Source of the DNA: Tardiphaga robiniae
GTDB lineage: Bacteria; Pseudomonadota; Alphaproteobacteria; Rhizobiales; Xanthobacteraceae
Assembly: GCF_013359755.1 (NCBI RefSeq)
Contig: NZ_JABMCJ010000085.1
Location: 248,001 to 312,000, forward strand
DNA: 64,000 nucleotides
Reading direction: 5' to 3'
Below are positions 1-64,000 of this stretch, one piece after another (positions within the stretch are counted from its first letter, which is position 1; every line of letters starts with the position of its first letter). The translations under genes and the position numbers were made by a program. The notes under the pieces were generated by a model. That model made no database searches. It saw nothing but the letters and a program-made list of their open reading frames with translations, and was not told the DNA's origin.

Positions 1-180
1 TTGGCCGCACATATTGCTGCGCAGCCGAGCGTCCTCAGGGACGACACCCGGAAAATCGTGCCTTGCGCGGGGGAAGTCGATCCCCCGGCAAAAATAGCAA
101 TACCCGCGCTGCTCTCGTGCCGGACGGCGGTTGGCTTGTTCTCTGCCGGCAATGAACGGCAGTGAATTATTCTCGCTGCC
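1..180. other. Left edge, no gene recognised
   Basis: Frame +1 is open from the first base to a TGA at 163-165, so a gene entering from the left could end here, but the 54 translated residues resemble nothing I recognise and show no domain signature. The opposite strand holds the end of the downstream YbaK-type gene only from 181. I make no functional claim for this stretch. Confidence 0.3.
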
Positions 181-678
181 TCAACCCATCGCGGGAGCTT
201 GCTCCTGCACTGCCGCCGGCTCCTGGCAAACATCGACCCAGCTGGCCCCGGTCAGTTCGGCCATCCGTGCCGGGGACATCCGCACCGAACTGTTGACCGA
301 GCCCGCCGCCGGCCACACCTCGGCGAATTCCTTCAGCGACACGTCGCAGTAGACTTGTAATGGCGTTGCCAGGCCGAACGGGCAGACGCCGCCGACCGGA
401 TGGCCGGTGAGGGCAACGACCTCGTCGGCCCCCAGCATGCGGGGCTTGCCGCCAAGTGCATCGCGTGCCTTCTTATTGTCGAGCCGCGCTGTACCCTTGG
501 TCACCACCAGCACCACCCGGTCGCCGACCCGCACCGACAGCGTCTTGGCGATTTGGCCGGGTTCGACGCCCAATGCCTCGGCGGCGAGAAGGACCGTGGC
601 CGAGCTTTTGTCGGTGACCGTGACGGATAATTCGGGGGCGTTGGCGGTGAGAAAGGCGCGGACGGACTCAAGGCTCAT
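181..678 (-). CDS. YbaK/EbsC-type aminoacyl-tRNA deacylase
   Basis: A 165-residue single-domain protein of the YbaK/ProX (prolyl-tRNA editing) fold. Members hydrolyse mischarged aminoacyl-tRNA in trans in the cytoplasm; in the YbaK branch typically Cys-tRNA(Pro). Family features visible are the segment around residues 33-45 (LGVEPGQIAKTL), the Lys-rich KGTARLDNKKARDALG stretch near 65-80, and the GGVCPFGL turn near 100 that lines the substrate pocket. I start at the ATG at 678; an upstream in-frame GTG at 705 would add nine residues unlike the family. It is transcribed away from the glycosyltransferase gene across about 180 bases. Substrate specificity cannot be read from sequence alone. Confidence 0.85.
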   Translation of the reverse strand: MSLESVRAFLTANAPELSVTVTDKSSATVLLAAEALGVEPGQIAKTLSVRVGDRVVLVVTKGTARLDNKKARDALGGKPRMLGADEVVALTGHPVGGVCPFGLATPLQVYCDVSLKEFAEVWPAAGSVNSSVRMSPARMAELTGASWVDVCQEPAAVQEQAPAMG

Positions 679-858
679 GATGCGGTCTCGGTGACATACC
701 GCCACGCCCTCTCACATGTCGCCGACAAAGTGAAGTCAGATCCGTGCATTGGGGAACTGGGACGGCGCTGCCGCGCCATTCCCTCACGCCGGTTTTGACC
801 TTATACGGGCTCTTGTCTGGCTGACCGTGCCGGGCGATGTTCTGGAGCCTACCTCTCG

Positions 859-1575
859 ATGCTGCCGGCCTATGTGATCCATGCCAAGTCGTTGCCCGAG
901 CGCACGGAGCATATCCAGCGCGAGCTCGACCGTGCGGGCATCAAGTTCGAGTGGGTGCTGGATTTCGATGCCGACGAGATCACCTCCGATGTCGATCGGG
1001 CTTATTTCGCCGAAGGCGCCGACCTCACGCTGCGGCAAAAATCCTGCGCGCTGAAACATGTGGTCGCCATGCAGCGCATCCGCGAGCGCGGCCAGGATCT
1101 GGCGCTGATCTTCGAGGATGACGCATTGCTGGTGCCGGATTTCTGCGACCAGTTGAAGCGCGTGCTCGATGAAGCCGAAAAGTGGCCGCGGCCGCGCATT
1201 CTGCATCTTGGCGCCGCGACCAATTTTTACACCCCGGCGTCGGAGTTGCGCCCGGGGCAGATCGTCTATCCCGGCAATCGCGTGCGCAATATGGAAGCCT
1301 ATGTGCTGGGCGCGCCCGAGGCTTCGGCACGACTTGACTGGATCGCGCGGCATCCGATGCATGAGCCTATCGACATCGCCTTTAACACCGGCGATCCCGC
1401 CATGGGCATCCCGTTCCTGTGGCCGGAACCGCCGCTGGCCGAACAAGGCTCGCTCAACGGCGTGTTCAAGAGCTCACTCGATCGCAAGGGGCATGCGCAA
1501 TTGCAGTTGCGCATACAGTTTGCCGTGCAGAAGTTCAGGCGGCGTTATTTGAAGCGGTGGCTGAAGCTGAAGTAG
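859..1575 (+). CDS. Glycosyltransferase family 25 protein
   Basis: A 238-residue GT25-type enzyme of the LPS-biosynthesis (LgtB/LpsA-like) group, which transfers a hexose from a nucleotide sugar onto lipooligosaccharide at the inner membrane. Family markers are the N-terminal YVIHAKSLPER segment (residues 5-15), the SCALKH motif (62-67) and the acidic EDD metal/nucleotide-binding motif at 86-88. The C terminus is basic (RRYLKRWLKLK), as in membrane-associated glycosyltransferases. A GGAG lies about 11 bases before the ATG. Its last 41 bases overlap, tail to tail, the end of the O-antigen-ligase-like gene, so the two envelope-glycan genes converge. The acceptor sugar is unknown. Confidence 0.85.
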   Translation: MLPAYVIHAKSLPERTEHIQRELDRAGIKFEWVLDFDADEITSDVDRAYFAEGADLTLRQKSCALKHVVAMQRIRERGQDLALIFEDDALLVPDFCDQLKRVLDEAEKWPRPRILHLGAATNFYTPASELRPGQIVYPGNRVRNMEAYVLGAPEASARLDWIARHPMHEPIDIAFNTGDPAMGIPFLWPEPPLAEQGSLNGVFKSSLDRKGHAQLQLRIQFAVQKFRRRYLKRWLKLK

Positions 1576-2812
1576 TTGGCGGCTTCCGGTCGGTCATTCC
1601 GGATGGAGCATTGCGCACCAACGCGCCGAGCAATCCCACTGCCAGACAGTACAGCATCCCCTGCGTCACCGCCGAGATGTGGCTGTTGAATAAAGAGCCA
1701 ATCACGTTCTGCAACACGACCGCCTGGCCGAGGATGCTTGCATAATCGCGCGCGAGAAAAAGCCGTGCATGCGCGATCCACATGGCCCACAGCAGCAGCC
1801 CGCCGATCAGGCCGACCTGCAGCATGGTATGAAGCGTTTGATTGTGCGGATCGGGCGTGGCCTGGCCATAGGGCGACGGCTTCGTCGCCTCCATGCTCTG
1901 ATACAGCGGCTTGATGCTCCCCGTGCCGTGACCGGCGATGGGCGAGGCCTTCACGAAGCCGACTGCCTTGCTCCAGAAATCCAGCCGCGATGCAGTCGAG
2001 ATTGTTTCGCCGCCTGCGGTCTGGCCGCTATTGGCGTTGATGTCCGAGTTGATCTCTGCGATCCGGCGCTGGGCTTGTGGCGAGGTCAGCAATGCGATGC
2101 CGATCACGATCATGGCTGCGACCGCGACCATGGCGGAGCGTCGCCAGCCGCCGGCGTGGATGACGAATAAACCGAGTAATGCGGCGGCCATGATTGCGCC
2201 CGTCTTCGACACATAGATCAGGAAAATGTCGGCAAAGAACAGAAGCGCGAGCACGATCATCGCGATGGCGCGGCGGGTGTCCTGGACCCAGATGCGCATC
2301 GCGCCGATCGCCAGAGCGAAGGCACAAAGTGCGAAGCAGCCGGATTGAACCGCGTTGTCCTTGAAGGGCACGCCGGGCGCCTTGAACCAGCCCCACGGTC
2401 CCGTGGGCCACAGGAACGCAGCCCATGACAGGGCGAGAAGACAAATACAGGCGGCAAGAAAGCCATAAGCGATTTGTAACGCTTGTTTCGGCGTAAATGC
2501 CGTTGCCATCACCAATGGAATCAACAGCAGCTTGGCGTAGGGACCAACCCATCTGATCGCGCCGCTGAGCGGCTGCATCGACCAGAGTACGCCGACCAGG
2601 ATCAGCGCGAACAGCGCGACCGGCAGATAGGCCGCCGGCCTCCGCAACGTGGCGATGAAACGATCGCGGTCGAGTGTCAGCAGCGCGAGCACTGCAAAGA
2701 TCGACACCGCGATAGCCTGACCGCTGGTTGAGAACGGCAGCGAGAAGCCGGTGGCAATGGCAGCGATCTGCCGGGCATCCGCAAGTTTGCGCGGCAGATC
2801 GTTGTTCGTCAT
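1535..2812 (-). CDS. O-antigen ligase / Wzy_C-type membrane protein
   Basis: A 425-residue polytopic inner-membrane protein with about ten hydrophobic segments and one large periplasmic loop (roughly residues 246-335). That loop carries the Wzy_C signature: an Arg near 276 (SRLDFW), PIAGHGTGS around 291-299 and PDPHNQTLH at 320-328, whose His is the residue needed for ligation in WaaL proteins. Such enzymes transfer undecaprenyl-PP-linked glycans onto lipid A-core or polymerise repeat units. The ATG at 2812 overlaps the stop of the upstream amidohydrolase as ATGA, implying translational coupling. Its 3' end overlaps the convergent GT25 gene by 41 bases. Ligase versus polymerase cannot be decided here. 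Confidence 0.85.
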   Translation of the reverse strand: MTNNDLPRKLADARQIAAIATGFSLPFSTSGQAIAVSIFAVLALLTLDRDRFIATLRRPAAYLPVALFALILVGVLWSMQPLSGAIRWVGPYAKLLLIPLVMATAFTPKQALQIAYGFLAACICLLALSWAAFLWPTGPWGWFKAPGVPFKDNAVQSGCFALCAFALAIGAMRIWVQDTRRAIAMIVLALLFFADIFLIYVSKTGAIMAAALLGLFVIHAGGWRRSAMVAVAAMIVIGIALLTSPQAQRRIAEINSDINANSGQTAGGETISTASRLDFWSKAVGFVKASPIAGHGTGSIKPLYQSMEATKPSPYGQATPDPHNQTLHTMLQVGLIGGLLLWAMWIAHARLFLARDYASILGQAVVLQNVIGSLFNSHISAVTQGMLYCLAVGLLGALVRNAPSGMTDRKPPTTSASATASNNAA

Positions 2813-3684
2813 ATGCCCAGGAGTTTCCGTGCGTTGTTCTTCAGGACCTTCGGACGCACCTCGTCGCGAATGTCGAGCTTGGCGAAATCGGCCATCCAGC
2901 GATCCGGCATGATCACCGGCCAGTCGGAGCCGAACAGCATCTTATCCTGCAGGATCGAATTGATGTAGCGCACCAGGATCGGCGGGAAGTATTTCGGCGA
3001 CCAGCCGGACAGGTCGATATACACGTTGGGCTTGTGGGTCGCGACCGACAGCGCCTCTTCCTGCCAGGGGAAGGAGGGATGCGCCAGAATGATCTTCATG
3101 TCGGGAAAGTCGACCGCAACGTCGTCCATATACATCGGGTTGGAATATTTCAGCCGCATCCCCATGCCGCCTGGCATGCCGGAGCCGACGCCTGTCTGGC
3201 CGGTGTGGAACAGCGCGATAGCGCCGCCTTCCTGGATCGCCTCATAGAGCGGATAGGCCATGCGGTCGTTGGCGTAAAAGCCCTGCATGGTCGGGTGGAA
3301 CTTGAAACCCTTGACACCGTATTCGGAGATCAGCTTGCGTGCCTCGCGCACGCCAAGCTTGCCCTTGTGCGGATCGATCGACGCGAACGGGATCAGCACG
3401 TCGGCGTTTTCTTTGGCGATCTCCAGCATCTCGTAGTTGTTGTAGCGGCGGAAGCCGGTCTCGCGCTCGGCGTCGACCGGGAAGATCACCGCGGCAATCT
3501 TCTTGTCGCGGTAATAGGCGGCTGTTTCCTGCACTGTCGGCGGATGCTTATGCGGCGACTTGAAATACTCGGCCATGCGGGCCTGGAAATCATCATAGCC
3601 GTCGTCGGCGTGGCAGCCGCATGGCTCTTCCGCATGTGTGTGGATGTCGATGGCGACAAGGTCGTCCGGATTGAGCAATTTCAT
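2809..3684 (-). CDS. Amidohydrolase family 2 (ACMSD-like) metal enzyme
   Basis: A 291-residue TIM-barrel amidohydrolase of the Amidohydro_2 group, which includes decarboxylases (ACMSD) and hydrolases or hydratases of aromatic-degradation intermediates. Putative metal ligands are the HTH motif at 15-17, KFHP at 128-131, His160 (FHTGQTG), His202 (AHPSFPW) and Asp254 (FGSDWPV). I choose the ATG at 3684 because GGGAGA sits about ten bases upstream; in-frame starts at 3711 and 3735 lack this. Its stop overlaps the start of the O-antigen-ligase-like gene, yet the neighbour on the other side is an IclR regulator facing hydratase and Bug-protein genes, which suggests a catabolic role in that locus. 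The substrate is unknown. Confidence 0.85.
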   Translation of the reverse strand: MKLLNPDDLVAIDIHTHAEEPCGCHADDGYDDFQARMAEYFKSPHKHPPTVQETAAYYRDKKIAAVIFPVDAERETGFRRYNNYEMLEIAKENADVLIPFASIDPHKGKLGVREARKLISEYGVKGFKFHPTMQGFYANDRMAYPLYEAIQEGGAIALFHTGQTGVGSGMPGGMGMRLKYSNPMYMDDVAVDFPDMKIILAHPSFPWQEEALSVATHKPNVYIDLSGWSPKYFPPILVRYINSILQDKMLFGSDWPVIMPDRWMADFAKLDIRDEVRPKVLKNNARKLLGI

Positions 3685-3773
3685 GTCCCGCGTCTCCCGC
3701 ACTTTCATCATTATCGTTGGCGGTTGCTCTAGCAAACCGGCCTGCTGAATGAAAGGCGCGGAACGCTGCCGAC

Positions 3774-4544
3774 CTAGCCGGTGGAGAAGGACTGTGTCCG
3801 GATATCCTGCGCGGTGCGGCGGAGCGGGATCAGGTATTTCTCCTTTGCCGTCGCCTCGTCCATTGTGCCCGAAATGGCATTCACGCTGATCGCCGCGACG
3901 ACCCGGCCGCCGTGGTCGCGGACGGGGACGGCGATGCCGCAGATGGCTGGATCGAGTTCACCATCGACCCAGCCATAGCCTTTGGCCTCGACGCGTTCGA
4001 GCTCGCGTTCCAGCAGCACGGGATCGGTGATGGTGCGTGGGGTGATATGTTTGAATTCGGTGGTGGCGAGATAGTGCGCGCGCTGGTCCGGCGGCAGGGC
4101 TGCGAGCAGGACCCGGCCGAGCGACACCACGTGGGCGGGCAGGCGGCTTCCGACGGCGAGATTGGCCGAGAGAATGCGCTGCGCCGGCAATCGCAGCGCA
4201 TAGACGATCTCGGTCTCGTCCAGCACGGCCAGCGAGCAGGATTCGCCGATTTCGTTGCGCAGGTCTTCCAAAGCGCGTTGCGCATAGCCCCAGTAAGGCA
4301 GTGCATTGAGGTAGGAAAGGCCAAGCCCCAGCGCCCGCGGGCGTAGGCTGAAATAGCGGCCATCGGCTTCGCAATATTTCATCACGATCAGCGTCGCCAG
4401 CATCCGGCGCGCCGTCGCGCGGCTGAGGCCCGCGATCGCGGCGACTTCCGAGAGCGTGTGCCGACCTGGTGGGCGACCCAGCGCTTCGACGGCCGCAAAA
4501 CCACGGGCGATCGCCCGAACGAAACCGTCACTGTCTTTAGCCAT
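3774..4544 (-). CDS. IclR-family transcriptional regulator
   Basis: A 256-residue IclR-type regulator: N-terminal winged helix-turn-helix (about residues 10-70; LSEVAAIAGLSRATARRML is the recognition region) and a C-terminal effector-binding domain (about 80-250) with the usual AHVVSLGRVLLAALP and CGIAVPVRDHGG stretches. It most resembles the PcaR/PobR branch, which senses aromatic or carboxylic acids. It is divergent from the two hydratase genes and lies upstream of the amidohydrolase, so it probably controls both arms of this catabolic locus. A palindrome GTTC-N7-GAAC at 4618-4632 in the shared intergenic region is a candidate operator. Confidence 0.9.
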   Translation of the reverse strand: MAKDSDGFVRAIARGFAAVEALGRPPGRHTLSEVAAIAGLSRATARRMLATLIVMKYCEADGRYFSLRPRALGLGLSYLNALPYWGYAQRALEDLRNEIGESCSLAVLDETEIVYALRLPAQRILSANLAVGSRLPAHVVSLGRVLLAALPPDQRAHYLATTEFKHITPRTITDPVLLERELERVEAKGYGWVDGELDPAICGIAVPVRDHGGRVVAAISVNAISGTMDEATAKEKYLIPLRRTAQDIRTQSFSTG

Positions 4545-4617
4545 GCACCATCCTGCCAGTTCGGACTTGTCAGTCTCGGGAAACCGCGCCTATAGTTGTT
4601 CGTAAGGCGGCCATAAA

Positions 4618-4632
4618 GTTCGCCTGGTGAAC
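4618..4632. promoter_or_regulatory. Candidate IclR operator palindrome
   Basis: The sequence GTTC-N7-GAAC lies between the divergent IclR gene and the first hydratase gene, 18 bases before the hydratase ATG. IclR-type regulators bind short palindromes in such intergenic regions, but this site is assigned only by position and symmetry. It could equally form a small hairpin in the hydratase leader. Confidence 0.3.
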
Positions 4633-4650
4633 GTTAGTGGAGAAGGCGCT

Positions 4651-5127
4651 ATGGCGCAAGCGGAAGTTTTTGAAACCGATTTCTGGAAGGACGCGAACCT
4701 GCGCAAGGTCTGGGACGAGATCGTCCCGGGTGAGCCACGCAAGACGCTGCCTTATGTCCTGACGAGGGAGGCGATCCAGCTTTATTGCCGCTCGGTTGGC
4801 GAGAACCACCCATTGTATTTCGACGAGGCTTACGCGAAGGCGTCGCCCTATGGCGGTCTGATCGCGCCGCCATCGATCCACATTCTGCTGATGTTCTCCT
4901 GCACGCCGGCCGACGACTGGATGCGCACACCTGGGACCGTCAACGCTGGCCAGTCCTGGAGCTACAACGTCCCGGCACGGCCCGGAGATACCATCACCCT
5001 GCAGGCCCGCGCGCTCGACAAGTTCATCAAGCGCGAGCGGCTGTTCGTGGTCCACGACAACGTGTTCTTCAACCAGCGTGGCGACGTCATCTGTTCTGGC
5101 CGCGGCCAGACCATCCGCCCGATGTGA
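4651..5127 (+). CDS. MaoC-fold hydratase, catalytically altered subunit
   Basis: A 158-residue hot-dog-fold protein of the N-terminal MaoC/FAS1-dehydratase type. The usual catalytic motif G-D-x-N-P-x-H-x-D is present as GENHPLYFD at residues 50-58, so the catalytic Asp and His positions are Glu51 and Tyr56. GGLIAPPSIHI (about 69-79) is the family's substrate-tunnel motif. The ATG at 4651 follows a GGAGAAGG ribosome site. The next gene, 20 bases downstream, encodes a second hot-dog subunit with an intact dyad. By analogy with hydratase-2 enzymes made of one degenerate and one active half, I infer a heterodimeric enoyl-CoA or acyl-thioester hydratase. Confidence 0.85.
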   Translation: MAQAEVFETDFWKDANLRKVWDEIVPGEPRKTLPYVLTREAIQLYCRSVGENHPLYFDEAYAKASPYGGLIAPPSIHILLMFSCTPADDWMRTPGTVNAGQSWSYNVPARPGDTITLQARALDKFIKRERLFVVHDNVFFNQRGDVICSGRGQTIRPM

Positions 5128-5147
5128 GCGTGGCAAGGAGATCAACC

Positions 5148-5588
5148 ATGACAACCAGCTTTGACAAACTCTCCACCGGCGACACCATCGACGGTCCGAG
5201 CTTCGCAGTGTCGCGCGAGTCGATCCGGCTCTTCTGCGACGGATCACTCGACTACAATCCGCTGCATCTCGACGACAACTATATGAAGAACTCGTTCGGC
5301 AAGACCAATTTCGGCGGCATCATCATGCATGGCATGAATAATTTCGGGCTGATCACCCGCATGCTGACCGACTGGGCCTATCCCGCAGGTGCAATCCATC
5401 GCCGTCTCGAAACGCGATGGGTCAAGCCGGTGAAGCCCGGCGACACGATCCAGCCGGTTGGCATCATCAAGGCCAAGCAGACCACCGAGAAATCGCGCTG
5501 GGTGCTGATCGACGTGCTGGTGAAGAACCAGAACGACGAGAAGGTCGCTGTTGGCGAGGCGATGGTTGAATTTCCGCTGACAGCCTAG
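5148..5588 (+). CDS. MaoC-fold hydratase, catalytic subunit
   Basis: A 146-residue MaoC dehydratase-like hot-dog protein. It carries the hydratase motif D-Y-N-P-L-H-L-D at residues 35-42, so Asp35 and His40 have the D-x4-H spacing of the catalytic dyad of (R)-specific enoyl-CoA hydratases. The IMHGMNNFGLI helix near 63-73 follows. AAGGAG precedes the ATG by eight bases. It forms a two-gene unit with the degenerate subunit upstream, and the Bug-type binding-protein gene follows 63 bases later. The likely reaction is reversible hydration of an unsaturated CoA or free-acid intermediate; the substrate is not evident. Confidence 0.85.
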   Translation: MTTSFDKLSTGDTIDGPSFAVSRESIRLFCDGSLDYNPLHLDDNYMKNSFGKTNFGGIIMHGMNNFGLITRMLTDWAYPAGAIHRRLETRWVKPVKPGDTIQPVGIIKAKQTTEKSRWVLIDVLVKNQNDEKVAVGEAMVEFPLTA

Positions 5589-5651
5589 TGGCTCAATGCA
5601 ACGGCGTGCGGCATAGTCCGCACGCCGGATAAAAACAGGCAAGGGATCGAA

Positions 5652-6623
5652 ATGAAGAAGCTCACGAGGCTCGCCCTGTCGTGTCTGGCGATGACTTTTG
5701 TCATGTTGTCAGGCGCGCTGGCGCAGAATTTTCCAGTCAGTCAGATCAAGATCATCGTGCCGTTCCCGGCAGGTGGCACGACGGACATCCTCGCGCGGTT
5801 CGTCGCGCAATATCTAGGCGAGAAGCTCGGCGTCGCCACCATCGTCGAGAACCGGCCCGGTGCATCGGGCACGATCGGTTCGGAAGTTGTCGTGAAGTCG
5901 CCCGCCGATGGCAGCGTGTTGTTGGTCACGGCCACGCACCACGTGATCAATCCGAGTCTACGCAAGAGTCTGCCTTACGAGACACAGAAGGACTTCTCGC
6001 CGATCGCCCTGATCGCGACGGCGCCAAATGCGCTTGTTGTGACCAGGGACTTTCCGGCGAAGTCGGTCGCCGAGTTGATCGAGTTGGCGAAGAAGCAGCC
6101 CGGCAAGCTGTCCTTCGGATCGGCCGGCGTCGGCGGCGCCAATCATCTGTCGGGCGAATTGTTCAAGCAGATGGCTGGAATCAATATCGAACACATCCCT
6201 TACAAGGGCGCCGCGCCGGCGATGAACGACCTGATCGGCGGCCATATTCCGATCATGTTCGATACGTTGCCGACTGTTCTGCCTGCTGCCGAGGCGGGCA
6301 ACATCCGTGTGCTCGCGGTCACCAGCCTGACCCGAGCGGCCTCGCTCCCCAATGCCCCCACCCTCGATGAGGCCGGCGTAAAGGGGTTCGAGGCGACCGC
6401 CTGGTTCGGCATGTATATGCCGCAGGCCAATGGCAGCCCGGCCTATACGAAGCTGGTCGCGGCCATGAAGGAGATCCTGGCGGCACCCGCGACCCGCGAG
6501 AAATTCGCCACCCAGGGTGTCGAGCCGGGCAAGCTGGCGGGAGCTGAATTCACGGCTTTCGTCGATTCGGAGATCAAGAAGTGGGGCGCAGTGGTGAAAA
6601 CCGCGAATGTCCCGCAAGAGTGA
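5652..6623 (+). CDS. Bug/TctC-type periplasmic binding protein
   Basis: A 323-residue periplasmic solute-binding protein of the Bug (tripartite tricarboxylate transporter, TctC) family. Residues 1-24 form a Sec signal peptide ending ALAQ. The family motif PFPAGGTTDILARFVA follows at about 37-52, then ENRPGASGTIGSEVV, and the mid-domain SFGSAGVGGANHLSGELF loop. Bug proteins bind small carboxylates or aromatic acids. No TctA or TctB membrane component is encoded nearby, as is common for orphan Bug genes. Position after the hydratases suggests it captures the substrate of this pathway. Confidence 0.9.
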   Translation: MKKLTRLALSCLAMTFVMLSGALAQNFPVSQIKIIVPFPAGGTTDILARFVAQYLGEKLGVATIVENRPGASGTIGSEVVVKSPADGSVLLVTATHHVINPSLRKSLPYETQKDFSPIALIATAPNALVVTRDFPAKSVAELIELAKKQPGKLSFGSAGVGGANHLSGELFKQMAGINIEHIPYKGAAPAMNDLIGGHIPIMFDTLPTVLPAAEAGNIRVLAVTSLTRAASLPNAPTLDEAGVKGFEATAWFGMYMPQANGSPAYTKLVAAMKEILAAPATREKFATQGVEPGKLAGAEFTAFVDSEIKKWGAVVKTANVPQE

Positions 6624-6639
6624 TCCGCACGTGTTTGAA

Positions 6640-6664
6640 GGGTCCGGTGGCTGTTCCCGGACCC
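6640..6664 (+). terminator. Hairpin downstream of the Bug-protein gene
   Basis: GGGTCCGG and CCGGACCC form an eight-base perfect stem with a nine-base loop, 17 bases after the stop codon. There is no T-run after it, so it may be a weak or Rho-assisted terminator or a 3'-end-protecting hairpin. Confidence 0.5.
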
Positions 6665-6864
6665 TCAAGCCACCAAAATACCTGCAAATATCGATCCGAT
6701 GGTCGTCAGATGCCCGGATCGGATTGACAGTCTGGCGCCCGATGGCTTAGAAACCGCGGGTCCCGGGCGACTTGGTCGCCAGCGGGTTCAAGCTCATTTT
6801 CGCTGATTTCGGCCTGCTGCGCACGGCCTTTGACGTCAGTATCGCAAGCTATCAGGATTGACCG

Positions 6865-6990
6865 ATGAAAGTCCGTAACTCGTTGAAATCGCTGCGTGGT
6901 CGTCACCGCGACAACCGCCTGGTCCGCCGCAAGGGCCGCGTCTACGTGATCAACAAGACCCAGCGCCGTTTCAAGGCTCGCCAGGGTTGA
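6865..6990 (+). CDS. rpmJ: 50S ribosomal protein L36
   Basis: A 41-residue, very basic protein beginning [14 protein letters not shown] and ending RFKARQG, recognisable as L36, the smallest large-subunit protein, which binds 23S rRNA near the peptidyl-transferase region. It is the cysteine-free form: the Zn-ribbon Cys/His set of classical L36 is absent, as is usual for the 41-residue alphaproteobacterial type. The ATG follows the weak site AGGATTG. It stands alone, outside the ribosomal-protein operons, and is followed by two hairpins. Confidence 0.95.
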
Positions 6991-7001
6991 GTTGCTGAGC
7001 G

Positions 7002-7018
7002 GCCGGCATTTTGCCGGC
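7002..7018 (+). terminator. First hairpin after rpmJ
   Basis: GCCGGCA and TGCCGGC form a seven-base stem around a TTT loop, 11 bases after the rpmJ stop. It has no T-tract and is followed 27 bases on by a much better intrinsic terminator, so it may only stabilise the 3' end. Confidence 0.45.
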
Positions 7019-7044
7019 TGGCCTCACGACATCACAGGTGTTTG

Positions 7045-7073
7045 ACGCGCTGCTGCTTTGCAGCGCGTTTTTT
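7045..7073 (+). terminator. Rho-independent terminator after rpmJ
   Basis: A nine-base G+C-rich stem (ACGCGCTGC with GCAGCGCGT), a six-base loop and a run of six T residues form a textbook intrinsic terminator. It lies just before the TPR-protein gene at 7092, so that gene should have its own promoter or depend on read-through. Confidence 0.85.
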
Positions 7074-7091
7074 CGTGTCTAGACTTGCAGC

Positions 7092-7736
7092 ATGGCATTG
7101 AGAATCCCGGCCGCAGGTTTTGGAATTCTGCTGAGCGCGTTTCTGGGCGCAGCACCCGTCTATGCGCAGGTGCGAGATCCGCAGGTCGTGACCCCGGATG
7201 CGCCGAAGAAGATTCCCGAGCCACCCGCCAAACTGCCGAAGGTCAATGCCGACAAGACGCGCGGCCTTGATTTTCTGTTTGGTGCGCTGAAAGCGGCGCC
7301 GGACGAAGCCAGTGCCAAACACGTCGAAGGCCGGATCTGGGCCCTGTGGTCGCAGACCACGAGCGACACGACGGCGCTGCTGATGACCCGCGCCAAGACG
7401 GCGCTGGACGCCAAGCAGGTCGATCTGTCGCTGCAGTTGTTGAGCGCGGTGGTGAAGCTGCGCCCGGATTACGTCGAGGGCTGGAATCGGCGCGCGACGC
7501 TGTATTACCTGCAGAACGATTACACCCGGTCGCTGCAGGATATCGAGCAAGTGCTGATACGCGAACCCCGGCATTTCGGTGCTCTGGCAGGGCTCGGCAT
7601 GATCATGCAGGAGCTGGGCGACGACAAGCGTGCGCTTGATGCGTTCCGCAAGGCGCTTGCGGTCAATCCGCATCTCGAAAAGGTGCCGGAGCTGGTCAAG
7701 ACCCTGACCGAAAAGGTCGAAGGCCGCGATATCTGA
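7092..7736 (+). CDS. Periplasmic TPR-repeat protein
   Basis: A 214-residue protein with an N-terminal Sec signal (about residues 1-26, cleavage after PVYAQ) and a C-terminal helical repeat region. Tetratricopeptide-like helix pairs are visible from about residue 85 to 205: ALDAKQVDLSLQLLSAVVKLRPDYVEGW, RATLYYLQNDYTRSLQDIEQVL and the GMIMQELGDDKRALDAFRKAL unit. TPR units mediate protein contacts; no enzymatic domain is present. The gene begins 18 bases after a strong terminator and is followed 170 bases later by the MscS gene on the same strand. The binding partner is unknown. Confidence 0.85.
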   Translation: MALRIPAAGFGILLSAFLGAAPVYAQVRDPQVVTPDAPKKIPEPPAKLPKVNADKTRGLDFLFGALKAAPDEASAKHVEGRIWALWSQTTSDTTALLMTRAKTALDAKQVDLSLQLLSAVVKLRPDYVEGWNRRATLYYLQNDYTRSLQDIEQVLIREPRHFGALAGLGMIMQELGDDKRALDAFRKALAVNPHLEKVPELVKTLTEKVEGRDI

Positions 7737-7906
7737 GATTCCCTGAAAGTTGGGGCGCTTGCGGGACATCGCGGGAACATCGCCCTGCTTTGATGCATCC
7801 CTGCTGCCCGCGATGGAAAAACAAGACATCGTCGCCGGGGAATCAAACTTCTGACACAGGAAACGGGCGAAAAGGGCGTTTTCCGAGCCACAGGAAGGGA
7901 CACCTT

Positions 7907-10270
7907 TTGGCGCCGAAGTCATTTCCGCTATTCGCTTTGCTATGTGTGTTGATGGCCGCACCGATGGCTGCTGTGACCGGCCCTGCGCTGGCGCAGAAAG
8001 CCGATGCGCCGCCGGCGCCTGCAGTTTCGACGCTGTCCCCCGATCAGGCCAAGGCTGCGCTCGACACATTGCAGGACGACGTCAAGCGCAAGGAGATGAT
8101 CGATACGCTGCGCGCGATCGCCGCGGCGACACCCGCATCGCCGGAGAAGAAGCCTGCCATTCCGCTCGACGCCGACAGTCTTGGCGCGCAATTGCTGGTG
8201 ACGATTTCCGATCAGCTCGGCGATATTACGCGCGAGGTCTCGACAGCCGTGCAATCGGTCACGCGCTTTCCGGCGCTATGGTACTGGCTGCAGCGCAGCG
8301 CCAACGATCCCGCCACCTATCATCTCCTGTTCGACATCGCCTGGAAGCTTGTTGTCGTATTCGGCGGTGCGCTGGCAGCGGAATGGCTCATGGTCTGGCT
8401 GCTGCGCAAGCCGCAGGCCGCGCTCGAGGCGCGCATTCCTTTCGTCGCCCGTGCGCCGTCCTCGCTCATCGAACGTGCCGATCCACCGTCGTCCACGGCC
8501 GACTTCACCGAGGCGCCCGATCTCAACAAACGCCGGCGCAGCCTGACCCGGGCGTGGCAATCGCTGCTGCGGCTTCCCTATGTGGTCGGGCGTCTTCTCC
8601 TCGAATTGTTTCCGATTTTCGTCTTTACCGGCACAGTATCGCTGCTGCTCGGCACCCAGATCGGCGATGCCGGGATCACGCGCCTCGCGATCCTTGCGAT
8701 CGTAAACAGCTATGTGGTGGCGCGCGCCATCATCTGTGCGATGCGCGCGTTGTTCGGGCCGCTCGCTCTGTTCAGGGTGAAGGAGGAGACCGCAGCCTAT
8801 CTCGAAATCTGGACGCGTCGCATCGTCGGCGTCGGCGCCACCGGCATCGCAATCGCCAATGTTGCCCTGATGATGGGTCTCTATCGCTCGGCGCATTTCG
8901 CGCTGATCAAGCTCGTGATGCTGGTCGTGCATCTGTTTGTTGTCGTCATCGTCCTGCAGTGCCGGAAGCCCGTTGCCGATGCGCTCCGCGCGCCGATCGG
9001 CGCTACGGGCTTCCTGAGCGCGATGCGCAATCGCCTCGCCAGTCTCTGGCATGTGCTGGCGATCGTCGTCGTGATGGCGGCTTGGACCATCTGGGCGCTC
9101 AATATCCAGAACGGTTATTCATTGCTGCTGCGATACATCGTCGGCACGGTCATTGTCGCGCTGGTGGCCCGGCTCGTCTCGATGATTGCGCTGAGCCTCA
9201 TTGATCGCGGTTTCCGCATCAAACCGGAAATCTTGCAGCGCTTTCCGGGTCTTGAGACGCGTGCCAATCGTTATCTGCCACTGTTGCGCAAGGTCGTCGC
9301 AACGATCATCGCGGTGATCGGCCTCGTTGCCTTGCTGGAAGTGTGGGGCGTCAATGCCATTGTCTGGTTCTATGGCGGCCAGATCGGCAGTCGGGTCGTC
9401 TCGGCTGTCATCACCGTCGGCATCGCTGCCATTGTCGCTGCGGTTGTGTGGGAAGGTAGCAATGCGCTGATGGAGCGTCAGCTCGCGGCGCTGACGCGCG
9501 ATGCTCATTTCGCCCGCGCGGCCCGTCTGCGCACGTTCCAGCCGATGCTGCGTACGACATTGCTCGGCGTAATCATCGCGGTGGTTGCGCTCACCGCGCT
9601 GAGCGAGATCGGTGTCAATGTTGCGCCGCTGCTCGCTGGTGCCGGCATCCTCGGTATCGCTATCGGCTTCGGTTCGCAGAAGCTGGTGCAGGACGTGATT
9701 ACCGGCCTGTTTCTGCTGCTGGAAAGCACCGTGCAGGTTGGTGACAACGTTACGGTGTCGGGCCTGTCGGGTGTCGTGGAGAACGTCTCGATCCGTACCA
9801 TTCGACTGCGTGCCGGCGATGGTTCGGTTCACATCATTCCCTTCAGCGCGGTGACCACCATCACCAATGCCAGCCGCGGTGCAGGCAACGCGGCCGTCAG
9901 CGTCAGCGTCGCTTACAAGGAAGATACCGACCGCGCCGGCCAGTTGCTGAAGGACATCGTCGAGCAGATGCGCAATGAGGCAGCTTTCAAGCCGCTGATC
10001 CGCAGCGATCTCGAATTGTGGGGCGTCGATAAGGTCGATGGTTCGATGGCGACGATCGTCGGGCAGATCCGGTGTACCGATTCCGGCCGCTGGGCGGTGC
10101 AGCGCGAATTCAATCGCCGCATGAAAATCCGCTTCCAGGAAGAAGGTATCGAGATCGCGTCACCCGGACAGACCGTCCTGATGCAGTTGCCGCCGCCGAC
10201 CACTGAAGCTGCAGAGGACAATGACGCAGATAACCAGCAGAGCAAGTCAGCGCAGCGCCGCGCGGGCTAG
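7907..10270 (+). CDS. Large MscS-family mechanosensitive channel
   Basis: A roughly 787-residue inner-membrane protein with a signal peptide, a periplasmic linker, about ten transmembrane helices and a C-terminal MscS domain. The pore helix and beta-domain are seen in GAGILGIAIGFGSQKLVQDVITG followed by the VGDNVTVSGLSGVVENVSIRT fold. Such channels open on membrane tension and release solutes during hypo-osmotic shock. I prefer the TTG at 7907: GGAAGGGA lies seven bases upstream and the product then starts with a clean signal sequence ending ALAQ. The in-frame ATG at 7790 would prepend 39 polar residues before the signal. The C terminus is acidic and Gln-rich. Confidence 0.85.
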   Translation: MAPKSFPLFALLCVLMAAPMAAVTGPALAQKADAPPAPAVSTLSPDQAKAALDTLQDDVKRKEMIDTLRAIAAATPASPEKKPAIPLDADSLGAQLLVTISDQLGDITREVSTAVQSVTRFPALWYWLQRSANDPATYHLLFDIAWKLVVVFGGALAAEWLMVWLLRKPQAALEARIPFVARAPSSLIERADPPSSTADFTEAPDLNKRRRSLTRAWQSLLRLPYVVGRLLLELFPIFVFTGTVSLLLGTQIGDAGITRLAILAIVNSYVVARAIICAMRALFGPLALFRVKEETAAYLEIWTRRIVGVGATGIAIANVALMMGLYRSAHFALIKLVMLVVHLFVVVIVLQCRKPVADALRAPIGATGFLSAMRNRLASLWHVLAIVVVMAAWTIWALNIQNGYSLLLRYIVGTVIVALVARLVSMIALSLIDRGFRIKPEILQRFPGLETRANRYLPLLRKVVATIIAVIGLVALLEVWGVNAIVWFYGGQIGSRVVSAVITVGIAAIVAAVVWEGSNALMERQLAALTRDAHFARAARLRTFQPMLRTTLLGVIIAVVALTALSEIGVNVAPLLAGAGILGIAIGFGSQKLVQDVITGLFLLLESTVQVGDNVTVSGLSGVVENVSIRTIRLRAGDGSVHIIPFSAVTTITNASRGAGNAAVSVSVAYKEDTDRAGQLLKDIVEQMRNEAAFKPLIRSDLELWGVDKVDGSMATIVGQIRCTDSGRWAVQREFNRRMKIRFQEEGIEIASPGQTVLMQLPPPTTEAAEDNDADNQQSKSAQRRAG

Positions 10271-10450
10271 TGATTGTCGCGACTTTTCGAGGATGCGGCA
10301 GCTCCGGATTAGCCAAAGTTGCGGCTACGCGGGGGCGCAGTGGCACGAGTTCAAGACGCGCGCGCCTTCAACCATTCGACAATGTCCGAAAGTGGAAGAC
10401 ATAGACGAGCCGTAAGACACGAAGGATCCAGAATAGGTGCGTCTGTCGAT

Positions 10451-10633
10451 CTAGTGCAGGACGTTATTGCCGGGCCGGATAGCACCGAACTGGGGTGAAG
10501 CGGCATAGAGTTGCTGCAATTCCGCTTCCAGTTGTTCGTTGACCATCAGCAAAGCCTTGAGCGCGCCGCGCAAGTCGCCATTGCAGGTAGAAATGATTTC
10601 GTCGATCACAGCATCGGTTGGGCGGGCCGTCAT
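10451..10633 (-). CDS. Small hypothetical protein, 60 aa
   Basis: Sixty residues, starting MTARPTDAVIDEII and ending RPGNNVLH. It has one long predicted amphipathic helix (about 18-43: LRGALKALLMVNEQLEAELQQLYA) and no signal peptide. The ATG at 10633 is preceded by GGAG at good spacing, which together with a plausible protein-like composition makes it a real gene. I do not recognise a named domain. It lies between the MscS gene and a DUF3750 gene, transcribed opposite to both. Confidence 0.65.
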   Translation of the reverse strand: MTARPTDAVIDEIISTCNGDLRGALKALLMVNEQLEAELQQLYAASPQFGAIRPGNNVLH

Positions 10634-10822
10634 GGAACTATCTCCAGTTCAGATCATGGCGTCAGTCCGCCGCCTGATCGTGGCGATAACCGGGCGGGAA
10701 CGAATGCGTTCCTGTGGATAGTGTGGACAGTTCTTGCTGGCCATTCGTCGCGGCCGCCGTGGCAAAGCCGCCAAACGCCCCCCATATCCACAACATTACT
10801 TCCCTCCACGGGCCTTTCCTCG

Positions 10823-11557
10823 GTGAGAAAATTTGTGATTGTCCTGCTCGCGCTTCTCGTCGTTCCCATTGTTGTGTCGGCAGCCAGATATTGGATGGGT
10901 GATCGCTCGGTAGATTGGCAGAGCGCGGATCGTTCAAGCGCCGGCCTGTTGCCACCGCCCGCCACGCATCCCGAGGCACTTGTGCGCGTCTTCGCGGCGC
11001 GGACCGTGCGCTGGCGCGGTATCTTTGCGGTCCATAGCTGGATCGTGTTCAAGGAACAGGGCGCGTCGCGTTATACTCGCTACGATTATACGGCGTGGGG
11101 CGAGCCGATCCGCCTGAATGGATTTGCCGCAGACGGCCGCTGGTTCGGCGACGTGCCGACCGCTATCGCCTCCGCCGACGGCGATGCCGCCACCGCCATG
11201 ATCCCGAAAATCCAGGCGGCCATCGCGAGTTACTCCTGGCGCTCTTATGGCGACTATCGGGCTTGGCCGGGGCCGAACTCCAACACCTTCGTCGCGGCAG
11301 TTTTGGCCGCCGTGCCCGAATTGCAGGTGGCATTGCCGCCCACCGCCATCGGGAAGGATTTCCCCTATGCCGGCAATGCCTTTGGCTGGACACCTTCCGG
11401 CACCGGCGTGCGCGCCACATTGGGCGGCTATCTCGGTGTTACCGCAGGCTGGGTCGAAGGGGTCGAGCTCAATCTGCTGGGTGCCGTATTCGGCCTCGAC
11501 ATCCGCCGGCCCGCGATCAAACTGCCGGGCATTGGTCGTCTTGGCGTCAGTGCGTAA
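10823..11557 (+). CDS. DUF3750 family protein
   Basis: A 244-residue protein with one N-terminal hydrophobic segment (VRKFVIVLLALLVVPIVVSAARYW), either a membrane anchor or a signal, followed by a soluble domain of the DUF3750 type. Markers are the FAVHSWIVFKE segment, the WPGPNSNTFVAAVL motif (about residues 151-164) with conserved polar residues, and GKDFPYAGNAFGW. The proposed start is the GTG at 10823, which has no strong ribosome site; an earlier in-frame start would only add unrelated polar sequence. Function is unknown; the NSNTF pattern suggests a hydrolase-like or peptidase-like site, an inference only. An alpha/beta hydrolase gene follows 47 bases later. Confidence 0.8.
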   Translation: MRKFVIVLLALLVVPIVVSAARYWMGDRSVDWQSADRSSAGLLPPPATHPEALVRVFAARTVRWRGIFAVHSWIVFKEQGASRYTRYDYTAWGEPIRLNGFAADGRWFGDVPTAIASADGDAATAMIPKIQAAIASYSWRSYGDYRAWPGPNSNTFVAAVLAAVPELQVALPPTAIGKDFPYAGNAFGWTPSGTGVRATLGGYLGVTAGWVEGVELNLLGAVFGLDIRRPAIKLPGIGRLGVSA

Positions 11558-11604
11558 ATGACGCGCGGCGCGAAACCCTCAGGGTACCGTCGCGTAGCTG
11601 AACC

Positions 11605-12594
11605 GTGCACAAAATTCCTCGGATATCGGCGATGATATCGGTCACTGTGGTGGCCGTGCTATGCGTGCTGGCCGTGGCCACGCAGGTCGGCGTGCTGGTA
11701 TTCGAGCGTAAATATCGGCCAACGGGTGAGCTTGTCGACGTCACGGGTGGCCGTCTGCATGTGGTGCAGATCGGACCACGCGACGCATCAGGCCCGCCGA
11801 TTGTCCTCATCCACGGTGCCACGTCGAGCATGGAGACCATGCGGCTGCCGCTCGGCAATATGCTGGCAGAAAAACACCGCGTTATCCTGATCGACCGTCC
11901 CGGCTTTGGCTGGAGCACGCGTGACGATTTGTCGAACTATTCTCCGGCGATGCAGGCGAGGATGATCGATGAAGCGCTTGAAAAACTCGGCGTCGATCAG
12001 GCGATCGTTGTGGTGCATTCGCTTGCCGGCGCACTCGGCGCGCTGATGGCACTGGACTATCCGCAGCGTTTCGCAGGACTGGTCATGCTGGCGGGTGTCA
12101 CTCATCCCTGGCCCGGTGGCGTTGGCATCTATAACGAGGTCGTCACCACTCCGGCCATAGGCAAGCTGCTGGCCTATACGATCACGCTGCCGCTCGGCTA
12201 TTTCTTGACGGACATGGCCGGACGCGCAGTGTTTGCGCCGCAGCCGATGCCGGAAGGCTATATCGCGCAGACCGCGACGCAACTTGTACTGCGGCCGCGC
12301 AACTTCCTTGCCAATGCCTGGGATCTAGTAACGTTGAAATCTGCCGTCATGGCGCAGGCATCGCGCTATGCCGATATCAAAGCTCCGACCGTCGTGATCG
12401 CAGGCTCTGCCGACACCATCGTATCGCCGGAGATTCATTCGCGTCATTTCGCGAAAACCGTGCCGGGCGCCAAACTAATCGTGCTGCCGAACGTTGGTCA
12501 TATGGTGCAAAACGCTGCACCTGATCTTATCATGAGGGAGATCGAGGGCATGATCTCGGCCGCTGACACAAAACCGAAGGCCGCCTTGCGCTAA
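11605..12594 (+). CDS. Alpha/beta hydrolase, membrane-anchored
   Basis: A 329-residue serine hydrolase of the alpha/beta fold with an N-terminal transmembrane anchor (about residues 9-33). The oxyanion-hole motif is IHGATSS (69-75). The nucleophile elbow reads VVHSLAGA with Ser139, a His replacing the more usual first Gly. Asp270 (GSADTI) and His299 (NVGHMV) complete the triad. Likely an esterase, lipase or epoxide-hydrolase-like enzyme facing the periplasm. The start used is a GTG at 11605; ATG codon 10 at 11632 is possible. It probably shares a transcript with the DUF3750 gene upstream and perhaps osmC downstream (42-base gap). Confidence 0.85.
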   Translation: MHKIPRISAMISVTVVAVLCVLAVATQVGVLVFERKYRPTGELVDVTGGRLHVVQIGPRDASGPPIVLIHGATSSMETMRLPLGNMLAEKHRVILIDRPGFGWSTRDDLSNYSPAMQARMIDEALEKLGVDQAIVVVHSLAGALGALMALDYPQRFAGLVMLAGVTHPWPGGVGIYNEVVTTPAIGKLLAYTITLPLGYFLTDMAGRAVFAPQPMPEGYIAQTATQLVLRPRNFLANAWDLVTLKSAVMAQASRYADIKAPTVVIAGSADTIVSPEIHSRHFAKTVPGAKLIVLPNVGHMVQNAAPDLIMREIEGMISAADTKPKAALR

Positions 12595-12636
12595 CCTCCC
12601 GTTCGATCGACTTCAACCCAAATTGAGGAGAATTGC

Positions 12637-13062
12637 ATGACCACGACTTTCGGTTCGGCCAAATGGCAGGGCGGCATCAAGGACGGCAAGGGATCGATTT
12701 CCACCAAGAGCGGCGCGCTCAGTGACTATCCGTATGGTTTCGCCAGCCGCTTCGAAGGCAAGCCTGGCTCCAATCCTGAAGAGCTGATCGGTGCGGCCCA
12801 TGCCGCCTGTTTTACCATGGCGCTGTCGCTGATCCTTGGCGAAGCAGGGTTCAAAGCCGACAATATGGAAACCAAGGCGGATGTGACGCTGGAGAAGCAG
12901 GGTGACGGCTTCGCGATTACCAAAGTGCACCTCACGCTGTCGGCCTCTATTCCCGGCGCCGACAAGGCGAAGTTCGACGAACTCACCGCCATGGCAAAGG
13001 CCGGCTGCCCGGTGTCGAAGGTGCTGAACGCAGAAATCACGCTCGACGCGACACTGGTGTAG
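12637..13062 (+). CDS. osmC: OsmC-type organic hydroperoxide reductase
   Basis: A 141-residue OsmC/Ohr-family peroxiredoxin. The two redox cysteines are Cys58 (HAACFTMALS) and Cys124 (KAGCPVSKVL); the first is the peroxidatic and the second the resolving Cys in this family, reducing organic hydroperoxides at the expense of lipoyl or thiol donors. The GSNPEELIGAAHAACF motif and the AGCPVSK signature favour OsmC over Ohr. TTGAGGAG precedes the ATG at optimal spacing. Followed by a repeat-rich intergenic stretch and the convergent pyruvate kinase gene. Confidence 0.92.
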   Translation: MTTTFGSAKWQGGIKDGKGSISTKSGALSDYPYGFASRFEGKPGSNPEELIGAAHAACFTMALSLILGEAGFKADNMETKADVTLEKQGDGFAITKVHLTLSASIPGADKAKFDELTAMAKAGCPVSKVLNAEITLDATLV

Positions 13063-13091
13063 TTCTCAGGGTCTTGGCACCTGCCGCGCAC

Positions 13092-13231
13092 TCCCTCGCC
13101 CCGCTCTTGCGGGGAGAGGTGGGGTGAGGGGCTCTTCGATCCGTGAGTGAAGTGCGTATGGTGGGCTTTGTGCGATGCCTCTCACCCGCCGCTAGACGCG
13201 GCGACCTCTCCCCGCAAAGCGCGGGGAGAGG
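13092..13231. repeat. Composite palindromic repeat
   Basis: Two related G+C-rich palindromic blocks (about 13092-13131 and 13178-13231) with CCCCGC...GCGGGGAGAGG cores are arranged head to head, so the whole element can fold into a large hairpin. Elements of this look are dispersed in Bradyrhizobium/Rhodopseudomonas genomes. It separates the convergent osmC and pyk genes and may serve as a bidirectional terminator. Confidence 0.8.
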
Positions 13232-13244
13232 TTAAGCAAGTGAA

Positions 13245-14678
13245 CTACATATCCGCGTCGTTTGGCCCGACATAAGCGATGCGGACCATGTTGGTCGCAC
13301 CTGGTGTGCCGAGTGGCACGCCAGCGACAATGATGACCCGCTGGCCGGCTTTAGCGAAGCCGTCACGGAAGGCGATGCGTCCGGCGCGATCGACCATGTC
13401 GTCGAGGTCCTTCGCATCCTCCGCCACCACGCAGTGTACACCCCACACGACCGAGAGCTTGCGACCGGCGGCGAGGTTCGGCGTGATCGCTACCACCGGC
13501 GGCTTCGGCCGCTCACGGGCGACGCGCACGGCGGTGGATCCTGAGCTGGTCCAGCAAATGATCGCAGACAGGTCCAGCGTTTCTGCGATCTGTCGTGCGG
13601 CGTCCGCAATGGCATCACCGACGGTCGGCTCGGGTTCGGGGCGCTGGGCCATCAGTACGGTGCGATAGGTCGGATCGCGCTCTACTTCCTCGCCGATGCG
13701 GTTCATCGTTGAGACGGCTTCGACCGGGAATTTGCCAGCGGCGGATTCGGCCGACAGCATGACGGCGTCCGCGCCTTCATAGATGGCCGTTGCCACGTCG
13801 GAGACTTCGGCGCGTGTCGGCACCGGACTCTGGATCATCGACTCCAGCATCTGCGTAGCGACCACCACCGGTTTGCCGGCGCGGCGCGCCATGCGCGTCA
13901 TGCGCTTTTGTAGACTTGGTACCCGTTCCAGCGGCAGTTCGACGCCGAGATCGCCGCGTGCCACCATCAGCGCGTCGGACGCTTCCAGAATGGAATCGAG
14001 ACGGTCGATGGCCTGCGGCTTCTCGATCTTCGACATGATGGATGCGCGGCCGCGCACCAGTCGTTTGGCCTCATGCACGTCCTCGGCGCGCTGCACGAAG
14101 GACAGGGCTATCCAGTCGATGCCGGTCTCGAGTGCGGCTTCCAGATCTAGGCGGTCCTTCGGCGTCATGGCCGACACCGGCAGGTCTGTATCGGGCAGGC
14201 TGACGCCCTTGCGGTCGGAGATGCGGCCGCCGACCACCACGCGCGTCACCGCGCGGTCGTTCGATGTCTCCTCGGCAATCAGCCGCAGCTTGCCGTCGTC
14301 GATCAGCAGCGCATGGCCCGGGCGAAGTGCAGCGAGAATTTCCGGATGTGGCAGGTGCACGCGGGTGGCGTCGCCGGGCGCGGGATCGGAATCCAGCACG
14401 AAACTCTCGCCGTTCTTGAGCTGCACACCGCCTTCGGCAAAGGCGCCGACGCGCAGCTTCGGGCCCTGCAGATCGACCAGAATGCCGATCGGGCGCCCGT
14501 AGCTGCTTTCGACATTGCGGATGGTCTTCACCAGCTCGCGCATCTTGTCATGCGGCGTGTGGCTCATATTGATGCGGAACACGTCGGCACCAGCCTCGAA
14601 CAGCTTGCGGATCATCGCGCTGTCGGACGAGGCAGGGCCGAGCGTGGCCAGAATCTTGATGCGGCGTTGACGTCTCAT
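13245..14678 (-). CDS. pyk: Pyruvate kinase
   Basis: A 477-residue pyruvate kinase, converting phosphoenolpyruvate and ADP to pyruvate and ATP in the last step of glycolysis. Visible signatures are the N-terminal RRIKILATLGPAS, FRINMSHTPHDKM (about 35-47), DLQGPKLRVG (about 68-77), the catalytic-site MSKIEKPQAI segment and MVARGDLGVELP with Mg2+ ligands, and ATQMLESMI. The C-terminal regulatory domain is complete, including ICWTSSGSTA. Its ATG overlaps the stop of the upstream DUF1036 gene by four bases, so the two are cotranscribed and probably coupled. Confidence 0.97.
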   Translation of the reverse strand: MRRQRRIKILATLGPASSDSAMIRKLFEAGADVFRINMSHTPHDKMRELVKTIRNVESSYGRPIGILVDLQGPKLRVGAFAEGGVQLKNGESFVLDSDPAPGDATRVHLPHPEILAALRPGHALLIDDGKLRLIAEETSNDRAVTRVVVGGRISDRKGVSLPDTDLPVSAMTPKDRLDLEAALETGIDWIALSFVQRAEDVHEAKRLVRGRASIMSKIEKPQAIDRLDSILEASDALMVARGDLGVELPLERVPSLQKRMTRMARRAGKPVVVATQMLESMIQSPVPTRAEVSDVATAIYEGADAVMLSAESAAGKFPVEAVSTMNRIGEEVERDPTYRTVLMAQRPEPEPTVGDAIADAARQIAETLDLSAIICWTSSGSTAVRVARERPKPPVVAITPNLAAGRKLSVVWGVHCVVAEDAKDLDDMVDRAGRIAFRDGFAKAGQRVIIVAGVPLGTPGATNMVRIAYVGPNDADM

Positions 14679-15283
14679 TGTTTGCCTCCCGGCGGTACTG
14701 ATGGCGGCAGGGTCGTTGACCCGCCCGGGGGCGCGCCACCTGGCGTGTTGGGCAGACCGGGGAAGCCCGCGCCGGGTGCGCCCGGAGGCGGTCCGGTTGG
14801 GCCCGGAATGCCCGGCAGCTTCGGCGGTTGTTCGTTGGTCTCGGTCAGTTGCACCGTCCAGGCGCGCTGTTCGCCGGTGTCGACCTCGAAGAAGCCGGTC
14901 CGGTCAAAGCCGCGTGCGAGGCAGTTTTCGGTGCCCTTGATGGTGAATTCTTTGTCGCGGGAGCACATGAAGGCCTGACCCGACCACTCACCACCCCGAT
15001 CGTAATCGAGTGCGTAGATATAATAATACCGCGCAACCAGGGTTCCGCGCAGCAAGGTCTCGCAGGCTCGCGACGAGACATTCCACCAGCCCTCGGTGGT
15101 CCAGCCTTCGGCATCCTTGTAGCCCAGCGCGATCCCGACCCGGCTCGAGGTGTTGTTGCATAGCCGGAAATCAGCCGCCGCGGGGGTCGCCCACAGGCAC
15201 GACAGGGCCAGCGCCAGCACTGGCAACAGGCCGGCGAGGGGGACGCGTCGAAAGGGGCGGGAATGGGAATCTTTTGCGGTCAT
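14675..15283 (-). CDS. DUF1036 secreted protein
   Basis: A 202-residue exported protein: signal peptide at about 1-37 (ending ATPAAA), a DUF1036 domain (about 38-150) with cysteines in FRLCNNTSS, RACETLLRG, FMCSRDKEF and ENCLARGF that could form two disulfides, and a C-terminal Pro/Gly-rich tail (about 155-202). Function of DUF1036 is unknown. The association with pyruvate kinase by a four-base ATGA overlap is striking because one product is periplasmic and the other cytosolic. The tail looks flexible and may span the cell wall. Confidence 0.85.
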   Translation of the reverse strand: MTAKDSHSRPFRRVPLAGLLPVLALALSCLWATPAAADFRLCNNTSSRVGIALGYKDAEGWTTEGWWNVSSRACETLLRGTLVARYYYIYALDYDRGGEWSGQAFMCSRDKEFTIKGTENCLARGFDRTGFFEVDTGEQRAWTVQLTETNEQPPKLPGIPGPTGPPPGAPGAGFPGLPNTPGGAPPGGSTTLPPSVPPGGKQ

Positions 15284-15460
15284 GCGGCGAAGCTATCTCA
15301 ATTCGTTGACGATTTCGCTTGACCCGGCGGGCCTGTCAACGGTCGCGGAACCAATTCTGTCCCGCCAGGCGGTTTGCGTTGTGATATGGCAAAATCTGTG
15401 ACAGCGCCCATGTTACATGAAGACGACAGGCCGGTATCGGGTGCAACAGCGAGACCATTC

Positions 15461-15763
15461 ATGGCGATTGACGACAAGATCCAGACCGAACTCGAGGCCG
15501 CCGCCTTTCGCCGGCTGGTTGACCATTTGCGCGGTCGCACCGATGTGCAGAATATCGACCTGATGAATCTGGCCGGCTTCTGTCGGAACTGCCTGTCAAA
15601 CTGGCTGAAGGACGCTGCCGACGCCAAGGGCGTGGCGATGACCAAGGATGAGAGCCGCGAAGCGATTTACGGCATGCCTTACGAGACCTGGAAATCGCTG
15701 CATCAGGCCGAGGCCAAACCCGAACAAATTGAGGCCATGAAGAAAGTGCACAGCGGGCACTGA
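15461..15763 (+). CDS. DUF1244 domain protein
   Basis: A 100-residue protein of the DUF1244 family, with the conserved core AAAFRRLVDHLRGRTDVQNIDLMNLAGFCRNCLSNW containing the C-x2-C pair FCRNC, and the YGMPYETWK segment. Function is not established; the fold is a small helical domain that may bind a metal through the Cys pair. I start at ATG 15461 because the family's proteins begin close to this point; an in-frame GTG at 15374 would add 29 poorly conserved residues. It is divergent from the DUF1036 gene. Confidence 0.85.
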   Translation: MAIDDKIQTELEAAAFRRLVDHLRGRTDVQNIDLMNLAGFCRNCLSNWLKDAADAKGVAMTKDESREAIYGMPYETWKSLHQAEAKPEQIEAMKKVHSGH

Positions 15764-15781
15764 CGATTTCTCGTCTTTTTG
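15762..15781 (+). terminator. Small intrinsic terminator after the DUF1244 gene
   Basis: GACGA and TCGTC form a five-base stem with a TTTC loop followed by TTTTT, overlapping the stop codon region. A second, stronger stem without a T-run (GGCGCCTTG-ACG-CAAGGCGCC) lies at 15826-15846. Confidence 0.55.
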
Positions 15782-15825
15782 AGGCATGAAATCAAAGCTG
15801 TGGGGGCGCTGTGGATGACCGCGAA

Positions 15826-15846
15826 GGCGCCTTGACGCAAGGCGCC
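15826..15846. repeat. Perfect nine-base-pair hairpin
   Basis: GGCGCCTTG and its exact complement flank a three-base loop in the spacer between the DUF1244 gene and gapR. No T-run follows on either side. It could be a backup terminator or a leader structure for gapR, whose ATG is 105 bases downstream. Confidence 0.6.
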
Positions 15847-15950
15847 GTGGTCTTGAGTGTCATTTCCTTAAGATTAATGCGGGCATAACGCTGCGCACTA
15901 AACCCACCCCATATCCGCTTAAAGCAACATCAGTTCACCAGGAGTTTTCG

Positions 15951-16226
15951 ATGGCCACCTCTGCTGCGTCCGTGCTGGACGATCAGGCGACACATTCTTT
16001 CGCCAAGGATCAGCTCAAGGCTATCGTCGAGCGTATCGAGCGCCTTGAAGAAGAAAAGAAGACGATCTCCGACGACATCAAGGACGTCTATGGCGAAGCC
16101 AAGGGCAACGGCTACGACGTGAAGGCGCTGCGCACCATCATCCGCATGCGCAAGCAGGACGCCAACGAGCGTGCCGAGCAGGAGACGATCCTCGAGACCT
16201 ATCTGCAGGCCTTGGGAATGCTGTAA
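15951..16226 (+). CDS. gapR: GapR-type nucleoid-associated protein (DUF2312)
   Basis: A 91-residue DUF2312 protein, the family of Caulobacter GapR, which clamps overtwisted A+T-rich DNA and stimulates topoisomerases ahead of replication and transcription forks. The core [45 protein letters not shown] is nearly invariant, with a long amphipathic coiled helix (about 20-50) and basic residues in the DNA-facing helix that follows. AGGAG precedes the ATG. The gene is monocistronic. Confidence 0.95.
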
Positions 16227-16264
16227 GGCGCTTAGCGCGCCAATACTCAGCCAAACACTCAGGT

Positions 16265-16370
16265 GTCATACGCGGGCAAAAGCGCGAAGCGCGTCTTCGC
16301 GCTAAACGACCCGCGTATCCATCTAGCCACAAAAATAGCGATGGATGGCCGGGTCAAGCCCGGCCATGAC
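16265..16370. repeat. Dispersed palindromic repeats between gapR and the DUF882 gene
   Basis: Two stem-loops are found: ATACGCGGG...CCCGCGTAT with an inner AGCGCGAAG palindrome (about 16269-16320), and ATGGCCGGG-TCAAG-CCCGGCCAT at 16345-16367. Both match the look of intergenic palindromes common in Nitrobacteraceae. They lie between convergent genes and probably help end both transcripts. Confidence 0.7.
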
Positions 16371-16398
16371 ACCATTGTAGTCTGAGAAATTCGCGCGC

Positions 16399-18096
16399 TT
16401 AACGCAGCGACGCCGTGCGCATCACAAATGCTGTCGTCGCAAGCGAGGCCGTTGCCGAGCCGGTGAAGCGGTCGCAGACCAGACCGAGCTGCGGATCATC
16501 CGAGAAAGTCATCGCCACCACCGCCTGCGGCTTGACGAAGTGCGCGCGCAGGATGGTCATGTCGCCGTCGCCCATCACTGAGGCTGACATCGACGTGGTG
16601 GCGCTCGGCGCGAGGATCATTGCGCGCATCCAGACATGGTTGTCGGGAATGACTGCTGCGGTCAGGCGGGTCGCTACGGTGACGGTGCTGTTCTGGCCTT
16701 GAGCGCCCTTCGCGACGACGGTCGTGATGTTATTCACCGCCATCGGGTTCTTGGCCACGGAGGCCGGACGCATGCTACGTGGGATCGGCGCGCTCGCGGC
16801 AACGACATTGGCGCGATCGACCGGGGAGTTAGCCGGCGGCGCATAGGCCATCGCCTTGGCGAAGCTGGACTCGGTGGCGGCCGGCTGCGGATCGACCACA
16901 TTGGCCAAGGCCTGCCGTGCGGTGATCGCGGCGACCTGCTGCGGCGTGGCCTGTTTCGGCGCCGGCATATCATCCCAGAAGCCGCGGGCATTGATAATAT
17001 CGGCCGGCGTCTGCGGCCGGTTGTCGGTCTTGGCTGCGGGCGCCGGAATCGGTGCCTTCGGGCGCGGTACCGGAACGGTCTCGGTGTCGGCCGATGCGAG
17101 CTGATAGGTTGCTGCTGCGGCCGGCTTGGAGCGCGGCATCGGAATGGGGTCCGAAGACTTCGCCTCAGCCAGCTTCGTTTCAGCCAACTTCGTTTCGGCC
17201 TGCTTCGTATCGACCGGTTTCGCAGGCATCGCGGCGGCCATCATGCCCACAGGCGACGGCTTGGCGGGTGCGATCGCGGCTACTGCGCTCTCGTCTTCGT
17301 CGTCATTCGACTTGCCACCACGGAACAGCGAGGCGAACAGGCCCGGCTTGCTCTTGGCAAAAGCTGCACTGTCGCCATCGCCGCGCTTCTCGATCTCAGC
17401 CATCGCCAGCTGATAGCCAGCCAATGGACGGCCGTCGGTGGGGAGATGCACGGTGCGGCCGTCGGGGAAGACGCGCGCCAGCTGGTCATGCGTCATGCGC
17501 GGCCAGTGACGGATGCTGCCAGTGTCGAGATGCACGAAAGGCGAGCCGGAGGTCGGATAGAAGCCAACGCCGCCGCGCTGCAGGCGCAAACCGGCAAAGC
17601 GGATCTTTTCCAGCGCCACGCCGGGAATGAAGAAATCCATCGCGTGGCCGAGCATATGCTGGCTGGCGCGAGCGACGCCGGACGAGCGGCGGCGGAGCAT
17701 GGCGTTGGTGGCGGGGGAGCGATAGGCGGAGATAATCTGGATCGGCGCCTTGCCGTCGACGTCGCGGTAGACCTCCCAGAGGATGTCGAACAGGCGACGA
17801 TCCATGTTGGTCTGGTCCTGGCTGCGCCAGTCGCGGAGGAAGTAGTTGATCTTCTTCATCCCGTCGTCGTCATAGCGGCCGTTGCGCTTGAACGTGACGG
17901 TGAGGTCTTCGCCTGAATGGGTGTGGTGGAACGAGAGGGTGCGGGTTTCGTCGAGAGCGGTGGCGTTATGGACGGAGCTGGCGCCTGCCATCAGCAGAAC
18001 TGACGCGAGGCCGGCATGAAAGCCAGCGCGCGATGTTCGCAATCTCGTTTTGCGTGCGAAACCGCTCAGCACGTATGAACCCACCCAAGTCGACAA
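16399..18096 (-). CDS. DUF882 / peptidase-M15-like periplasmic protein
   Basis: A 565-residue protein with an N-terminal membrane or signal segment (about 24-48), a DUF882 domain (about 50-220) and a long, low-complexity Pro/Ala/Lys tail. The domain is the YcbK-type relative of M15 D,D/L,D-carboxypeptidases: ISAYRSPATN, the zinc-type motif SQHMLGHAMDF and VHLDTG are all present, so it should bind Zn2+ and act on murein peptides. The tail, more than 300 residues, contains repeated KLAET units and is much longer than the catalytic core requires. The next gene upstream encodes an L,D-transpeptidase on the same strand, a second wall enzyme. Confidence 0.85.
   Translation of the reverse strand: MSTWVGSYVLSGFARKTRLRTSRAGFHAGLASVLLMAGASSVHNATALDETRTLSFHHTHSGEDLTVTFKRNGRYDDDGMKKINYFLRDWRSQDQTNMDRRLFDILWEVYRDVDGKAPIQIISAYRSPATNAMLRRRSSGVARASQHMLGHAMDFFIPGVALEKIRFAGLRLQRGGVGFYPTSGSPFVHLDTGSIRHWPRMTHDQLARVFPDGRTVHLPTDGRPLAGYQLAMAEIEKRGDGDSAAFAKSKPGLFASLFRGGKSNDDEDESAVAAIAPAKPSPVGMMAAAMPAKPVDTKQAETKLAETKLAEAKSSDPIPMPRSKPAAAATYQLASADTETVPVPRPKAPIPAPAAKTDNRPQTPADIINARGFWDDMPAPKQATPQQVAAITARQALANVVDPQPAATESSFAKAMAYAPPANSPVDRANVVAASAPIPRSMRPASVAKNPMAVNNITTVVAKGAQGQNSTVTVATRLTAAVIPDNHVWMRAMILAPSATTSMSASVMGDGDMTILRAHFVKPQAVVAMTFSDDPQLGLVCDRFTGSATASLATTAFVMRTASLR
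17162..17221 (-). repeat. Tandem 15-base repeats inside the DUF882 gene
   Basis: About four diverged 15-base units (GTTTCAGCCAACTTC-like on the plus strand) encode repeated K-x-A-E-T pentapeptides in the tail of the protein. Copy number could vary by slippage without breaking the reading frame. Confidence 0.75.
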
Positions 18097-18290
18097 CTCT
18101 CTCGCTACCCCATGCGGCGACAGAGAGTGAACGTACTCTTAAAACGGGAGGGTTAACCGAGATTTACAACCCATCCCCCCAAGCGGGCTTTTCAGCCAGC
18201 CATTAAACTTAACCCATTGAGTATGGCGAAAAATAGCCCGCTGCCGGGTTCCAGATGGACGATGGTTAATCTGGATAAAGAGCGAAACGT

Positions 18291-18322
18291 AAAAAGGGCT
18301 CCACCGGAAGGTGAAGCCCTTG
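18291..18322 (-). terminator. Terminator of the L,D-transpeptidase gene
   Basis: Read on the minus strand, GGGCTTCACC and GGTGGAGCCC form a ten-base stem with one non-Watson-Crick pair, a short loop and a TTTTT run. It lies 36 bases after the stop of the L,D-transpeptidase gene. Confidence 0.8.
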
Positions 18323-18357
18323 ATAAGTCTTTCGAATTTTGAGGACTGGCGTCGCGC

Positions 18358-20547
18358 TTAGCGGGTCACCGTCCGGCGTGGTTTCTGACCGGGCGCAACT
18401 GGCTGTGGTGCCGGGGCACCGCCGCCAAACAGGCGCTCGAAGAAGGACAGGCCGCCGTTGCTGGCCATGCGCGAGCCGTTGTCGTTGAAGGCCACGCCCT
18501 GCGGAATATCCGCGCGCGGGCGCGAATAGCTCGGCTGGGCCCGGGCAACGACCTGTTCCAGATCCTTGTTCTTGCCGCCGCGGAGCAACTGCATCATCTG
18601 CGCGTCGCGTCCGTAGATATCCTTGCGCAGCTGCAGCTTGCCAGCGTCATCGACGAAGGCTGTCTGGTACGTGATGTTCACCGGGATCGGCGTCGGGAAT
18701 TTCAGATCGATCTCGCTGCGGCCATACATGCCGCGAACCTTCTCCGGCGTGTAGTGCTCGTTCGGCATCGTGATGTTCAGCAGCGTCGCGGCGTATTGAT
18801 CCGGATTCTGCACGCGCATGCAGCCGTGGCTGAAGGCGCGCTCGTCGCGACCGAATAGGTTCTTGTCCGGTGTATCGTGCTGATAGACGAGGAACTTGTT
18901 CGGGAAGTTGAAGCGGATGCGGCCCAGCGCGTTGGCTTCACCGGGGGGCTGCGCAATGTGGATGCTGCCGTCGGAATTGCGCGTCAGCTTCAGGCCCATG
19001 CGGTCAAGCACCGTCGGGTCCTGCTGCAGAGCGGGCAGGTATTCGTTGTAGATGATGGACGGCGGCACGTTCCAGGTCGGGTTGACCGTGATGTACTTCA
19101 TCGTTTCCGTCATCAGCGGCGTAGCGTGATTGCCCGGCTTGCCGACGACGACGCGTGTGGTCCAGACCTGCGCGCCGTTCTGCATCACTTTCAGCGTATA
19201 GTCCGGGATGTTCAGCATCACATAGGCATTGCCGACTGCGGACGCGCCGAGCTGGCGTGGCAGCCAGCGCCAACGCTCCATGTTGACCAGCACCGTATCG
19301 ATGTGGCGGTCGCGCTTCGGCGAGTTCATCGCGCGCACGGTGGCCTCGTCCAGCACGCCGGTGGCCTTCAGATCGTTGCTTGCCTGATACTTGCGAACGG
19401 CTTCGGCGACGGCAGCGTCGTATTTGGTCTCGGCCGGACTCTCGACATTGAGGCGCGCGCGCAGCAACGGCACGCGCGGGTCGTCCATCACGGTCGGGTT
19501 CGGATTTTTCTTCGTGGCCTTGGCGAAACGCAGAGCCGGGCCCTCGCCGATCGGCTGTACTGGCGTTGCGGTTTCGCCGCGCAGTTCAGCGAGCTTCTTC
19601 TTCAGCTCCTGATAGCCCTTGTGCGGCGGGTTGTAGGCGTCGAGGGCTGCCGAAGCGTTCTTCGCGGTCGAGATATTGGCGAGCACTTCCGCCGGATCTG
19701 TCGGATGCTCCGGATACATGATGTCGCCAGTCACCTGCGACCAGTGCATGCGGCCGCTCTGTGCCTGGCGGGCATAGTCGAGCATGCTGGCGGTGAGCTT
19801 CAGCTCCGCCTCGGCGAGCGCATCGGGCGTATTCGCCGCGGTGAAATCCGGCACCGGATAGTCGGCGGCGTCGAGGCCGTCAGAAGCGGCGTCCTTGAGG
19901 CGCGCAATGACGCCCTTGGCGGCAGGGGTCGTTGCGCCGCCCTGGGTCCAGATCGGTGCGAAGTCACGTGCGGTGTAGAACTTCTCGACCGCGGCGCGCT
20001 CGCCCTTACGGTCGAAATAGCGCGTGGACTTGGCGCCGAACATATCGCGCAGTTTCTCGGCGACCGGCTGATCGCTGGACGCAACGGTGGTCGCGGGCTT
20101 GGCGATGTCCTTGGCGACATCCTTCGGCGGTTCGGCTGCGGGCGCAGGAGGTGCCACAGCAGTCGCGGCCGGCGGTGTCGCAGCGGCGGGCGCGGTTACA
20201 GCCTCGCTCGGCTTCACATCCGCAGGCGCTTGCGCCGCCTCGGTTGCCTTTGGCGTATCGGTCGAGGTCGAGCCGATGGTTTTCTCGGACGTCCGGGTCG
20301 CGTCCGGCACGGACGCGGTGGTCTCGGCCTTTGGTGCATCGGCCTTGAAGTCGGCAGCGGTCGGCGGGGCAACATTGGCGGGTTCGGGGCGCGGCACCGC
20401 CGCATCGATGGCGAGTTCGGAGACACTGTCGCGGGGCGCTGCGCTCTGGGCAGCAGCTGCGGCGCCAGCGGAAACCGTCAGGAATGTCGCGGCCACGGCC
20501 ATCAGCACGCGGTCGAATCCCGAGCGGCCCTTGGAATAGTCTCGCAT
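18358..20547 (-). CDS. L,D-transpeptidase, YcbB-type
   Basis: A 729-residue periplasmic enzyme that makes 3-3 (meso-DAP to meso-DAP) cross-links in peptidoglycan. Order: signal peptide (about 10-38), a Pro/Ala-rich linker (about 40-165), an L,D-transpeptidase scaffold domain (about 170-290), a peptidoglycan-binding helical segment (RLNVESPAETKYDAAVAEAVRKYQ, about 345-405) and the YkuD catalytic domain (about 425-620). The active-site motif is SHGCMRV near residue 575, with Cys as nucleophile and His nearby. The arrangement and size match YcbB/LdtD rather than short Ldt proteins. A strong terminator follows. Confidence 0.93.
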   Translation of the reverse strand: MRDYSKGRSGFDRVLMAVAATFLTVSAGAAAAAQSAAPRDSVSELAIDAAVPRPEPANVAPPTAADFKADAPKAETTASVPDATRTSEKTIGSTSTDTPKATEAAQAPADVKPSEAVTAPAAATPPAATAVAPPAPAAEPPKDVAKDIAKPATTVASSDQPVAEKLRDMFGAKSTRYFDRKGERAAVEKFYTARDFAPIWTQGGATTPAAKGVIARLKDAASDGLDAADYPVPDFTAANTPDALAEAELKLTASMLDYARQAQSGRMHWSQVTGDIMYPEHPTDPAEVLANISTAKNASAALDAYNPPHKGYQELKKKLAELRGETATPVQPIGEGPALRFAKATKKNPNPTVMDDPRVPLLRARLNVESPAETKYDAAVAEAVRKYQASNDLKATGVLDEATVRAMNSPKRDRHIDTVLVNMERWRWLPRQLGASAVGNAYVMLNIPDYTLKVMQNGAQVWTTRVVVGKPGNHATPLMTETMKYITVNPTWNVPPSIIYNEYLPALQQDPTVLDRMGLKLTRNSDGSIHIAQPPGEANALGRIRFNFPNKFLVYQHDTPDKNLFGRDERAFSHGCMRVQNPDQYAATLLNITMPNEHYTPEKVRGMYGRSEIDLKFPTPIPVNITYQTAFVDDAGKLQLRKDIYGRDAQMMQLLRGGKNKDLEQVVARAQPSYSRPRADIPQGVAFNDNGSRMASNGGLSFFERLFGGGAPAPQPVAPGQKPRRTVTR

Positions 20548-20861
20548 TCTCGCACCTCGTTAGGTGAGCTGTTCCGGCATGGAACAGTTCTAGTCTGACA
20601 TCATCAGCTTCGGTTGAAGCAGTCGCGCTGTTTTGCCTGCTCGCTCCGATTCAGAGCGCTTCCTGTGCAGACGATACACGCGCCCGGCACAAGCGCTAGC
20701 GCTTGTCGGACAAGTCACAACAAACTGACCTCAACCTCCCCGGTTTGCAACGCATACCGAGGTTTCACCGATGCTTTTGACTTTGTGTGTCACCAGACCG
20801 CAACGGTTCAAGTTCCATAGCGATCGCAACAACATGTTCAATCGCGTGGGAGGCGAGAAGT
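20548..20861. promoter_or_regulatory. 314-base intergenic region with two palindromes
   Basis: No gene is visible. It holds CTGTTCC-GGCAT-GGAACAG at 20571-20589, close to the start of the L,D-transpeptidase gene, and a perfect 18-base palindrome ACAAGCGCTAGCGCTTGT at 20689-20706. The first could be an operator or leader hairpin for the transpeptidase gene; the second is unassigned. Confidence 0.5.
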
Positions 20862-22364
20862 TCAGTTCGACGGTGCGGAATCCGCAATCGATGAATCTTT
20901 CTCCGCTGCCTCATCGAGCTTGCGGTAGAGCGTCGACCGGCCGATTTTGAGGCGCCGTGCGACTTCCGACATCTGGCCGCGATAATGCGCAATGGCAAAG
21001 CGGATGATCTCGGATTCGAGCTCTTCCAGTGCCCTTACCTCGTTCTCGGCTGTCAGCATGGACAGGCTTCCGGCGGCGAGCGATATCGGGGCTGCGTCGA
21101 TGCCCGGTACCATGGTCGGCGCCATCGTGTGGAAGACGGGGTCTACAATCAGCGGCGCGACCGCCGATGCCACGATCGATGGAGCGTACGCGGTCGTTTG
21201 CGGGAAGTCGGCCAGTCCGAGTTGATCGCCTTCGCTCATCACCACTGCGCGGTAGACGGCATTTTCCAGCTGCCGGATATTGCCCGGCCAGTCGAGTTGC
21301 GTGAGCATCGTCATGGCGTCGGCAGCGATGCTGGTAATCGGCCTGTTCTCCTCGGCGCAGAAACGCGCCAGGAAATGCCGCAGCAAATACGGAATGTCCT
21401 CGCGGCGCGCCCGGAGCGGCGGCGCCGTGAGCGGCAGCACATGCAGGCGATAGAACAGATCTTCGCGGAATTGCCCGGCTTTGACGAGATCGAGCAGCTT
21501 GCGGTTGGTGGCCGAGATGATGCGGACATCGACCTTGACCGGCTTGCGCCCGCCCACGGCCTCGACCGAACCTTCCTGAAGCGCGCGCAACAGCTTCACT
21601 TGCGCCGATAGCGGCAGTTCGCCGACTTCGTCGAGAAACAGCGTGCCGCCGTGAGCCTCGACAAATTTGCCGAGATGCCGGTCGGTGGCGCCGGTAAAGG
21701 CGCCCTTCTCGTGGCCGAACAGGATCGACTCCACGAGGTTGTCGGGAATGGCGCCGCAATTCACGGCCACGAACGGCTTGCTGCTGCGTTCGCCCGAGCC
21801 GTGGATGGCGCGCGCGATCAATTCCTTGCCGACGCCGGACTCGCCTTCGATCAGCACGGGAATCGTGGAGGTCGCCGCCTTGCGTGCGGTGCGCAGCACG
21901 GCGTCCATATCGGCATTGCGGGTGACGATGTCGGCAAAAGTGAGCTTGCCTTCGCGGCTGTGCCTGATGCGCTGCAATTCGCCTTTCAACGCACTGGTAT
22001 TGAGCGCATTGCGCAGGCTTACCTGCAGACGTTCGACGCCGACAGGTTTGACGACGAAATCATGCGCGCCGGCGCGCATGGCGGACACAACATTCTCGAT
22101 ACCGCCATGGGCGGTCTGGACGATGACGGGGATGCTGAGGCCGCTCTCGCGGATCTTGTCGAGCACGCCCATGCCGTCGAGACCGGGCATCATCAGGTCG
22201 AGGACCAGAGCATCGATGGCGGCCGCTTCGGGATCAATCAGCCGGGCCATGGCAGCGTCGCCGCTATCGACCGTGATGGCCTCATAGCCGCAGCGCTGCA
22301 CCATGTTTTCGAGGAGGCGGCGCTGGACGGCGTCGTCATCTGCGATGAGGATTCGTTCGGCCAT
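20862..22364 (-). CDS. NtrC-family sigma-54 response regulator
   Basis: A 500-residue sigma-54 activator. It has a receiver domain (1-120) with phospho-acceptor Asp56 (LVLDLMMPG), an AAA+ domain (about 145-375) with Walker A GESGVGKE (173-180), GAFTGA loop (221-226) that contacts sigma-54, Walker B GGTLFLDEVGELP, and a Fis-type helix-turn-helix at the C terminus (VARRLKIGRSTLYRKLDE, about 467-484). It therefore opens RpoN-dependent promoters when phosphorylated. No sensor kinase gene is adjacent, so the partner and targets are unknown. A linker of about 75 residues with hydrophobic repeats separates AAA+ and the HTH. Confidence 0.93.
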   Translation of the reverse strand: MAERILIADDDAVQRRLLENMVQRCGYEAITVDSGDAAMARLIDPEAAAIDALVLDLMMPGLDGMGVLDKIRESGLSIPVIVQTAHGGIENVVSAMRAGAHDFVVKPVGVERLQVSLRNALNTSALKGELQRIRHSREGKLTFADIVTRNADMDAVLRTARKAATSTIPVLIEGESGVGKELIARAIHGSGERSSKPFVAVNCGAIPDNLVESILFGHEKGAFTGATDRHLGKFVEAHGGTLFLDEVGELPLSAQVKLLRALQEGSVEAVGGRKPVKVDVRIISATNRKLLDLVKAGQFREDLFYRLHVLPLTAPPLRARREDIPYLLRHFLARFCAEENRPITSIAADAMTMLTQLDWPGNIRQLENAVYRAVVMSEGDQLGLADFPQTTAYAPSIVASAVAPLIVDPVFHTMAPTMVPGIDAAPISLAAGSLSMLTAENEVRALEELESEIIRFAIAHYRGQMSEVARRLKIGRSTLYRKLDEAAEKDSSIADSAPSN

Positions 22365-22426
22365 GGCAACTCCAGAGCGGGTATGTCCCGATTTGAGCCA
22401 CCATGGCGATCAAAGCCTTAATGCTT

Positions 22427-23080
22427 TCATAACACCGGGGCGAGGTAAGCCGTCGCATAGGGCCAGACTTCGCGGGCACCGCGATAGATCATGTCACCCG
22501 CCACATAGAGAATGATGGCGAGGCCGACATAGGCGATCCAGCGGTGCTTCTGCAGCAGCTTGGCGATGAAGGAGGCGGCGAGACCCATCAGCGCGATCGA
22601 CAGCACCAGGCCGAAGATCAGGATGCTCGGGTGTTCACGCGCAGCACCGGCGACCGCGAGCACGTTGTCCAGCGACATCGACACATCGGCGACGGTGATC
22701 TGCCAGATCGCCTGGCCAAGCGTCTTGCGCGGGCCGTTGGCCGTGCCGTCGGCATTAAGCTGGTTCTCGAGCGCGTTGAGATCGTGCTCATGTCCGGCGC
22801 GCAATTCGCGCCACATCTTCCAGCACACCCACAGCAAGAGGATGCCGCCAGCCAGAAGCAGGCCGATGATCTGCAGCAGTTGAACGGTGATGCTGGCGAA
22901 GCCGATACGCAGGATGGTGGCGGCGATGATGCCGATCAGGATGGCTTTGCCGCGCTGTTCCTTGGGAAGGCCGGCGGCCGCAAGGCCGATCACGATGGCA
23001 TTGTCGCCGGCGAGAACCAGATCGATCATCACGACCTGGAAAAGTGCAGTCATAGCTTCAGCGGTGAAGAAGTCTGTCAT
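22427..23080 (-). CDS. TerC-family integral membrane protein
   Basis: A 217-residue membrane protein with seven predicted hydrophobic helices. It has the TerC markers DLVLAGDNAIVIGLA (about 18-32) and VADVSMSLDNVLAVAGA (about 130-146), whose paired Asp/Asn residues line the ion path. TerC/YjbE-type proteins export metal ions, including Mn2+ in several bacteria, or protect against tellurite. The ATG at 23080 follows GGAG at good spacing; an in-frame GTG three codons earlier is less likely. A structured leader (23117-23149) precedes it. Confidence 0.9.
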   Translation of the reverse strand: MTDFFTAEAMTALFQVVMIDLVLAGDNAIVIGLAAAGLPKEQRGKAILIGIIAATILRIGFASITVQLLQIIGLLLAGGILLLWVCWKMWRELRAGHEHDLNALENQLNADGTANGPRKTLGQAIWQITVADVSMSLDNVLAVAGAAREHPSILIFGLVLSIALMGLAASFIAKLLQKHRWIAYVGLAIILYVAGDMIYRGAREVWPYATAYLAPVL

Positions 23081-23116
23081 GTGGGCCACTCCGTATGAAC
23101 GTCCAGTCCGACATCA

Positions 23117-23149
23117 CAGTTCGGGTGAACTGCCAGAGGGGCCCGGGCC
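23117..23149 (-). promoter_or_regulatory. Structured leader of the TerC-type gene
   Basis: On the minus strand the leader carries the palindrome GGCCCGGGCC followed by a perfect CAGTTC-ACCC-GAACTG hairpin about 37 bases before the ATG. Leaders of TerC-type genes often contain regulatory RNA (yybP-ykoY Mn2+ riboswitch or the terC motif). The yybP-ykoY core is not recognisable here, so the assignment is tentative. Confidence 0.3.
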
Positions 23150-23217
23150 AGGACGTGCTTGTTAAAAGTCGTACTTTGCAAAACATGCGGGTTTGATCCC
23201 GCGCTTGATCCGATCCG

Positions 23218-23559
23218 TTACTCGGGTTGATCGGAGAGGGTGACGAGCCGAACCATCTGGTCGGGCTCAATGAAGATGCTGATTCCGACCCCGATGAAGG
23301 TCAGGACGCCGGCGACATCGAACCAGGTCGCGCGCCGCGCGAAGTTCCGCGGAATCAGCGCGCCACCGGCCATCAATGCTGCAAGTGCGAATAGCAGGGT
23401 GGCGACCATCGGCGCCAGCGCATCGAGCGAGACAAATGCGCGCAAGGCCAGTGCCGCGGTCAGCGCCAGCAAAAGGGTTGCGGCAAACAGCTCCTTGACC
23501 CGGTGAGGGGCAGGAGGCGCATACTTGCGGCCAATGCTGTTGCGATCCGTAAAGGCCAT
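23218..23559 (-). CDS. Hypothetical three-helix membrane protein
   Basis: A 113-residue protein with three hydrophobic segments (about 24-44, 48-68 and 82-98) and polar ends. No named domain is recognised. It lies upstream of the TerC-type gene on the same strand, with 137 bases between, and opposite to the XRE operon. Its composition and absence of overlap support a real gene; the ATG at 23559 follows a weak AGGACAA site. Confidence 0.65.
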   Translation of the reverse strand: MAFTDRNSIGRKYAPPAPHRVKELFAATLLLALTAALALRAFVSLDALAPMVATLLFALAALMAGGALIPRNFARRATWFDVAGVLTFIGVGISIFIEPDQMVRLVTLSDQPE

Positions 23560-23669
23560 CGTTGTCCTGTCGGGTATCGTTTCATCCCGTCCGCAACGTT
23601 CTTGCAGCTCGATAGTCGTGCTACAGGAAGTCGTCAGATCTTTAATTCATACTGGATAGTTTCGTAATC

Positions 23670-23999
23670 ATGAAACGTGGCGAAAATCAAGAGGATTTCG
23701 CTGGAGTGCAGCGCGGCAAAGCCTTGCCGGAAGCGCGGCAGTTGCGAAAACAGGCTGGGGATTGGCTGAAGGCGCGGCGAGCGGAAGCCGGGTTGTCGCA
23801 GGTCGATCTCGCCGCAAAACTTGGTCTCAAATATTACACGTTCATCTCGCAGGTTGAGAACGGCTTCAGTCGGGTGCCCACCGAAACGATGGAAGCATGG
23901 GCCATTCAGCTCGGTCTGGAGCCGGCCGCCTTCGCAAAACATTTGCTGGTCTATTACGAGCCGGAATTGCACCGGCTGCTGTTTGGAGCACCCAAATGA
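23670..23999 (+). CDS. XRE-family HTH regulator
   Basis: A 109-residue protein with a Cro/C1-type helix-turn-helix (about 32-85: LKARRAEAGLSQVDLAAKLGLKYYTFISQVENG). The C-terminal segment (about 90-109) is short and hydrophobic, without a separate sensor domain. Its stop overlaps the start of the following unknown gene as ATGA, so it and that product are made together. A direct regulator/partner pair is likely. Confidence 0.88.
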   Translation: MKRGENQEDFAGVQRGKALPEARQLRKQAGDWLKARRAEAGLSQVDLAAKLGLKYYTFISQVENGFSRVPTETMEAWAIQLGLEPAAFAKHLLVYYEPELHRLLFGAPK

Positions 24000-24433
24000 A
24001 CGTCATCGCATTTCAGCGCAAACCGCTGCAGGGCGCGTGGAGCGAGACCGAGCTCGCAACGCTTGCCGACACGATCAATCTCGGGCATCGCGGCCGCGAA
24101 TGGGAGACTGGCATCACTGAGAACGGCGATGCGCAGCTCTATCTGCTGGGACCGCAGCCGGAGCAGGCCTGCGAATTGTGCGTATCGCGCGTGGATGGCC
24201 AGTACATTCTCGAAGACGGCACCGGGCGCCTGTTGTTCGAGCATCGCAGCCTGCCGCTGGTGGCGGCGCATGCCCGCACTGCGCTGCGCGGGACGCGATG
24301 GTGGCTTGTCGCACGGATTGTCATGGTGTGGTGTACGATTCGCCATATGCTTCATGACGAGATCGAACCCTTGATGACCGAGGGCGAAGAACTGCTTGTC
24401 CATTTCGCTCCGCAGCTCGCTGCTTTCGTGTGA
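23996..24433 (+). CDS. Hypothetical protein coupled to the XRE regulator
   Basis: A 145-residue protein beginning MNVIAFQRKPLQGAW. It has one hydrophobic segment (about 102-117, RWWLVARIVMVWCTIR), a Cys pair (QACELCV), and an acidic C-terminal region. I do not recognise a domain. The four-base ATGA overlap with the XRE gene and the lack of any gap before pepF (25 bases) make a transcription unit likely. It is not a classical toxin family that I can name. Confidence 0.75.
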   Translation: MNVIAFQRKPLQGAWSETELATLADTINLGHRGREWETGITENGDAQLYLLGPQPEQACELCVSRVDGQYILEDGTGRLLFEHRSLPLVAAHARTALRGTRWWLVARIVMVWCTIRHMLHDEIEPLMTEGEELLVHFAPQLAAFV

Positions 24434-24458
24434 CGGCTGCATCCAACCGAAAGTATTC

Positions 24459-26369
24459 ATGACGAAATCTGCGACTGCTCGGACTGCCAAGCCTTCTCGA
24501 AAGACCGCTTCTCGCAAAACTGTTTCGCGCAAATCCGCTCCGGCCAAAAAAGTGGTGAGCAAGCTGGCGTCGAAATCATCGGCCAAATCGCCGGGGGGCA
24601 AGCTGCCGGAATGGAATCTTGCGGATCTCTACACGGCGATCGACGCGCCGGAGATTGCCGGGGATCTCGACAAGATCGACGCCGAATGCGCGGCATTCGA
24701 AGCTGATTACAAGGGCAAGCTCGCGGAAGAGACGGCCAAGCCCGGCGGTGGTGTGTGGCTCGCGGGCGCTGTTCGCCGTTATGAGGCGATTGACGATCTC
24801 GCCGGCCGGCTCGGCTCCTATGCCGGTCTCGTCCATGCCGGCGACAGCGTCGATCCTGCGATTTCGAAATTCTACGGCGACGTCTCCGAGCGCATCACTG
24901 CAGCGTCGGTGCATCTCCTCTTCTTCGGCCTCGAACTCAATCGTGTCGACGATGCCGTGATCGAGCAGGCGATGCAGACGCCCGAGCTTGGCCACTACCG
25001 GCCGTGGATCGAAGACAGCCGCAAGGACAAGCCCTATCAGCTCGAAGACCGCGTCGAGCAGCTGTTTCACGAAAAGTCCCAGACCGGTTATGGCGCCTTC
25101 AACCGCCTGTTTGATCAGACAATCGCGGGGCTTCGCTTCAAGCTCGGCGGCAAGGAGTTGGCGATCGAGCCAACGTTGACCATGCTGCAGGACCGCGCGC
25201 CGGCCAAGCGCAAGGCGGCCGGGCAAGCGCTAGCGAAAACCTTCAAGGTCAATGAGCGCACCTTCGCGCTGATCACCAATACGCTGGCCAAGGACAAGGA
25301 AATCTCCGACCGCTGGCGCGGTTTCCAGGACATTGCGGATTCCCGCCATCTCAACAATCGCGTCGAGCGCGAAGTGGTCGATGCACTGGTGTCGTCAGTG
25401 CGCGCGGCCTATCCGCGGCTGTCGCATCGCTATTATCAGTTGAAGGCGCGCTGGTTCGGCAAGAAGAAGCTCGCCCATTGGGACCGCAACGCGCCGCTGC
25501 CATTCGCACCGACCGGCACGATTCCATGGTCGGATGCGCAGGACATGGTGCTGACCGCCTATGGCGCGTTTTCACCCGACATGGCCAATATCGCCAAGCG
25601 CTTCTTCACCGATCGCTGGATCGATGCGCCGGTGCGCCCGGGCAAGGCGCCCGGAGCGTTCTCACATCCGACCACGCCGTCGGCGCATCCCTATGTGTTG
25701 ATGAACTATCAGGGCAAGCCGCGCGACGTGATGACGCTCGCCCACGAACTCGGCCATGGCGTGCATCAGGTGCTCGCCGCCCGCAACGGTGCGCTGATGG
25801 CGCCGACGCCGTTGACGCTGGCCGAAACCGCCAGCGTGTTCGGTGAAATGCTGACCTTCAAGCGGCTGCTGTCGCAGACCAAGAGCGCCAAGCAGCGTCA
25901 GGCGCTGCTCGCCGGCAAGGTCGAGGACATGATCAATACGGTGGTCCGGCAGATCGCGTTCTATTCATTCGAGCGCGCTGTTCACACCGAGCGTCGCCAC
26001 GGCGAACTCACGGCGCAGCGGCTCGGCGAACTCTGGCTCAGCGTGCAGACCGAAAGCCTCGGGCCCGCGATCGAGATCAAGCCGGGTTACGAGAACTTCT
26101 GGATGTACATCCCGCACTTCATCCATTCGCCATTCTACGTCTACGCCTATGCCTTCGGCGATTGCCTCGTGAACTCGCTCTACGCGGTCTACGAGAACGC
26201 CCAGGAAGGTTTTGCAGAGCGCTATCTCGCTATGCTCGCCGCCGGCGGCACCAAGCACTATTCCGAACTGCTGAAGCCCTTTGGTCTCGACGCCAAGGAC
26301 CCGGCGTTCTGGGATGGCGGCCTCTCGGTCATCTCAGGGATGATCGATGAGCTGGAAGCGATGGGGTAG
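24459..26369 (+). CDS. pepF: Oligoendopeptidase F (M3 metallopeptidase)
   Basis: A 636-residue M3-family zinc peptidase that cleaves oligopeptides in the cytosol. The catalytic HELGH motif is at about residues 429-433 (AHELGHGVHQ), and the third ligand Glu is in ETASVFGEM about 25 residues on. The first 45 residues form a Lys/Arg/Ser-rich tail (TAKPSRKTASRK...), a histone-H1-like extension absent from most M3 enzymes. The ATG at 24459 gives this tail; an upstream in-frame start lies inside the preceding gene. Likely translated with the XRE pair. Confidence 0.93.
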   Translation: MTKSATARTAKPSRKTASRKTVSRKSAPAKKVVSKLASKSSAKSPGGKLPEWNLADLYTAIDAPEIAGDLDKIDAECAAFEADYKGKLAEETAKPGGGVWLAGAVRRYEAIDDLAGRLGSYAGLVHAGDSVDPAISKFYGDVSERITAASVHLLFFGLELNRVDDAVIEQAMQTPELGHYRPWIEDSRKDKPYQLEDRVEQLFHEKSQTGYGAFNRLFDQTIAGLRFKLGGKELAIEPTLTMLQDRAPAKRKAAGQALAKTFKVNERTFALITNTLAKDKEISDRWRGFQDIADSRHLNNRVEREVVDALVSSVRAAYPRLSHRYYQLKARWFGKKKLAHWDRNAPLPFAPTGTIPWSDAQDMVLTAYGAFSPDMANIAKRFFTDRWIDAPVRPGKAPGAFSHPTTPSAHPYVLMNYQGKPRDVMTLAHELGHGVHQVLAARNGALMAPTPLTLAETASVFGEMLTFKRLLSQTKSAKQRQALLAGKVEDMINTVVRQIAFYSFERAVHTERRHGELTAQRLGELWLSVQTESLGPAIEIKPGYENFWMYIPHFIHSPFYVYAYAFGDCLVNSLYAVYENAQEGFAERYLAMLAAGGTKHYSELLKPFGLDAKDPAFWDGGLSVISGMIDELEAMG

Positions 26370-26386
26370 GGTGGGCGTAAAACATT

Positions 26387-26429
26387 TGTTGAACGTACGC
26401 GAGCTTTCTGTTATACATTCCGTACAACA
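26387..26429 (+). promoter_or_regulatory. Promoter and inverted-repeat operator of the toxin-antitoxin module
   Basis: TTGAAC (26389-26394) and TATACA (26412-26417) with a 17-base spacer fit a sigma-70 promoter. TGTTGAACG (26387-26395) and CGTACAACA (26421-26429) are inverted half-sites, matching in eight of nine positions, that bracket it. This is a plausible autorepression operator for the AbrB-type antitoxin encoded 14 bases further on. Confidence 0.65.
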
Positions 26430-26442
26430 GGGAGTTGGACCT

Positions 26443-26703
26443 ATGAATGGAGCTGCCCGGAATCCCGAATTCGAGGCAACGGCGCTTCAAATTCGTAAAA
26501 TTGGTAATTCGGTGGGAGTGATTTTGCCGAAGGAATTGCTCGCGCGCCTCAATTTGAAGGAGGGCGACAAATTCTATCCGGTTGAACAGCCAGACGGAAG
26601 CTTGCGGCTGTCTCCCTTCAATCCGAAGCATGCGCGGACGATGGAAATCGCCCGCAAGGTGATGCACGAATACAGGGATACATTCGCCGCGCTGGCCAAA
26701 TGA
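26443..26703 (+). CDS. AbrB/MazE-type antitoxin
   Basis: An 86-residue protein with an N-terminal SpoVT-AbrB swapped-hairpin DNA-binding domain (about 13-55: LQIRKIGNSVGVILPKELLARLNLKEGDKFYPVE) and a C-terminal helical tail (about 60-86). In such modules the fold binds operator DNA while the tail covers the toxin. GGAG lies eight bases before the ATG. Its TGA overlaps the Doc toxin ATG by four bases. Local G+C is about 52% over 26461-26640, below the neighbouring 62%, consistent with acquisition. Confidence 0.88.
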   Translation: MNGAARNPEFEATALQIRKIGNSVGVILPKELLARLNLKEGDKFYPVEQPDGSLRLSPFNPKHARTMEIARKVMHEYRDTFAALAK

Positions 26704-27092
26704 ACGCGACATTCGAGCCATTGTGGCTTGATGTCGATGAAGTAATCGACATGCACGCGGAACAGCTTGCTATGTTTGGTGGTCCCGAAGGTGTTCGGGA
26801 CCACGGCCTCCTTGAGTCGGCAGTGCTACGGCCGATCAATCAATGGCATTACGGCGAGACTGATATGGCGGCGCTTGCTGCAGCTTATGGATACGGTCTC
26901 GCCAAAAATCATGCGTTCGTTGATGGCAACAAACGCATCGCCTTTCATGCGATGATGGTGTTCTTGCGCATGAATGATATCTCGTTCGCCCCAGATCCCG
27001 GCCAAGCTACAGAGATCATCCTTGCCCTTGCTGCCGGCGAAGTCAGCGAGCAATCGCTCACGCGCTGGATTCGGGACAACTGGCCCGCCTAA
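26700..27092 (+). CDS. doc: Doc/Fic-type toxin (death on curing)
   Basis: A 130-residue Doc toxin with the Fic-superfamily motif HAFVDGNKR at 71-79 (H-x-F-x-x-G-N-K-R). P1 Doc phosphorylates EF-Tu and stops translation; the motif's Asp and Lys fit the Doc rather than AMPylating Fic branch. It is translated from an ATGA overlap with the AbrB-type antitoxin, so the pair is a type II toxin-antitoxin module. Most characterised Doc toxins pair with Phd-type antitoxins; here the partner has an AbrB fold. Confidence 0.92.
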   Translation: MNATFEPLWLDVDEVIDMHAEQLAMFGGPEGVRDHGLLESAVLRPINQWHYGETDMAALAAAYGYGLAKNHAFVDGNKRIAFHAMMVFLRMNDISFAPDPGQATEIILALAAGEVSEQSLTRWIRDNWPA

Positions 27093-27200
27093 TGCACTGC
27101 GGTATGTAAAGATTGCCGTGGTATGCCAGCAACCGTTGCTCTCCATATCCAATTGCGCTAATTCCGTGGCAACATACGAAATACGAGGCGGGAGACCCTG

Positions 27201-27353
27201 ATGTCCGATCACAGTGAAGTCGCTTACACCACGGCCGATGGCAACGACTATCCGGCGCATGAGCAGACCTATGAGGGCTTTCTCATGCTGGTGAAGTGGG
27301 GCACCATCGGCGTCATCGCCATCGTGGCCCTGATGGGCATCTTCCTCACCTGA
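27201..27353 (+). CDS. aa3-type cytochrome c oxidase subunit IV
   Basis: A 50-residue peptide with an N-terminal polar part and one transmembrane helix (about 29-49), matching the small subunit IV found with alphaproteobacterial aa3 oxidases. The YEGFLMLVKWGTIGVIAIVALMGIFL segment is diagnostic. GGGAG precedes the ATG by about seven bases. It lies 82 bases before pntAA; no other oxidase gene is in the window. Function in the complex is accessory and not catalytic. Confidence 0.88.
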   Translation: MSDHSEVAYTTADGNDYPAHEQTYEGFLMLVKWGTIGVIAIVALMGIFLT

Positions 27354-27435
27354 TCTATCGCCGATTGCGCCGCCCGACACGGGTGGCGTCCTGTCCTATT
27401 TGCTCACGCGCGTGCCTTGCGCCGCCGGAGGCCCC

Positions 27436-28566
27436 ATGAAGATTGCCGTTGCCAAGGAAATCGATCCGTCCGAACCGCGCGTGGCGATCTCGCCCGACAC
27501 GGTGAAGAAGTTCAAGGCGCTCGGCGTCGATGTGGCGATTGAGCCTGGCGCCGGCATCAAGTCCGGCCTGCCGGATTCGGAATACACGGCCGTTGGCGCC
27601 ACCATCAGCGCCGATGCGGTGAAGGATGCCGACATCGTCATCAAGGTGAAGCGTCCCGAGGTGTCCGAACTCGCCGGTTACAAGCGCGGTGCGCTGGTGA
27701 TCGCGATCATGGACCCCTATGGCAACGACGCCGCACTGAAGGCAATGGCCGATGCCGGCGTGTCGGCCTTCGCGATGGAGTTGATGCCGCGCATCACCCG
27801 TGCGCAGGTGATGGACGTGCTGTCGAGCCAGGCCAATCTCGCCGGCTACCGCGCCGTCATCGAGGCCGCCGAAAGCTTCGGCCGCGCTTTTCCGATGATG
27901 ATGACAGCCGCCGGCACCATTCCGGCCGCCAAGGTATTCGTGATGGGCGTCGGCGTTGCCGGCCTGCAGGCGATCGCGACCGCGCGCCGCCTCGGCGCCG
28001 TGGTCACCGCGACGGATGTGCGCCCGGCCACGAAAGAACAGGTCGAAAGCCTTGGCGCGAAATTCCTGGCCGTGGAAGACGACGAGTTCAAGAACGCGCA
28101 GACTGCTGGCGGCTACGCCAAGGAAATGTCCAAGGAATATCAGGCCAAGCAGGCCGCGCTCACTGCCGAGCACATCAAGAAGCAGGACATCATTATCACC
28201 ACCGCGCTGATCCCGGGCCGGCCCGCGCCGCGTCTGGTCACCGCCGAGATGGTGGCGTCCATGAAGCCCGGTTCGGTGCTGGTCGATCTTGCGGTCGAAC
28301 GCGGCGGCAATGTCGAAGGCGCCAAGCCCGGCGAAGTCGCTGACGTCAACGGCATCAAGATCGTTGGTTATACCAATGTCGCCGGCCGCGTCGCCGCCTC
28401 GGCGTCGAGCCTCTATGCGCGCAATCTGTTCTCGTTCATCGAAACGTTGGTCAACAAAGAGACCAAGGCGCTCGCGGTGAACTGGGACGACGAACTGGTC
28501 AAGGCAACGGCTTTGACCAAGGACGGCGCCGTCATTCATCCGAACTTTCAGCCGAAGACCGCTTAA
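27436..28566 (+). CDS. pntAA: NAD(P) transhydrogenase subunit alpha part 1
   Basis: A 376-residue soluble NAD(H)-binding domain (dI) of the proton-translocating transhydrogenase, which reduces NADP+ with NADH using the proton gradient. It shows [21 protein letters not shown] (about 116-136) with the conserved Arg-Gln pair, the Rossmann GxGxx[14 protein letters not shown], and [19 protein letters not shown]. The ATG at 27436 follows GGAGG; an earlier start at 27400 is not family-like. It is the first of three consecutive pnt genes; the alphaproteobacterial split arrangement puts dII-alpha in the next gene. Confidence 0.96.
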
Positions 28567-28577
28567 GGAGCGCTGCC

Positions 28578-28892
28578 ATGGATCATGCCTCGCTGGTCAG
28601 CCCGTTCGTCTTTCAGCTCTCGATCTTCGTGCTTGCCGTGTTCGTCGGCTATTTCGTGGTGTGGTCGGTGACGCCCGCGCTGCATACGCCGCTGATGTCG
28701 GTGACCAACGCGATCTCCTCGGTGATCGTGGTCGGCGCGCTGCTCGCGGTCGGCGTCAACATGGTCGGCAGTGGCGGCGCCTTGGCGCGGGGCTTCGGCT
28801 TCGTCGCGCTGATCTTTGCATGCGTCAATATTTTCGGCGGCTTCCTGGTCACGCAGCGCATGCTTGCGATGTACCAGAAGAAAAAGAAGTAA
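28578..28892 (+). CDS. pntAB: NAD(P) transhydrogenase subunit alpha part 2
   Basis: A 104-residue membrane protein with three or four transmembrane helices forming the alpha part of the proton channel (dII). The [24 protein letters not shown] stretch (about 32-55) is typical, and a basic QKKKK C terminus faces the cytoplasm. It sits 11 bases after pntAA and ten before pntB, so the three genes are one transcript. Confidence 0.95.
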
Positions 28893-28902
28893 GGGCAGCC
28901 CG

Positions 28903-30306
28903 ATGAACGCCAATCTCGCCGCACTGCTCTATCTCGTCGCGGGCATCCTCTTCATCCTGTCGCTGCGCGGGCTGTCCAGCCCGGCGTCCAGCCGGCAGGG
29001 TAATTTCCTCGGTATGGCCGGCATGGTCATCGCCGTGGGCACCACGCTGGCCGCGCATCCGCCGGCCGATGGGCTCGGCTGGGTCCTGGTGATCCTCGGT
29101 ATCGCCATCGGTGGCGGCATCGGCGCGGTCATCGCCAAGCGCGTGCCGATGACCTCGATGCCCGAACTGGTCGCGGCCTTCCACTCGCTGGTCGGCATGG
29201 CCGCGGTGCTGGTTGCCGCCGGCGCGTTCTATGCGCCGGAAGCCTTCGGCATTCTCGATCCGGTGACCAAGAAGATCGTCGGCGCCAGCCTCGTCGAAAT
29301 GTCGCTCGGCGTCGCCATCGGCGCGCTGACCTTCACCGGCTCGGTGATAGCGTTCGCCAAGCTCTCCGGCCGCATGAGCGGCTCGCCGATCATCCTGCCG
29401 GCGCGTCACATCATCAATATCGCGCTCGGCCTGGCGCTGGTGTTCTTCATCTTCGGTCTGGTCCGCTCGGGCAGCGCCGTGGATTTCTGGCTCATCACCG
29501 TCATCGCACTGGTGCTCGGCGCTCTGCTGATCATCCCGATCGGCGGCGCCGACATGCCGGTCGTGATCTCGATGCTGAACTCCTATTCCGGCTGGGCAGC
29601 TGCGGGCATCGGCTTTACGCTGGGCAATTCGGCGCTGATCATCACCGGTGCGCTGGTCGGCTCGTCCGGCGCGATCCTGTCCTACATCATGTGCCACGCG
29701 ATGAACCGCTCCTTCATCTCGGTCATCCTCGGCGGCTTCGGCGGCGAGACCGCTGCAGCCGGTGGTGGCTCGGGTGAGCAGAAGCCGGCCAAGCTCGGCT
29801 CGGCGGACGACGCGGCATTCATCATGAAGAACGCGCAGAAGGTCATCATCGTGCCCGGCTACGGCATGGCGGTGGCGCAGGCGCAACACGCGCTGCGTGA
29901 GATGGCCGATACGCTGAAGAAGGAAGGCGTCGAGGTGAAATACGCCATTCATCCGGTGGCAGGCCGCATGCCCGGCCACATGAACGTGCTGCTGGCGGAA
30001 GCCAACGTGCCTTATGATGAGGTGTTCGAACTCGAGGACATCAATTCGGAATTCGCACAGGCTGACATCGCCTTCGTGATCGGCGCCAACGACGTCACCA
30101 ATCCGGCAGCGGAAGACGACAAGACCTCGCCGATCTACGGCATGCCGGTGCTGCAGGTTTGGAAGGCCGGCACCGTGATGTTCATCAAGCGCTCGCTGGC
30201 GTCCGGCTATGCCGGCATCGACAACCCGCTGTTCTATCGGGACAACACGATGATGCTGCTAGGTGACGCGAAGAAGGTCACCGAGAACATCGTCAAGGCG
30301 ATGTAA
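28903..30306 (+). CDS. pntB: NAD(P) transhydrogenase subunit beta
   Basis: A 467-residue subunit with about nine transmembrane helices (dII-beta, residues 1-265) and a C-terminal NADP(H)-binding domain (dIII, about 290-467). dIII motifs are IIVPGYGMAVAQAQHALRE with GYGM loop and HPVAGRMPGHMNVLLAEANVPYD, then VIGANDVTNPAA and KRSLASGYAG near the end. The ATG at 28903 follows AGGGCAG. A perfect ten-base terminator hairpin follows. Confidence 0.96.
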   Translation: MNANLAALLYLVAGILFILSLRGLSSPASSRQGNFLGMAGMVIAVGTTLAAHPPADGLGWVLVILGIAIGGGIGAVIAKRVPMTSMPELVAAFHSLVGMAAVLVAAGAFYAPEAFGILDPVTKKIVGASLVEMSLGVAIGALTFTGSVIAFAKLSGRMSGSPIILPARHIINIALGLALVFFIFGLVRSGSAVDFWLITVIALVLGALLIIPIGGADMPVVISMLNSYSGWAAAGIGFTLGNSALIITGALVGSSGAILSYIMCHAMNRSFISVILGGFGGETAAAGGGSGEQKPAKLGSADDAAFIMKNAQKVIIVPGYGMAVAQAQHALREMADTLKKEGVEVKYAIHPVAGRMPGHMNVLLAEANVPYDEVFELEDINSEFAQADIAFVIGANDVTNPAAEDDKTSPIYGMPVLQVWKAGTVMFIKRSLASGYAGIDNPLFYRDNTMMLLGDAKKVTENIVKAM

Positions 30307-30330
30307 CTCGCTCCTACGGACTTCGTTAAA

Positions 30331-30353
30331 ACGCCCGGCTACAAGCCGGGCGT
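30331..30353 (+). terminator. Terminator after pntB
   Basis: ACGCCCGGCT and AGCCGGGCGT form a perfect ten-base stem around ACA, 25 bases after the pntB stop. Only a short T-containing tail (CTTCCGTTT) follows. It may also serve the convergent VOC gene. Confidence 0.75.
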
Positions 30354-30368
30354 CTTCCGTTTGGAACG

Positions 30369-30761
30369 TCAGCTCGCAGCGTCTTCCTTTGGCAAGCGAT
30401 ACAGCGCGCACAGCTTGTTGCCGTCGGGGTCGCGCAGATAGGCCAGATAAAGCTTCACGCCACCTTCGCGGATGCCCGGCGGTTCTTCGCAGGTGGTGGC
30501 GCCATTGGCGATGCCGGCGGCGTGCCAGGCATCGGCTTCTTCCTGCGATTTGGCGAGAAAGCCGATGGTGCCGCCATTGGCAGCGCAAGCAGGCTCGCCA
30601 TTGATCGGCTTCGACACCGAGAAAGTACCGGTCTTGGTCCGCCAGAAAACCCGGTGGCGATCGACGGCGCCGGGCGGGACGCCCAGCGTGCCGAGCAGCT
30701 TGTCATAAAACGACTTCGCGGCTTCGAGGTCGTTGGTGCCGATCATGACATGTGAAAACAT
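30369..30761 (-). CDS. VOC-family (glyoxalase-like) protein
   Basis: A 130-residue vicinal-oxygen-chelate fold protein. The first beta-alpha-beta unit MFSHVMIGTNDLEAAKSFYDKLLG and the second half ending DPDGNKLCALYRLP are typical. VOC members include glyoxalase I, dioxygenases and antibiotic-binding proteins; metal ligands are His4 near the start and Glu or Asp later, not firmly assigned. ATG at 30761 is preceded by GGAAGCGAG. It is divergent from chaA over about 170 bases carrying a palindrome. Confidence 0.85.
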   Translation of the reverse strand: MFSHVMIGTNDLEAAKSFYDKLLGTLGVPPGAVDRHRVFWRTKTGTFSVSKPINGEPACAANGGTIGFLAKSQEEADAWHAAGIANGATTCEEPPGIREGGVKLYLAYLRDPDGNKLCALYRLPKEDAAS

Positions 30762-30790
30762 CTCGCTTCCTCTCCCACTTTCTTGCAAAC

Positions 30791-30804
30791 TCACCTTCAG
30801 GTGA
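30791..30804. promoter_or_regulatory. Palindrome in the VOC/chaA intergenic region
   Basis: TCACCT-TC-AGGTGA is a perfect 14-base palindrome, 30 bases before the VOC start codon, next to a direct repeat of ATACGCA (30805-30822). It could be an operator for the VOC gene, the antiporter, or both. No regulator gene is adjacent. Confidence 0.35.
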
Positions 30805-30933
30805 TACGCAACTATACGCATCATATGCAGTTTGGCGAGACGGCATGATCCCGCCGCGCAATCGGTTTTGTGGGTCTGCAATAGCGGCGTGTCGCTTGCT
30901 GCCGAACCCGTTTTCAATCAGGACACTTGCTTG

Positions 30934-32034
30934 ATGTCAGCACATCCCATGCCCAGATCGTCCTGGATTTTCCCCACGTTGGCCGTTCTGCTTTTTATCG
31001 CGACGTCAATTCCTTCGCTCGGGATCGGATTCACGGAGACGACTGCTGGCATTGTGTTCGCGGTTGTTCTGCTGGTCATCCTGTTCGGCACGGTGTTCGC
31101 CGCCGTGCATCATGCCGAAGTCATCGCACACAAGATCGGCGAACCGTTCGGCACGCTGTTGCTGACACTGGCCGTGACTATCATCGAGGTGGCGCTGATC
31201 GCCTCCATCATGCTGGGTGACAAGGCCGTCCCGACGCTGGCGCGCGATACTGTCTTCGCGGTGGTGATGATCGTTTGCAACGGTTTGGTCGGCATCTGCA
31301 TCCTCGTTGGAGGGTTGCGTTACCGAGAGCAGGATTTTCAGGTCACGGGGTCGAATATTTATCTCAGCGTACTGATTGTGATGGCGACCATCACGCTGAT
31401 CCTGCCGAATTACACCCTGACCACTCCGGGACCGTTCTACTCGAACGCACAGCTCGCTTTTGTCAGCGTCGCCACCATCATGCTCTATGCGGTGTTTCTC
31501 TACACACAGACCATCCGACATCAGGATTACTTCGTTGCAGACGGAAGTGGCGAAGGTGCCGCAGGCGGGCATGTTTCCAACCGTCTGCTGGTCGTCAGCG
31601 CCGTTTTGCTGCTGGTCTCGTTGCTGGCGGTGGTGCTGCTGGCGAAGAAATTCTCGCTGGTGGTGGACGCCGGTATCGAACGGATCGGTGCACCGGAAGC
31701 TTTCGCCGGCATTCTCGTGGCGCTGCTGATCTTGCTGCCGGAAAGCGTCGCCGCTATTTCTGCGGCGCGTGGCAACGATCTGCAGAAGAGCATCAACCTC
31801 GCACTCGGTTCATCGCTCGCCACCATCGGACTGACGATACCTGCGGTTGCGGTGGCGGCCTATGCGTTGAACAAGGAACTGGTGCTCGGTCTCAGTGCGC
31901 AGAAGATGGTGCTGCTGGTGATGACGTTCGTGCTGAGCATGCTGACCTTTGGCACCGGACGCACAAACATCCTGTTCGGGCTGGTTCACTTGGTGGTGTT
32001 TGCGGTATTCATCTTCATGGTGTTTGTGCCGTGA
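30934..32034 (+). CDS. chaA: Calcium/proton antiporter
   Basis: A 366-residue cation:proton antiporter of the CaCA superfamily, ChaA type, with about 11 transmembrane helices. The two alpha-repeat acidic motifs are visible: TIIEVALIASIMLG in the first half (about 81-95) and LLPESVAAISAARGNDLQKSINLALGSSLATIGLTIP in the second (about 268-305). It extrudes Ca2+ (and in E. coli also Na+/K+) for H+. I use the ATG at 30934; the longer frame from 30832 is not membrane-like. The cupin gene begins 20 bases later on the same strand. Confidence 0.93.
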   Translation: MSAHPMPRSSWIFPTLAVLLFIATSIPSLGIGFTETTAGIVFAVVLLVILFGTVFAAVHHAEVIAHKIGEPFGTLLLTLAVTIIEVALIASIMLGDKAVPTLARDTVFAVVMIVCNGLVGICILVGGLRYREQDFQVTGSNIYLSVLIVMATITLILPNYTLTTPGPFYSNAQLAFVSVATIMLYAVFLYTQTIRHQDYFVADGSGEGAAGGHVSNRLLVVSAVLLLVSLLAVVLLAKKFSLVVDAGIERIGAPEAFAGILVALLILLPESVAAISAARGNDLQKSINLALGSSLATIGLTIPAVAVAAYALNKELVLGLSAQKMVLLVMTFVLSMLTFGTGRTNILFGLVHLVVFAVFIFMVFVP

Positions 32035-32054
32035 CCACTTTGGAGAATGAGACA

Positions 32055-32342
32055 ATGCTCGCTGCCCAGTCCGATGTTCAGCAGGACACGCCCGAAGTTC
32101 GCGTCACCGAATGGCGACTCGCGCCTGGCGCGGCGACTGGTCACCACACCCATGGGATGGACTATGTGATCGTGCCGATCACCACGAGCGTGATGACCAT
32201 CGTTGCGCCGGACGGCACCCGATCGCAGGCGCCGATCACGACCGGCAAATCCTATTTCCGCAAGGCAGGCGTCGAGCATGACGTTCTGAATGAAACCGAC
32301 AAGGAAATCGTGTTTCTCGAGGTCGAGGTTAAGAAAGCTTAA
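32055..32342 (+). CDS. Small cupin-domain protein
   Basis: A 95-residue single-cupin protein. The first motif is GAATGHHTHGMDYV (about 25-38) with two or three His metal ligands, and the second is the GKSYFRKAGVEHDVLNET block (about 64-81). It belongs to the small RmlC-like cupins, enzymatic or ligand-binding; no substrate can be assigned. It follows chaA within 20 bases and should be cotranscribed, so a link to cation homeostasis is possible but unproven. Confidence 0.85.
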   Translation: MLAAQSDVQQDTPEVRVTEWRLAPGAATGHHTHGMDYVIVPITTSVMTIVAPDGTRSQAPITTGKSYFRKAGVEHDVLNETDKEIVFLEVEVKKA

Positions 32343-32508
32343 CCTTGTCTGCCTCCAGCGGCTGCCGGTTCATTGTGTTTAGCCTGCTGAGGACCACCTG
32401 AAACAATTCAATGCGACGGATTGGAACTTTGCCTTCGATCCGTCGCGATTGATCCCTGAATCAGCCTCAAATTCCTAGCATGAAGCAGCTTGGGGAAGAG
32501 GCCGGTTC

Positions 32509-33345
32509 ATGCTGCACAAGTATCTCTCGAAGTTCACCATCGATATCTTGCCGTCGATTCTGGCGACGATCGTGGGTGCCTATATCGTCAATCACTACAT
32601 CATCCCGAAGGCGAGCCCGGATCGCCCCGCTGCGGCTGTTGCATCGACGCCTGCGGAGCCGAAGCCTGACACCAACGCAGCGACAGCTAAGCCCGCCGAG
32701 AATTCTGCCGACCTCGCCAATCTGCCCGAATCGGTCCCGGCCAAGGCCGGCGACAAGCCGGTGGTCGAGAAGGCCAGCATCGAAAAGCCCGAGGCGGCCA
32801 CGACACCCGAGTCGCGCCGCCATCAGCCGGCATTGCGCGAGAAGGCAGCGGTCAAACCCGCGCCGGCTCCGGCCGCGCCTGCGCCCGTCCTTGCCACCGT
32901 GGGCACTGCGCCGGCGGCGAATGCCAGCGCGGATGAACGCCGCGACGCCAACGATCTCGCCCGTGCGGCCATCGAGCGCCTGAACCGCAGCGAGCCGCGA
33001 CCCCAGGAAGCTGCTCGTACGCCTGAGACCCCGCGCCCTCCGGAGGCGCCGCGGGTGCAGGAAGCCGCACGGACTGTTCCCCCTCCGTCGATGCAGCAGC
33101 TGCCGCCGCCGATCGTGGTGGCGACGCCAAGCGTCGAGAAGCTCGATCCTATGCCCTCGCAGGCCGAACGCCCCGAAGTACGTCGCATTCGTCCGCCCGG
33201 TGACATCCCGACGCCGCAGCCGATGGATCTGCAAGCGGATGCTGCTGGCACACCGCGATCTGAGCGCACCAACGTGGCCGAAGATGTGCTGTCTGCGGCA
33301 AAGTCGGTGTTCAATTCGGTGATCCCGCGCCCGTTCGAGCGGTAA
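32509..33345 (+). CDS. Membrane-anchored Pro/Ala-rich hypothetical protein
   Basis: A 278-residue protein with one N-terminal transmembrane segment (about 11-32, IDILPSILATIVGAYIVNHYII) and a long disordered region rich in Pro, Ala and Glu. No catalytic domain is visible. Short recurring elements such as RPPEAPRVQEAA and the RNVAEDVLSAAKSVFNSVIPRP-like C-terminal helix suggest an anchor plus a flexible spacer and a short docking helix. GGAAGAGG precedes the ATG. A related TPR lipoprotein is encoded convergently. Confidence 0.75.
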   Translation: MLHKYLSKFTIDILPSILATIVGAYIVNHYIIPKASPDRPAAAVASTPAEPKPDTNAATAKPAENSADLANLPESVPAKAGDKPVVEKASIEKPEAATTPESRRHQPALREKAAVKPAPAPAAPAPVLATVGTAPAANASADERRDANDLARAAIERLNRSEPRPQEAARTPETPRPPEAPRVQEAARTVPPPSMQQLPPPIVVATPSVEKLDPMPSQAERPEVRRIRPPGDIPTPQPMDLQADAAGTPRSERTNVAEDVLSAAKSVFNSVIPRPFER

Positions 33346-33429
33346 GGGAACGGTGGATTTTCCGCGCGCCGCTCTCACGCATGCAGGGCGACGTCGTATT
33401 GGTATCAGCCTGACTCCTGCCAGCTTTAG

Positions 33430-34089
33430 CTAGCCCGCGCGTCCACCCGTGCGGGCGAGGCCGTTCCGCGCGGCATCGTCCTTCGGGCGCAGCGCGACCG
33501 CGCGGCTGTAGGAGTCTGCGGCCTTGGCCCTGTCGCCAAGCTTCTCATAGGTCGCGCCGCGGGTCAGCCAGACCTGCGCATTGCCCGGTGCCACCTGCGA
33601 AGCCTCGTCGAGATCCGCTGCGGCTTCCTGGTTTTTGCCGAGGGCGAGATAGCATTGCGCGCGGCCGAGCAGGGGATCGGCCTGCTGCGGCGTCAGGCCG
33701 TTGGCCGACGTAAAATCCGCGATGGCAAATTCATATTTCTTCTCGGACTGATAGAGCAGCCCGCGTTGGTAGAAGGTCTGCGCACTGTGCGGATCGAGGT
33801 CGAGTGCCTGATTGAAGGCCAGCAGCGCGTCATCGGGTTTGCCGGATTGTGCGAGCGCCTGCGCGCGTGCAGCGTGGATCTGTGCATCCTGCGGATTGGT
33901 CTTGCCGGCATTCGCGGGCGGCGGAGGCGCCAGAGCCGTCGTCTTCGGTTCGTCCTTGTCAGACCCTGGTGTTAGTGACGACAGGTTGAACGAGCATCCG
34001 GTGCCGCACAGACCCGTAACGATAAGGGCAATCGCGGTAAGACCGCGGGCGCCGAAGCGGGACGGGGACTTGCGGACGGGACATTCCAT
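33430..34089 (-). CDS. TPR lipoprotein
   Basis: A 219-residue protein with a hydrophobic signal (about 17-31) ending in a lipobox-like GLCGTGC, and TPR repeats from about 69 to 210 (HAARAQALAQSGKPDDALLAFNQALDLDP, FYQRGLLYQSEKKYEFAIADFTSANGLTP, LLGRAQCYLALGKNQEAAADLDEASQVAP). The lipobox is imperfect because the -3 residue is not Leu/Val/Ile. It resembles the outer-membrane TPR proteins of Rhizobiales linked to envelope assembly; partners are unknown. No close gene on the same strand. Confidence 0.82.
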   Translation of the reverse strand: MECPVRKSPSRFGARGLTAIALIVTGLCGTGCSFNLSSLTPGSDKDEPKTTALAPPPPANAGKTNPQDAQIHAARAQALAQSGKPDDALLAFNQALDLDPHSAQTFYQRGLLYQSEKKYEFAIADFTSANGLTPQQADPLLGRAQCYLALGKNQEAAADLDEASQVAPGNAQVWLTRGATYEKLGDRAKAADSYSRAVALRPKDDAARNGLARTGGRAG

Positions 34090-34204
34090 GCAGGGCCAAT
34101 CTCACGCAGCGACCAATGACCTATTGGTAGCGCGACATCGGGCAAAATGCACCCGATCAAGACCAGCGCGCCAAAGAAGTAGTTCGCGCAAAAAGCAACT
34201 GCGC

Positions 34205-34236
34205 AAAAAAATAACGCGGGCTTTGGCCCGCGTTAT
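34205..34236 (-). terminator. Terminator of rpsU
   Basis: On the minus strand ATAACGCGGGC and GCCCGCGTTAT form an 11-base stem with a short AAA-containing loop, followed by a run of T residues (34205-34211). It lies 24 bases after the rpsU stop and is a strong intrinsic terminator. Confidence 0.9.
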
Positions 34237-34259
34237 CAAACTCGGTGGATGAAGTGCGC

Positions 34260-34562
34260 TTAGCGCGCCGGACGCGGAGCGCCTGCGCCGCCAGCGCCGG
34301 GACGGCCGCCACGATCGGCGCCAGGACCCGCGCCGAACACCGGCTTCGGCTTCATCGGCAGCAGGCCTTCGCGCTGCAGCTTCTTGCGAGCCAGCTTGCG
34401 TGCGCGACGCACAGCCTCAGCCTTCTCGCGAGCCTTCTTCTCAGAGGGCTTCTCGTAGTGACCGCGGAGCTTCATCTCGCGGAAAATACCCTCGCGCTGC
34501 ATCTTCTTCTTCAGCGCCTTGAGAGCCTGATCGACGTTATTATCGCGAACGAGAACCTGCAC
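34260..34562 (-). CDS. rpsU: 30S ribosomal protein S21
   Basis: A 100-residue S21, needed for translation initiation on natural mRNAs. The highly conserved [56 protein letters not shown] core is intact. I start at GTG 34562 because AAGAGGA stands six bases upstream and the homologous proteins begin MQVLVRDNN; an ATG 18 bases upstream overlaps this ribosome site. The C-terminal tail (about 75-100) is Gly/Pro/Arg-rich. It is the last gene before a strong terminator. Confidence 0.95.
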
Positions 34563-34708
34563 GCGGCATCCTCTTTTCAATTGATCGGATTTGAATTTCG
34601 GTAAAGTGAAGGGCCGACAAAGGCCATGCCCTTAACCTCAAGGGCGCCGATGTACCAGATGAAATGGCGAATGTCCACCTTGCGGCGCCGTCATTTTAAC
34701 CTTCTGGG

Positions 34709-34744
34709 CCGGGAAAATAACGTATTTTTTCCGAATTTTCCCGG
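34709..34744. repeat. Ten-base inverted repeat upstream of aqpZ
   Basis: CCGGGAAAAT (34709-34718) and ATTTTCCCGG (34735-34744) are perfect complements separated by 16 bases that include a TTTTTT run. It lies between the divergent rpsU and aqpZ genes, about 100 bases before aqpZ. It may be an operator or a leader hairpin. Confidence 0.5.
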
Positions 34745-34845
34745 GTGGGGATAGGGCAGGTTCCCTGTCTCGACAGGTATTGGAGCACGGACGCATAATT
34801 CCCGTGGCGACTCAGCCGGGACGCCGATTACGACCGGAGAGCATC

Positions 34846-35568
34846 ATGAATGGGAAAAAATACGCGGCCGAGCTGATCGGCACCTTTTGGCTCACATTTG
34901 CAGGCTGCGGCAGTGCCGTAATAGCGGCGGCATTTCCGCAGGTCGGTATCGGTCTCGTCGGCGTCTCGCTGGCCTTCGGCCTCAGCGTCGTGACCATGGC
35001 CTATGCCATCGGCCACGTTTCGGGCTGCCATCTCAATCCTGCGGTCACCGTGGGCCTTGCGGCGGGTGGACGTTTCCCCGCCGGCCAGATTCTCCCTTAT
35101 GTGATTGCGCAGGTCGTCGGTGCGGTTGCAGGTGCGGCCGTGTTGTATGTCATCGCCAGCGGCGCTGCCGGTTTCGACCTTGCCAAGGGCTTTGCGTCGA
35201 ACGGCTACGGCGATCATTCGCCCGGCAAATACAGCATGGTCGCGGGCTTCATCATGGAAGTGGTGATGACCATGATGTTCCTGTTCATCATCATGGGCTC
35301 CACACACGGCAAGGCCCCTGCGGGCTTCGCGCCGCTGGCAATCGGGCTTGCGCTGGTGATGATCCACCTCGTCAGCATTCCAGTCACCAACACGTCGGTG
35401 AATCCGGCGCGCAGCACTGGGCCGGCATTGTTTGTCGGCGGCTGGGCACTGCAGCAGTTGTGGCTGTTCTGGGTGGCACCGCTGGTTGGCGGTGTTCTCG
35501 GCGGCGCGATCTATCGCTGGCTGAGTGACGAGCCCACTGGTGTGGTGGAAGGCAAGGCGACCGCCTGA
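34846..35568 (+). CDS. aqpZ: Aquaporin Z
   Basis: A 240-residue water channel of the MIP family with six transmembrane helices and two NPA re-entrant loops: HLNPAVT (NPA at 64-66) and SVNPARS (186-188, Arg189 of the selectivity filter). The HIS side of the ar/R filter and the length of the E loop fit an orthodox water channel rather than a glycerol facilitator (no Asp after the second NPA). The ATG at 34846 is preceded by CGGAGAG. A terminator shared with purK follows. Confidence 0.95.
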
Positions 35569-35581
35569 CGAATGAGGCGGT

Positions 35582-35610
35582 GAAGCCGGCGCCGTTACGT
35601 CGCCGGCTTC
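35582..35610. terminator. Bidirectional terminator between aqpZ and purK
   Basis: GAAGCCGGCG and CGCCGGCTTC form a perfect ten-base stem with a nine-base loop. The right arm is made of the last codons of purK, so the terminator lies partly within that reading frame. Neither side has a strong T-run. Confidence 0.65.
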
Positions 35611-36692
35611 ACTTCAACCACGTGGCCCATCTTGCGGCCGGGCTTCGGCGCGCCCTTGCCATAGAGATGCACGGTGGCGCCGGGGACGGTAAGCCACTTG
35701 CCGTAGTCGAGAATGTCGTCGCCGATCAGGTTGATCATGGTGACCTGGCCGTGGCGGACGGGTTTGGCGAGCGGCCAGCCGGCGATGGCGCGGATGTGCT
35801 GTTCGAATTGCGACACCGAGGCGCCATCGAGCGTCCAGTGGCCGGAATTATGCACGCGCGGCGCAATTTCGTTCACGACAAGCGTCGCGCTGTCCTTACC
35901 GGGCACGACAAACAGTTCGACGGCAAAGACGCCGACATAGCCCAGCGCAGTGCCGATCTTCTCGGCGATCTCGCGTGCCTTCGCGGCAAGCGCGTCGGAG
36001 ATGCGTGCGGGCGCATAGGAGAATTTCAGGATGTGATCGCGGTGCTCGTTCTCGGTGACGTCGAAACATTCGACTTGACCGTCGGCGCCGCGTGCAGCGA
36101 TGACCGAGACCTCGCGTTCGAACGGCACGAAGGCTTCAAGGATCGCGGAATTGGTGCCGAGGTCCTTCCAGACCTGATCGAGATCGTCACCCTCGCGGAT
36201 GATTGCCTGGCCCTTGCCGTCATAACCGAAGCGACGTGTCTTGATGACAGCTGGCAGACCGATCTTCTTGACCGCGGCATGAAGCTCGCCAGCATTCGCA
36301 ACACCTGCGTAACCGGCCGTGCCGATACCCAGTGACGTTACAAAATCCTTCTCGGCCAGACGATCCTGCGTGGTCTGCAGGATTGTCTGTGCGGGCAGAA
36401 CCGGGCGCCGCGCGTCGAGGATCATCGCGGTGGCGGCCGGCACGTTCTCGAATTCGTAGGTGATGACGTCGCAATCACTGGCGAACAGTTCGAGCGCCTC
36501 GACATCCGCATATTCAGCACATGTCGCGTTCTGCACCACATCGAAAGCCGGCGAATCCGGATCCGGTGAAAAAACCTGACAGCGGAGGCCGAGGCGTGCT
36601 GCGGACATCGCCAACATGCGACCGAGCTGGCCGCCACCGAGAATGCCGATCGTATCGCCCGGCTTGAGAACCTTCGTCACCACAGCGCTCAC
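35595..36692 (-). CDS. purK: N5-carboxyaminoimidazole ribonucleotide synthase
   Basis: A 365-residue ATP-grasp enzyme that carboxylates aminoimidazole ribonucleotide with bicarbonate and ATP in purine synthesis. It has [13 protein letters not shown] (about 16-28), the [12 protein letters not shown] segment (about 152-163) and [32 protein letters not shown] (about 267-298). Its ATG overlaps the purE stop by four bases; the two genes form the usual purEK operon. The C-terminal codons form one arm of a terminator hairpin. Confidence 0.97.
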
Positions 36693-37177
36693 GCCGCACC
36701 TTCCGGCTTTTCAGCCACGGCATCGGTCTGCGCCTTGCGCCAGGCGGCGAGCTTTGTCGCCAGTGCCGTGTCGTGCAGCGCCAGCACGCTCGCTGCGAGC
36801 AGTGCCGCATTGATCGCGCCGGGCTTGCCGATGGCCAGCGTGCCGACGGGCACGCCGCCCGGCATCTGTACGATCGAATAAAGCGAGTCGACGCCGGACA
36901 GCGCCTTGGATTCCACGGGCACGCCGAACACCGGGAGCTCCGTCAACGCCGCGGCCATGCCGGGCAAATGTGCAGCGCCGCCGGCACCGGCGATGATGAT
37001 CTGGAAGCCCGCTGCCTTGGCGCCCTTGGCGAATGCGACCAGCCGGTCCGGCGTGCGGTGGGCCGAGACGATGCGCGCCTCATGGGATACGCCGAGCGCG
37101 GTCAGCGTTTCGGCGGCGTGGCGCATGGTTTCCCAGTCCGACTGGCTTCCCATAATAATGGCGACGGGCGCGGTCAT
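36689..37177 (-). CDS. purE: N5-carboxyaminoimidazole ribonucleotide mutase
   Basis: A 162-residue PurE class I mutase that moves the carboxylate to give CAIR. The GSQSDWETM motif (about 10-18), SAHRTPDR (about 41-48) and GGAAHLPGM (about 70-78) with catalytic His are present. The ATG at 37177 is preceded by an A-rich AAAGAAAATACGGA stretch, a weak site. Translational coupling with purK is through an ATGA overlap. PurE and PurK act in sequence. Confidence 0.97.
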
Positions 37178-37303
37178 TCCGTATTTTCTTTCGCGAATCC
37201 AGAAAGATAGGCTGGAAATACAATGTCGTCCCCTTGCGTGGCAAGGAGCGTGGCAAACATGATCTCGTCTTGGTGAAGACTGGCAAGCCTTGTAACAAAT
37301 CCC

Positions 37304-37720
37304 ATGCAAAAGAAAACCCGAACGCCTGCTGCAAAGTCAGTCAAACGTTCCATGAAGCCGGCAGTTCGGGGTTCCAAGGCGTTGGTGTCGCTGCCGAAAA
37401 GCCGCGCGTCGGCGGCAGCGCTCACGATGCGGCGGCTGGAAGCGCAACTCACACAGGCGGAGGCGAAGATTGCCGAATTGCGAGCTTCGGCGGAAACCGA
37501 CTTCCTGCTCGACATTCTCAACCGCCGTGGCTTTGTCCGCGAGCTGACCCGCGCCGTGGCGATCGACCAGCTCACTTTCGTCTTCCGCGACATCAACGTG
37601 TCGGCTGGCGCCTCTGCAGGCGTCGCACTGCTGGGTCCCGATGTCGATGGCGAAGCCGCGTTGGTTCAGGCCGACAGGGCGATGTATGTGCGCAAGACCG
37701 CGCGACGCGCGAAAGTGTAG
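37304..37720 (+). pseudogene. GGDEF protein with internal deletion of the catalytic core
   Basis: A 138-residue product. It has a basic N-terminal region (1-55), a short helical segment with AETDFLLDILNRRGFVRELTRAVA (about 62-85), which is the start of a GGDEF domain, followed directly by IDQLTFVF...VSAGASAGVALLGPDVDGEAALVQADRAMYVRKTARR, its end. The GG(D/E)EF loop and metal-binding Asp residues are missing: about 80 residues remain of a domain usually near 160. The frame is intact, so it may be an expressed remnant that cannot make cyclic di-GMP. It lies upstream of the SOS-boxed gene and convergent with it. Confidence 0.7.
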
Positions 37721-37746
37721 TTAGTCGATTGTCGGCGTTGGCGCCC

Positions 37747-37998
37747 TTACAGCGCGCTGAGGTCGTTTGGCACTTCGCCAAAGGCGCGGATCACCTGGGC
37801 GTCGCCGAACTCGCCGATCATCGGATCGCCGGTACGGCTGAAGGCCAGTGCGCCGATCGAACCTGGCGCACGGGACAATAGTTCGGCGCGGCGGATGGCG
37901 CCGGATGCGCTCTGACATTCCTCGGCGGCACCGGCGGCCGGCGAACCAGAGTCGTCGTGTAGGAAGGGCAGTGCGACATAATAGGTGATATCGGCCAT
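37747..37998 (-). CDS. Small hypothetical protein with an SOS-type promoter
   Basis: An 83-residue protein starting MADITYYVALPFLHDD. A Gly/Ala-rich and Ser-rich centre (GSPAAGAAEECQSASGA) is followed by a short conserved-looking C-terminal half. It has no transmembrane segment and no domain I can name. GAGGG lies at good distance from the ATG at 37998. Upstream (38036-38060) the promoter has a perfect -35 TTGACA with a GTTC-N7-GTTC LexA box in the spacer, so expression should rise after DNA damage. Function is unknown. Confidence 0.75.
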   Translation of the reverse strand: MADITYYVALPFLHDDSGSPAAGAAEECQSASGAIRRAELLSRAPGSIGALAFSRTGDPMIGEFGDAQVIRAFGEVPNDLSAL

Positions 37999-38035
37999 GG
38001 TGCCCTCACGAGTCGATTGATCTCGGCACAAGAAT

Positions 38036-38060
38036 GTTCTTATTTTGTTCTTATTGTCAA
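38036..38060 (-). promoter_or_regulatory. LexA/SOS box within a sigma-70 promoter
   Basis: GTTC-TTATTTT-GTTC at 38036-38050 matches the alphaproteobacterial LexA site GTTC-N7-GTTC. On the minus strand the -35 element TTGACA lies at 38060-38055, and the box falls in the 17-base spacer region before an ACATTC -10-like element. The box is 38-52 bases upstream of the ATG of the 83-residue gene. Confidence 0.75.
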
Positions 38061-38422
38061 GTTTCGACAGCGCCTCGTTTGCAGTCGCCCCATTCCGCTC
38101 CTATTAGGCCGCAATAGCTGGCTTGCGCGTTGCGAGCGTCACGTCGGCTAGCGCGAGCGCCATGGCGATCAATTCGCGGAGCCCAGCAGTTTTCACCGCG
38201 CCACAATGCGATGCTGGCCAGAATTAAGTCTGGCTGTCGTGCCTACGATGCCGCGCGAAAAGAGCGGCGGCCGTCGCGAAGCAAGGTTTTGACGACGGGC
38301 GAGTTCAACGCCCAGCCTGCTGCATTCACGCGAGTTAAAGGAAGCCGATCCATCGATCATCGCGCGTTGAGTTCGCAGTCCTGGCCGTTCTTCAACCCAC
38401 AGCCACAGCGTGACGCATTGTC
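38061..38422. other. Non-coding stretch between the SOS promoter and the DUF465 gene
   Basis: About 360 bases with no convincing gene. One open frame of 106 codons (38130-38450) exists on the plus strand but has random-looking composition, no ribosome site and runs into the opposite-strand DUF465 gene. I see no tRNA, obvious hairpin or promoter other than the one at 38036-38060. Confidence 0.5.
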
Positions 38423-38629
38423 TCAGGCAATAATATCCGGGGTGATCTGATCTTCGATGAAGGAGATCCGGTCTTTCAGCTGAAGCTTCCTCTTCTTCAA
38501 CCGCTGCAGTCGCAAAAGATCGGGTGCCGGTGAATGTTGCAAGGCATCGATAGCGGCGTCGAGGTCGCGATGTTCCTGCTGCAATCGGGCGAGTTCTAAC
38601 GGGAGTTCGCGATCTTCGTCGTCGTTCAT
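38423..38629 (-). CDS. DUF465 (YdcH-like) small protein
   Basis: A 68-residue helical protein of the YdcH/DUF465 family. The pattern of a heptad-like acidic N-terminal helix followed by LRLQRLKKRKLQLKDRISFIEDQI is typical. Family function is unknown. The ATG at 38629 is used because residues before it are absent from relatives. A second, divergent DUF465 gene follows within 250 bases. Confidence 0.85.
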   Translation of the reverse strand: MNDDEDRELPLELARLQQEHRDLDAAIDALQHSPAPDLLRLQRLKKRKLQLKDRISFIEDQITPDIIA

Positions 38630-38878
38630 GTTTCTAGCTGACTGGATTCGCAAGTCATTTGCGAGGAATTTCTAGGATGACTATCGCCGGTGCAGGCGCA
38701 CCACGCAAGCCGTCCGGTTCCATGTTTTTGCGGCGCGATCAGGTCACGATTCGTTTCACACGATACCTGAAACTCAAAATACACTTTTCAATACCCATCG
38801 ACAGATGTCCACCGTCATGTAGAATTCATCGTCCAACCGAACGTATCCTGAGGTTCAATCCTACCGAGGAGTTTTCGA

Positions 38879-39064
38879 ATGGCACTACAGGCGCATCTCG
38901 TCGAACTGGAACGCAAGCACAAAGTTCTCGAAAGCGAATTGCACGAAGCGCTCGTGCACCTGTCTACCGACGATCTCCGCATCGTCGAACTCAAGCGTCG
39001 AAAACTGATGGTCAGGGACGAAATCCAGCGTCTCAAAAATGGGGCCAGCGAAACGGTGCACTGA
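38879..39064 (+). CDS. DUF465 (YdcH-like) small protein, second copy
   Basis: A 61-residue DUF465 protein (MALQAHLVELERKHKVLESELHEALVHLSTDDLRIVELKRRKLMVRDEIQRLK). It is a short helical hairpin with strongly alternating charge, likely a dimeric coiled coil. ACCGAGGAG stands eight bases before the ATG. It differs from the 38423 copy in sequence, so the two are paralogues and not a recent duplication. Its exact role is unknown. Confidence 0.85.
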   Translation: MALQAHLVELERKHKVLESELHEALVHLSTDDLRIVELKRRKLMVRDEIQRLKNGASETVH

Positions 39065-39232
39065 TCAACGGCTGCACTGATCAGCGAACGATAAATCACA
39101 GCATCGACATCGCCGTCTACGTCACTGCTTTCGCGTAGGTGCGATGACGTCTTCCCCTCATCCCGCGATAGGTTTGCGACGAAGCTCCAGTATTCGGTTG
39201 GCCTGGATCGCTTCGCCTGCAACCTTTCGCGT

Positions 39233-40336
39233 TCAATGTCCCGCCATCTCAGCCACGTAGTCCGCGATGGCCAGCGATGATGTCAGCCCCGGTGACTCGA
39301 TGCCGAAGAGGTTGATAAGGCCCGGCACGCCATGGGTCTGGGCACCCTGGATCATGAAGTCCTGCACCGCGACTGCGGGCGGCACGATCTTCGGCCGCAT
39401 TCCGGAATAGCTTGGCATCAATGCGCCGTCCGGCAGACTCGGCCAGTAGCGCCTGATGGCCGGATAGAACCTCTCTCCGCGTGCCGGATCGACCGTGTAG
39501 TCGATATGATCCACCCACTCGACGTCAGGGCCGAAACGCGCCTGGCCGGCCAGATCGAGCGTGAGATGCACGCCGAGGCCGCCCGGTTCCGGCACGGGAT
39601 AGATCAGCCGCGAGAACGGTGCTTTCGCATTGCAGCTGAAGTAGCAGCCCTTCGCCAGATAAGCGGGCGGTATGAGGTCGAGCGGCATGCCGTCGAGCAT
39701 GCGAGCGATCGCGGTTGCGGACAGGCCTGCTGAATTGATCAGCATGTCGCAGGCTAGTGTCATCGGAGCTTCGCCGCCGACATCCAGTTCGAAACCGTCG
39801 GCGGTGACCCGGCCACGTTCCAGGGGCGCGAGGAATGCGAAGGCCGCGCCCGCGGCTTCCGCTTCACCGCGCAGCGACAACATGTAGCTGTGGCTGTCGA
39901 CGATCCCCGTGGAGGGGGACAACAGCGCGGCTTCGCAAGCCAGTGCCGGCTCCAGCGCCCGTGCCTCTGTCCCGGATAATTGCTTGAGGTCAGCGACGCC
40001 ATTGGCTTCGGCATGCGCTTTGATCGACGCCAGTTTGGCTATCTCCTCCGGACGTGTGGCGACGATCAGTTTCCCGGAGTTGCGATGTGGGATGCCGCGA
40101 TCGCGGCAATAATCATAGAGCGCCTGTTTTCCAGCGACGCAGAGCCGTGCCATCAGGCTTCCGGCCGGATAATAGATGCCGGCATGGATGACCTCGCTGT
40201 TGCGCGACGAGGTCACGGTACCGATCGCGTCCGCGGCCTCTAGCACGATGACCTCGCGTCCCGCTTCCGCCAGTCGCCGGGCGATCGCAAGACCCACGAC
40301 GCCGGCGCCCACCACCACGCATTCAACCTTGTCCAT
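39233..40336 (-). CDS. FAD-dependent oxidoreductase, LhgO-like
   Basis: A 367-residue flavoprotein of the DAO family, nearest in layout to L-2-hydroxyglutarate oxidase. It has the dinucleotide-binding [19 protein letters not shown] (about 7-25), [20 protein letters not shown] (about 38-57), with the His-x-Gly-x-Tyr-Tyr motif, and INSAGLSA (about 206-213). It oxidises a hydroxy- or amino-acid with FAD; the natural substrate is unassigned. Monocistronic. Confidence 0.85.
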
Positions 40337-40526
40337 GTCGCGTCCGATAGTTTGCTGCGCCGGTCAGCTGCGGTTCGACCTTGCGCATGTGGCGCATTAG
40401 TAAAACATTAAGCATCACAGCTAATTACCACCAAATTTCGCCGCATTCTGCAGGTGCGACGATACGCATTTACCTGATCCACATACCTGTAACCAAACAC
40501 TCACGCTGCGAATACGCGGGTGTGTA

Positions 40527-43196
40527 ATGACTGGCAAGATCGGGCGATCAGACAGCAAGGCGGCAGTGTCCGTCATCGCAGTCGCGTGCCTTCTCGGCAG
40601 CATTGCCGGAGCCCACGCAGAATCTCCGGCGGTTCATTATATCAGTGAACTCGACCCGCAAATGATCTGGCAGATCCTCATCGGTGGATTTGTCGCGCTG
40701 GCATTTCTCGCCGCCATTGTGCTGTGGGTCGCCTCGGCACTGCGCAATGTGCGTCGCGAGCAGCATCGTCGCAATGCGTTTGTCGGTTCTGCCCTCAATC
40801 ATCTCGGCCAAGGCATCGTGATGCTCGACGACCAGAAGCGGGTCGTGTTTTGCAACGATCGCTATCTTGAGATCTACGACCTGACGCGCGCCGACATCAC
40901 CAAGGATATTACCGGTCCAGAATTGCGTGAGTTACGCCGCCAGCGTGGCAAGCTCGATCTGGCCACCCAGAGCTTCTACGAGCAGACTGTTTCCGCCGGC
41001 GAGTACATTGCCGAAATGCCCGGCGGGCAATCCGTTCACGTCAAGTTCAGCCGGCTTCCCAATGGCGGCGCCATTGGCATTCATGAGGACTGCACCGAGC
41101 AGCGTTTCCTGCAGCGCGAGCTTGCGACCACCAAGCAATTCCTCGAATCTGTCCTTGATCACGTCCCGATCTGCGTCGCGGCCAAGACCATTGACGATGG
41201 CCGCTATATCTTCGCCAACCGGGCTTTCGAGACCTTCTCTCGGCTCTCGCGCGATAAGATCGTTGGCAAGCGACCGGATCAGATATTCTCCGCACAGTCT
41301 GCGAAAGCGATTGCCGAAGCCGATGCCCTAGCAGTGGAAACGCGCAGTCAGTGTCGCAGCGAGTTCAATGTGGAGATTGGTTCAGACCTCCGCACGCTGG
41401 ATAGCAATCGCGTGATTGCCTTTAACGAACGCAATGAGCCGGCATTTCTGATTGCGCTGTTCGAGGATGTGACCGACCGCAAGTCGCTGTCCAAGGAACT
41501 GGAGAACGCCAAGAAATTCCTTGAGACCGTGCTCGACAACATTCCTGTGTCGCTGATGGTGCAACAGATCAGCACCGGTCGTTATCTGTTCGCCAACCGC
41601 GGCGCAGAGGTCATTTTGGGTCGCAAGCGCGAAGACGCTATCGGTCTGACCGTTCCCGAAATGCTTCGCCCGGAAGAAGCGAAGCTGATCGTCAGCCGGG
41701 ATCAGGCCGCGATCAGGGGCCGAACACCGATTGCGGAAGAGCATCCGATCAGCACGCGCGACGGATTGCGGCTGTTCCTGACCCGGCGGGTCACCGTGCT
41801 CGACGAAGCAGGCGAGCCGCAATATCTGATCAAGACCCACGAAGATGTCACCGACCGTCGCCAGACCGAGGCGCGGATGGCGCATATGGCCTATCACGAC
41901 GGCCTGACCGATCTGCCGAACCGCCCGGCCTTCTTGCAGGCTCTGTCGCAGATGATCGATGCCTGCGGCGAGACCTCTGAGGAATTCGCGGTGCTGTCGA
42001 TCGATCTCGACGGCCTGAAGGAGGTCAACGATGTCTTCGGTCACGCCATCGGTGACAAGCTGCTGATCGAAGTGTCGCGTCGTGTCGATGCAGCCGTGGG
42101 CGGCGGAGTTGTGGCGCGGCTCGGCGGTGACGAGTTCGGCGTGATCATCGACGGCGCGCAGCCCGCGGCTGGGCTGTTGATCGCAGAGCGGATCTCCGCG
42201 GCCCTTGCGGAGGAATTCCCGATCGAGGGCAAATCGGTGCGGACGGGCGTCACCACGGGCATCTCGCTGTTCCCGCGCGACGGCCATGACCCGGCCGCGT
42301 TGCTGGCGAATTCCGGCGCGGCGCTGTTCCGTGCCAAGTCGCAGTCGCGCGGTTCGATCAGCATCTTCGAGCCGCAAATGGACCAGCAACTGCGCGATCG
42401 CCGCGTGCTGCATCAGGACCTCTCGGCCGCGATCCGCAATGGCGAATTGTCGCTGCACTACCAACCCCAGGCTCGCGCTGGCCAGACCGTCGTCGATGCC
42501 GACATTACGGGCTTCGAGGCACTGGCGCGGTGGATTCATCCGACGCGCGGTTTCGTGCCGCCCGGAGACTTCATTCCGCTGGCCGAAGAAAGTGGCCTGA
42601 TCGTCGAGATGGGCGAGTGGATCCTGCGCCAGGCCTGCCTTGAGGCTGCCTCGTGGCCGGTCCCGCTGCAGATCGCGGTCAATCTGTCGCCCGCGCAGTT
42701 CATGCATGGTGATCTTGTCGGCCTCGTGCATTCGATCCTGCTCGAAACCGGCCTGCAGCCCGGTCGCCTTGAGCTGGAAATCACCGAGGGTGTGCTGATC
42801 GAGGATTTCGATCGCGGCGTCGCATTGCTGCGGCGGTTGAAGGCGCTCGGCGTGCGCATCTCGATGGACGACTTCGGCTCCGGCTATTCGTCGCTGACCT
42901 ATCTGCAGGCATTCCCGTTCGACAAGATCAAGATCGACCGCGCTTTCGTGATCAATCTGGGGCTCAATCCGCAGTCCGCTGCCATCGTGCGCGCGGTCAT
43001 CGGGCTGGGCCATGGCCTCGACGTCGCGATCGTTGCGGAAGGCGTCGAGACCCACGAGCAACTCTGCTTCCTCGCCAGCGAAGGCTGCGACGGCGTACAA
43101 GGCTACTTCATCGGGCGTCCTGCCCCGATTGCGCAATATGCTGCGCTGGTCGGACGGATTGCCGCCGCTGCGCCCGCCGCGCGCATGGTCGGTTGA
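40527..43196 (+). CDS. PAS-GGDEF-EAL cyclic di-GMP protein
   Basis: An 889-residue membrane-anchored signalling protein. It has a signal or anchor (about 13-31), a second transmembrane helix (about 50-70), three PAS-type sensory domains (about 80-195, 200-320, 325-450), a GGDEF domain with LGGDEFGV near 532-539, and an EAL domain (about 630-880). The EAL box is FEALARW near 662, with EITEG, DDFGSGYSS and KIDRAFV. Both motifs look intact, so it could synthesise and degrade c-di-GMP depending on input. The PAS domains probably sense a soluble ligand or redox state. A separate transcript from the ABC importer genes downstream. Confidence 0.93.
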   Translation: MTGKIGRSDSKAAVSVIAVACLLGSIAGAHAESPAVHYISELDPQMIWQILIGGFVALAFLAAIVLWVASALRNVRREQHRRNAFVGSALNHLGQGIVMLDDQKRVVFCNDRYLEIYDLTRADITKDITGPELRELRRQRGKLDLATQSFYEQTVSAGEYIAEMPGGQSVHVKFSRLPNGGAIGIHEDCTEQRFLQRELATTKQFLESVLDHVPICVAAKTIDDGRYIFANRAFETFSRLSRDKIVGKRPDQIFSAQSAKAIAEADALAVETRSQCRSEFNVEIGSDLRTLDSNRVIAFNERNEPAFLIALFEDVTDRKSLSKELENAKKFLETVLDNIPVSLMVQQISTGRYLFANRGAEVILGRKREDAIGLTVPEMLRPEEAKLIVSRDQAAIRGRTPIAEEHPISTRDGLRLFLTRRVTVLDEAGEPQYLIKTHEDVTDRRQTEARMAHMAYHDGLTDLPNRPAFLQALSQMIDACGETSEEFAVLSIDLDGLKEVNDVFGHAIGDKLLIEVSRRVDAAVGGGVVARLGGDEFGVIIDGAQPAAGLLIAERISAALAEEFPIEGKSVRTGVTTGISLFPRDGHDPAALLANSGAALFRAKSQSRGSISIFEPQMDQQLRDRRVLHQDLSAAIRNGELSLHYQPQARAGQTVVDADITGFEALARWIHPTRGFVPPGDFIPLAEESGLIVEMGEWILRQACLEAASWPVPLQIAVNLSPAQFMHGDLVGLVHSILLETGLQPGRLELEITEGVLIEDFDRGVALLRRLKALGVRISMDDFGSGYSSLTYLQAFPFDKIKIDRAFVINLGLNPQSAAIVRAVIGLGHGLDVAIVAEGVETHEQLCFLASEGCDGVQGYFIGRPAPIAQYAALVGRIAAAAPAARMVG

Positions 43197-43261
43197 GCGA
43201 CAGGCCGTTGCGAAGTGCTGATGCTGTTGAGCCCGCGGCGTTCCGCGGCTAGCTTGCGGTT

Positions 43262-44428
43262 ATGACGAATCTCACTGCGACAGTCGCGGATCCGGCGGCC
43301 AGCGATGCGCCGGTCATCGCCTATCCCACGCCCTTGCTGCGGATCGACGGTGTCACCAAGAAATTCGGCGCGCATAGCGCAGTCAACGATCTCTCTTTGG
43401 ACATCAAGGCCGGTGAATTCTTCGCGCTGCTTGGCCCGAGCGGCTGTGGCAAGACCACGTTACTGCGCATGCTGGCTGGTTTCGAAGCGCCGGACACGGG
43501 CAAGATCGAGTTGAACGGCGAGGATATCGCCGCGGTCTTGCCGCATCAGCGGCCCGTCAACATGATGTTCCAAAACTACGCGCTGTTTCCGCATCTCAAC
43601 GTGCGCGACAATATCGGTTTCGGTCTCAAGAGCGCTGGCCTGACGCGTCTCGGCATCGATACGCGGGTTGCCGAGATGGTGGCGCTGGTCAAGCTCCAGG
43701 GACTGGAGAAACGCCGGCCGGATCAATTGTCGGGTGGCCAGAAACAACGCGTGGCGCTCGCCCGGGCGCTGGCGCGGCATCCGCAATTGTTGCTGCTCGA
43801 TGAGCCGCTGGCAGCTCTCGACAAGAAGCTGCGCGAGGAAACCCAGGTCGAGTTGATGGCGCTGCAGCGCCAGCTTGGGACCACCTTCGTGATCGTCACC
43901 CACGATCAGGAGGAGGCGATGACCATGGCCGACCGCATCGGCGTCATGAATGAAGGTCGCCTGCAACAGGTCGCGACACCGCGACAGCTCTATGAGGCGC
44001 CGGCATCGCGCTGGATCGCGGAGTTCGTCGGCGACATCAACATCATCGAGGGTGGCATCACGCACCGCGACAGTCATCGCCTGACCATTGCAGGCCGCGA
44101 TGTAGGAACCCTGTTTGCGATCGAGCCGCGACAGCCTGTCGGCGATGCGGTCATCTGCGTTGCGATCCGCCCGGAGAAGATCCGGTTGTCGCGTCGCGGG
44201 CCTGCAACGGACCTCATCAATAGCGGCGCCATGAACAGCCTTGAGGGTGTCATTTCCGACGTCGGCTATCTCGGCGGTCGCTCGCTCTACAAAGTGAAGC
44301 TCGACCGTGGAGCCACATTGCGGGTCGCTCTCGCCAATACGGCGCGGCTCGATGTCGATGCCTATTCGATCGGCGAGCGCGTTGCGGCATGGTTCGCCCC
44401 CGATGATTGCGTGGTGCTGGTTCAATGA
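43262..44428 (+). CDS. potA: PotA-type ABC transporter ATPase
   Basis: A 388-residue ATPase with Walker A GPSGCGKTT (about 59-67), signature LSGGQKQR (about 157-164), Walker B LLLLDEPLAALD (about 178-189), and a C-terminal TOBE-type regulatory domain. It matches the ATPases of spermidine/putrescine importers. The ATG at 43262 has no good ribosome site. It overlaps the next permease gene by ATGA. No binding protein is encoded nearby. Confidence 0.9.
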   Translation: MTNLTATVADPAASDAPVIAYPTPLLRIDGVTKKFGAHSAVNDLSLDIKAGEFFALLGPSGCGKTTLLRMLAGFEAPDTGKIELNGEDIAAVLPHQRPVNMMFQNYALFPHLNVRDNIGFGLKSAGLTRLGIDTRVAEMVALVKLQGLEKRRPDQLSGGQKQRVALARALARHPQLLLLDEPLAALDKKLREETQVELMALQRQLGTTFVIVTHDQEEAMTMADRIGVMNEGRLQQVATPRQLYEAPASRWIAEFVGDINIIEGGITHRDSHRLTIAGRDVGTLFAIEPRQPVGDAVICVAIRPEKIRLSRRGPATDLINSGAMNSLEGVISDVGYLGGRSLYKVKLDRGATLRVALANTARLDVDAYSIGERVAAWFAPDDCVVLVQ

Positions 44429-45336
44429 GCCGCAATCGCATCTTTACGGCACCGGCGCGGCTGGCTGCGATCCCGCCCTATGTCTGGATGGTGCTGTTCT
44501 TTCTGGTACCCTTCGGCTTCGTGCTGAAGATCAGCCTGTCGCAGACAGCGATTGCGCAGCCGCCTTATCTGCCGGTGTTCGGGCTGTCCGAGGGGACCGA
44601 TGGACTAAAGGCGTCGTTTACCGCGCTGTCGCTGGATAATTTCCGGCTGCTCGTTTCCGACAATCTCTATCTTGCGTCCTATCTGCGCAGTGTCCTCGTC
44701 GCGGTGGTGTCGACCCTGATCTTGCTCGCGGTCGGTTATCCCATCGCCTATGGCATGGCGCGGTTGCCGCGGCGCTGGCAGGGCGTCGCAATGATGCTGG
44801 TGATCGTGCCGTTCTGGACCTCGTTCCTGATCCGCATCTATGCCTGGATCAACATCCTGCAGCATGACGGTTTGCTCAATAAGGTCCTTCTTGCGCTGCA
44901 CATCGTGTCGATGCCGGTTGTCTGGCTGTCCACAGACAGCGCGATGTATCTCGGCATCGTCTATTCCTATCTGCCTTTCATGATCCTGCCGCTCTATGCC
45001 ACGCTGGCGAAGCAGGACCCGTCGCTGATCGAGGCCGCCGCCGATCTCGGCGTCTCGCGCATCGACGCCTTCTGGCTGGTGACGGTTCCTTTGTCCCTGC
45101 GCGGCGTCGGCGCCGGTGCACTGCTGTGCTTCATTCCGATCATGGGCGAATTCGTCATACCCGATCTACTCGCCGGATCGAATTCATTGATGATCGGCCA
45201 GACGCTGTGGCTCGAATTCTTCACCAACAAGGATTGGCCGGTCGCCTCTGCCACTGCCATCGTGTTGCTCGGACTGCTGTTGATCCCGTTACTGGTCTAT
45301 GACCGGCTGCAGCGCCGGCAATTGGAGGCGCGCTGA
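44425..45336 (+). CDS. PotB/PotH-type ABC permease
   Basis: A 303-residue inner-membrane permease with six transmembrane helices. The coupling loop EAAADLGVSRIDAFWLVTVPLSLRGVGAG (about 205-233) contains the EAA motif that docks onto the ATPase. It is related to spermidine/putrescine permeases (PotB/PotH). The start at 44425 overlaps the ATPase stop. It and the following permease form the membrane pore. Confidence 0.92.
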   Translation: MSRNRIFTAPARLAAIPPYVWMVLFFLVPFGFVLKISLSQTAIAQPPYLPVFGLSEGTDGLKASFTALSLDNFRLLVSDNLYLASYLRSVLVAVVSTLILLAVGYPIAYGMARLPRRWQGVAMMLVIVPFWTSFLIRIYAWINILQHDGLLNKVLLALHIVSMPVVWLSTDSAMYLGIVYSYLPFMILPLYATLAKQDPSLIEAAADLGVSRIDAFWLVTVPLSLRGVGAGALLCFIPIMGEFVIPDLLAGSNSLMIGQTLWLEFFTNKDWPVASATAIVLLGLLLIPLLVYDRLQRRQLEAR

Positions 45337-46151
45337 TGGCCGTGCATCCGCTCCGCCTGTCGCGCTTTAACGTCACGTCGCTGGTGCTTGGCCTGGCGTT
45401 TCTCTATCTGCCGATCGTCATTCTGGTCATCTATTCGTTCAACGCGTCTCGCCTCGTGACCGTGTGGGGCGGCTGGTCGACGCGCTGGTACACCGAATTC
45501 TTCAATGACCGCGCGATGCTCGATGCTGCCTGGATGAGCCTTCGCGTGGGGGTCGTGTCAGCAACGCTGGCAACGCTGCTCGGCACTTTGGCCGCGATAG
45601 CGTTGACGCGTGGTGCGGGGTTTCGCGGTCGCATGCTGATGTCCGGGATGCTCTACGCGCCGCTGGTGATGCCCGAGGTGATCACCGGCCTGTCACTGCT
45701 GCTGCTGTTCGTGGCGCTGGATGCCGGGCGCGGCTTTGTCACGGTGACCATCGCCCACACCACACTCACCATGTGCTTCGTCGCCGTCGTGGTGCAATCG
45801 CGCCTCGCGGGGATTGATCGCAGCCTCGAGGAAGCGGCGATGGATCTTGGCCGCGATCCGCTCCGCGCATTTATAGCCGTTACGTTGCCGCTGATCTGGC
45901 CGGCCATTGCCGCCGGCTGGATGCTGGCCTTCACGCTGTCGCTGGACGATCTCGTCATCGCGAGTTTTACGACCGGGCCGGGTTCGGCGACGCTACCGAT
46001 CAGGATCTATTCGGAAGTGCGTCTTGGCGTGAAACCGGAGATCAACGCCATCTGCACGCTGATCGTCGGGTTCATCGCCGTCGTTATCGTGCTGGCATCG
46101 CTGGTGTCTAAACTGTCGAGCGCCCGGGGCGAAAGCGCCGCGCCGTTGTAA
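45336..46151 (+). CDS. PotC/PotI-type ABC permease
   Basis: A 271-residue permease with six helices. The EAA loop is EEAAMDLGRDPLRAFIAVTLPLIWPAIAAG (about 166-195). The ATG overlaps the previous stop by one base (TGATG), so the operon potA-permease-permease is tightly coupled. A convergent AsmA gene ends nine bases beyond. The substrate-binding protein is absent and is presumably encoded elsewhere. Confidence 0.92.
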   Translation: MAVHPLRLSRFNVTSLVLGLAFLYLPIVILVIYSFNASRLVTVWGGWSTRWYTEFFNDRAMLDAAWMSLRVGVVSATLATLLGTLAAIALTRGAGFRGRMLMSGMLYAPLVMPEVITGLSLLLLFVALDAGRGFVTVTIAHTTLTMCFVAVVVQSRLAGIDRSLEEAAMDLGRDPLRAFIAVTLPLIWPAIAAGWMLAFTLSLDDLVIASFTTGPGSATLPIRIYSEVRLGVKPEINAICTLIVGFIAVVIVLASLVSKLSSARGESAAPL

Positions 46152-46160
46152 GGCAAAAAG

Positions 46161-48122
46161 TTAGTTCGCCTTTGGTGCTGCATCCGCAGGTGCTGCCGCC
46201 GCAGGTGCATCGGCGGGCTTATCCGGTTCTGCTACCGGCGCCTGTTTGGGCACGCCCGTAAAGCGCTCGATCACCGAGCGTACGGCGTCGCGGGTCTTGC
46301 GATCCTTCACTGCATCCAGCAAAGGCGCCGCGCCCGGCGAACGACGGATCAGGCTTTCTGGATCTGGGAAGATCAGCGGATCGTCCCACGGGCCCTGGAT
46401 CACGAAAGGCAGCTCGAAGCCGCCGGTGCCATTTGCCGCCGGGTTGAGACTGGCGATGCCCTTGAAGTCATATTCGCGCGCCGGCACCGACGCGGTACCG
46501 GTCAGCGTCAGTTTCGCAGCGGGACCATCGATACGGATATCCTGTGCGGTAGCGATGCCGTCGTTGAATTTCACGGACATGTTGAGCGTGTTGAACGGCG
46601 TCGAACCCGAGCGGAAATTGCCGGCGCCGGACAGCGGACGTCGCTCCAGCCTTTTCAAAAGCTGTTCGACGTTGAAGCCGCTGATCGCCCCGTCGTGGCC
46701 CGTCAGCGTTGCGTTACCGTCAAGCGATTGTGCGAGGCCGAAGGGCGATGAGCCCGAGGCCTCCAGCATCATGCTGAGATTGCCGCGGCCGGTGAGCTTG
46801 TTGACGCCGAACAGATCGCTGGCACAGGCCTGCAGGTCGACATCGCTGAACTGGAACTGGGCCTTCACATCGGCCACGGCATCGGAATGGGCGACATTGA
46901 ACGAACCACGGACGATGCCGCCATACATCTGCGCTTCACCCACCGACAGCGCCAGTGTGCCGCCGCGCAGGTTGGCGCCGAGCGCGGTGCGGCCGAGCAC
47001 TGAGGAGCCAACTGTGACCTTGGCGGCCGACAGGCGCATATCGAGATCCGTGGTGGACAGCGCGTTCAGATCGAACAACTGCCGGTTCCAGTCACGGGCG
47101 CCGGAGGCCAGCAGCCGCACGGTAGACACATAGGGCGTGAAGTCGAGTGCGCCGGCAGCCAGGGTGGCCTGCAGCGTCTGACGGCCGGTGTTGCTGTAGG
47201 TCATGACGCCTTCGGCGCTGTTGCCGTCGAGCTCGACATTGACATTGGTCAGCGCGATCGACGGACCGACCAGGCTGGCGCGCGCCTTCAGGGCAAAGCG
47301 GCCGAAACCGCCGGAGCCGGGCGGTGCCTGACCGACCCAGCGCAGCGCATTGCGCAGCGACAGGCTGTCAGCAGTCAGCGTGCCTTCCATGACCAGACTG
47401 GCCTTGTTGGCGACGGTGCCGTCGAATGCCAGCTTGATCGGCGCACCGGCGATGCGGGCCTTTACACCGGAGCGCTCGCCGGACAGTGCGGCAATGAAGT
47501 CGCTGACGCTGAGGCTGCCGTCGATGCGTTCGCCGCGCCAGTCGAACTGGCCGGTTGCAGCGAATGAGCGCGAGATCGATGGCCAGGCCAGTGAGAGGTC
47601 GATGTCGCCGAGACGCTCGGTGTTATGCGGATCCTGATAATGCAGCACGCCGTCCTGAATCCGGATCTCGGAGAAGGATAGTGGCTGTTCAGCGCCCGGC
47701 CTCATGGTGCGGGCGATGGACTCGATGAATGGCGTCCAGTTGCTTTCGCCGGAGGCCTCGCGGATCACGCGGATACGTGGCCGCAGCATCATCATGTCGG
47801 CGATCTCGAAGCGCTGCAGCAGCAGCGGCAACAACCGCAGATTGGCCGTCAACACGTCGACCGTCAAAGCGGGATCGATCGACCCGCCGCCTTTCAGACC
47901 AACATCGTGAAACGAGACATAGCTACCCGGAAAGACCGAGACATCCACCGCGCCGTTGACGACGAAATCCAGCCCGGTCACGGCGCGGATCTGGGCCTCC
48001 ACGGCATGACGCAACGTATCGCGGTTGAGCAGCCACGACATGGCGAACAGCCCGATCACTGCAACACCCAGGAGCGCCGCAATCGGCATCCCCAGGCGTC
48101 TTATTCCTTGGGCACTCGTCAA
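46161..48122 (-). CDS. AsmA-family protein
   Basis: A 653-residue protein with one N-terminal transmembrane helix (about 10-30), an AsmA_2-type domain and a long beta-rich periplasmic part. Seen in it are DVSVFPGSYVSFHDVGLKGGG (about 57-77) and RLLPLLLQRFEIADMMMLRPRIRV (about 93-116), both diagnostic. AsmA proteins shuttle phospholipids between the membranes and affect outer-membrane assembly. Its C-terminal Ala/Pro/Asp tail (about 630-653) is low complexity. The gene is divergent from scoA. Confidence 0.9.
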   Translation of the reverse strand: MTSAQGIRRLGMPIAALLGVAVIGLFAMSWLLNRDTLRHAVEAQIRAVTGLDFVVNGAVDVSVFPGSYVSFHDVGLKGGGSIDPALTVDVLTANLRLLPLLLQRFEIADMMMLRPRIRVIREASGESNWTPFIESIARTMRPGAEQPLSFSEIRIQDGVLHYQDPHNTERLGDIDLSLAWPSISRSFAATGQFDWRGERIDGSLSVSDFIAALSGERSGVKARIAGAPIKLAFDGTVANKASLVMEGTLTADSLSLRNALRWVGQAPPGSGGFGRFALKARASLVGPSIALTNVNVELDGNSAEGVMTYSNTGRQTLQATLAAGALDFTPYVSTVRLLASGARDWNRQLFDLNALSTTDLDMRLSAAKVTVGSSVLGRTALGANLRGGTLALSVGEAQMYGGIVRGSFNVAHSDAVADVKAQFQFSDVDLQACASDLFGVNKLTGRGNLSMMLEASGSSPFGLAQSLDGNATLTGHDGAISGFNVEQLLKRLERRPLSGAGNFRSGSTPFNTLNMSVKFNDGIATAQDIRIDGPAAKLTLTGTASVPAREYDFKGIASLNPAANGTGGFELPFVIQGPWDDPLIFPDPESLIRRSPGAAPLLDAVKDRKTRDAVRSVIERFTGVPKQAPVAEPDKPADAPAAAAPADAAPKAN

Positions 48123-48354
48123 TGAACTATCCGGGTTGGTTGGTGGTCACACATAGCGGGGCGGCATCCACGTGCGCCCACGTCCAAGGTCCTCAATTTG
48201 AAGGGTTTTCTTGACGCTTTCAAGGCCATAGCGGGGGTGATGGGGTCGCAGTCCCCCGCGATTGACCTGCCGCGGAGTTTCCGCCTAATAATCCACGACA
48301 TAGCCGCCCGCGCCCGCTGGGTTCTCAGCGCATTCCTGCATCAGGTCGATTCCC

Positions 48355-49059
48355 ATGAACAAGGTCTACCCCGACGCCAAATCGGCACTCGACGGCATTC
48401 TCAAGGACGGCATGATGATCATGTCCGGCGGCTTCGGCCTCTGCGGCATTGCCGAGGACCTGTCGGACGCTTTGCGCGATTCCGGGGTCAAGGACCTCAC
48501 CGTGGTGTCCAATAACGCTGGCGTTGACGGCATCGGCCTGTCGCGCCTGCTGGAAACCCGCCAGATCAAGAAGATGATCTCGTCCTATGTCGGCGAGAAC
48601 AAGCTGTTCGCCCAGCAGTATCTGGCCGGCGAACTGGAACTCGAATTCTCCCCGCAGGGCACGCTGGCCGAGCGTATCCGTGCCGGCGGCGCCGGCATTC
48701 CTGGCTTTTACACCAAGACCGGCGTCGGCACGCTGATCTCGGAAGGCAAGCCGACCATGGAATTCAATGGCGAGACCTACATGCTCGAGCGTGGTCTGTT
48801 CGCCGACATTGCCATCGTGCACGCCTGGAAGGGCGATACCGCCGGCAACCTCGTCTATCGCAAGACCGCCCGCAACTTTAACCCGATGATGGCGACCGCC
48901 GCCAAGATCACCATTGCCGAAGTCGAGCATCTGGTGCCGGCCGGCGAGATCGACCCGGATCACATTCACACCCCCGGCATTTTTGTGAAGCGCATTGTCG
49001 AGGTCGGTACCGGCAAGAAGCGGATCGAAAAAGTCACCTCGCGTCAGCGTCCCGCGTAA
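48355..49059 (+). CDS. scoA: 3-oxoacid CoA-transferase subunit A
   Basis: A 234-residue alpha subunit of succinyl-CoA:3-ketoacid CoA transferase. It has [20 protein letters not shown] (about 20-39), the [15 protein letters not shown] segment and [22 protein letters not shown] (about 108-129). Together with ScoB it activates acetoacetate with succinyl-CoA, feeding ketone-body or PHB carbon into metabolism. The ATG at 48355 follows AGGTCGATTCC. The scoB gene follows after a 28-base gap. Confidence 0.95.
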
Positions 49060-49087
49060 CCGCCAAAAGCAAAAACAGGAGAGAACG

Positions 49088-49738
49088 ATGGCTTGGACCC
49101 GTGATCAAATGGCAGCGCGCGCGGCTAAAGAACTGCGCGACGGATATTACGTCAATCTCGGCATCGGTATTCCGACGCTGGTGTCGAACTACATTCCCGA
49201 AGGCGTGGACGTTCAGCTGCAGAGCGAGAACGGCATGCTCGGCATGGGCCCTTTCCCCTATGAGGGCGAGGAAGATCCGGACCTCATCAATGCCGGCAAG
49301 CAGACCGTCACCGAACTGCCGGAGACCAGCTATTTCTCGTCGGCGGATTCGTTCGGCATGGTCCGTGGCGGCCATATCGATCTGTCGATCCTCGGCGCCA
49401 TGCAGGTCGCCCAGAATGGCGATCTCGCCAACTGGATGATCCCAGGCAAGATGGTGAAGGGCATGGGCGGCGCGATGGACCTCGTCGCCGGCGTCAAGCG
49501 CGTCGTCGTGGTGATGGAGCACTCCGCCAAGGATGGCGCCAAGCTGCTGAAGAGCTGCAATCTGCCACTCACCGGTGAGCGCGTCGTCGACATGGTCGTC
49601 ACCGATCTCGCGGTGTTCACCATCGACAAGCATGGCAATGACGGCATGGCCCTCATCGAACTCGCCGATGGCGTGACGCTCGATGAGGTGAAGGCCAATA
49701 CCGAAGCTGAATTCCGGGTCGCGCTGACCAACACCTGA
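49088..49738 (+). CDS. scoB: 3-oxoacid CoA-transferase subunit B
   Basis: A 216-residue beta subunit. The catalytic Glu is in [13 protein letters not shown] (about 46-58), and [26 protein letters not shown] (about 122-147) is typical. It forms a heterodimer or heterotetramer with ScoA. AGGAGAG stands seven bases upstream of the ATG. A terminator hairpin follows 28 bases after the stop. Confidence 0.95.
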
Positions 49739-49766
49739 ACGATTGCGCATTCCGAACGTTGACATG

Positions 49767-49789
49767 ATGCCCGGCCTCGTGCCGGGCAT
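49767..49789 (+). terminator. Terminator after scoB
   Basis: ATGCCCGGC and GCCGGGCAT form a perfect nine-base stem with a five-base loop, 28 bases after the scoB stop. The following bases TCGTGTT contain few T residues, so termination may be assisted. Confidence 0.75.
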
Positions 49790-49823
49790 TCGTGTTAGTA
49801 TCTGCCCTCTCATCTCTTTAGTT

Positions 49824-49872
49824 GAGCATGATCTTTCGGAAAACTGGTTTCCACTTTTCCGGGTCATGCTCT
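49824..49872. repeat. Rhizobiales GAGCATGA palindrome
   Basis: GAGCATGATCTTTCGGAAAACTGG...CCACTTTTCCGGGTCATGCTC is a near-perfect inverted repeat of about 49 bases. The same AGCATGATC/GATCATGCT ends and the TTTCCACTTTTCCGG centre are widespread in Bradyrhizobium and relatives. It ends just before the AI-2E-type gene and may serve as a leader hairpin or 3' stabiliser. Confidence 0.85.
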
Positions 49873-49883
49873 AGGAAGCCGAC

Positions 49884-50948
49884 ATGCGCGCCAGTCTCGA
49901 AGACCGTTTCTTCCTGCTTCTGATCGTCGTGGTCACGTTGGCCTTCGGCTGGATCATGAGCTCGTTCTACAGCGCGATCCTGTGGGGCGTGGTCATCGCG
50001 ATCATGTTCGCGCCGATGCATCGGCGACTGGAGCGCCGGATGCCGAAGCATCCAAACTCGGCCGCCTTGCTCACCGTGGGATTGATCGTGCTGATCGTGA
50101 TCTTGCCGCTGACATTGGTTGGCGCATCGCTGGCGCAGGAAGCGGCTGTCGTTGTCGGCAAGATGAAGTCGGGTCAGTTCAATCTCGGCACGTTTCTGCA
50201 GCAGATACTCGATGCCGTCCCGCAATGGGCGAGGGGACTGCTGGATCGCTTCGGCGTTGCCAATCTTGGCGGCATGCAGGACAAGCTGACTGAGGGCCTC
50301 GTCAAAGGCAGTCAGTACTTTGCATCGCAGGCGCTGAACATCGGTCAGAGCACGTTCGACTTCATCATCAATCTCGGCATCATGCTCTATCTGCTGTTCT
50401 TTCTGTTCAAGGACGGCGAAGCGTTGTCGCAGCGTGTGAAGAATGCCATTCCGCTGCGGCCCGAGCTGCGCGATGATCTGATGGAGAAGTTCACGGTGGT
50501 GATCCGCGCCACGGTGAAGGGCGGCATTCTGGTGGCGCTGGCACAGGGCGCGCTCGGCGGGTTGATCTTCTGGATCCTTGGCATCAATGCCGCGTTGCTG
50601 TGGGCCGTGCTGATGGCGTTTCTGTCGCTGTTGCCCGCGGTGGGGGCTGGCCTCGTCTGGATGCCGGTCGCGCTCTATCTGCTGGCTACGGGCTCGGTCG
50701 TTCAGGGTGTGATCCTGATCGCCTATGGATTTCTCGTCATTGGCTTAGTCGACAACATCCTGCGCCCGATGCTGGTCGGTAAGGATACCAAGCTGCCAGA
50801 CTATCTGGTGCTGATCGCGACGCTCGGAGGTATCGACGCCCTCGGTCTGAACGGTTTCGTTGTCGGTCCCGTGATTGCGGCGATGTTCGTGGCGGCCTGG
50901 GCGATCTTCGCAGAGTCTAGAAAGAGTGTGGACAGAGAAGTCGCTTAA
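49884..50948 (+). CDS. AI-2E/PerM-family transporter
   Basis: A 354-residue polytopic protein with about eight transmembrane helices of the AI-2E family, which includes autoinducer-2 exporters, Na+/H+ antiporters and PerM. Family marks are IMLYLLFFLFKDGE (about 168-181), ALAQGALGGLIFWILGI (about 220-236) and GLVDNILRPMLVGKDTKLPDYLVLIATLGGIDALGLNGFVVGPVIAA (about 284-330). The transported substrate is not predictable from sequence. It starts just after a repeat, and the colicin-immunity-like gene follows with a 15-base gap. Confidence 0.9.
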   Translation: MRASLEDRFFLLLIVVVTLAFGWIMSSFYSAILWGVVIAIMFAPMHRRLERRMPKHPNSAALLTVGLIVLIVILPLTLVGASLAQEAAVVVGKMKSGQFNLGTFLQQILDAVPQWARGLLDRFGVANLGGMQDKLTEGLVKGSQYFASQALNIGQSTFDFIINLGIMLYLLFFLFKDGEALSQRVKNAIPLRPELRDDLMEKFTVVIRATVKGGILVALAQGALGGLIFWILGINAALLWAVLMAFLSLLPAVGAGLVWMPVALYLLATGSVVQGVILIAYGFLVIGLVDNILRPMLVGKDTKLPDYLVLIATLGGIDALGLNGFVVGPVIAAMFVAAWAIFAESRKSVDREVA

Positions 50949-50963
50949 TCTCGGAGAAGAGCA

Positions 50964-51236
50964 ATGAGCGACGTTTCTCGTGGGTACAGGGACATTATTG
51001 AAGCCTATCTCAGTGAGAAAATGGCCATAGGCGATCTCGTTGATGTTTACCTGAGAAAGTTCAAGAGCGACTACCGCAAGATTCCGGATGAGGAATTTTA
51101 CGTGCTCGATGAAATTTTTGCTTGCCTCGATTGCTTAACAACAGACGTGGATCTGATTGCAGAAAAACCGGATTTCTACCTCAATGAAAATCAACTGAAG
51201 GATCACCTAGTCAAAGCTCTCGCGCGGCTTTCGTAA
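50964..51236 (+). CDS. Colicin-immunity-like small protein
   Basis: A 90-residue acidic helical protein. The pattern (YLSEKMAIGDLVDVYLRKFKSDY...FYVLDEIFACLDCLTTDVDL...YLNENQLKDHLVKALARL) resembles small colicin-D-type or CdiI-like immunity proteins, but this is inferred from motif layout only. GGAGAAG precedes the ATG. G+C over 51001-51180 is about 44% (79 of 180 bases by hand count), far below the neighbouring roughly 62%, which suggests recent acquisition. No bacteriocin or CDI toxin is adjacent. It probably shares a transcript with the AI-2E-type gene. Confidence 0.6.
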   Translation: MSDVSRGYRDIIEAYLSEKMAIGDLVDVYLRKFKSDYRKIPDEEFYVLDEIFACLDCLTTDVDLIAEKPDFYLNENQLKDHLVKALARLS

Positions 51237-51252
51237 ATACCGCAGTCTGGAC

Positions 51253-52926
51253 TTACACTGGCCCGCTAGGCACGTCGGCGAAGCGGGTCAGCCACACGAC
51301 GGGACCGATGCTCGCAGCGACGATCAGCAGTGCGGCGAGTGCGCCCTCTTCGAAGCTGCCCCTACTGGCATATTGATAGATCGAAGTCGCCAGCGTTTCG
51401 ACATTGAGCGGTCGCAGTAACAGCGTTGCCGGCAATTCCTTCAGGCAATCCACGAAGACGACGATGACGGCGCCGAACAGTGCCGGACGCAATAGCGGCA
51501 GTTGAATCACGCGCAGTGTGGTGATTGCCGGTGCGCCGGCGGCGCGGGCGCTGTCGTCGTAATCGACGGGGATGTGCTCGAAGCCGGCCTTGATGAAACC
51601 GGTCGGCACCGCCAGGAACCGGATCACATAGGCGATCACCACGGCGGCGCCAGAGCCGACCATGACAAGCCCGGGCGAAGCGAGACTGAGCCATCCGGCG
51701 AGCTTGCTGAATCCATTGTCGATGAACAGCACCGGCGTCAGCAGACCCAGCGCCAGCACCGTTCCGGGCAGCGCATAGCCGGTCTGGGCGACAGCGACCG
51801 ACAGGTTAGTCAGCCGCGAAGCACGCCAGCGCTGAGCGACGATCACCACGAGCCCGAGAAGCAGCGCGGCTCCCGTGGCAATTGCGGCCAGCGCAATGGT
51901 GTGGCCGGCATCGCGCCAAACCGTCGTTTCCATCGACAGCAGACCGCGGCGCAGGCTTTCACGCAGCAGATAGAGCAAGGGCACGGCGAAGCCGAGCAGG
52001 GCAGGGATGAGACAGGCGGTGAAAGCAAGCCATCCGCGTGCACCCGTCAAAGGCGTGCGCGGTGCCAACCGCGGATTCTCCGAAGAGAATTCCACGCTGC
52101 CTTCGCGGCGGCCGAAGCGCTCGATGGCGATCAGCACCGCGACGATGGCGAGCATGAACAATGACAGCTGCGCAGCACCTGCAAGGCTGCCGCGGTTGAG
52201 CCAGGTCGTGAAAACCGATACGGTGAGCGTGCGAATGCCCAGATATTCGCTGGCGCCGATATCGTTCAGCGTTTCCAGCGATACCAGTGCGAGGCCCACA
52301 GCGAGGGCGGGGCGCGCCATCGGTAGCGAGACACGGCGGAACGTCGTCCAGCGATCCGCACCGAGTATCTTCGCGGCTTCAGCAAAATCGGCGCTGCGAT
52401 GCTGGAACATCGCGCGGGCCGAGAGATAGACGTAAGGATACAACACGATGCCGATCACGAAGATGGCGCCGGGCAACGAACGCAGGCTCGGCAGCCACCC
52501 GATCGCGCCGGGCAACGACATTGCCGTTGCCAGCGCGCGATGGACGAGACCCAGTGGCTCGAACAGGTCCACATAGACGTAAGCGGCGAGATAGGTCGGA
52601 ATCGCCAGCGGCAGCGGCAAGAGCCAGAGCATGAGCGTGCGGCCGGGGAAATCGTGCGCCGAGACCAGCCATGCGGTGCCGGCGCCGACTGTGAGCGTAA
52701 CGATACCGACGCCGATCAGGAGGGCTGCGGTGTCGCGCAGCGCTTGCGGTAATACATAGGCAATCAGATGCTGCCAAAGCTCAGGCTCCGGCTGCAGCGC
52801 CAGCAATGCGATGCTGATCACGGGCGCTGCCACGAGGAGTGCGGTGGCAACTGCGACGAGAATCGCGAGCGCTTCGGTGCGGGAAGGCCTCACGGGCGTG
52901 CATGCCCACGTGGGCACTCTCCGCAT
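51253..52926 (-). CDS. Iron ABC transporter permease, fused double-domain
   Basis: A 557-residue permease with two six-helix halves, as in ferric-ion permeases of the FbpB/AfuB/SfuB type. Two EAA loops are visible: AEAAKILGADRWTTFRRVSLPMARPALAVG (first half) and DSARAAGAPAITTLRVIQLPLLRPALFGA (second half). The ATG at 52926 is preceded by GGGGATGAC, which belongs to a dispersed palindromic repeat; a GTG at codon 12 is an alternative start. The binding-protein gene lies upstream with a large hairpin between; no ATPase gene follows. Confidence 0.88.
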   Translation of the reverse strand: MRRVPTWACTPVRPSRTEALAILVAVATALLVAAPVISIALLALQPEPELWQHLIAYVLPQALRDTAALLIGVGIVTLTVGAGTAWLVSAHDFPGRTLMLWLLPLPLAIPTYLAAYVYVDLFEPLGLVHRALATAMSLPGAIGWLPSLRSLPGAIFVIGIVLYPYVYLSARAMFQHRSADFAEAAKILGADRWTTFRRVSLPMARPALAVGLALVSLETLNDIGASEYLGIRTLTVSVFTTWLNRGSLAGAAQLSLFMLAIVAVLIAIERFGRREGSVEFSSENPRLAPRTPLTGARGWLAFTACLIPALLGFAVPLLYLLRESLRRGLLSMETTVWRDAGHTIALAAIATGAALLLGLVVIVAQRWRASRLTNLSVAVAQTGYALPGTVLALGLLTPVLFIDNGFSKLAGWLSLASPGLVMVGSGAAVVIAYVIRFLAVPTGFIKAGFEHIPVDYDDSARAAGAPAITTLRVIQLPLLRPALFGAVIVVFVDCLKELPATLLLRPLNVETLATSIYQYASRGSFEEGALAALLIVAASIGPVVWLTRFADVPSGPV

Positions 52927-52929
52927 GTC

Positions 52930-52949
52930 ATCCCCGCGAAGGCGGGGAT
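52930..52949. repeat. Short palindromic repeat at the permease start
   Basis: ATCCCCGC-GAAG-GCGGGGAT is an eight-base stem with a four-base loop, typical of dispersed intergenic palindromes in the family. It overlaps the translation start region of the permease gene and supplies its GGGGA ribosome-binding-like sequence. Confidence 0.75.
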
Positions 52950-53021
52950 CCATACCCCAAGGAGAAGTAAGTCAGAAATTGCCGTAGCCACAGCGCCCTA
53001 CCGAGAGTTCGGTGCGTATGG

Positions 53022-53062
53022 GTCCCCGCCCCGTGTGCGCTGCAGGCACACAGGGCGGGGAC
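53022..53062 (-). repeat. Seventeen-base-pair intercistronic hairpin
   Basis: GTCCCCGCCC... (53022-53038) pairs with its complement at 53046-53062 over 17 positions with one G-T pair and a seven-base loop. It stands between the iron-binding-protein gene and its permease. Such hairpins protect the upstream message and raise binding-protein relative to permease levels. The sequence around it contains no gene. Confidence 0.8.
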
Positions 53063-53113
53063 AACATACTGATAGGCTGTGCATCATCGCAGCCTACGGA
53101 GCAATAGCCGGGC

Positions 53114-54130
53114 TCAATTATCAAACCCGACCTTGTCCACCAGCGTCGACGCGGCTTTGCGGTTGGCGGCAATCTTGGCGATGGGCATCGGATCGGCATT
53201 GAGCTTGCCGTAGCCCGCGATGGTCGGATTGATCGTGATGCCGGCGCGCACGGGATATTCGTAATTGGCGTCGGCATAGACCTGCTGGGCATGCTCGCCG
53301 GCGAGCCATTCGATCAGCTTCATGGCATTGGCCTTGTTCGGCGCATGTTTGGCAAGCAGCACGCCGGACAGGTTCACATGGGTGCCGCCGCCTTCGAAGG
53401 TCGGCAGGATCACCTTGGTGGCTTCCGCCCACGGCTTCTTGTCGGGATCGGCATTCATCATCAGCGCCCAGTAATAGGTGTTGCCGATACCGAGATCGCA
53501 TTTGCCGGCTGCAACGTCCCGCGCGGTCTCGCGGTCGCCGCCCGAGGGCTTCTGCGCCAGATTGGCCTTGACGCCGCGCAGCCATTCTTCGGCCTTGGCT
53601 TCGCCGTGCTTGGCGACATAGGCGGCGAACAGCCCGTTATTGTAGATGTGTTGGCCGGAGCGGATGCAGATCTTGCCCTTCCACTTCGGATCGGCCAGTT
53701 CCTCATAGGTGATGGCGTCCTGCTTGACGCGATCCTTCGACGCATAGACCACGCGGGCGCGCATCGAGATGCCGGCCCAGTGGCCGTCGGGATCACGATA
53801 TTGCGCCGGCACGACCTTCTCGATCACCTCGGATTTCATCGGCTGCGTCACGCCCGCCTGCACGGCTTCGTCGATCCGGCCGATATCCACGGTGAGCAGT
53901 ACGTCCGCCGGGCTGTTGACGCCTTCGGCCTTCATGCGTTGCTCGAGGCCCGAGCTCGCGGAGATCACATTGACCTTCACGCCGGTGTCCTTGGTGAAGG
54001 CCTCGAAGATCGGCTGCACCAGCTTGGTCTCACGATAGGTATAGACATTGACCTCTTCGGCCGCCTGTAGCGCGGATGCACCGAGGGCAGCGAAGACGAC
54101 GGCAGTGGCAAGGGCGTGATGCTTCATCAT
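53114..54130 (-). CDS. Ferric-iron ABC binding protein
   Basis: A 338-residue periplasmic binding protein of the FbpA/AfuA/FutA class, with a signal peptide (about 1-23, ALQA cut). The domain begins EEVNVYTYRETKLVQPIFEAF, and the iron-binding tyrosines are likely among Tyr in GNTYYWALM (about 218-226) and in ANYEYPVRAG. It delivers Fe3+ to the permease. GGAG lies seven bases before the ATG pair at 54130. A 17-base hairpin separates it from the permease gene. A TonB siderophore receptor follows on the same strand further upstream. Confidence 0.9.
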   Translation of the reverse strand: MMKHHALATAVVFAALGASALQAAEEVNVYTYRETKLVQPIFEAFTKDTGVKVNVISASSGLEQRMKAEGVNSPADVLLTVDIGRIDEAVQAGVTQPMKSEVIEKVVPAQYRDPDGHWAGISMRARVVYASKDRVKQDAITYEELADPKWKGKICIRSGQHIYNNGLFAAYVAKHGEAKAEEWLRGVKANLAQKPSGGDRETARDVAAGKCDLGIGNTYYWALMMNADPDKKPWAEATKVILPTFEGGGTHVNLSGVLLAKHAPNKANAMKLIEWLAGEHAQQVYADANYEYPVRAGITINPTIAGYGKLNADPMPIAKIAANRKAASTLVDKVGFDN

Positions 54131-54249
54131 GAAATGGCTCCGGCAAGGGGCATATCTGCAATGTCAGGTGGAATAGCGCAGTGGGCGTTCGAATGTCAGT
54201 GACTGAACGTCGCGTGACAAAAGATTAGATTGATTCCAGATTCGAAGGT

Positions 54250-54283
54250 GGGCCGCAGATAAGCAACGGCTTACCTGCGGCCC
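54250..54283 (-). terminator. Hairpin after the TonB-receptor gene
   Basis: GGGCCGCAG and CTGCGGCCC, plus an inner AAGC/GCTT stem, form a long hairpin 14 bases beyond the stop of the receptor gene. No T-run follows on the minus strand. It may be a Rho-assisted terminator or protect the receptor mRNA. Confidence 0.55.
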
Positions 54284-54296
54284 GAGATGAGAGATC

Positions 54297-56597
54297 TTAG
54301 AAGTTAGCCGTCACCGAAGCCCGGAACGCACGCGGCGAGCCCGGCGTGATGTTGTTGGCCGCATCGGCGGTGGCGTAGTAGCTGGTATCGAACAGGTTCT
54401 CGATATTCAGCTGGGCACGCCACGTCTTGTCGAGCCGGAAATAGACAGCAGCATCGACGCGCGTGAAAGCCTTCAGCTTCACAGTATCATCCGACGTGGC
54501 GAAGAAGTCGTCGTAATGGATGACGCCAAGGCCGGCACCCCACATCTCGTTGAACTGATATTTGTTCCACATGGTGAAGGTGTTGAGTGGCACCAGGCCG
54601 ACGCGGTTGCCCGGGACGATCGTGGCGGAGCTGGCATCGATGATGCGCGCATCGGTGTAAGCGTAGCCGCCGGTGACCTGCCACTGGTCGGTGACATAGC
54701 CGGTCAGGCTAAGTTCGGCACCCTTGGTGTTGGTCTTACCGAAGGCTTTAACTTGACCGTTCTCGATGAAACGCTGATTTTCGCGATCGAGATCATAGAT
54801 TGCGGCTGAGGCCTGCAGGCGCGGATGGATATCCCATTTCACGCCGACTTCATTGTTGATGAATTTCTCCGGCACGGTGACCGCGAGGCTCGGCGTTAGA
54901 GAACTAAACTGGTCGCCGGCGCTCGGCAGATACGAAATGCTGTAGCTGCCATAGACAGAGACATTGTCAACCGGCTTGATGATCACGCCGGCGCGGGGCG
55001 AGACAAGGTTGTCGACACGGCTCTCCAAAGTGCCGCCCGAGTTGAGGTTCTGCGAGGTGAGGTCGAAACGATCGTAACGAACGCCGCCGATGAACTGCAG
55101 GTAGCGGCTGACCTCGATCTGGTCCTGAATATAGACCGATGCGACGTCGAGCGTCGCATAAGCGTTGGTGTCGGTAGCCGCGTGCGGGAATGACCACGGC
55201 TCGAAAATCGGCGGGTTGGACGCCGAGACAAGTCGGGTAGGGCTGCCGTTGAACTGGCCGGTGTTGCGGAGGCTGAACGTGTTCTGCCGTCCGAATTCGG
55301 TACCGAAGACAATCGTGTGCAGCACGGGGCCGGTATTGGTCTTGTAAGTCCAGTCGGTCTGATTGAACAGATTTTCGCGCTGGGCCAGGTTATTATAAGC
55401 CGAGATGGACGCCTGGCCCGAGGAGTCCACGAAGTACGTCGTGGTCGGGAATACGTTCTGGTAGAACTTGTCGTAATTGGCGTAGCGCGACGAATTCTTG
55501 ACCGAGAGACCGTTGTTGAAGTCGTGGTCGATCACGGCGTTCGCGATGTGGACGTCCTGCTTCGAATAACTCTGGTCCGGATTGCCGAAGAAGGTCGAGG
55601 CATTGGTTGCGAATGGCACGGTCGGACGTGCGTTCGTGGGCGCCGGCACCGTGCCTTGCGCCGGGATACCGCGATCCGCGGTGCGATCGTCATGCAGATA
55701 TTCGTAGCTGAGCTTGACCTTGGTGTCCTCGCCGCGGATCGTCACAGTCGGGTTGATGCCGTAGCGCTCAAGATTGACGAAGTCGCGATAGCTGCCAGAG
55801 TTTTCATACATTGCGTTGATGCGCGCCGCGACATTTTCATTTACGGCGCCGCCGGTATCGATGGTGACGCGCTTGTTGTCGAACGAGCCACCCTGAACTG
55901 TCACTTCGCGGATCGGAACGCCGTCGGCTTCCTTCTGCACGCGATTGATGACGCCGCCGCCGCCGCCGCGGCCGAAGATCATGGCATTCGGTCCCTTCAG
56001 GACCTCGATGCGCTGGGTGTTGTAGAGATCGCGGAAATACTGCACGTCGTCGCGGATTCCGTCGATAAAGAAGTCGGCATTGGTGCGCTGGCCGCGGATG
56101 ACCACGTCGTCGCGATTGCCTTCGCCCTGATGCGGCACGACGCCCGGCACGTAGCGAACCGCTTCGCCGATGCTGCGGAAATCCTGATCCCGGATGAATT
56201 CCTTCGTCAGCACCGTGACCGATTGTGGCACGTTGAGGAGCGCGGTGTTGGTTTTGGTGCCGCTCGAAATATTGCGGGTGATGTAGCCGACCTGGCCGGA
56301 CTGTGCGTCCTGGGGGTTGACGCTGAGCGGCTGGCGAACCGGCTGCGGCGCAACGGGGCGGGTACGGGCGACACGGCCGGATGCGGCGCGCTGCGGCTGG
56401 GCGCGGCGTACGCGCGGTGCGCTGGGAGCGTCGACCTGCACCGGCGGCAATGTCGATGCGCCGGAATTCGCATTCTGTGCAATCGCCGGCTCTGCGATAC
56501 AAAATCCCGCCGCGATGATGGCCGCCGCGCTCGTCGAAATCAGAAAAGCTTTGCGCGCCGCCGTGCCGCGCTCCCCGATAGAAGTCCTGGAAGTCAT
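54297..56597 (-). CDS. TonB-dependent siderophore receptor
   Basis: A 766-residue outer-membrane receptor: signal peptide (about 1-40, ending PAIAQ), a Pro/Arg-rich linker, a plug domain (about 115-235) with VPQSVTVLTKEFIRDQ, IRGQRTNADFFIDGIRDDVQYFRDLYN and RIEVLKGPNAMIFGRGGGGGVINRV, and a 22-strand barrel ending ...RAFRASVTANF. It takes up ferric-siderophore with TonB-ExbBD energy. The Phe at the C terminus is the BAM signature. AGGGG stands about eight bases before the ATG at 56597. Two Irr-like boxes lie upstream. Confidence 0.95.
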   Translation of the reverse strand: MTSRTSIGERGTAARKAFLISTSAAAIIAAGFCIAEPAIAQNANSGASTLPPVQVDAPSAPRVRRAQPQRAASGRVARTRPVAPQPVRQPLSVNPQDAQSGQVGYITRNISSGTKTNTALLNVPQSVTVLTKEFIRDQDFRSIGEAVRYVPGVVPHQGEGNRDDVVIRGQRTNADFFIDGIRDDVQYFRDLYNTQRIEVLKGPNAMIFGRGGGGGVINRVQKEADGVPIREVTVQGGSFDNKRVTIDTGGAVNENVAARINAMYENSGSYRDFVNLERYGINPTVTIRGEDTKVKLSYEYLHDDRTADRGIPAQGTVPAPTNARPTVPFATNASTFFGNPDQSYSKQDVHIANAVIDHDFNNGLSVKNSSRYANYDKFYQNVFPTTTYFVDSSGQASISAYNNLAQRENLFNQTDWTYKTNTGPVLHTIVFGTEFGRQNTFSLRNTGQFNGSPTRLVSASNPPIFEPWSFPHAATDTNAYATLDVASVYIQDQIEVSRYLQFIGGVRYDRFDLTSQNLNSGGTLESRVDNLVSPRAGVIIKPVDNVSVYGSYSISYLPSAGDQFSSLTPSLAVTVPEKFINNEVGVKWDIHPRLQASAAIYDLDRENQRFIENGQVKAFGKTNTKGAELSLTGYVTDQWQVTGGYAYTDARIIDASSATIVPGNRVGLVPLNTFTMWNKYQFNEMWGAGLGVIHYDDFFATSDDTVKLKAFTRVDAAVYFRLDKTWRAQLNIENLFDTSYYATADAANNITPGSPRAFRASVTANF

Positions 56598-56710
56598 TAC
56601 TACGCCCCTGAAATATTCTCCGCTCATGCAAATGCCGGCGGTCCTTGTGCTTCCTCGGAAACACTTGGACACATCTGCAATTCGGAGTATTAGGCGCGAA
56701 TTAGATGGCG

Positions 56711-56727
56711 TTTAGAATAAATCGAAC
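56711..56727. promoter_or_regulatory. Irr-box-like (ICE) element 1
   Basis: TTTAGAA-TAA-ATCGAAC matches one half of the Rhizobiales iron-control element (TTTAGAA-N3-TTCTAAA) perfectly and the other half in about four of seven positions. It is 114 bases upstream of the receptor ATG and embedded in ATGGCGTTTAGA. Irr usually represses or activates at such sites according to haem and iron status. Confidence 0.45.
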
Positions 56728-56780
56728 TTCGCGGGATATGCCCAAGGTGTGTGATCTACGCACCAATGGCGTCTAGATAA

Positions 56781-56797
56781 TTTGTAATCGTTCTAAA
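56781..56797. promoter_or_regulatory. Irr-box-like (ICE) element 2
   Basis: TTTGTAA-TCG-TTCTAAA fits the iron-control element in 12 of 14 arm positions. It is 164 bases upstream of the response-regulator ATG and 184 bases upstream of the receptor ATG. The two elements share the local ATGGCG(T/C)(T/C)TAGA direct repeat, suggesting duplication of the site. Confidence 0.5.
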
Positions 56798-56960
56798 CGA
56801 GGAGCGGCGGCTAGCCTGCGCCAAACGATTGGTCACTGGACAAGCGCTGCGATGCGCGTAAGCGCCGCAGTCACCGACACTTGGGATAAGGGAATATCGG
56901 GATGCCTCCGATGTTGTCTGACTGACTGGCTTTCCGAATGTCCCGCAGGCACGAGATTGA

Positions 56961-57629
56961 ATGATGCGTGTTCTACTGATCGAAGACGATGCCATGTTCG
57001 GCAAGGCGCTGGTGCGCGGCCTGAGCGAGAATGGCATGAGTGTCGACTGGGCGCGCAATGGCCGCGATGGCTTCGCCGCGATGGACCGGTCGGAATATGC
57101 GGTAGCACTGATCGATATCGGTCTTCCCAAGATGTCCGGTCTGGACGTGCTCAAGGCGAAAAGGAAAGCCGGTATGACGACGCCGGCCCTTATCATCACC
57201 GCGCGGGACGGCGTGTCCGACATGGTGGCGGGTCTCGATCTCGGCGCAGACGATTACATCGTCAAACCGTTTGAATTGCCGGTACTGCTCGCGCGAATCC
57301 GTGCAGTCACGCGCCGCGCCAATGGTCGCGTGATATCGCTCATGACGTCTGCGGAGATCACGCTGGATCCATCGACGCAGGTGGCGACGTTCCGCGATAT
57401 CAAACATCTGCTGTCGGTGCGCGAATTTGCGGTACTGCAGGCTTTGATGGAACGCCCCGGGCAAATCCTGTCGCGCAGCCAGATCGAGAGCCGGATTTAC
57501 GGCTGGGGCGAGGAAGTCCAGAGCAACGCGGTCGACGTGCTGATCCACGGACTGCGCAAGAAATTTGACAAGGACATTGTCCGCAATGTCCGCGGTGCGG
57601 GCTGGATGGTCACCAAGGAGGGCGCATGA
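56961..57629 (+). CDS. OmpR-family response regulator
   Basis: A 222-residue response regulator: receiver domain (1-120) with Asp52 as phospho-acceptor (LIDIGLPKMSG), Thr near 80 (ITARDG) and Lys near 102 (IVKPFE), and a winged-helix OmpR DNA-binding domain (about 130-220) with EFAVLQALMERPGQILSRSQIESRIYG and VDVLIHGLRKKF. Close to the QseB/TctD/PmrA branch. It overlaps the sensor gene by ATGA. Location next to a siderophore receptor implies iron or envelope sensing. Confidence 0.95.
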   Translation: MMRVLLIEDDAMFGKALVRGLSENGMSVDWARNGRDGFAAMDRSEYAVALIDIGLPKMSGLDVLKAKRKAGMTTPALIITARDGVSDMVAGLDLGADDYIVKPFELPVLLARIRAVTRRANGRVISLMTSAEITLDPSTQVATFRDIKHLLSVREFAVLQALMERPGQILSRSQIESRIYGWGEEVQSNAVDVLIHGLRKKFDKDIVRNVRGAGWMVTKEGA

Positions 57630-58960
57630 CGTCGTTGCGAAAGACCGTGATGACTTACGTCACGGGACTGCTCATCTTCGTCGGCGTTGCAGCGGCCATC
57701 ACGTCGTATTATTTTGTCAAACACGAGGTGAACAGCTTTCAGGACAACGCTCTTCACGAGGTTGCACTTACGGCGGGTATGGTGTTCCGACATGATATTG
57801 AGCCGCGGATTGATGCCGAATTGGAAGATCAGCTGGTAATCCAGATCTGGGATCAGTCGAAACAGCCCATTCATCGTTCAGGCCCTTCGGTTGATATCCC
57901 GTTTCAGTCGGAACTCGGCTATGCCGATGTGACCGCAGGTGGAGAGCGCTGGCGCGTGTTCAGGTCGCGTGATGCGACGCATGCGATCCAGGTTGCGCAG
58001 CGCTGGAGTGCACGTGAGGAAGTTGCCGCCTATGCGGCCGCGGGCGCTGCGGTGCCGTTGATCGCCGCCATTCCGATCGCATGGCTGATGATCTGGTGGG
58101 CCGTGAAGCGCGTATTGTCCGGGCTTGGGACACTATCGGCTGATATCGGCCAGCGCAGTGCCGATGCGAAGGACGCGCTAAGTCTGAAAGGCGTTCCGGT
58201 CGAAGTCGCTCCGCTGGTGACAGCCATGAATTCGCTGATCGAGCGACATCAGACCGCGCTGGAGACCCAGCGTCGCTTCGTGTCTGACGCGGCACATGAA
58301 TTGCGGACTCCGCTCGCGGCGCTTCAGATCCAGATCGATAATCTGCGGGCACGGGAGCTCAATGGGCCTGAGCGTGAAATAGCGCAGGATCTGCTCGACG
58401 GGATTCGAAGGGCCTCTTATTCGGTCAACCAGTTGATGACCATGGTTCGCGCCGATGCCGGCATCGAAAGCGAAGCCGAGATTGTCGATGCGGAGGCCTT
58501 CGTGCGGCTGGTGGTGTCCGGTTTCGTGTCCATCGCCGAAGCAAAGGGCGTCTCACTCGCGATCGAGCCGGGGACGCGTGATGAATTGAATGTTCGTGCC
58601 GCCGATCTCCGGCTGATCGTCTCGAACCTGCTCGACAATGCGGTGCGTTACACGCGCGCCGGCGGCGCGGTCAGCATTAAGGCTGACCGCCGAGGCACGG
58701 ATCTCGTCATCGAGGTGATCGACAGCGGATGCGGAATACCGGAATCCGCCGTGCCGTATCTCTACGACCGCTTCTTCCGTGCGGCGCCGATGGATATCGA
58801 TGGCACGGGGCTCGGACTGGCGATTGCCCGGACGGCGGCGGATCGTAACGGCTTCAGCCTCGATATCGCAAACCGCGACGATGCTCAGGGCGTCAGGGCT
58901 GCCGTCTCGATCCCACTCGGAGAAGTGCCGAACGAAGTCAGGCAGTTCGAAGCCGCGTAA
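57626..58960 (+). CDS. Sensor histidine kinase
   Basis: A 444-residue membrane kinase with two transmembrane helices (about 11-30 and 138-160), a periplasmic sensor of about 100 residues between them, a HAMP-like linker (about 165-210), the dimerisation H-box AAHELRTPLAAL (His near 224) and an ATPase domain with N-box NLLDNAVRYT, G1 DSGCGI and G2 GTGLGLAIAR (about 394-403). It phosphorylates the adjacent response regulator. Layout fits the TctE/QseC type. Its 3' end lies five bases from the convergent Crp/Fnr gene. Confidence 0.95.
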   Translation: MTSLRKTVMTYVTGLLIFVGVAAAITSYYFVKHEVNSFQDNALHEVALTAGMVFRHDIEPRIDAELEDQLVIQIWDQSKQPIHRSGPSVDIPFQSELGYADVTAGGERWRVFRSRDATHAIQVAQRWSAREEVAAYAAAGAAVPLIAAIPIAWLMIWWAVKRVLSGLGTLSADIGQRSADAKDALSLKGVPVEVAPLVTAMNSLIERHQTALETQRRFVSDAAHELRTPLAALQIQIDNLRARELNGPEREIAQDLLDGIRRASYSVNQLMTMVRADAGIESEAEIVDAEAFVRLVVSGFVSIAEAKGVSLAIEPGTRDELNVRAADLRLIVSNLLDNAVRYTRAGGAVSIKADRRGTDLVIEVIDSGCGIPESAVPYLYDRFFRAAPMDIDGTGLGLAIARTAADRNGFSLDIANRDDAQGVRAAVSIPLGEVPNEVRQFEAA

Positions 58961-58965
58961 CCACG

Positions 58966-59673
58966 CTATGCGTCATCACCTGGAACGGCATCAGCGAGCG
59001 CACGCAATGTCTCGGGTTCGCGCAGCACGATGCGCTGCCGGCTGCTTTCGATCAGCCCGCGCTGTTCCCAGGTGCTGAGCGTGCGGCTCACGGTGAAGAC
59101 CGTGGCGCCGGTCATTTCAGCGATATCCTGACGGCTCAACTGGAAATCGATCTCGATGCCTTGCGCGGTCTTGCGGCCTGATTGGTTCACCAGTCGCAGC
59201 AGGGCGTGAGCAACGCGCTGCTCGACCTGCTGGGTCGACATCTCGACCACGCGCGTATGCGCTTCCTGCAACCGGCTACCGACGGTCTTGAGCGTATTGG
59301 CGGCGAGAGCAGGATAGTCGGCAACCAGCCGCGTCCAGATCGTGGTAGGCCACACCAGAACCACGCTGTCATCCACCGCCGTTGCCGTCGCCGGATAAGT
59401 CGTAAGCCCCATCGCCTGACCGATCCCGAAGATCTCACCGGTCGCGACATAGCGCACAATCACCTGTTCGCCGGCGGGCGTCATCTTGGTCGCGCGGATA
59501 TGGCCATGGAGCAGCAGATAGAACGAATGGACGTCCTCGCCCTGCTCGAAAATCACCTTGTTCTTCGGGACGCGGATCGAATGCGCCTCGCGCAGGATCG
59601 CCTCGCAGGCTGCGGTGTCGAGACTCTCGAACAGCGGCAGATGCGCGACCATGGAGCTGTCGACTGCCGACAT
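58966..59673 (-). CDS. Crp/Fnr-family regulator
   Basis: A 235-residue regulator with an N-terminal cyclic-nucleotide-binding fold (about 12-130) and a C-terminal winged helix (about 145-225) with RQDIAEMTGATVFTVSRTLSTWEQRGL. It has no FNR-type cysteine cluster (only Cys23), so it is not a classical [4Fe-4S] oxygen sensor; NnrR/Dnr-type NO regulators also lack it. It is divergent from pseudoazurin and nnrS across a TTGCG-N4-CGCAA site, pointing to control of nitrogen-oxide metabolism. Confidence 0.88.
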   Translation of the reverse strand: MSAVDSSMVAHLPLFESLDTAACEAILREAHSIRVPKNKVIFEQGEDVHSFYLLLHGHIRATKMTPAGEQVIVRYVATGEIFGIGQAMGLTTYPATATAVDDSVVLVWPTTIWTRLVADYPALAANTLKTVGSRLQEAHTRVVEMSTQQVEQRVAHALLRLVNQSGRKTAQGIEIDFQLSRQDIAEMTGATVFTVSRTLSTWEQRGLIESSRQRIVLREPETLRALADAVPGDDA

Positions 59674-59742
59674 GCGTTCTCCGTCAAATTCCCGTTCCGG
59701 CCACTTCTAGACCGTGAATGCCGGCCCCGATCAAGCGGAAGT

Positions 59743-59756
59743 TTGCGCTGGCGCAA
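59743..59756. promoter_or_regulatory. Crp/Fnr-type operator TTGCG-N4-CGCAA
   Basis: A perfect five-four-five palindrome TTGCG-CTGG-CGCAA lies between the Crp/Fnr gene and the pseudoazurin gene, 70 bases from the former start codon and 67 from the latter. Regulators of the NnrR/Dnr/FNR superfamily bind such palindromes; TTGCG half-sites are characteristic of the NnrR branch in alphaproteobacteria. Confidence 0.7.
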
Positions 59757-59771
59757 TGTCGCTGCCCGGCC

Positions 59772-59791
59772 ATGCGCCTAATTTGGCGCAT
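59772..59791. promoter_or_regulatory. Second palindrome ATGCGCC-N6-GGCGCAT
   Basis: A seven-base perfect inverted repeat with a six-base spacer is found 32 bases before the pseudoazurin start codon and 15 bases downstream of the first palindrome. It may be a second operator or a leader hairpin overlapping the promoter. Confidence 0.5.
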
Positions 59792-59823
59792 CCGGCTGAA
59801 ATGACCGGAGTTTACGGAGAAAT

Positions 59824-60270
59824 ATGATGCGCAAGGCTCTTATGCTTGCAACCGCCACCGTCCTTTTCGCTCTGACAGGCGCCGCTGGCGCTGCGGAAGT
59901 CGAGGTCAAAATGCTCAACAAGGGCGCCGACGGGACCGCAATGGTGTTCGAGCCCGCACTGGTCAATGTGCAGCCCGGCGATACCGTGAAATTCGTGTCG
60001 ACCGACAAGGCGCACAGCGTTGAATCGGTTAAAGGCATGCTACCCGCCGACGCGACGCCCTTCGTTGGCAAGATGAGCCAGGACCTCGTGGTGACCTTCG
60101 ACAAGCCCGGCGTCTACGGCGTGAAATGCGCGCCACATTACGGCATGGGCATGGTGGGACTGGTGGTGGTCGGTGCGCCAACCAATGCGGCCGAAGCCAA
60201 GGCAGTGACCCATCCCGGCAAGGCCAAGACAATGTTCGCGACGCTGTTCGAGAAAGTCGCTGCGAAGTAA
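59824..60270 (+). CDS. Pseudoazurin
   Basis: A 148-residue periplasmic blue copper protein with a signal peptide (1-23, AGA cut). The type-1 copper ligands are His64 (DKAHSVE), Cys102, His105 and Met110 in KCAPHYGMGM, a C-x2-H-x4-M pattern of pseudoazurins. It donates electrons to copper nitrite reductase or nitrous-oxide reductase. ACGGAG precedes the ATG. It is followed 24 bases later by nnrS and is likely cotranscribed. Confidence 0.95.
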   Translation: MMRKALMLATATVLFALTGAAGAAEVEVKMLNKGADGTAMVFEPALVNVQPGDTVKFVSTDKAHSVESVKGMLPADATPFVGKMSQDLVVTFDKPGVYGVKCAPHYGMGMVGLVVVGAPTNAAEAKAVTHPGKAKTMFATLFEKVAAK

Positions 60271-60294
60271 CACGCCCCAAACGGGAGAGTAACG

Positions 60295-61503
60295 ATGACG
60301 CTTCTTCGTGTTCGCTCCATCGCCGATTGGCCGTTGCTCTCGGCCGGCTTCCGCCCCTTTTTCCTGCTCGGTGCGTGTTATGCCGGTCTGGCCATTCTGA
60401 TCTGGATGCCGGCCTTCCATGGCCGGCTGGCGCTGGCCAGCGGCTTTGCGCCGCGCGACTGGCACATTCACGAGATGCTGTTCGGCTTCATGTCGGCCGT
60501 TGTCACCGGCTTCTTGTTCACGGCGATTCCGAATTGGACGGGGCGGCTGCCGATCCGTGGTTTGCCGTTGCTCGGGCTGGTCGTCCTCTGGATCGCGGGA
60601 CGGATTTGCCTGACGTTTTCGGCCTATACCGGCTGGCTCGTGGCGATGCTGGTCGATGTGAGCTTCCTGACGCTGGTCGCCGCCGCTGCAACCCGCGAGA
60701 TCGCCGCGGGCCGCAACTGGCGCAATCTGCCGGTGGTCGGCATCGTCGCCTTCCTGCTGGTCGGTAACATCGCCTTTCATGTCGAAGCTCATCTTGCTGG
60801 CGCCGCAGACGTCAGCATCCGGATCGGCGTCGCGGTCGTGGTGTTGCTGATCTCGCTGATCGGCGGGCGGATCGTTCCGAGCTTCACCCGCAACTGGCTG
60901 GTGCGCGAGAATCCCGGTCGGCTTCCAGTGCCGTTCGCGCGTTTCGATATGATTGTCATTGCCATCAGCGCCGCCGCGCTGCTGCTGTGGATCGCGCGCC
61001 CCTTTGGCGCATTAACGGGAGTGGCTCTCGCACTGGTCGGCTTGCTGCACATCATGCGTCTTGCGCGCTGGGCCGGCGATCGCACCTCGCGCGAGGGACT
61101 GCTGCTGATCCTGCATATTGGTTACGCTTTCGTGCCGCTGGGTTTTCTGCTGAATGCCGCAGCGGCAGCAGGATGGGTCGCGCCCAGCGCCGGCCTGCAT
61201 GCATGGATGGCAGGTGCGGCCGGCGTCATGACGCTGGCTGTCATGAGCCGGGCAACACTCGGTCATACCGGCCAGGCACTGCATGCCTCACGTACGACGC
61301 TGATGATCTATGCCGCCGTCATCGTGGCGGCACTGGCGCGGATCGGCGCCGTGATCGCGCCGGCTTACAGTCCGCCACTGCTCCATGTTGCAGCATTGAC
61401 GTGGGTCGCGGCCTTTATCGGCTTCGCCGTCTCATTCGGCCCGCTGCTGATCGGTTATCGGAAGCCGCGCCGTTCCGACGCGGCGATGGCGCTCAGTCGC
61501 TAA
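60295..61503 (+). CDS. nnrS: NnrS-family membrane protein
   Basis: A 402-residue polytopic protein with about 12 transmembrane helices. The RPFFLLGACYAGLAIL, WHIHEMLFGFMSAVVTGFLFTAIPNWTG (about 57-84) and ARWAGDRTSREGLLLILHIGYAFVPLGF regions are typical of NnrS, a haem- and copper-containing membrane protein that relieves nitric-oxide stress. GGGAG stands six bases before the ATG. The gene is last in the pseudoazurin operon. No NO reductase or nitrite reductase gene is in the window. Confidence 0.94.
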   Translation: MTLLRVRSIADWPLLSAGFRPFFLLGACYAGLAILIWMPAFHGRLALASGFAPRDWHIHEMLFGFMSAVVTGFLFTAIPNWTGRLPIRGLPLLGLVVLWIAGRICLTFSAYTGWLVAMLVDVSFLTLVAAAATREIAAGRNWRNLPVVGIVAFLLVGNIAFHVEAHLAGAADVSIRIGVAVVVLLISLIGGRIVPSFTRNWLVRENPGRLPVPFARFDMIVIAISAAALLLWIARPFGALTGVALALVGLLHIMRLARWAGDRTSREGLLLILHIGYAFVPLGFLLNAAAAAGWVAPSAGLHAWMAGAAGVMTLAVMSRATLGHTGQALHASRTTLMIYAAVIVAALARIGAVIAPAYSPPLLHVAALTWVAAFIGFAVSFGPLLIGYRKPRRSDAAMALSR

Positions 61504-61518
61504 ATCGGAGACGGCCAC

Positions 61519-64000
61519 TCAGGCCTTCATCGCCGCATTCGAAAATGCCACCTCGATCAGCGTGCCCGAGCTTGGCGCGGTCTTGATCTGGAAGCGCGCG
61601 TTGTTGGCTTCGACGAGGGCTTTGGTCAGCGACAGGCTGACACCCGAGCTCTCCGAAGAATCAGCCGGCGTTGAACTCCGGAACGGCTCCATCGCGGCAG
61701 CGAGTTCGTTGTCGTTGAGGCCGTGACCGGTGTCGCGGACGCGCAGCACGATCTCACCGAAGTCCGACAATGCGGTTGAGACGATCACCTGACCGCCGGC
61801 ATTGGCGAGGTGGATCGAATTGCCGATCAGATTCAGCGTGATCTGCCGCAGCGCACGGGCGTCGGCAACGACCGTCGGCAGCAGATGCGCCAGCGAGGTA
61901 CGGATGATGATGCGGCCGCGATTGGCCTGCGGCTGCATCACCGCGACGCATTGCTCCACCATCTCGTTGAGGTTCTGCGTGGTGAAAGCGAGGTCGATCT
62001 TGCCGGTCTCGATGCGTGACAGATCGAGCAGATCGTTGACGATCGCGATGACGCGTTCACCCGAGGCCCGAATGTCTTTCATGTATTCGACATAGCGCTC
62101 GTTGCCGAGTGGGCCGAAGCGCTGGTCGACCATCACTTCCGCGAAGCCGATGATGGCATTCAGCGGCGTACGGACCTCGTGGCTGATCCGCGCCAGCACA
62201 TCCGCCTTGGCCGTTGCCGCACGATCGGCCTGGCGGCGCGCATTCAGCAGTTCGGTTTCGGTCTTCTTCGTCTGCGTCAGGTCGCGGAACACGGCAAAGA
62301 AGTTCGGTCCCTCCGTGCGCGTGCGGCCGATGGTCATCGACAGCGACACGAGGCCGCCGGCGCGCACCTGGCCCAGGGCCTCACGGCCATGATCCATCAG
62401 GCTGGCCACGCCGGATTCCTTGACGCTTGCGAGATAGTCCTGCACCACGCGGCGGCTTTCTGCAGCAAACAGGTCGGTCAGATTCCGCTGCGTCAGTAAT
62501 TCGCCGCTATAGCCGAACAGCGCCTCGGCGCTGCGGTTGCAGGAATTGATATTGCCTTCGGCGTCGAACATGATGACGCCTTCGGCCGTGGTATCGAGGA
62601 TCGTGGCCAGATCTTCGGCATCGATATGGCCCGCGGGCAATGGCGCGTCCGCAACGGGCGCAGCGATCGTAACAGGGGCGGCGACAGGCTCTGCCTTGGG
62701 CGGAGAGAAAATCAGCACATGCGCCGGTTCGTTGTCCCATGAAATCGTGTACAGGCGCGCTTCGGCAGGCACTGTGTTGCCGGACTGGTCACCGCCCGAA
62801 ATCGTGACGGCGGTGCCGTCATCCGAGGTACTGGCCGCAGACGAAACATCAGCTCCGACATAGAGCGCATCGAGGCCACCTGCTTCTTCCAGTGCGTTCA
62901 GGCTTGGATAGTTCATCCGGGCGAGGAAGGCGGGATTGGCGAATAGCAGGCGATCGAGGCGATAGATCAGGACGCCGACCGGCATCAGGTCAAGCAGCAC
63001 CTTGTCGCGCATCATCTCGCCGCGCGGTGCAGCCGGTGGCGTTGTCAGCCAGGCAGCCTGTGACGCCGCTTCAGTTGGCTGAGACAAGGTCTGAGCAGCC
63101 GTCGGTGCATCGTCCGTCTCGCTGTCCGCTTCGGGTGTGTTCGTGCTCGTGATCAGTCCCGTTTCCGACTCAAGCCGCGCCGACAATTGCCGCGCAAGTT
63201 CGTTGAAGGCGCTGTTCTCGACAGGCGTCAGTGCCGGCGATCTGGGATCGCCTGGTCGAAATGGCACGACGTTCTCGGGTGGTTGCACGGTGCTGTCCGG
63301 TGTGGTTGGCGGTGGTGTCTGTTCTGGTATCGGGTTGGTGGTGAGGGCGATCGGTTCATCGAGACTGTCGCCGACAGGGCCGGCCTGCGCGACATCGGCG
63401 GATAATGGTCGGGGCGGTGGATCGCCGATGTGATCATGTCGACGTTGCTCGGCGAGCCGGGTCATTCCATCGAGGTCGCGGCAAACACCGAAACCGCGAT
63501 AGCCGGTGAAATTGCGCTCGCGATCGAACAGCGGCAGGCCAGAGAGTTCGACAGGCAGGCGGCCACCGCCATCCACCGGCCAGAGCAGCGTGATGCCACT
63601 CCATGTCTGCTGCGTGGCCATCGCCTTGACGACGTGGCTGTCGGGATCGAGGTTGAATTCGACTGTGAGATCGTTCCACTTGTGGCCAAAGCCTGCCGCT
63701 GTGCGCGGGCCGATCAGGTGGATGAACTCGTCAGAGTTCAGTGTGAAGCGCTTCTCCGCATCGATCTGCCATACGAAACGGAGCGGCGTCGTGCGCGGCT
63801 CGATCTCTGGCAGCGCAACGGACGCAGGTTGGTCGGCAACGGCTTCGACGGCGGGCGACTGCGCATCAGTCTCAGTCGGTGCGTCGGCATGTGCGATGGT
63901 TTCGGCGATCACCTCTTCGAGATGTACGTCGCGATCGATCTCGGTTTTTTCCGGCTCGATCGGAGCGTCGATGTCGATGGCGTTTTCGCTCGGGTCTTTT
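61519..64000 (-). CDS. PAS-type sensor histidine kinase, 5' end beyond window
   Basis: The frame is open from 61519 to the window edge without a stop; at least 827 residues, start not visible (an internal GTG at 63912 is only a candidate). A polar, Pro/Ala-rich N-terminal half with PAS-like folds is followed by a PAS domain (EDLATILDTTAEGVIMFDAEGNINSCNRSAEALFGY), H-box ARISHEVRTPLNAIIGFAEVM, and an ATPase domain. N-box NLIGNSIHLA and G1 DTGHGL are present, but G2 is SSGVSLSLTKAL where GTGLGL is usual. It resembles the PdhS/DivJ/PleC group of cell-cycle kinases. Whether it is an active kinase is uncertain. Confidence 0.85.
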   Translation of the reverse strand, partial: KDPSENAIDIDAPIEPEKTEIDRDVHLEEVIAETIAHADAPTETDAQSPAVEAVADQPASVALPEIEPRTTPLRFVWQIDAEKRFTLNSDEFIHLIGPRTAAGFGHKWNDLTVEFNLDPDSHVVKAMATQQTWSGITLLWPVDGGGRLPVELSGLPLFDRERNFTGYRGFGVCRDLDGMTRLAEQRRHDHIGDPPPRPLSADVAQAGPVGDSLDEPIALTTNPIPEQTPPPTTPDSTVQPPENVVPFRPGDPRSPALTPVENSAFNELARQLSARLESETGLITSTNTPEADSETDDAPTAAQTLSQPTEAASQAAWLTTPPAAPRGEMMRDKVLLDLMPVGVLIYRLDRLLFANPAFLARMNYPSLNALEEAGGLDALYVGADVSSAASTSDDGTAVTISGGDQSGNTVPAEARLYTISWDNEPAHVLIFSPPKAEPVAAPVTIAAPVADAPLPAGHIDAEDLATILDTTAEGVIMFDAEGNINSCNRSAEALFGYSGELLTQRNLTDLFAAESRRVVQDYLASVKESGVASLMDHGREALGQVRAGGLVSLSMTIGRTRTEGPNFFAVFRDLTQTKKTETELLNARRQADRAATAKADVLARISHEVRTPLNAIIGFAEVMVDQRFGPLGNERYVEYMKDIRASGERVIAIVNDLLDLSRIETGKIDLAFTTQNLNEMVEQCVAVMQPQANRGRIIIRTSLAHLLPTVVADARALRQITLNLIGNSIHLANAGGQVIVSTALSDFGEIVLRVRDTGHGLNDNELAAAMEPFRSSTPADSSESSGVSLSLTKALVEANNARFQIKTAPSSGTLIEVAFSNAAMKA

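Follow-up and report, generated by a model that had tools for sequence, protein, structure and literature searches.

Gene organization at the locus

The window, meaning the whole 64,000-nucleotide stretch of Tardiphaga robiniae DNA that was analysed, contains a short gene of 83 residues preceded by a LexA-type box. The genes and promoter elements at this locus are the following:

37304-37720, plus strand: decayed GGDEF gene with its core deleted; the T. robiniae copy at locus L052 is apparently full length
37747..37998, minus strand: 83-residue open reading frame, stop codon included, with its ATG at 37998
38003..38007, minus strand: Shine-Dalgarno-like GAGGG, read from the sequence
38031..38036, minus strand: likely -10 element CATTCT, with an 18-nt spacer and an overlap of one base with the end of the box
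38036..38050, minus strand: LexA-type operator GAACAAAATAAGAAC, which is GTTC-N7-GTTC on the plus strand, between the -35 element and the start codon
38055..38060, minus strand: -35 element TTGACA, read from the sequence
38423-38629, minus strand: DUF465 gene, upstream of the 83-residue gene
38879-39064, plus strand: DUF465 gene, upstream of the 83-residue gene

This copy of the gene lies between purE and the DUF465 genes in an ordinary part of the chromosome, outside any prophage and with neither a repressor nor recA nearby. The convergent, decayed GGDEF gene described beside it in the first-pass annotation, which had been made from the letters alone, is real: about 240 nt are missing with the GGDEF core when it is compared with T. 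robiniae (L052). In L011, L012 and L013 the GGDEF gene has been independently broken in other ways, and the 83-residue gene is intact while this adjoining gene decays.

The same annotation had reported an exact TTGACA -35 element and a GTTC-N7-GTTC motif at 38036-38050 upstream of the gene, and both were found as described. Its further description of a strong promoter holds for the perfect -35 element but not for the -10 region, where no element passes a sigma-70 consensus scan of the upstream sequence and no promoter was found by that scan. Because CATTCT was missed by the scan, it is counted as an inferred -10 element; several relatives carry a CATWAT-like sequence at the same position. On the plus strand, positions 38034-38050 (ATGTTC-TTATTT-TGTTC) exactly match the experimentally defined LexA consensus of Caulobacter, (T/A)TGTTC(N6)TGTTC (quoted in PMC13384398).

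The frequency of the box was also determined. GTTC-N7-GTTC occurs 2 times in the window against 1.85 expected, which is chance level, and across the genome (6.3 Mb) it is found 149 times and its reversed pattern 143 times, so the evidence for the box is its conservation. The tighter form GTTC-N5-TTGTTC is enriched in the genome (14 vs 4). The other GTTC-N7-GTTC of the window, at 41034-41048 on the plus strand, lies inside an 889-residue GGDEF/EAL-type gene (40527-43196) and is probably a chance match.

Properties of the 83-residue protein

The gene is real, as judged from its open reading frame, its orthologues in the genus and purifying selection. The genus orthologues are 80-99% identical in protein sequence, that of T. 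robiniae Vaf-07 being 99% identical, and comparison with them gave dN/dS values of 0.035-0.15. The protein is acidic (8.5 kDa, pI 4.3), a property of the family as a whole (median pI 4.3, 112 members). It has no membrane segment, with a top 19-residue mean hydropathy of 0.49, and is soluble.

The AlphaFold2 model of the protein (pLDDT 88) has a b-b-b-a-b-b arrangement. A sequence search of the PDB returned no solved relative below E 0.7, and Foldseek against the PDB returned none below E 0.09. Matches in BFVD were small uncharacterized phage proteins with E values of 0.006 or worse. The top match in VIA-align was the phage antitoxin Dmd of T4/RB69 (5hy3, 5i8j), with an rmsd of 2.5 over 56/57 residues for 5hy3. 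This match is weak (Z 4.4-4.5, 7-9% identity), and its best score, Z 4.5, is level with those of photosystem I PsaD and other unrelated proteins. We therefore treat the fold as unassigned.

The earlier assignment to no known family stands, as Pfam, NCBIfam, PHROGs and PADLOC contain no model for the family. DUF6894 and DUF6368 were considered and dropped, their matches being weak (E 0.015-0.044) and confined to few members. No description of the family was found in the open papers searched, other literature lying outside the search, and the family appears to be undescribed in these libraries and papers.

Conservation of the LexA-type box across the family

Homologues were drawn from genomes at the level of the family (297), the order (397) and the class (385), together with plasmids and viral contigs. 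Within the genus, all 11 copies that are at least 80% identical, including that of the window, keep the box between the -35 element and the start codon (box start 45-53 nt ahead of the start codon), while the flanking sequence drifts. No box was found at L020, a genus copy of 63% identity.

For the wider family, a non-redundant set of 85 members was assembled by pooling the family-level set with the plasmid and viral ones and removing sequences more than 90% identical. The box, as GTTC-N7-GTTC or its reverse complement, lies within 450 nt upstream in 73 of the 85 members and within 90 nt in 40. Five control patterns (other words, a spacer of 6 or 8, inverted half-sites) gave 0-2 matches in the same members. 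The box is kept, in either orientation, in many members that are less than 50% identical and come from other families. Among the members with a start-proximal box, the half-sites score 2.00 bits per position, a value fixed by construction of the search, and the informative part of the profile is the drift of the flanks at about 0.15-0.2 bits. The position of the box within the promoter is nearly fixed among relatives. In the GAAC orientation, TTGAC is kept in nearly all relatives and the box follows it in the spacer, ahead of a CATWWT-like -10 element; LexA would therefore cover the promoter.

Further family- and order-level loci (L158-L171) carry the box in 10 of 14 cases. In a distant sister group of the YIVQ..GDYDD type, from other families and orders (L165, L172-L175, L030, L031), the box was not found, and SOS control therefore belongs to one branch.

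The first-pass annotation had named a lack of conservation of the box in orthologous promoters as grounds for rejecting its proposal. The comparison was made and gave the opposite result: the box is conserved in these promoters while the flanks drift, and for this reason SOS control of the gene is well supported by sequence. Repression by LexA and induction by DNA damage are thus very probable. The literature searched contained no LexA-binding or damage-induction data for the family, and the box and its conservation fall short of proving LexA binding.

The same box at other genes of the genome

The LexA regulon of this genome was sampled by pattern matches. Family models located lexA and recA, which are preceded by GAACACATATGGAAC and GAACATATTGCGAAC, respectively. 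Among the 14 GTTC-N5-TTGTTC sites are ones upstream of genes that we take, from their translations, to be ssb and SplB-like radical SAM, ComM-like and SocA-like genes. The boxed genes at L040, L043, L045, L046, L049 and L050, also identified by reading translations, presumably comprise radical SAM (SplB-like), SocA-like, AAA/OLD-like, ComM-like, small DUF3072-like and RNase T2-like genes. As lexA, recA and ssb all carry it, the box of the 83-residue gene appears to be the one that this genome uses for its core SOS genes.

A second boxed family in Bradyrhizobium

In Tardiphaga, Afipia-like and Rhodopseudomonas members, the gene stands alone with the box directly ahead of it and no partner gene in front, and most of the inspected chromosomal members are single genes without conserved neighbours. 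Most Bradyrhizobium copies are the second gene of a short boxed operon, in which a helical partner of about 70 residues comes first. The box of this operon precedes the partner gene and is not directly ahead of the 83-residue-family gene. A reading in which the Bradyrhizobium copies escape SOS control was therefore wrong, the box lying further upstream.

The partner family has the consensus ..CGGD.R.TIKALL.ANE.LE.EL.. (for example, L103:2269-2487 and other Bradyrhizobium loci), and neither Pfam nor NCBIfam contains a model for it. Its structure model shows two to three helices (pLDDT 76). Among L214-L220, partner homologues occur under their own box without an adjoining 83-residue-family gene. 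The partner family is thus LexA-boxed both alone and as the first gene of an operon (L213-L220, L103 and other Bradyrhizobium loci). A homologue without a LexA-type box is also present in the window:

10451-10633, minus strand: 60-residue homologue of the partner

In several Tardiphaga genomes, some 25-30 kb separate this 60-residue homologue from the 83-residue gene.

Copies on plasmids and viral contigs

Plasmids of Bradyrhizobium and Methylocystis encode homologues of the 83-residue protein, as do 27 contigs from IMG/VR. At the viral-contig loci, the box lies within 600 nt in 24/27 and within 80 nt in 20/27. The annotated phage genome collection gave no match to the family, so some of the IMG/VR contigs may hold host flank.

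Ten viral-contig loci (L188, L191, L196, L198, L199, L203, L206, L207, L208 and L211) have a convergent CI-type repressor gene 0-2 kb downstream of the family member. The Pfam S24 domain was detected in 10/10 of these repressors, one of them just under the cut-off, and direct cleavage of these repressors is therefore possible. The neighbourhood of cI in prophages may be a mere habitual site of SOS-controlled cargo genes. By eye, several of the ten repressors seem to have the expected Ala-Gly cleavage pair replaced, with another residue before Gly-Gly.

Repair-related neighbours were observed at other loci. At L139, L140, L186 and L189, a SRAP (YedK/HMCES-like) gene, identified by its MCGRF or MCNLY start, is found no more than about 1.5 kb ahead of the family member. 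The B. barranii plasmid pCC829_1 (L061) carries a family member and a Ku gene in divergent orientation, separated by a region that contains GAAC-N7-GAAC. Both SRAP and Ku have been described in SOS-linked neighbourhoods (PMC3765255).

Comparison with known small SOS proteins

The DinI fold has a C-terminal acidic helix, which is absent from the AlphaFold2 model of the 83-residue protein. Membership in the DinI family is ruled out by sequence, with no match to the Pfam DinI domain among 68 members. In a broader sense the family resembles DinI, Tum and GfoA/GftA, small LexA-controlled proteins of chromosomes and prophages (PMC3121763). Unlike the case of Tum and GfoA/GftA, the repressors neighbouring the family have S24 domains.

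DdrR of Acinetobacter, encoded by alleles of 231-252 bp, is an SOS-induced corepressor that works with UmuDAb (PMC7273328). Set beside it by description, the family is similar in size, in lineage restriction and in having a damage-operator promoter, and its viral-contig members have an S24-type regulator nearby. However, ddrR is always divergent from umuDAb (PMC7273328), whereas no such gene adjoins the 83-residue gene of the window. The gp7 protein of the temperate phage GIL01 is also small and linked to LexA control (PMC4551915); it comes from an unrelated phage and is likened to the family by description.

In Caulobacter, SidA and DidA are division inhibitors of 29 and 71 residues and are membrane proteins (PMC4211646). 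They share with the 83-residue protein their small size and their place among alphaproteobacterial DNA-damage proteins, SidA being SOS-controlled (PMC4211646), but the 83-residue protein has no hydrophobic segment. A division inhibitor of the SidA/DidA type was rejected, the protein lacking a membrane segment.

Proposed role and alternative explanations

We propose that, in the undamaged cell, LexA would occupy the GTTC-N7-GTTC operator between the -35 and -10 elements, keeping the gene from being transcribed. Self-cleavage of LexA, triggered by RecA, would switch the gene on, and the soluble, strongly acidic 8.5-kDa protein would then accumulate. This protein could act in trans as a modulator that binds RecA filaments or LexA/CI (S24) repressors and in this way tunes the SOS response or prophage induction, like DinI, DdrR and GIL01 gp7 elsewhere. 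We put forward the proposal as a whole, a LexA-regulon gene whose product modulates the SOS response through RecA or LexA/CI (S24) repressors, tentatively and at less than even confidence. The part concerning the protein itself, that its binding to RecA or to an S24 repressor might tune the SOS response or the induction of prophages, is equally a possibility that we hold with reserve. The modulator role is suggested by the acidity, small size and soluble fold of the protein, by the sharing of the gene between hosts and prophages and by the proximity of S24 repressors in viral contigs. Against it, the model of the protein matches no solved partner of RecA or LexA, and the window copy has neither a repressor nor recA close by. 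Our best guess is that such a modulator would work like DdrR, gp7 or DinI without belonging to those families. A checkpoint, translesion or nucleoid role had been suggested in the first-pass annotation, and the results gave no specific pointer to any of these.

SOS regulons beyond the gamma-proteobacteria are poorly charted. What is new here is a whole family that is absent from the protein-family libraries searched and has an operator conserved across Hyphomicrobiales, with a second such family beside it. The wider idea is somewhat unlikely as it stands: an undescribed class of LexA-controlled SOS modulators in alphaproteobacterial chromosomes, plasmids and prophages, whose targets would be RecA or S24 repressors and which would couple the damage response with prophage induction, partly together with the second helical family. 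Hosts and prophages seem to use the same gene with the same switch, which opens a direct way to test how damage signals are shared between nodule and soil bacteria and the prophages they carry.

Several other explanations were weighed against the modulator role. If the box were a chance match and the gene outside SOS control, box frequencies at chance level in the window and the genome would be expected, as found; the boxes of 73/85 non-redundant members, compared with 0-2 for the controls, and their nearly fixed position within the promoter make this extremely improbable. The gene could instead encode an accessory of repair or damage tolerance, serving for example SRAP, Ku or a translesion polymerase, which would bind repair proteins or damaged DNA and would be no regulator. 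The SRAP genes at four loci, the divergent Ku gene on the Bradyrhizobium plasmid with the box between, and the SOS-linked neighbourhoods of SRAP and Ku (PMC3765255) point in this direction. However, such associations are few, most inspected chromosomal members being single genes without conserved neighbours, and an acidic protein is untypical of DNA binders, so that we consider this role unlikely.

A prophage-derived antirepressor, repressed by LexA and inactivating CI after damage in the manner of GfoA, GftA, Tum or AntC, would explain the ten viral loci that combine a LexA-type box directly upstream with a convergent gene for a CI-type repressor no more than 2 kb away. Antirepressors that are small and LexA-controlled are already known as a class (PMC3121763), and the chromosomal copies would then be domesticated or orphan forms acting on resident prophages. 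The Gifsy antirepressors, however, serve repressors that are not cleaved (PMC3121763), whereas the S24 domains of all ten neighbouring repressors would permit direct cleavage, and the copy in the window belongs to an ordinary chromosomal region (purE, DUF465) with no prophage; this explanation is accordingly rather improbable. It is still harder to see the protein and the helical partner of Bradyrhizobium as the two halves of a toxin-antitoxin or two-protein system under SOS control. SOS-controlled toxin-antitoxin modules do exist, such as higBA (PMC13384398), most Bradyrhizobium copies follow the partner of about 70 residues and share a single box with it, and Dmd, the top but weak fold match (Z 4.5), is a phage antitoxin. 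This match is nevertheless level with those of unrelated proteins. An obligate toxin-antitoxin half was rejected, as the Tardiphaga, Afipia-like and Rhodopseudomonas members have no obligate two-gene operon. In these members no partner precedes the gene and the box stands directly ahead of it, while partner homologues occur elsewhere under boxes of their own, making an obligate pair unlikely.
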